This document shows positions 1-5,440 of a stretch of 5,440 bases of DNA, piece after piece (positions within the stretch are counted from its first letter, which is position 1; each line of letters opens with the position of its first letter). A program made the translations under genes and the position numbers. The notes beneath the pieces were generated by a model that saw only the letters and a program-made list of their open reading frames with translations, was not told where the DNA came from and made no database searches. The DNA comes from Chloroflexota bacterium (GTDB taxonomy: Bacteria > Chloroflexota > Anaerolineae > Anaerolineales > UBA4823). Location: positions 1 through 5,440 of the forward strand of contig DAOVXM010000217.1 of NCBI GenBank assembly GCA_030636125.1, in the 5' to 3' direction.

Positions 1-390
1 ATGGACCGCGTTGTCATATTGAGAAGCGGCTTCTTCTTCAGCTAACATGGCTTCTAAAAGTCGATCTTCCAATACACTGAGATATCGTTTTAATGCCGCG
101 GCTTCATTTTGTAAGTCCTGTAATTCCTTGGGGTTCTTTACTTTCCCGCTGTATAAAGTGGCTTCGGATTGTTCGATCTTCAATCTCTGTCCGCTGACAT
201 TATCTTCAGCGATGTGTAGATCTTTACGGAGTTCTTTCATCTTATTTTCGGTACTTTGCACAGTTCTGATCCGCAGTTTCAGGGCCTCGTCGTCCTTTAA
301 GGCTGTCTCAATTTCCGACACCCGGGTAGTACGGCTGTCAATATGGTTGTCAGTTTGTTGCAAACGGTATAGTTTAAAAGGACTGCTCAT
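1..390 (-). CDS. COG1579-type coiled-coil / zinc-ribbon protein, N-terminal part
   Basis: The minus strand is open from an ATG at 390 to the window edge, giving 130 residues with no stop. The protein starts MSSPFKLYRLQQTD and is rich in Glu, Lys, Leu and Ala. Nearly all of it looks like a long helical hairpin or coiled coil (about residues 5-125). The stretch YSGKVKNPKELQDLQNE (about residues 80-96) is the characteristic loop of the COG1579 family, described as predicted nucleic-acid-binding proteins with a C-terminal C4 zinc ribbon. Family members are usually around 240 residues, so the zinc ribbon should lie to the left, outside the window. The purine-rich GAAGAGGAAG (minus strand of 401-410) is a plausible ribosome site about 10 bases upstream, and a good promoter sits at 459-487. 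Family membership is well supported; the cellular role is poorly known. The open frame at 47-421 on the plus strand is its antisense shadow. Confidence 0.87.
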   Translation of the reverse strand, partial: MSSPFKLYRLQQTDNHIDSRTTRVSEIETALKDDEALKLRIRTVQSTENKMKELRKDLHIAEDNVSGQRLKIEQSEATLYSGKVKNPKELQDLQNEAAALKRYLSVLEDRLLEAMLAEEEAASQYDNAVH

Positions 391-458
391 GCTTTTTATA
401 CTTCCTCTTCACAGATGTTGATGAATTACCAAGAGTGATTGACCCCATGACGAGGTAG

Positions 459-487
459 ATTATAGGAGTGGTTTAAGAATAAGGCAA
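459..487 (-). promoter_or_regulatory. sigma70-like promoter for the COG1579 gene
   Basis: On the minus strand there is TTGCCT (482-487), a 17-base spacer, then a perfect TATAAT (459-464). Transcription would start near 452, giving a leader of about 60 bases before the ATG at 390. Hexamers and spacing are seen directly; use as a promoter is inferred. Confidence 0.6.
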
Positions 488-683
488 GAGCAGGCTTCTC
501 AGGGGTCCGTCAAATAATATGGTCGCAGAACTAAACACCGGATATGTAATTCTTTGGATGTTATTGCCCAATGTGCAAAGAACAGACTCAACTAAGGTAA
601 AACTTCGAATCAGGAAACTGGGGGGATGGCAGACCTTTGGTCTGAGCCCTCACGGGTGCGCCATAAATGAGGCGGTCTTATCA
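488..683. other. Stretch with no recognisable gene; one short hairpin and a partial repeat end
   Basis: No frame here resembles a known protein. Two small items are visible. At 506-515 the ten bases TCCGTCAAAT match the left end of the repeat found at 1027 and 4144. At 630-644 there is a six-base stem, CAGACC/GGTCTG, with a TTT loop, followed by a short GCCC/GGGT stem at about 646-657. This may be the leader of the small gene starting at 684 or a small RNA. I cannot match it to a known RNA family. Confidence 0.3.
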
Positions 684-1029
684 ATGAGAACCACCATATT
701 TTTTTGAAAATCCGCTTTTTCCTTCTCAAAAAAGAGTTTGCCTTTCTCCTATTCCTGAAGAAGACGTTTCTTTTGACGGTAAAAAAGTTTTTGAGCAAGG
801 ATGTTCGGATTATGAGGCGGCTTGTGCTCTAGCGCTAATTGGAGAAAATGAGACTGCCATCCAGCGTTTGTACCAGGCAGTGGGGCGAGGCTGGGCGGAT
901 TATGAACACACCCAAAACGATGATGACCTGCAGAGCCTGCACGGCAGTCAAGCATGGCGGGAGTTTATGCGCTACTTTCGTGGTGTTCGCAATTTAGAAT
1001 CAGGAGATCCCAATTTGATTGACACATAG
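684..1029 (+). pseudogene. Small TPR-like protein with an apparent +1 frameshift in a T7 run
   Basis: The frame 688-1029 is open but has no usable start near its beginning. An ATG at 684 preceded at 8 bases by GAGGCGG (669-675) reads M-R-T-T-I-F-F and then meets TGA at 705-707, right at the end of seven Ts (699-705). Skipping one T joins it to the long frame and gives a protein of about 114 residues. Its C-terminal half, including DYEAACALALIGENETAIQR followed by an Asp-rich DDLQSLHGSQAWREF, follows the common pattern of a terminal TPR helix pair (small residues and YA.ALIGE, then D.DL..L.....W..F). TPR units bind other proteins; no partner is evident. The break could be a sequencing error in the homopolymer, true decay, or recoding. 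The stop codon TAG (1027-1029) lies in the first bases of the adjoining repeat. That a coding segment is present is fairly sure; its status is not. Confidence 0.6.
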
Positions 1030-1102
1030 TATTCCGTCAAATGTGAATATTTGGTAAGAATAGATCTTGGACACAACACTTTAAGCTTTGTCAAGGATGT
1101 AT

Positions 1103-1155
1103 GCAATCGGCGGAAAGTAATTTGAAATCACTCGAAGCCTTCATCCGCCGATTGC
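1103..1155. repeat. 12-base perfect inverted repeat in the enlarged loop
   Basis: GCAATCGGCGGA (1103-1114) is the exact reverse complement of TCCGCCGATTGC (1144-1155), with a 29-base loop between. The right arm runs directly into the 17-base tandem repeat. Confidence 0.8.
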
Positions 1156-1190
1156 TGCAACCTGCGGATTGCTGCAACCTCCGGATTGCA
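1150..1190. repeat. 17-base tandem repeat, 2.4 units
   Basis: GATTGCTGCAACCTGCG (1150-1166) is followed by GATTGCTGCAACCTCCG (1167-1183), one base different, and by a partial third unit GATTGCA (1184-1190). The shared core GGATTGC/CGATTGC also forms the arms of the flanking inverted repeat, so the array seems to have grown from a hairpin arm. Confidence 0.85.
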
Positions 1191-1241
1191 TGATTGGCGG
1201 TTTTGTGATCAGTTTTATTTCTAAATATATACCGCCAATCA
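1191..1241. repeat. 11-base perfect inverted repeat in the enlarged loop
   Basis: TGATTGGCGGT (1191-1201) is the exact reverse complement of ACCGCCAATCA (1231-1241); the loop is 29 bases and AT-rich. The arms resemble those at 1103-1155 (GGCGG after AT[TC]GG/ATTGG), suggesting related origin. Confidence 0.8.
1203..1231 (+). promoter_or_regulatory. Possible promoter for the transglutaminase-fold gene, inside a hairpin loop
   Basis: TTGTGA (1203-1208), a 17-base spacer, and TATATA (1226-1231) lie almost entirely in the AT-rich loop of the inverted repeat at 1191-1241. Each hexamer matches the sigma70 consensus at four of six positions. It would give a leader of about 70 bases. The AT-rich context makes chance matches likely, so this is tentative. 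Confidence 0.28.
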
Positions 1242-1306
1242 CAAGTAACCCGGATATCGAATAAAACTTTTTTCCTTGGCAAAGCAATAGTTAGGAGAAG
1301 ATTATT

Positions 1307-2185
1307 GTGATTAATGAAGTCACTGAATTCTACGCCCAAGCTGGAGTGATGACAGATCCTGGTTTATATGCTTTTATGTTAGATGGTTTACCAACTGACC
1401 TGAGGTCCCTATGTCGAGTCGTTCAGGGTAATCTCATCCATGTGTTCTGGGCAGAGCGATATGGGGTAGATCTGACCGATGCGCAAAAGCAAACCGCAGA
1501 GGTCCGGCAGGTATCGCACAAGTTGGCACGCATGTGGGAGCTGGATAACTCCCCTCTGAGCACGATCCGCCTGAAAGAGAAACGACAGGGGGGGAATTGT
1601 CGTGATTTCTCGACCTTGTTGTGTGCCATCCTTCGCTATCAAGGTGTTCCTGCCCGGGCGCGTTGTGGCTTCGGAGCGTACTTCCTCCCTAACCATTATG
1701 AAGATCATTGGATCTGCGAGTACTGGAAGGTGGCCGAAAAACGCTGGGTGATGGTGGATGCCCAACTAGATGCGTTTCAGTGTGAAGCACTTGAGATTCA
1801 ATTTGACCCGCTAGACGTACCACATGATCAATTTATCCTGGGGGGTCATGCCTGGCAAATGTGCCGGATGGGCAAGGCAGATCCAGACCAGTTCGGTATC
1901 TTCGATATGCGTGGTATGTGGTTTATCTGGGGTGACGTTGTGCGTGATTTCCTGGCGCTCAATAAAGTAGAAATCCTCCCCTGGGATGGTGGCTGGGGTT
2001 ATCTGACCATGGGGTTGAATGACCCGCTGCCCTCTGAGATGGAAATGGCTTTTTATGACCGTATCCCAGCCCTAACGCTGGTTGGCGACGATGGCTTTGA
2101 AGAATTGAGGCGCACTTACACCACTGATGATGGCTGGTATCCGCCACAGGAAATTGTAAGTGGAAGTATTGTAGAAAAAGGTTAA
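1307..2185 (+). CDS. Transglutaminase-fold (papain-like) domain protein
   Basis: This 292-residue protein has a transglutaminase-like core at about residues 60-155. The three catalytic positions are visible in order: Cys98 in GGNCRDFS, His134 in EDHWICEYW, and Asp151 in WVMVDAQLD. Bacterial members of this superfamily are mostly proteases, peptidases or amidases rather than true cross-linkers, so the reaction cannot be named. The C-terminal part (about 156-292) is rich in Trp, Gly and acidic residues and shows no domain I recognise. There is no signal peptide or membrane segment, so a cytoplasmic location is inferred. The start is GTG at 1307, chosen because AGGAG (1293-1297) lies 9 bases upstream; the nearby ATG at 1313 is out of frame. 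The ribosome site abuts the right end of the repeat. The CAP-LysM gene follows in the same direction. Confidence 0.88.
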   Translation: MINEVTEFYAQAGVMTDPGLYAFMLDGLPTDLRSLCRVVQGNLIHVFWAERYGVDLTDAQKQTAEVRQVSHKLARMWELDNSPLSTIRLKEKRQGGNCRDFSTLLCAILRYQGVPARARCGFGAYFLPNHYEDHWICEYWKVAEKRWVMVDAQLDAFQCEALEIQFDPLDVPHDQFILGGHAWQMCRMGKADPDQFGIFDMRGMWFIWGDVVRDFLALNKVEILPWDGGWGYLTMGLNDPLPSEMEMAFYDRIPALTLVGDDGFEELRRTYTTDDGWYPPQEIVSGSIVEKG

Positions 2186-2190
2186 CCTTT
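2177..2190. repeat. 14-base perfect palindrome over the stop codon
   Basis: AAAGGTTAACCTTT reads the same on both strands and contains the TAA stop of the transglutaminase-fold gene. With no loop and no T run it is a poor terminator; it could be a dimeric-protein site or chance. Confidence 0.5.
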
Positions 2191-2193
2191 AAG

Positions 2194-2202
2194 TGGTATG
2201 AT
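2194..2202 (+). promoter_or_regulatory. Possible extended -10 promoter for the CAP-LysM gene
   Basis: TGGTATGAT is an extended -10 form (TG-N-TATGAT). No good -35 lies 16-18 bases upstream. The expected start near 2209 would make the ATG at 2212 almost leaderless, or give a leader of about 45 bases to the ATG at 2254. The same TG-N-TATGAT stands before the lamin-tail gene. Confidence 0.35.
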
Positions 2203-2211
2203 TCGCTTCCG

Positions 2212-3369
2212 ATGAAACGGCATAACTCGTTCAGAGTTGTTAGCGGTGTTTTAATGAAACGTTACATATTTGCAGGGGCGCTGATCACTACCCTTATTCT
2301 CGCTTTTTGGGGAGTGGGGATTGGCGCCTCGGCTCGCGAGTTGGATTCAGTTGTGTCCAGGTTTTCCGGGGCCAGTAGCCCCTCCGAAGTGATCCAATTG
2401 GTTAACCAATTACGGAAAGCCAACGGCCTACCCGCTTATCAAGTCAATAGTGCCTTGATGGCGGCTGCCCAGGCGCATAGCGAGTACCAGGCCGCTGTTG
2501 GCAGTGTAACCCACACCGGTTCAGGTGGATCACGCCCGCGCGATCGTGCTATTGCCATGGGCTACGGGGGTGGCGGGGCGGTGTTTGTCTCTGAGAATAT
2601 TATGGGCGGCAACAGCATGACCGCTCAAAAAGCTGTCCAATGGTGGCAGGGAGATGCGCCTCACTTGAATACCATGCTCTCGCCTAATTATCAAGATGTA
2701 GGTGCCGGTGTGGCTGTTTCAGGGAGTGCGGTGTATATCACGCTGGACGTCGGCTATATTGCCGGTGCAGCACCCCCACCTCCCACGGATGGCACAGTCG
2801 CACCTGGAAATTTCCCCACAGGGACGCCTGCTCCTACATTAGAGATCATAATTCCTGTTGCAGTTGCGACGCCCAAGCCCGATGGTTCCATCATTCACGA
2901 GGTGCAACAAGGACAGACATTGTGGGTTATCGCGGATACCTACAAAGTGGATTTGTCAGTCATACTGGCGCTTAATGGGCTCACACAGGACTCGGTGATA
3001 TTTCCGGGGGAAAAACTGCTCATAAAAGTCGCGCACATAACTCCCACCATCGAGCCCAGTGTTACCACCTCGGCTACCAAGAATCCCCCATCAGCCACAG
3101 TAACGCCAACCGCGACAGTACTATCGAGCCGCACCCCCACCGCGACTGAATCCGTTGTTGGTTTAGGGGAGGCTACACCGGTGGCGCTGGCGCTGCTGGG
3201 AGAGGAAAACTTAACAGGCGGGGATTCGTCCAGGACCCAAAACGAATCGTTGTCTCTAGTCGCTGAGCCCCAGGGAGACATGCACCCCATATTGGTGGTT
3301 ATCGCTGTGCTGGTTGTAATGGGTACTGCTCTGTTGCTGGTGGGTAGCTTGCTCAGGCGTGAAGCCTAA
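2212..3369 (+). CDS. Secreted CAP (SCP/PR1-like) and LysM protein with C-terminal membrane anchor
   Basis: The longest reading is 385 residues. Domains in order: a basic N-terminus and a hydrophobic signal segment (about 19-40) ending near GASA-RE; a CAP domain (about 56-182) with His89 in AQAHSEY, His101, Glu128 in VSENI and His151 in APHLNTML as likely cavity residues; a Pro/Thr linker; a LysM domain (about 228-273, from HEVQQGQTLW to FPGEKLLI); a second Thr/Ser/Pro linker (about 274-320); and a transmembrane helix (about 359-381) followed by LRREA. This suggests a protein exported and held at the membrane, with LysM binding glycan such as peptidoglycan. The function of bacterial CAP domains is mostly unknown. 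Two starts, each reading ATGAAACG, are possible: 2212, with no ribosome site, and 2254, with a weak GGTG and a more typical signal peptide. I favour 2254 slightly. Confidence 0.9.
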   Translation: MKRHNSFRVVSGVLMKRYIFAGALITTLILAFWGVGIGASARELDSVVSRFSGASSPSEVIQLVNQLRKANGLPAYQVNSALMAAAQAHSEYQAAVGSVTHTGSGGSRPRDRAIAMGYGGGGAVFVSENIMGGNSMTAQKAVQWWQGDAPHLNTMLSPNYQDVGAGVAVSGSAVYITLDVGYIAGAAPPPPTDGTVAPGNFPTGTPAPTLEIIIPVAVATPKPDGSIIHEVQQGQTLWVIADTYKVDLSVILALNGLTQDSVIFPGEKLLIKVAHITPTIEPSVTTSATKNPPSATVTPTATVLSSRTPTATESVVGLGEATPVALALLGEENLTGGDSSRTQNESLSLVAEPQGDMHPILVVIAVLVVMGTALLLVGSLLRREA

Positions 3370-3374
3370 GGATT

Positions 3375-3411
3375 AAAAAAGACGGCCGGACGTGGGGGGG
3401 GCACGCCCGGC
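3375..3411 (-). terminator. Intrinsic terminator on the minus strand
   Basis: On the minus strand GCCGG-G-CGTG pairs with CACG-T-CCGGC around a seven-C loop, ten pairs if the single G-U wobble is allowed. CGTC and six Ts follow (3375-3380). On the plus strand the wobble becomes an A-C mismatch and no T run follows, so the signal points to minus-strand transcription. It would end the candidate small RNA, and any read-through from the NYN gene. Confidence 0.65.
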
Positions 3412-3515
3412 AATCTAAGGAGGTCCACCGGATGCCATCAACACGTTTTCCGTGGTAAAAGCATTTCCGGGGAACGACACCTGTTTTATACCAGTAATAA
3501 GGGAGGGCAGGTGTC
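3375..3515 (-). ncRNA. Candidate structured C-rich small RNA with anti-Shine-Dalgarno stretch
   Basis: Read on the minus strand, this stretch starts exactly 7 bases after TATAGT (3523-3528) and ends in a GC-rich hairpin and six Ts. Three stem-loops are visible: GACACCTG/CAGGTGTC (3508-3515 with 3476-3483); CCGG-AA-ATGC with GCATCCGG (3461-3470 with 3428-3435), holding an inner CACG/CGTG hairpin; and the terminator. The unpaired parts are C-rich: CCCTCCCTTA in the first loop, TTCCCC between stems, GGACCTCCTTAG before the terminator, and seven Cs in the terminator loop. ACCTCCTT is complementary to a consensus ribosome-binding site. Structure and motifs are seen directly; existence of the RNA and pairing with mRNAs are inferred. 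It could instead be a structured 3' region of the CAP-LysM transcript. I do not recognise a known family. Confidence 0.5.
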
Positions 3516-3522
3516 ACTATGT

Positions 3523-3528
3523 ACTATA
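3523..3528 (-). promoter_or_regulatory. -10 box for the candidate small RNA
   Basis: TATAGT on the minus strand ends exactly 7 bases before the first base of the first stem (3515), the usual distance to a transcription start. No convincing -35 is seen 16-18 bases further up. An overlapping TATAAT at 3525-3530 on the plus strand also lacks a -35. Confidence 0.35.
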
Positions 3529-3600
3529 ATCGATTATTTCCAGAAATTCATTAAAATTAGATTAGAGTTGTCCGATTTGTAATTGTGTGTTATTTTGGCA

Positions 3601-4089
3601 TCACTGGTCGGCTTTATTCCCGCCGAAAATCTCGAGCCAGTCATCTACCTCATCTGAGCTAAGGGCTGAATCCTCTAAATCTCCAGACTCCAAGAAATCG
3701 TCTTCAATTCCAATTATCTCTTTTGCGAAAACTTCAGAGGATATCACCTGGGCTTTAGCAGCTTTAGCCGAGGCCTGGACCGCGCGGTCGGAACTCACCA
3801 CACTCCAATTTCGGGCTGCGCGTCCCATGCGCTCCAAGCGGGTGCGTATGGCGTCATCGGCGGTCTGCCCAGCGCGTACGAAACGAGCTGTGACGACGCC
3901 ATAGTTACGAGTGCGTAGCTGCCCTGGTGGAGCATTGTCAAAGTAAACTTCTACTTTTTTCCTGCTGCGACGGCAGAATTCTTGCAACACCTTGATCAAC
4001 TGGTTCTCATCATCTATGTCGCTCAGAGATAGACCAGGAATTTTGGGAATTAGATTATGACCATCGATAATATAAGGCATAGGAGCCAT
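3601..4089 (-). CDS. NYN domain protein, YacP-like (PIN-fold RNase family)
   Basis: From the ATG at 4089 this gives 162 residues. The N-terminus MPYIIDGHNLI matches the opening strand and first acidic motif of YacP-type NYN proteins. Further acidic positions are visible in VEVYFDNAPPG, in GQTADDAIRTRLE and in VVSSDRAVQ, the expected set for a PIN-like metal-binding site. The family includes the Bacillus ribosome-associated endoribonuclease Rae1, so RNA cleavage is a fair guess, not shown here. The C-terminal 40 or so residues are very acidic and probably flexible. The frame extends to a TTG at 4116 with no ribosome site; ATG 4080 is also possible. I prefer 4089, with GGGAAAG about 12 bases upstream. 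It is a single gene pointing away from the lamin-tail gene, with a repeat copy between them. Confidence 0.87.
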   Translation of the reverse strand: MAPMPYIIDGHNLIPKIPGLSLSDIDDENQLIKVLQEFCRRSRKKVEVYFDNAPPGQLRTRNYGVVTARFVRAGQTADDAIRTRLERMGRAARNWSVVSSDRAVQASAKAAKAQVISSEVFAKEIIGIEDDFLESGDLEDSALSSDEVDDWLEIFGGNKADQ

Positions 4090-4143
4090 TTTAGTTTCAA
4101 ACTTTCCCAACGTCAATAAGCAGTAGTTCCCGGGGATTTCTAT

Positions 4144-4267
4144 CCTAGTGTTCCGTCAAATGTGATTGTTAATAAAGAATAGATCGTGAACGGAACACTT
4201 TAAGCTTTGTCAAGGATGTATTAACCTGGAAATTGAGTGCAACTTTCATCCTTGACAAAGCACTAGG
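4144..4267. repeat. Dispersed twin-hairpin repeat, copy 2 (compact)
   Basis: This 124-base element consists of two adjacent hairpins. The first pairs AGTGTTCCGT (4147-4156) with ACGGAACACT (4190-4199), perfect over 10 bases. The second pairs GCTTTGTCAAGGATG (4204-4218) with CATCCTTGACAAAGC (4247-4261), perfect over 15. Its outermost 22 bases (4144-4165 and 4246-4267) are also inverted repeats of each other, 16 of 22 matching, both ending CCTAGTG/CACTAGG. No clear target duplication is seen. It lies between two divergent genes. The form suits a MITE-like or REP-like element (inference). Confidence 0.75.
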
Positions 4268-4299
4268 CTGAGTAGTTACCTTATATGCAAGAATGCCGA

Positions 4300-4328
4300 T
4301 TGTTACTTTCTTTAGAATGTGCTATGAT
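4300..4328 (+). promoter_or_regulatory. sigma70-like promoter for the lamin-tail gene
   Basis: TTGTTA (4300-4305), a 17-base spacer, and TATGAT (4323-4328), preceded by TG as in an extended -10. The start would fall around 4333-4336, so the ribosome site (4334-4339) would sit at the very 5' end of the message. Confidence 0.55.
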
Positions 4329-4347
4329 TTGACGAGGAGCTCAAGAT

Positions 4348-5130
4348 ATGGACAAATGGAAACGTCTGATCTACTATCTGATGATAAATGTTCTGGTTTC
4401 TGCCTGTACGGTGCTGGTAGTGCTGGCAATTTGGGATCGATATAATACCCCACAAGCGCCGCTAGTTGTAGATATTGCCACGCCTGTGGCTGCCAGCGAG
4501 CTTCCTTTGGCTTCCCTTGTGCCAACGCTTAATGAAGCGCTCGTTATTGCTCCTACAAACACACCGGGACCGGCACCTAATTTAAGCGTGGAAGAATATG
4601 AGGTGCGGTTTGGGGATACTTTAGGGATTATCGCCCAGAAATTCGATATTCCAATTGAAGAGTTGATGGAAGTTAACCAGCTTGATGACCCGAATTCGAT
4701 TTCAGTCGGGTTGATTGTATATATTCCGGTAACCCCTCAAGTTCTGCCAACGCACACCCCCTCGCCCGCCAAAACACCCAACCCACTTGTAACTTCAGGC
4801 ACCTCCGCACCGCTCCAGGAGGCCAAAGTGGTCATCAATAGTGTCATCAGTGCCGGTGGGTTTACATCTGAGCGTGTATTTCTGACACGTACCGGTGATG
4901 GCGAGTTGAATTTAGCAGGCTGGAAACTGGAAGATGAAGACGGTAATGTGTTCGTTTTTCCCCAAATAGCGTTATACAAGGATGGCGCAGTTAATGTGTG
5001 GACCACCTCTGGGTCCGCCACAGTGGTCGACTTGTATTGGGGGATGGGTAATTCGGTTTGGAAGTCGGGCGAAACGGTCACGCTTCGCAATGCTCGCGGT
5101 AAGGTTCAAACAACGTATACCATACCTTAA
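4348..5130 (+). CDS. Membrane-anchored LysM and lamin-tail domain protein
   Basis: This protein has 260 residues. MDKWKR and a hydrophobic segment (about 8-28) form an N-terminal anchor. A spacer follows, then a LysM domain (about 83-127, EYEVRFGDTLGIIAQKF to GLIVYIPV), a Thr/Pro linker (THTPSPAKTPNP, about 135-146), and a lamin-tail (LTD) domain (about 160-258; LNLAGWKLEDEDGNVFVFP and GETVTLRNARGKV are typical). LTDs in bacteria are found on exported proteins and are thought to be binding modules; the ligand here is unknown. VSAC at residues 17-20 fits a lipobox, but the hydrophobic run continues after Cys20, so a plain membrane anchor is at least as likely. The start is firm: GAGGAG (4334-4339) is 8 bases upstream of ATG 4348. 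The stop is 5 bases before the DUF1992 gene, suggesting co-transcription. Confidence 0.9.
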   Translation: MDKWKRLIYYLMINVLVSACTVLVVLAIWDRYNTPQAPLVVDIATPVAASELPLASLVPTLNEALVIAPTNTPGPAPNLSVEEYEVRFGDTLGIIAQKFDIPIEELMEVNQLDDPNSISVGLIVYIPVTPQVLPTHTPSPAKTPNPLVTSGTSAPLQEAKVVINSVISAGGFTSERVFLTRTGDGELNLAGWKLEDEDGNVFVFPQIALYKDGAVNVWTTSGSATVVDLYWGMGNSVWKSGETVTLRNARGKVQTTYTIP

Positions 5131-5135
5131 CAGTG

Positions 5136-5440
5136 ATGAACACAGTCGAGCAAAAAATCTGCCGGGCGATTGAGGAAGGTCAATTTGATGATTTGCCAGG
5201 CAAAGGTAAGCCCTTGAAGCTGGATGAGAATTCGTATGAGGACCCTGAATGGAGTCTGGCGTATCGCGTTTTACGAAGTGGTGGTTTCACTCTGCCGTGG
5301 ATAGAAGCGCGCCGCGAGATCGACACCAAGCTTGAAGCTGCGCGGCTTTCTCTTAGAGCTTCCTGGACCTGGAGGGGTAACGCTTTGGAGGCCGGTGAAT
5401 CTGCTGCTTTTATTAGCGCCGAATGGCGCCAGGCGGTTGA
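5136..5440 (+). CDS. DUF1992 (DnaJ homologue subfamily C member 28-type) protein, N-terminal part
   Basis: The frame gives 101 residues before the window ends. It begins MNTVEQKICRAIEEGQFDDL and continues PGKGKPLKLDENSYEDPEW, then a segment reading AYRVLRSGGFTLPWIEARRE. The order I..A...G.FD.LPGKGKPL, then a short acidic stretch, then P.WI..R.EI, is the signature of the DUF1992 domain found in eukaryotic DnaJC28 and in many small bacterial proteins. No J domain is seen in the visible part. The biochemical role is unknown. ATG 5136 is chosen; an in-frame GTG directly before it (5133) is possible. No ribosome site is visible, so translation may depend on the upstream gene, 5 bases away. The first 100 residues suggest a soluble, helical, cytoplasmic protein. 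Confidence 0.9.
   Translation, partial: MNTVEQKICRAIEEGQFDDLPGKGKPLKLDENSYEDPEWSLAYRVLRSGGFTLPWIEARREIDTKLEAARLSLRASWTWRGNALEAGESAAFISAEWRQAV

Follow-up and report, generated by a model that had tools for sequence, protein, structure and literature searches.

In Firmicutes, the small RNAs RsaE/RoxS direct C-rich unpaired stretches against ribosome sites, and ar14 and SorX of Alphaproteobacteria are of the 'cuckoo' type. LhrC and RsaE/RoxS presumably have models in Rfam, as has 6C, which we take to be RF01066. For LhrC of Listeria monocytogenes, the excerpted description gives a motif CUCCC..UUUU, a requirement for a two-component system and a number of five copies (PMC4132741). According to the excerpt of PMC10470900, 6C/B11 of Actinobacteria has two C-string loops which pair with ribosome sites, either one alone being dispensable for repression. 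Open-access literature searches found no sRNA family of Anaerolineae described, and it is in the sense of these searches that we call the family below not described; in the excerpt of PMC2864571, Chloroflexi are mentioned for two RNAs only, Chloroflexi-1 (Chloroflexus aggregans) and pan.

The window, i.e., the whole stretch of 5,440 nucleotides analysed, is an Anaerolineales-like contig, and the taxon-named relatives of its proteins belong to Chloroflexota. A gap of 231 bases (3370-3600) separates two convergent genes, a CAP/LysM gene on the plus strand and an NYN_YacP gene (PIN-like RNase; 3601..4116, minus strand; Pfam PF05991, E 1.5e-14). Following NYN_YacP on the same strand after 85 nt, a small-RNA gene is predicted at 3375..3515. 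Its -10 box TATAGT (3523..3528, minus strand; family consensus TATATT) is followed by seven bases and a start at 3515, directly on the first stem (GACACCTG/CAGGTGTC). Hairpin 1 (3476..3515, minus strand; arms 3515-3508 and 3483-3476) has a loop composed of CCCTCCCTTA (3507-3498) and TTACTGGTA (3497-3489). The bulged hairpin 2 (3425..3475, minus strand) consists of an outer stem and an inner stem CACG/CGTG closed by the loop GAAAA. Between it and the terminator stem (3385..3411, minus strand; C7 loop at 3401-3395) lies the linker ACCTCCTT (3417..3424, minus strand), which complements a consensus ribosome site and is unpaired in the predicted fold. The unit ends in a T6 run at 3380-3375. A first-pass annotation, made from the letters alone, had described a minus-strand unit of these parts as well as a G-U pair in the terminator stem, and each was recovered in place.

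The minus-strand RNA folds with −60.1 kcal/mol (z −5.5), a value reached by none of 200 shuffles; as the plus-strand fold (z −3.5) likewise exceeds all 200, folding alone favours the minus strand without fixing it, and the strand is fixed by base-pair changes in relatives. A sigma-70 scan of the window, which requires a −35 hexamer, did not list the sRNA promoter, and the two terminator-like sites of the window are fewer than in shuffles (mean 6.5) and represent no excess. Since simple scans miss the promoter and terminators are not in excess, the case rests on relatives.

Elsewhere in the window, a direct repeat of 76 nt (1027-1102 and 4146-4221, 86% identical) was seen; an inverted arm (4204-4218 / 4247-4261) comes after its second copy, which thereby resembles the terminus of a small mobile element; blastn of the fetched loci gave no match to this repeat. 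A tandem 17-mer, GCCGATTGCTGCAACCT, occurs in two copies (94%) at 1147-1180. A mobile or phage origin of the sRNA locus was rejected, as no NYN relative was found in viral_contigs and nothing matching the locus among plasmids or phages.

Known RNA families were compared with the sRNA gene of the window and of 16 further loci using Rfam 15. Only ar14 (RF02344) in the window (20.8 bits, gathering score 58.8, E 0.97) and SorX (RF02784) in locus L018 (20.9 bits, gathering score 46.6, E 1.3) were listed, both far below gathering score and at chance level; the likeness to these two lies in the terminator hairpin, whose loop is C-rich and of anti-SD type. The 6C, LhrC and RsaE/RoxS models gave no match (E up to 5 in the window and up to 3 in the 16 loci). 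Apart from this missing match, RsaE/RoxS differ in phylum and in build, the Chloroflexota sRNA having two or three hairpins with C7 loops. The LhrC motif as excerpted (CUCCC..UUUU) resembles CCCUCCC-UUUU of loop 1, and three CU-rich sites in a loop, a single-stranded stretch and a terminator loop, as in LhrC, are present in the window at 3507-3498, 3424-3417 and 3401-3395. LhrC differs by its phylum, by its five copies as opposed to one per genome and by the missing Rfam match, and neither the TTAYTGGTA-like motif nor hairpin 2 of the Chloroflexota sRNA has a counterpart in the excerpted description of LhrC (PMC4132741). Loops with strings of C are likewise a feature of 6C/B11; the loops themselves, the linker and the terminator are different, and the Rfam 6C model does not match. 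In its predicted build, with C-rich loop, linker and terminator loop, the RNA matches Listeria LhrC and mycobacterial 6C/B11 while sharing no sequence kinship with them, as if the LhrC/6C design had appeared independently once more. The first-pass annotation had proposed a counterpart of RsaE type; no kinship with RsaE emerged, and LhrC and 6C/B11 come closer in build, while its suggestion that such an RNA would be new in this lineage agrees with the lack of any Rfam match above chance at the gene.

Relatives were collected by fetching 80 loci via the NYN protein and searching them with the 234-base gap region, which yielded strong matches just behind NYN. A covariance model, R1, was built from 37 of 48 aligned sequences. 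At E < 1e-9, it matches 61 of 81 sources, namely the window and 60 of the 80 loci, the 37 matching by construction; the window, itself one of the 37, is matched at 3515-3371 on the minus strand with 118.8 bits. Six further minus-strand matches (E 1e-4 to 0.16) comprise five which overlap or touch the gene and one elsewhere in L012. Among the 80 genomes behind the fetched loci, 63 contain the sRNA (38 of 41 plus 25 of 39), one of them weakly (G048, E 0.004), and each genome has a single match, apart from G056 with an additional one to the terminator only (E 0.009). An even draw of 400 genomes from across Chloroflexota gave 28 positives at E <= 0.01, eight of which were already known; 25 reach E < 1e-6 and the other three are probably chance matches. 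As judged by this sequence sampling, the family is conserved in Anaerolineales-like Chloroflexota, with a predicted RNA length of 95-154 nt. In one clade the RNA stops after hairpin 2, and this hairpin, closed by a C7 loop and trailed in several members by a T-run, takes the place of the terminator; two-hairpin forms lack the linker. No reading frame shared among members was seen, and a small peptide was ruled out on this ground. Three of the fetched loci (L020, L009, L022) begin at position 1, the contig edge, with the 5′ end of a 16S rRNA on the minus strand upstream of NYN, the match in L022 being just under the gathering score, and L068 contains a T-box leader above the gathering score at 3413-3679.

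Compensatory changes, which the first-pass annotation had named as a check, were found in all three helices. In alignment A3, 96.9% of cells pair and 18 of 25 pairs show a two-sided change; shuffles have a covariation score of 0.263 and slid controls one of 0.09-0.12, and none of the 500 shuffles attains the observed 0.481. Two-sided changes affect three of eight pairs in helix 1 (97.0% of cells paired) and, each somewhere in the family, all 12 pairs of helix 3, the terminator. Alignment A5, i.e., 59 sequences fitted to the model, has 97.4% paired cells and again 18 pairs with two-sided changes, a count reached by 3 of 500 shuffles; none of the 500 reached the other four measures. In the outer stem of hairpin 2, the two arms change together (CCACCG/CGGTGG, CCGCCG/CGGCGG, AACCAGAT/ATCTGGTT) according to a script run over the 59 members, a few rows of which pick another helix. 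Base-pair changes in relatives produce 81 G-U cells versus 9 A-C cells, which fixes the strand as minus. Based on these comparisons, we regard the minus-strand unit (3515-3375) as a true gene for a small RNA; its strand, structure, promoter, terminator and conservation are all read from sequence.

The conserved parts include the unpaired ones. CCTCC occurs somewhere in the RNA of all 61 members, whereas 100 shuffled sets average 22.6 and never exceed 30, and GGAGG occurs in one of the 61; such shuffle controls overstate significance because the members are related. Behind position 45, CCTCC is found in 44 of 61, and it is wholly unpaired in the predicted fold in only 30 of 61. A run of at least six C is present in 58 of 61, and a C-rich loop 1 was recognized in 51 of 61 by a pattern which misses, e.g., TTCCC. 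The C share among unpaired bases is not raised (0.379 versus 0.371 in shuffles) and G is depleted there (0.051 versus 0.091), while C-rich unpaired segments number 1.93 per molecule versus 0.70 in shuffles (the window has one); C is therefore gathered into runs rather than commoner. Relatives keep these segments together with the hairpins, the reverse of the outcome which the first-pass annotation had named as speaking against it. Its anti-SD stretch held in the core CCTCC and not in the exact octamer ACCTCCTT, which is found in only 8 of 61 members, one clade having no linker at all. Similarly, the C-rich unpaired parts which it listed are kept across relatives, with the correction that the C7 of the window is the terminator loop; the hairpin 2 loop has C5 or more in 32 of 37 aligned members and is worn in the window, where it reads GAAAA. 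As constant as the C-rich core, and not foreseen by the annotation, is the TTAYTGGTA-like loop motif (59 of 61 by a loose pattern; strict TTTAYTGGTA in 48 of 61), which is kept even in some members without the loop-1 C-run. A kissing dimer via a self-complementary loop, considered by eye only, received no support from L013 and L030 and was dropped.

OmpR/PhoB-type activators use direct half-sites at an 11-bp period near the −10 box. The window shows this arrangement in three direct half-sites on the minus strand (3539..3567), CTCTAAT at 3567-3561, TTTTAAT at 3556-3550 and TTCTGGA at 3545-3539, with an 11-bp period and 10 bp from the −10 box. In 61 aligned promoters, five of which have a misplaced −10 box, the consensus is TTCTAAT at −39, TTTTAAT at −28 and TT..GAY at −17, counted from the first base of TATATT, with the same period of 11 and 10 bp to −10. 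A full matrix from 55 promoters scores nothing above 14 in 1.04 Mb of L001-L158 outside copies of the sRNA gene. The conserved −10 box and half-sites, together with the covarying terminator stem, uphold the earlier claim of a free-standing minus-strand gene. By this promoter geometry, the sRNA is probably under an OmpR/PhoB-type response regulator of a two-component system.

As for the particular system, the sRNA may belong to the regulon of the envelope-type two-component system (OmpR regulator and HAMP kinase) which adjoins it in Thermanaerothrix, an assignment we make only tentatively. In Thermanaerothrix daxensis (L116), the RNA lies directly behind this regulator (552-1256) and its kinase (together 552-2915), its promoter overlapping the end of the kinase gene, and in several relatives the same system is located behind a secreted DUF2680-like protein. 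A looser scan of 2.5 million positions returned sites of the same geometry among many unrelated places, and eight orthologous regulator loci carry three half-sites with an 11-bp period and 10 bp to −10, seven before the secreted-protein gene preceding the regulator and one (L190) directly before the regulator. A matrix from these eight sites gives the sRNA promoters their highest score precisely in the homologous register (mean −5.1; −22.6 for shuffles, −10.9 for the second-best offset), a test which is not independent because the sites were first picked with the sRNA matrix; the third half-site fits weakly, only 29% of sRNA sites pass 1e-3, and unrelated places (L062, L071) scored as high in the scan. 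In new genomes, four of five loci with DUF2680-like repeats show such a site; a Pfam check of two loci confirmed DUF2680 in L192 and not in L199. Against the assignment, 17 of 22 further genomes, all 22 containing the sRNA, have no DUF2680-like repeats, and the mean score in these 17, two with less than 150 nt of sequence, is 5.8 versus 5.2 in the antisense control. Values overlapping the positive range come from L296 (13.7), L285 (11.3) and the paralogue L303 (17.1). Further, the regulator is absent at the cut-off in 8 of 30 genomes, the half-sites at regulator loci and at sRNA promoters differ in detail, and there are 7-28 OmpR-like matches per genome. Hence the activator class is likely, and the Thermanaerothrix system is a lead only.

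Several observations on regulator loci stand beside this question. In L192, L194-L199 and L275-L278, a gene for a secreted, partly DUF2680-like protein precedes the OmpR regulator and has a strongly conserved promoter of three half-sites, with a kinase seen in L195. The 17.1 of L303, which encodes an OmpR paralogue, was obtained with the sRNA promoter matrix on a short upstream region. L121 contains an OmpR gene with a site of this type; among the matches listed, those in the other 17 genomes are only 31-47% identical to it. Scanning ten genomes for the half-site pattern gave counts below the reversed control in all ten, so that most single half-site matches there are due to chance, and the genes behind 20 fetched half-site regions formed no set by eye. 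Phosphate (Pho) control was rejected, as 23 loci around PstS-family matches in ten genomes contain no sRNA-type promoter.

The reading we favour, with some confidence, is that of a free-standing, trans-acting sRNA of 95-154 nt which is controlled by an activator and whose C-rich parts block ribosome sites. An OmpR/PhoB-type response regulator would probably bind the three 11-bp-spaced half-sites beside the −10 box and switch on transcription of the sRNA. The RNA would fold into a 5′ hairpin with a C-rich loop and a second hairpin, mostly with a C7 loop, to which the full form adds a C-rich linker and a terminator hairpin. Its C-rich parts would then pair with G-rich ribosome sites of several mRNAs, keeping ribosomes off and repressing translation, and each molecule would offer several redundant pairing sites. 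Over 224 genes, the best duplexes of loop 1 and linker fall in 14-nt windows whose first base is at −20 or −15 relative to the start codon, with −4.9 to −5.8 kcal/mol there versus about −0.9 to −3.4 elsewhere. Mirrored segments give SD duplexes that are just as good, all 224 genes had been selected by their possession of an SD, and the C-run rows of the profile are unusable because some windows gave no duplex; the profile is compatible with pairing at ribosome sites, not proof of it. Further points against the favoured reading are the limited share of members with a wholly unpaired CCTCC, the unraised C content of unpaired bases, the ten members in which the pattern finds no C-rich loop 1, the two-hairpin forms without linker, and the TTAYTGGTA-like motif, for which the reading names no partner.

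Extended pairing of loop 1 with mRNAs was discarded: the pattern TACCRGTAA..GGAGG occurs at 14 places in 13 of 20 genomes, 11 of them inside sRNA genes by coordinates and three elsewhere (G017, G021, G030), and the reversed pattern occurs at six. That these 20 genomes yielded no conserved extended loop-1 target would suit an RNA acting mainly via a protein, with the TTAYTGGTA-like loop and the C-runs titrating or guiding an RNA-binding protein and little mRNA pairing, and so would the constancy of this motif, including in members which lack the loop-1 C-run. However, CCTCC in every member and C-runs in nearly all are the pattern of known pairing sRNAs, and no candidate protein was identified; we consider this mode of action rather unlikely compared with blocking of ribosome sites by the C-rich parts.

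The position of the sRNA relative to NYN_YacP is nearly fixed. In all 78 loci measured, it follows NYN on the same strand at a distance of 48-140 nt (median 75). L253 and L037 coincide, which leaves 77 separate places; 60 of the loci were fetched by NYN and 18 by the RNA, 17 of the places came from the RNA model alone, and loci without NYN in reach were excluded. The NYN profile matches the solved YacP structure 5mq9 weakly (E 2.9e-4). Such synteny, including at the places found by the RNA model alone, would be expected if the RNA were merely the processed 3′ end or terminator of the NYN_YacP mRNA, conserved for mRNA stability and termination and with no independent role. Yet the conserved −10 box and the three half-sites are located between the two genes, and loop conservation appears to exceed what a terminator needs. 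Two convincing members are also situated elsewhere: in Thermanaerothrix daxensis (L116), the sRNA is about 7.7 kb from NYN, and in L133 (G028) no NYN was found within the 2.7 kb examined. An mRNA end is consequently an improbable explanation, and a gene for a free-standing sRNA remains the preferred one. Most improbable of all is mimicry of the 16S rRNA 3′ end, by which the sRNA would affect ribosome sites throughout the cell instead of selected mRNAs. In its favour, ACCTCCTT is the anti-SD octamer and its core is universal in the family; against it, the exact octamer is confined to a few members and one clade has no linker.

A more speculative proposal, which we think unlikely as it stands, is that the sRNA and the YacP-like NYN RNase form one functional unit under envelope-stress control, in which the RNA would halt initiation on messages whose ribosome sites are G-rich, and these, once stalled, would be cleared by the ribosome-linked RNase. 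If true, this would be, to our knowledge, the first sRNA tied by gene order to an enzyme of the Rae1/YacP type. As a well-conserved single-copy family whose promoter is defined, whose C-rich sites are redundant and whose synteny with an RNase hardly varies, the sRNA offers an entry into post-transcriptional control in the large, mostly uncultured Anaerolineae, and the copy in Thermanaerothrix daxensis makes tests practical.
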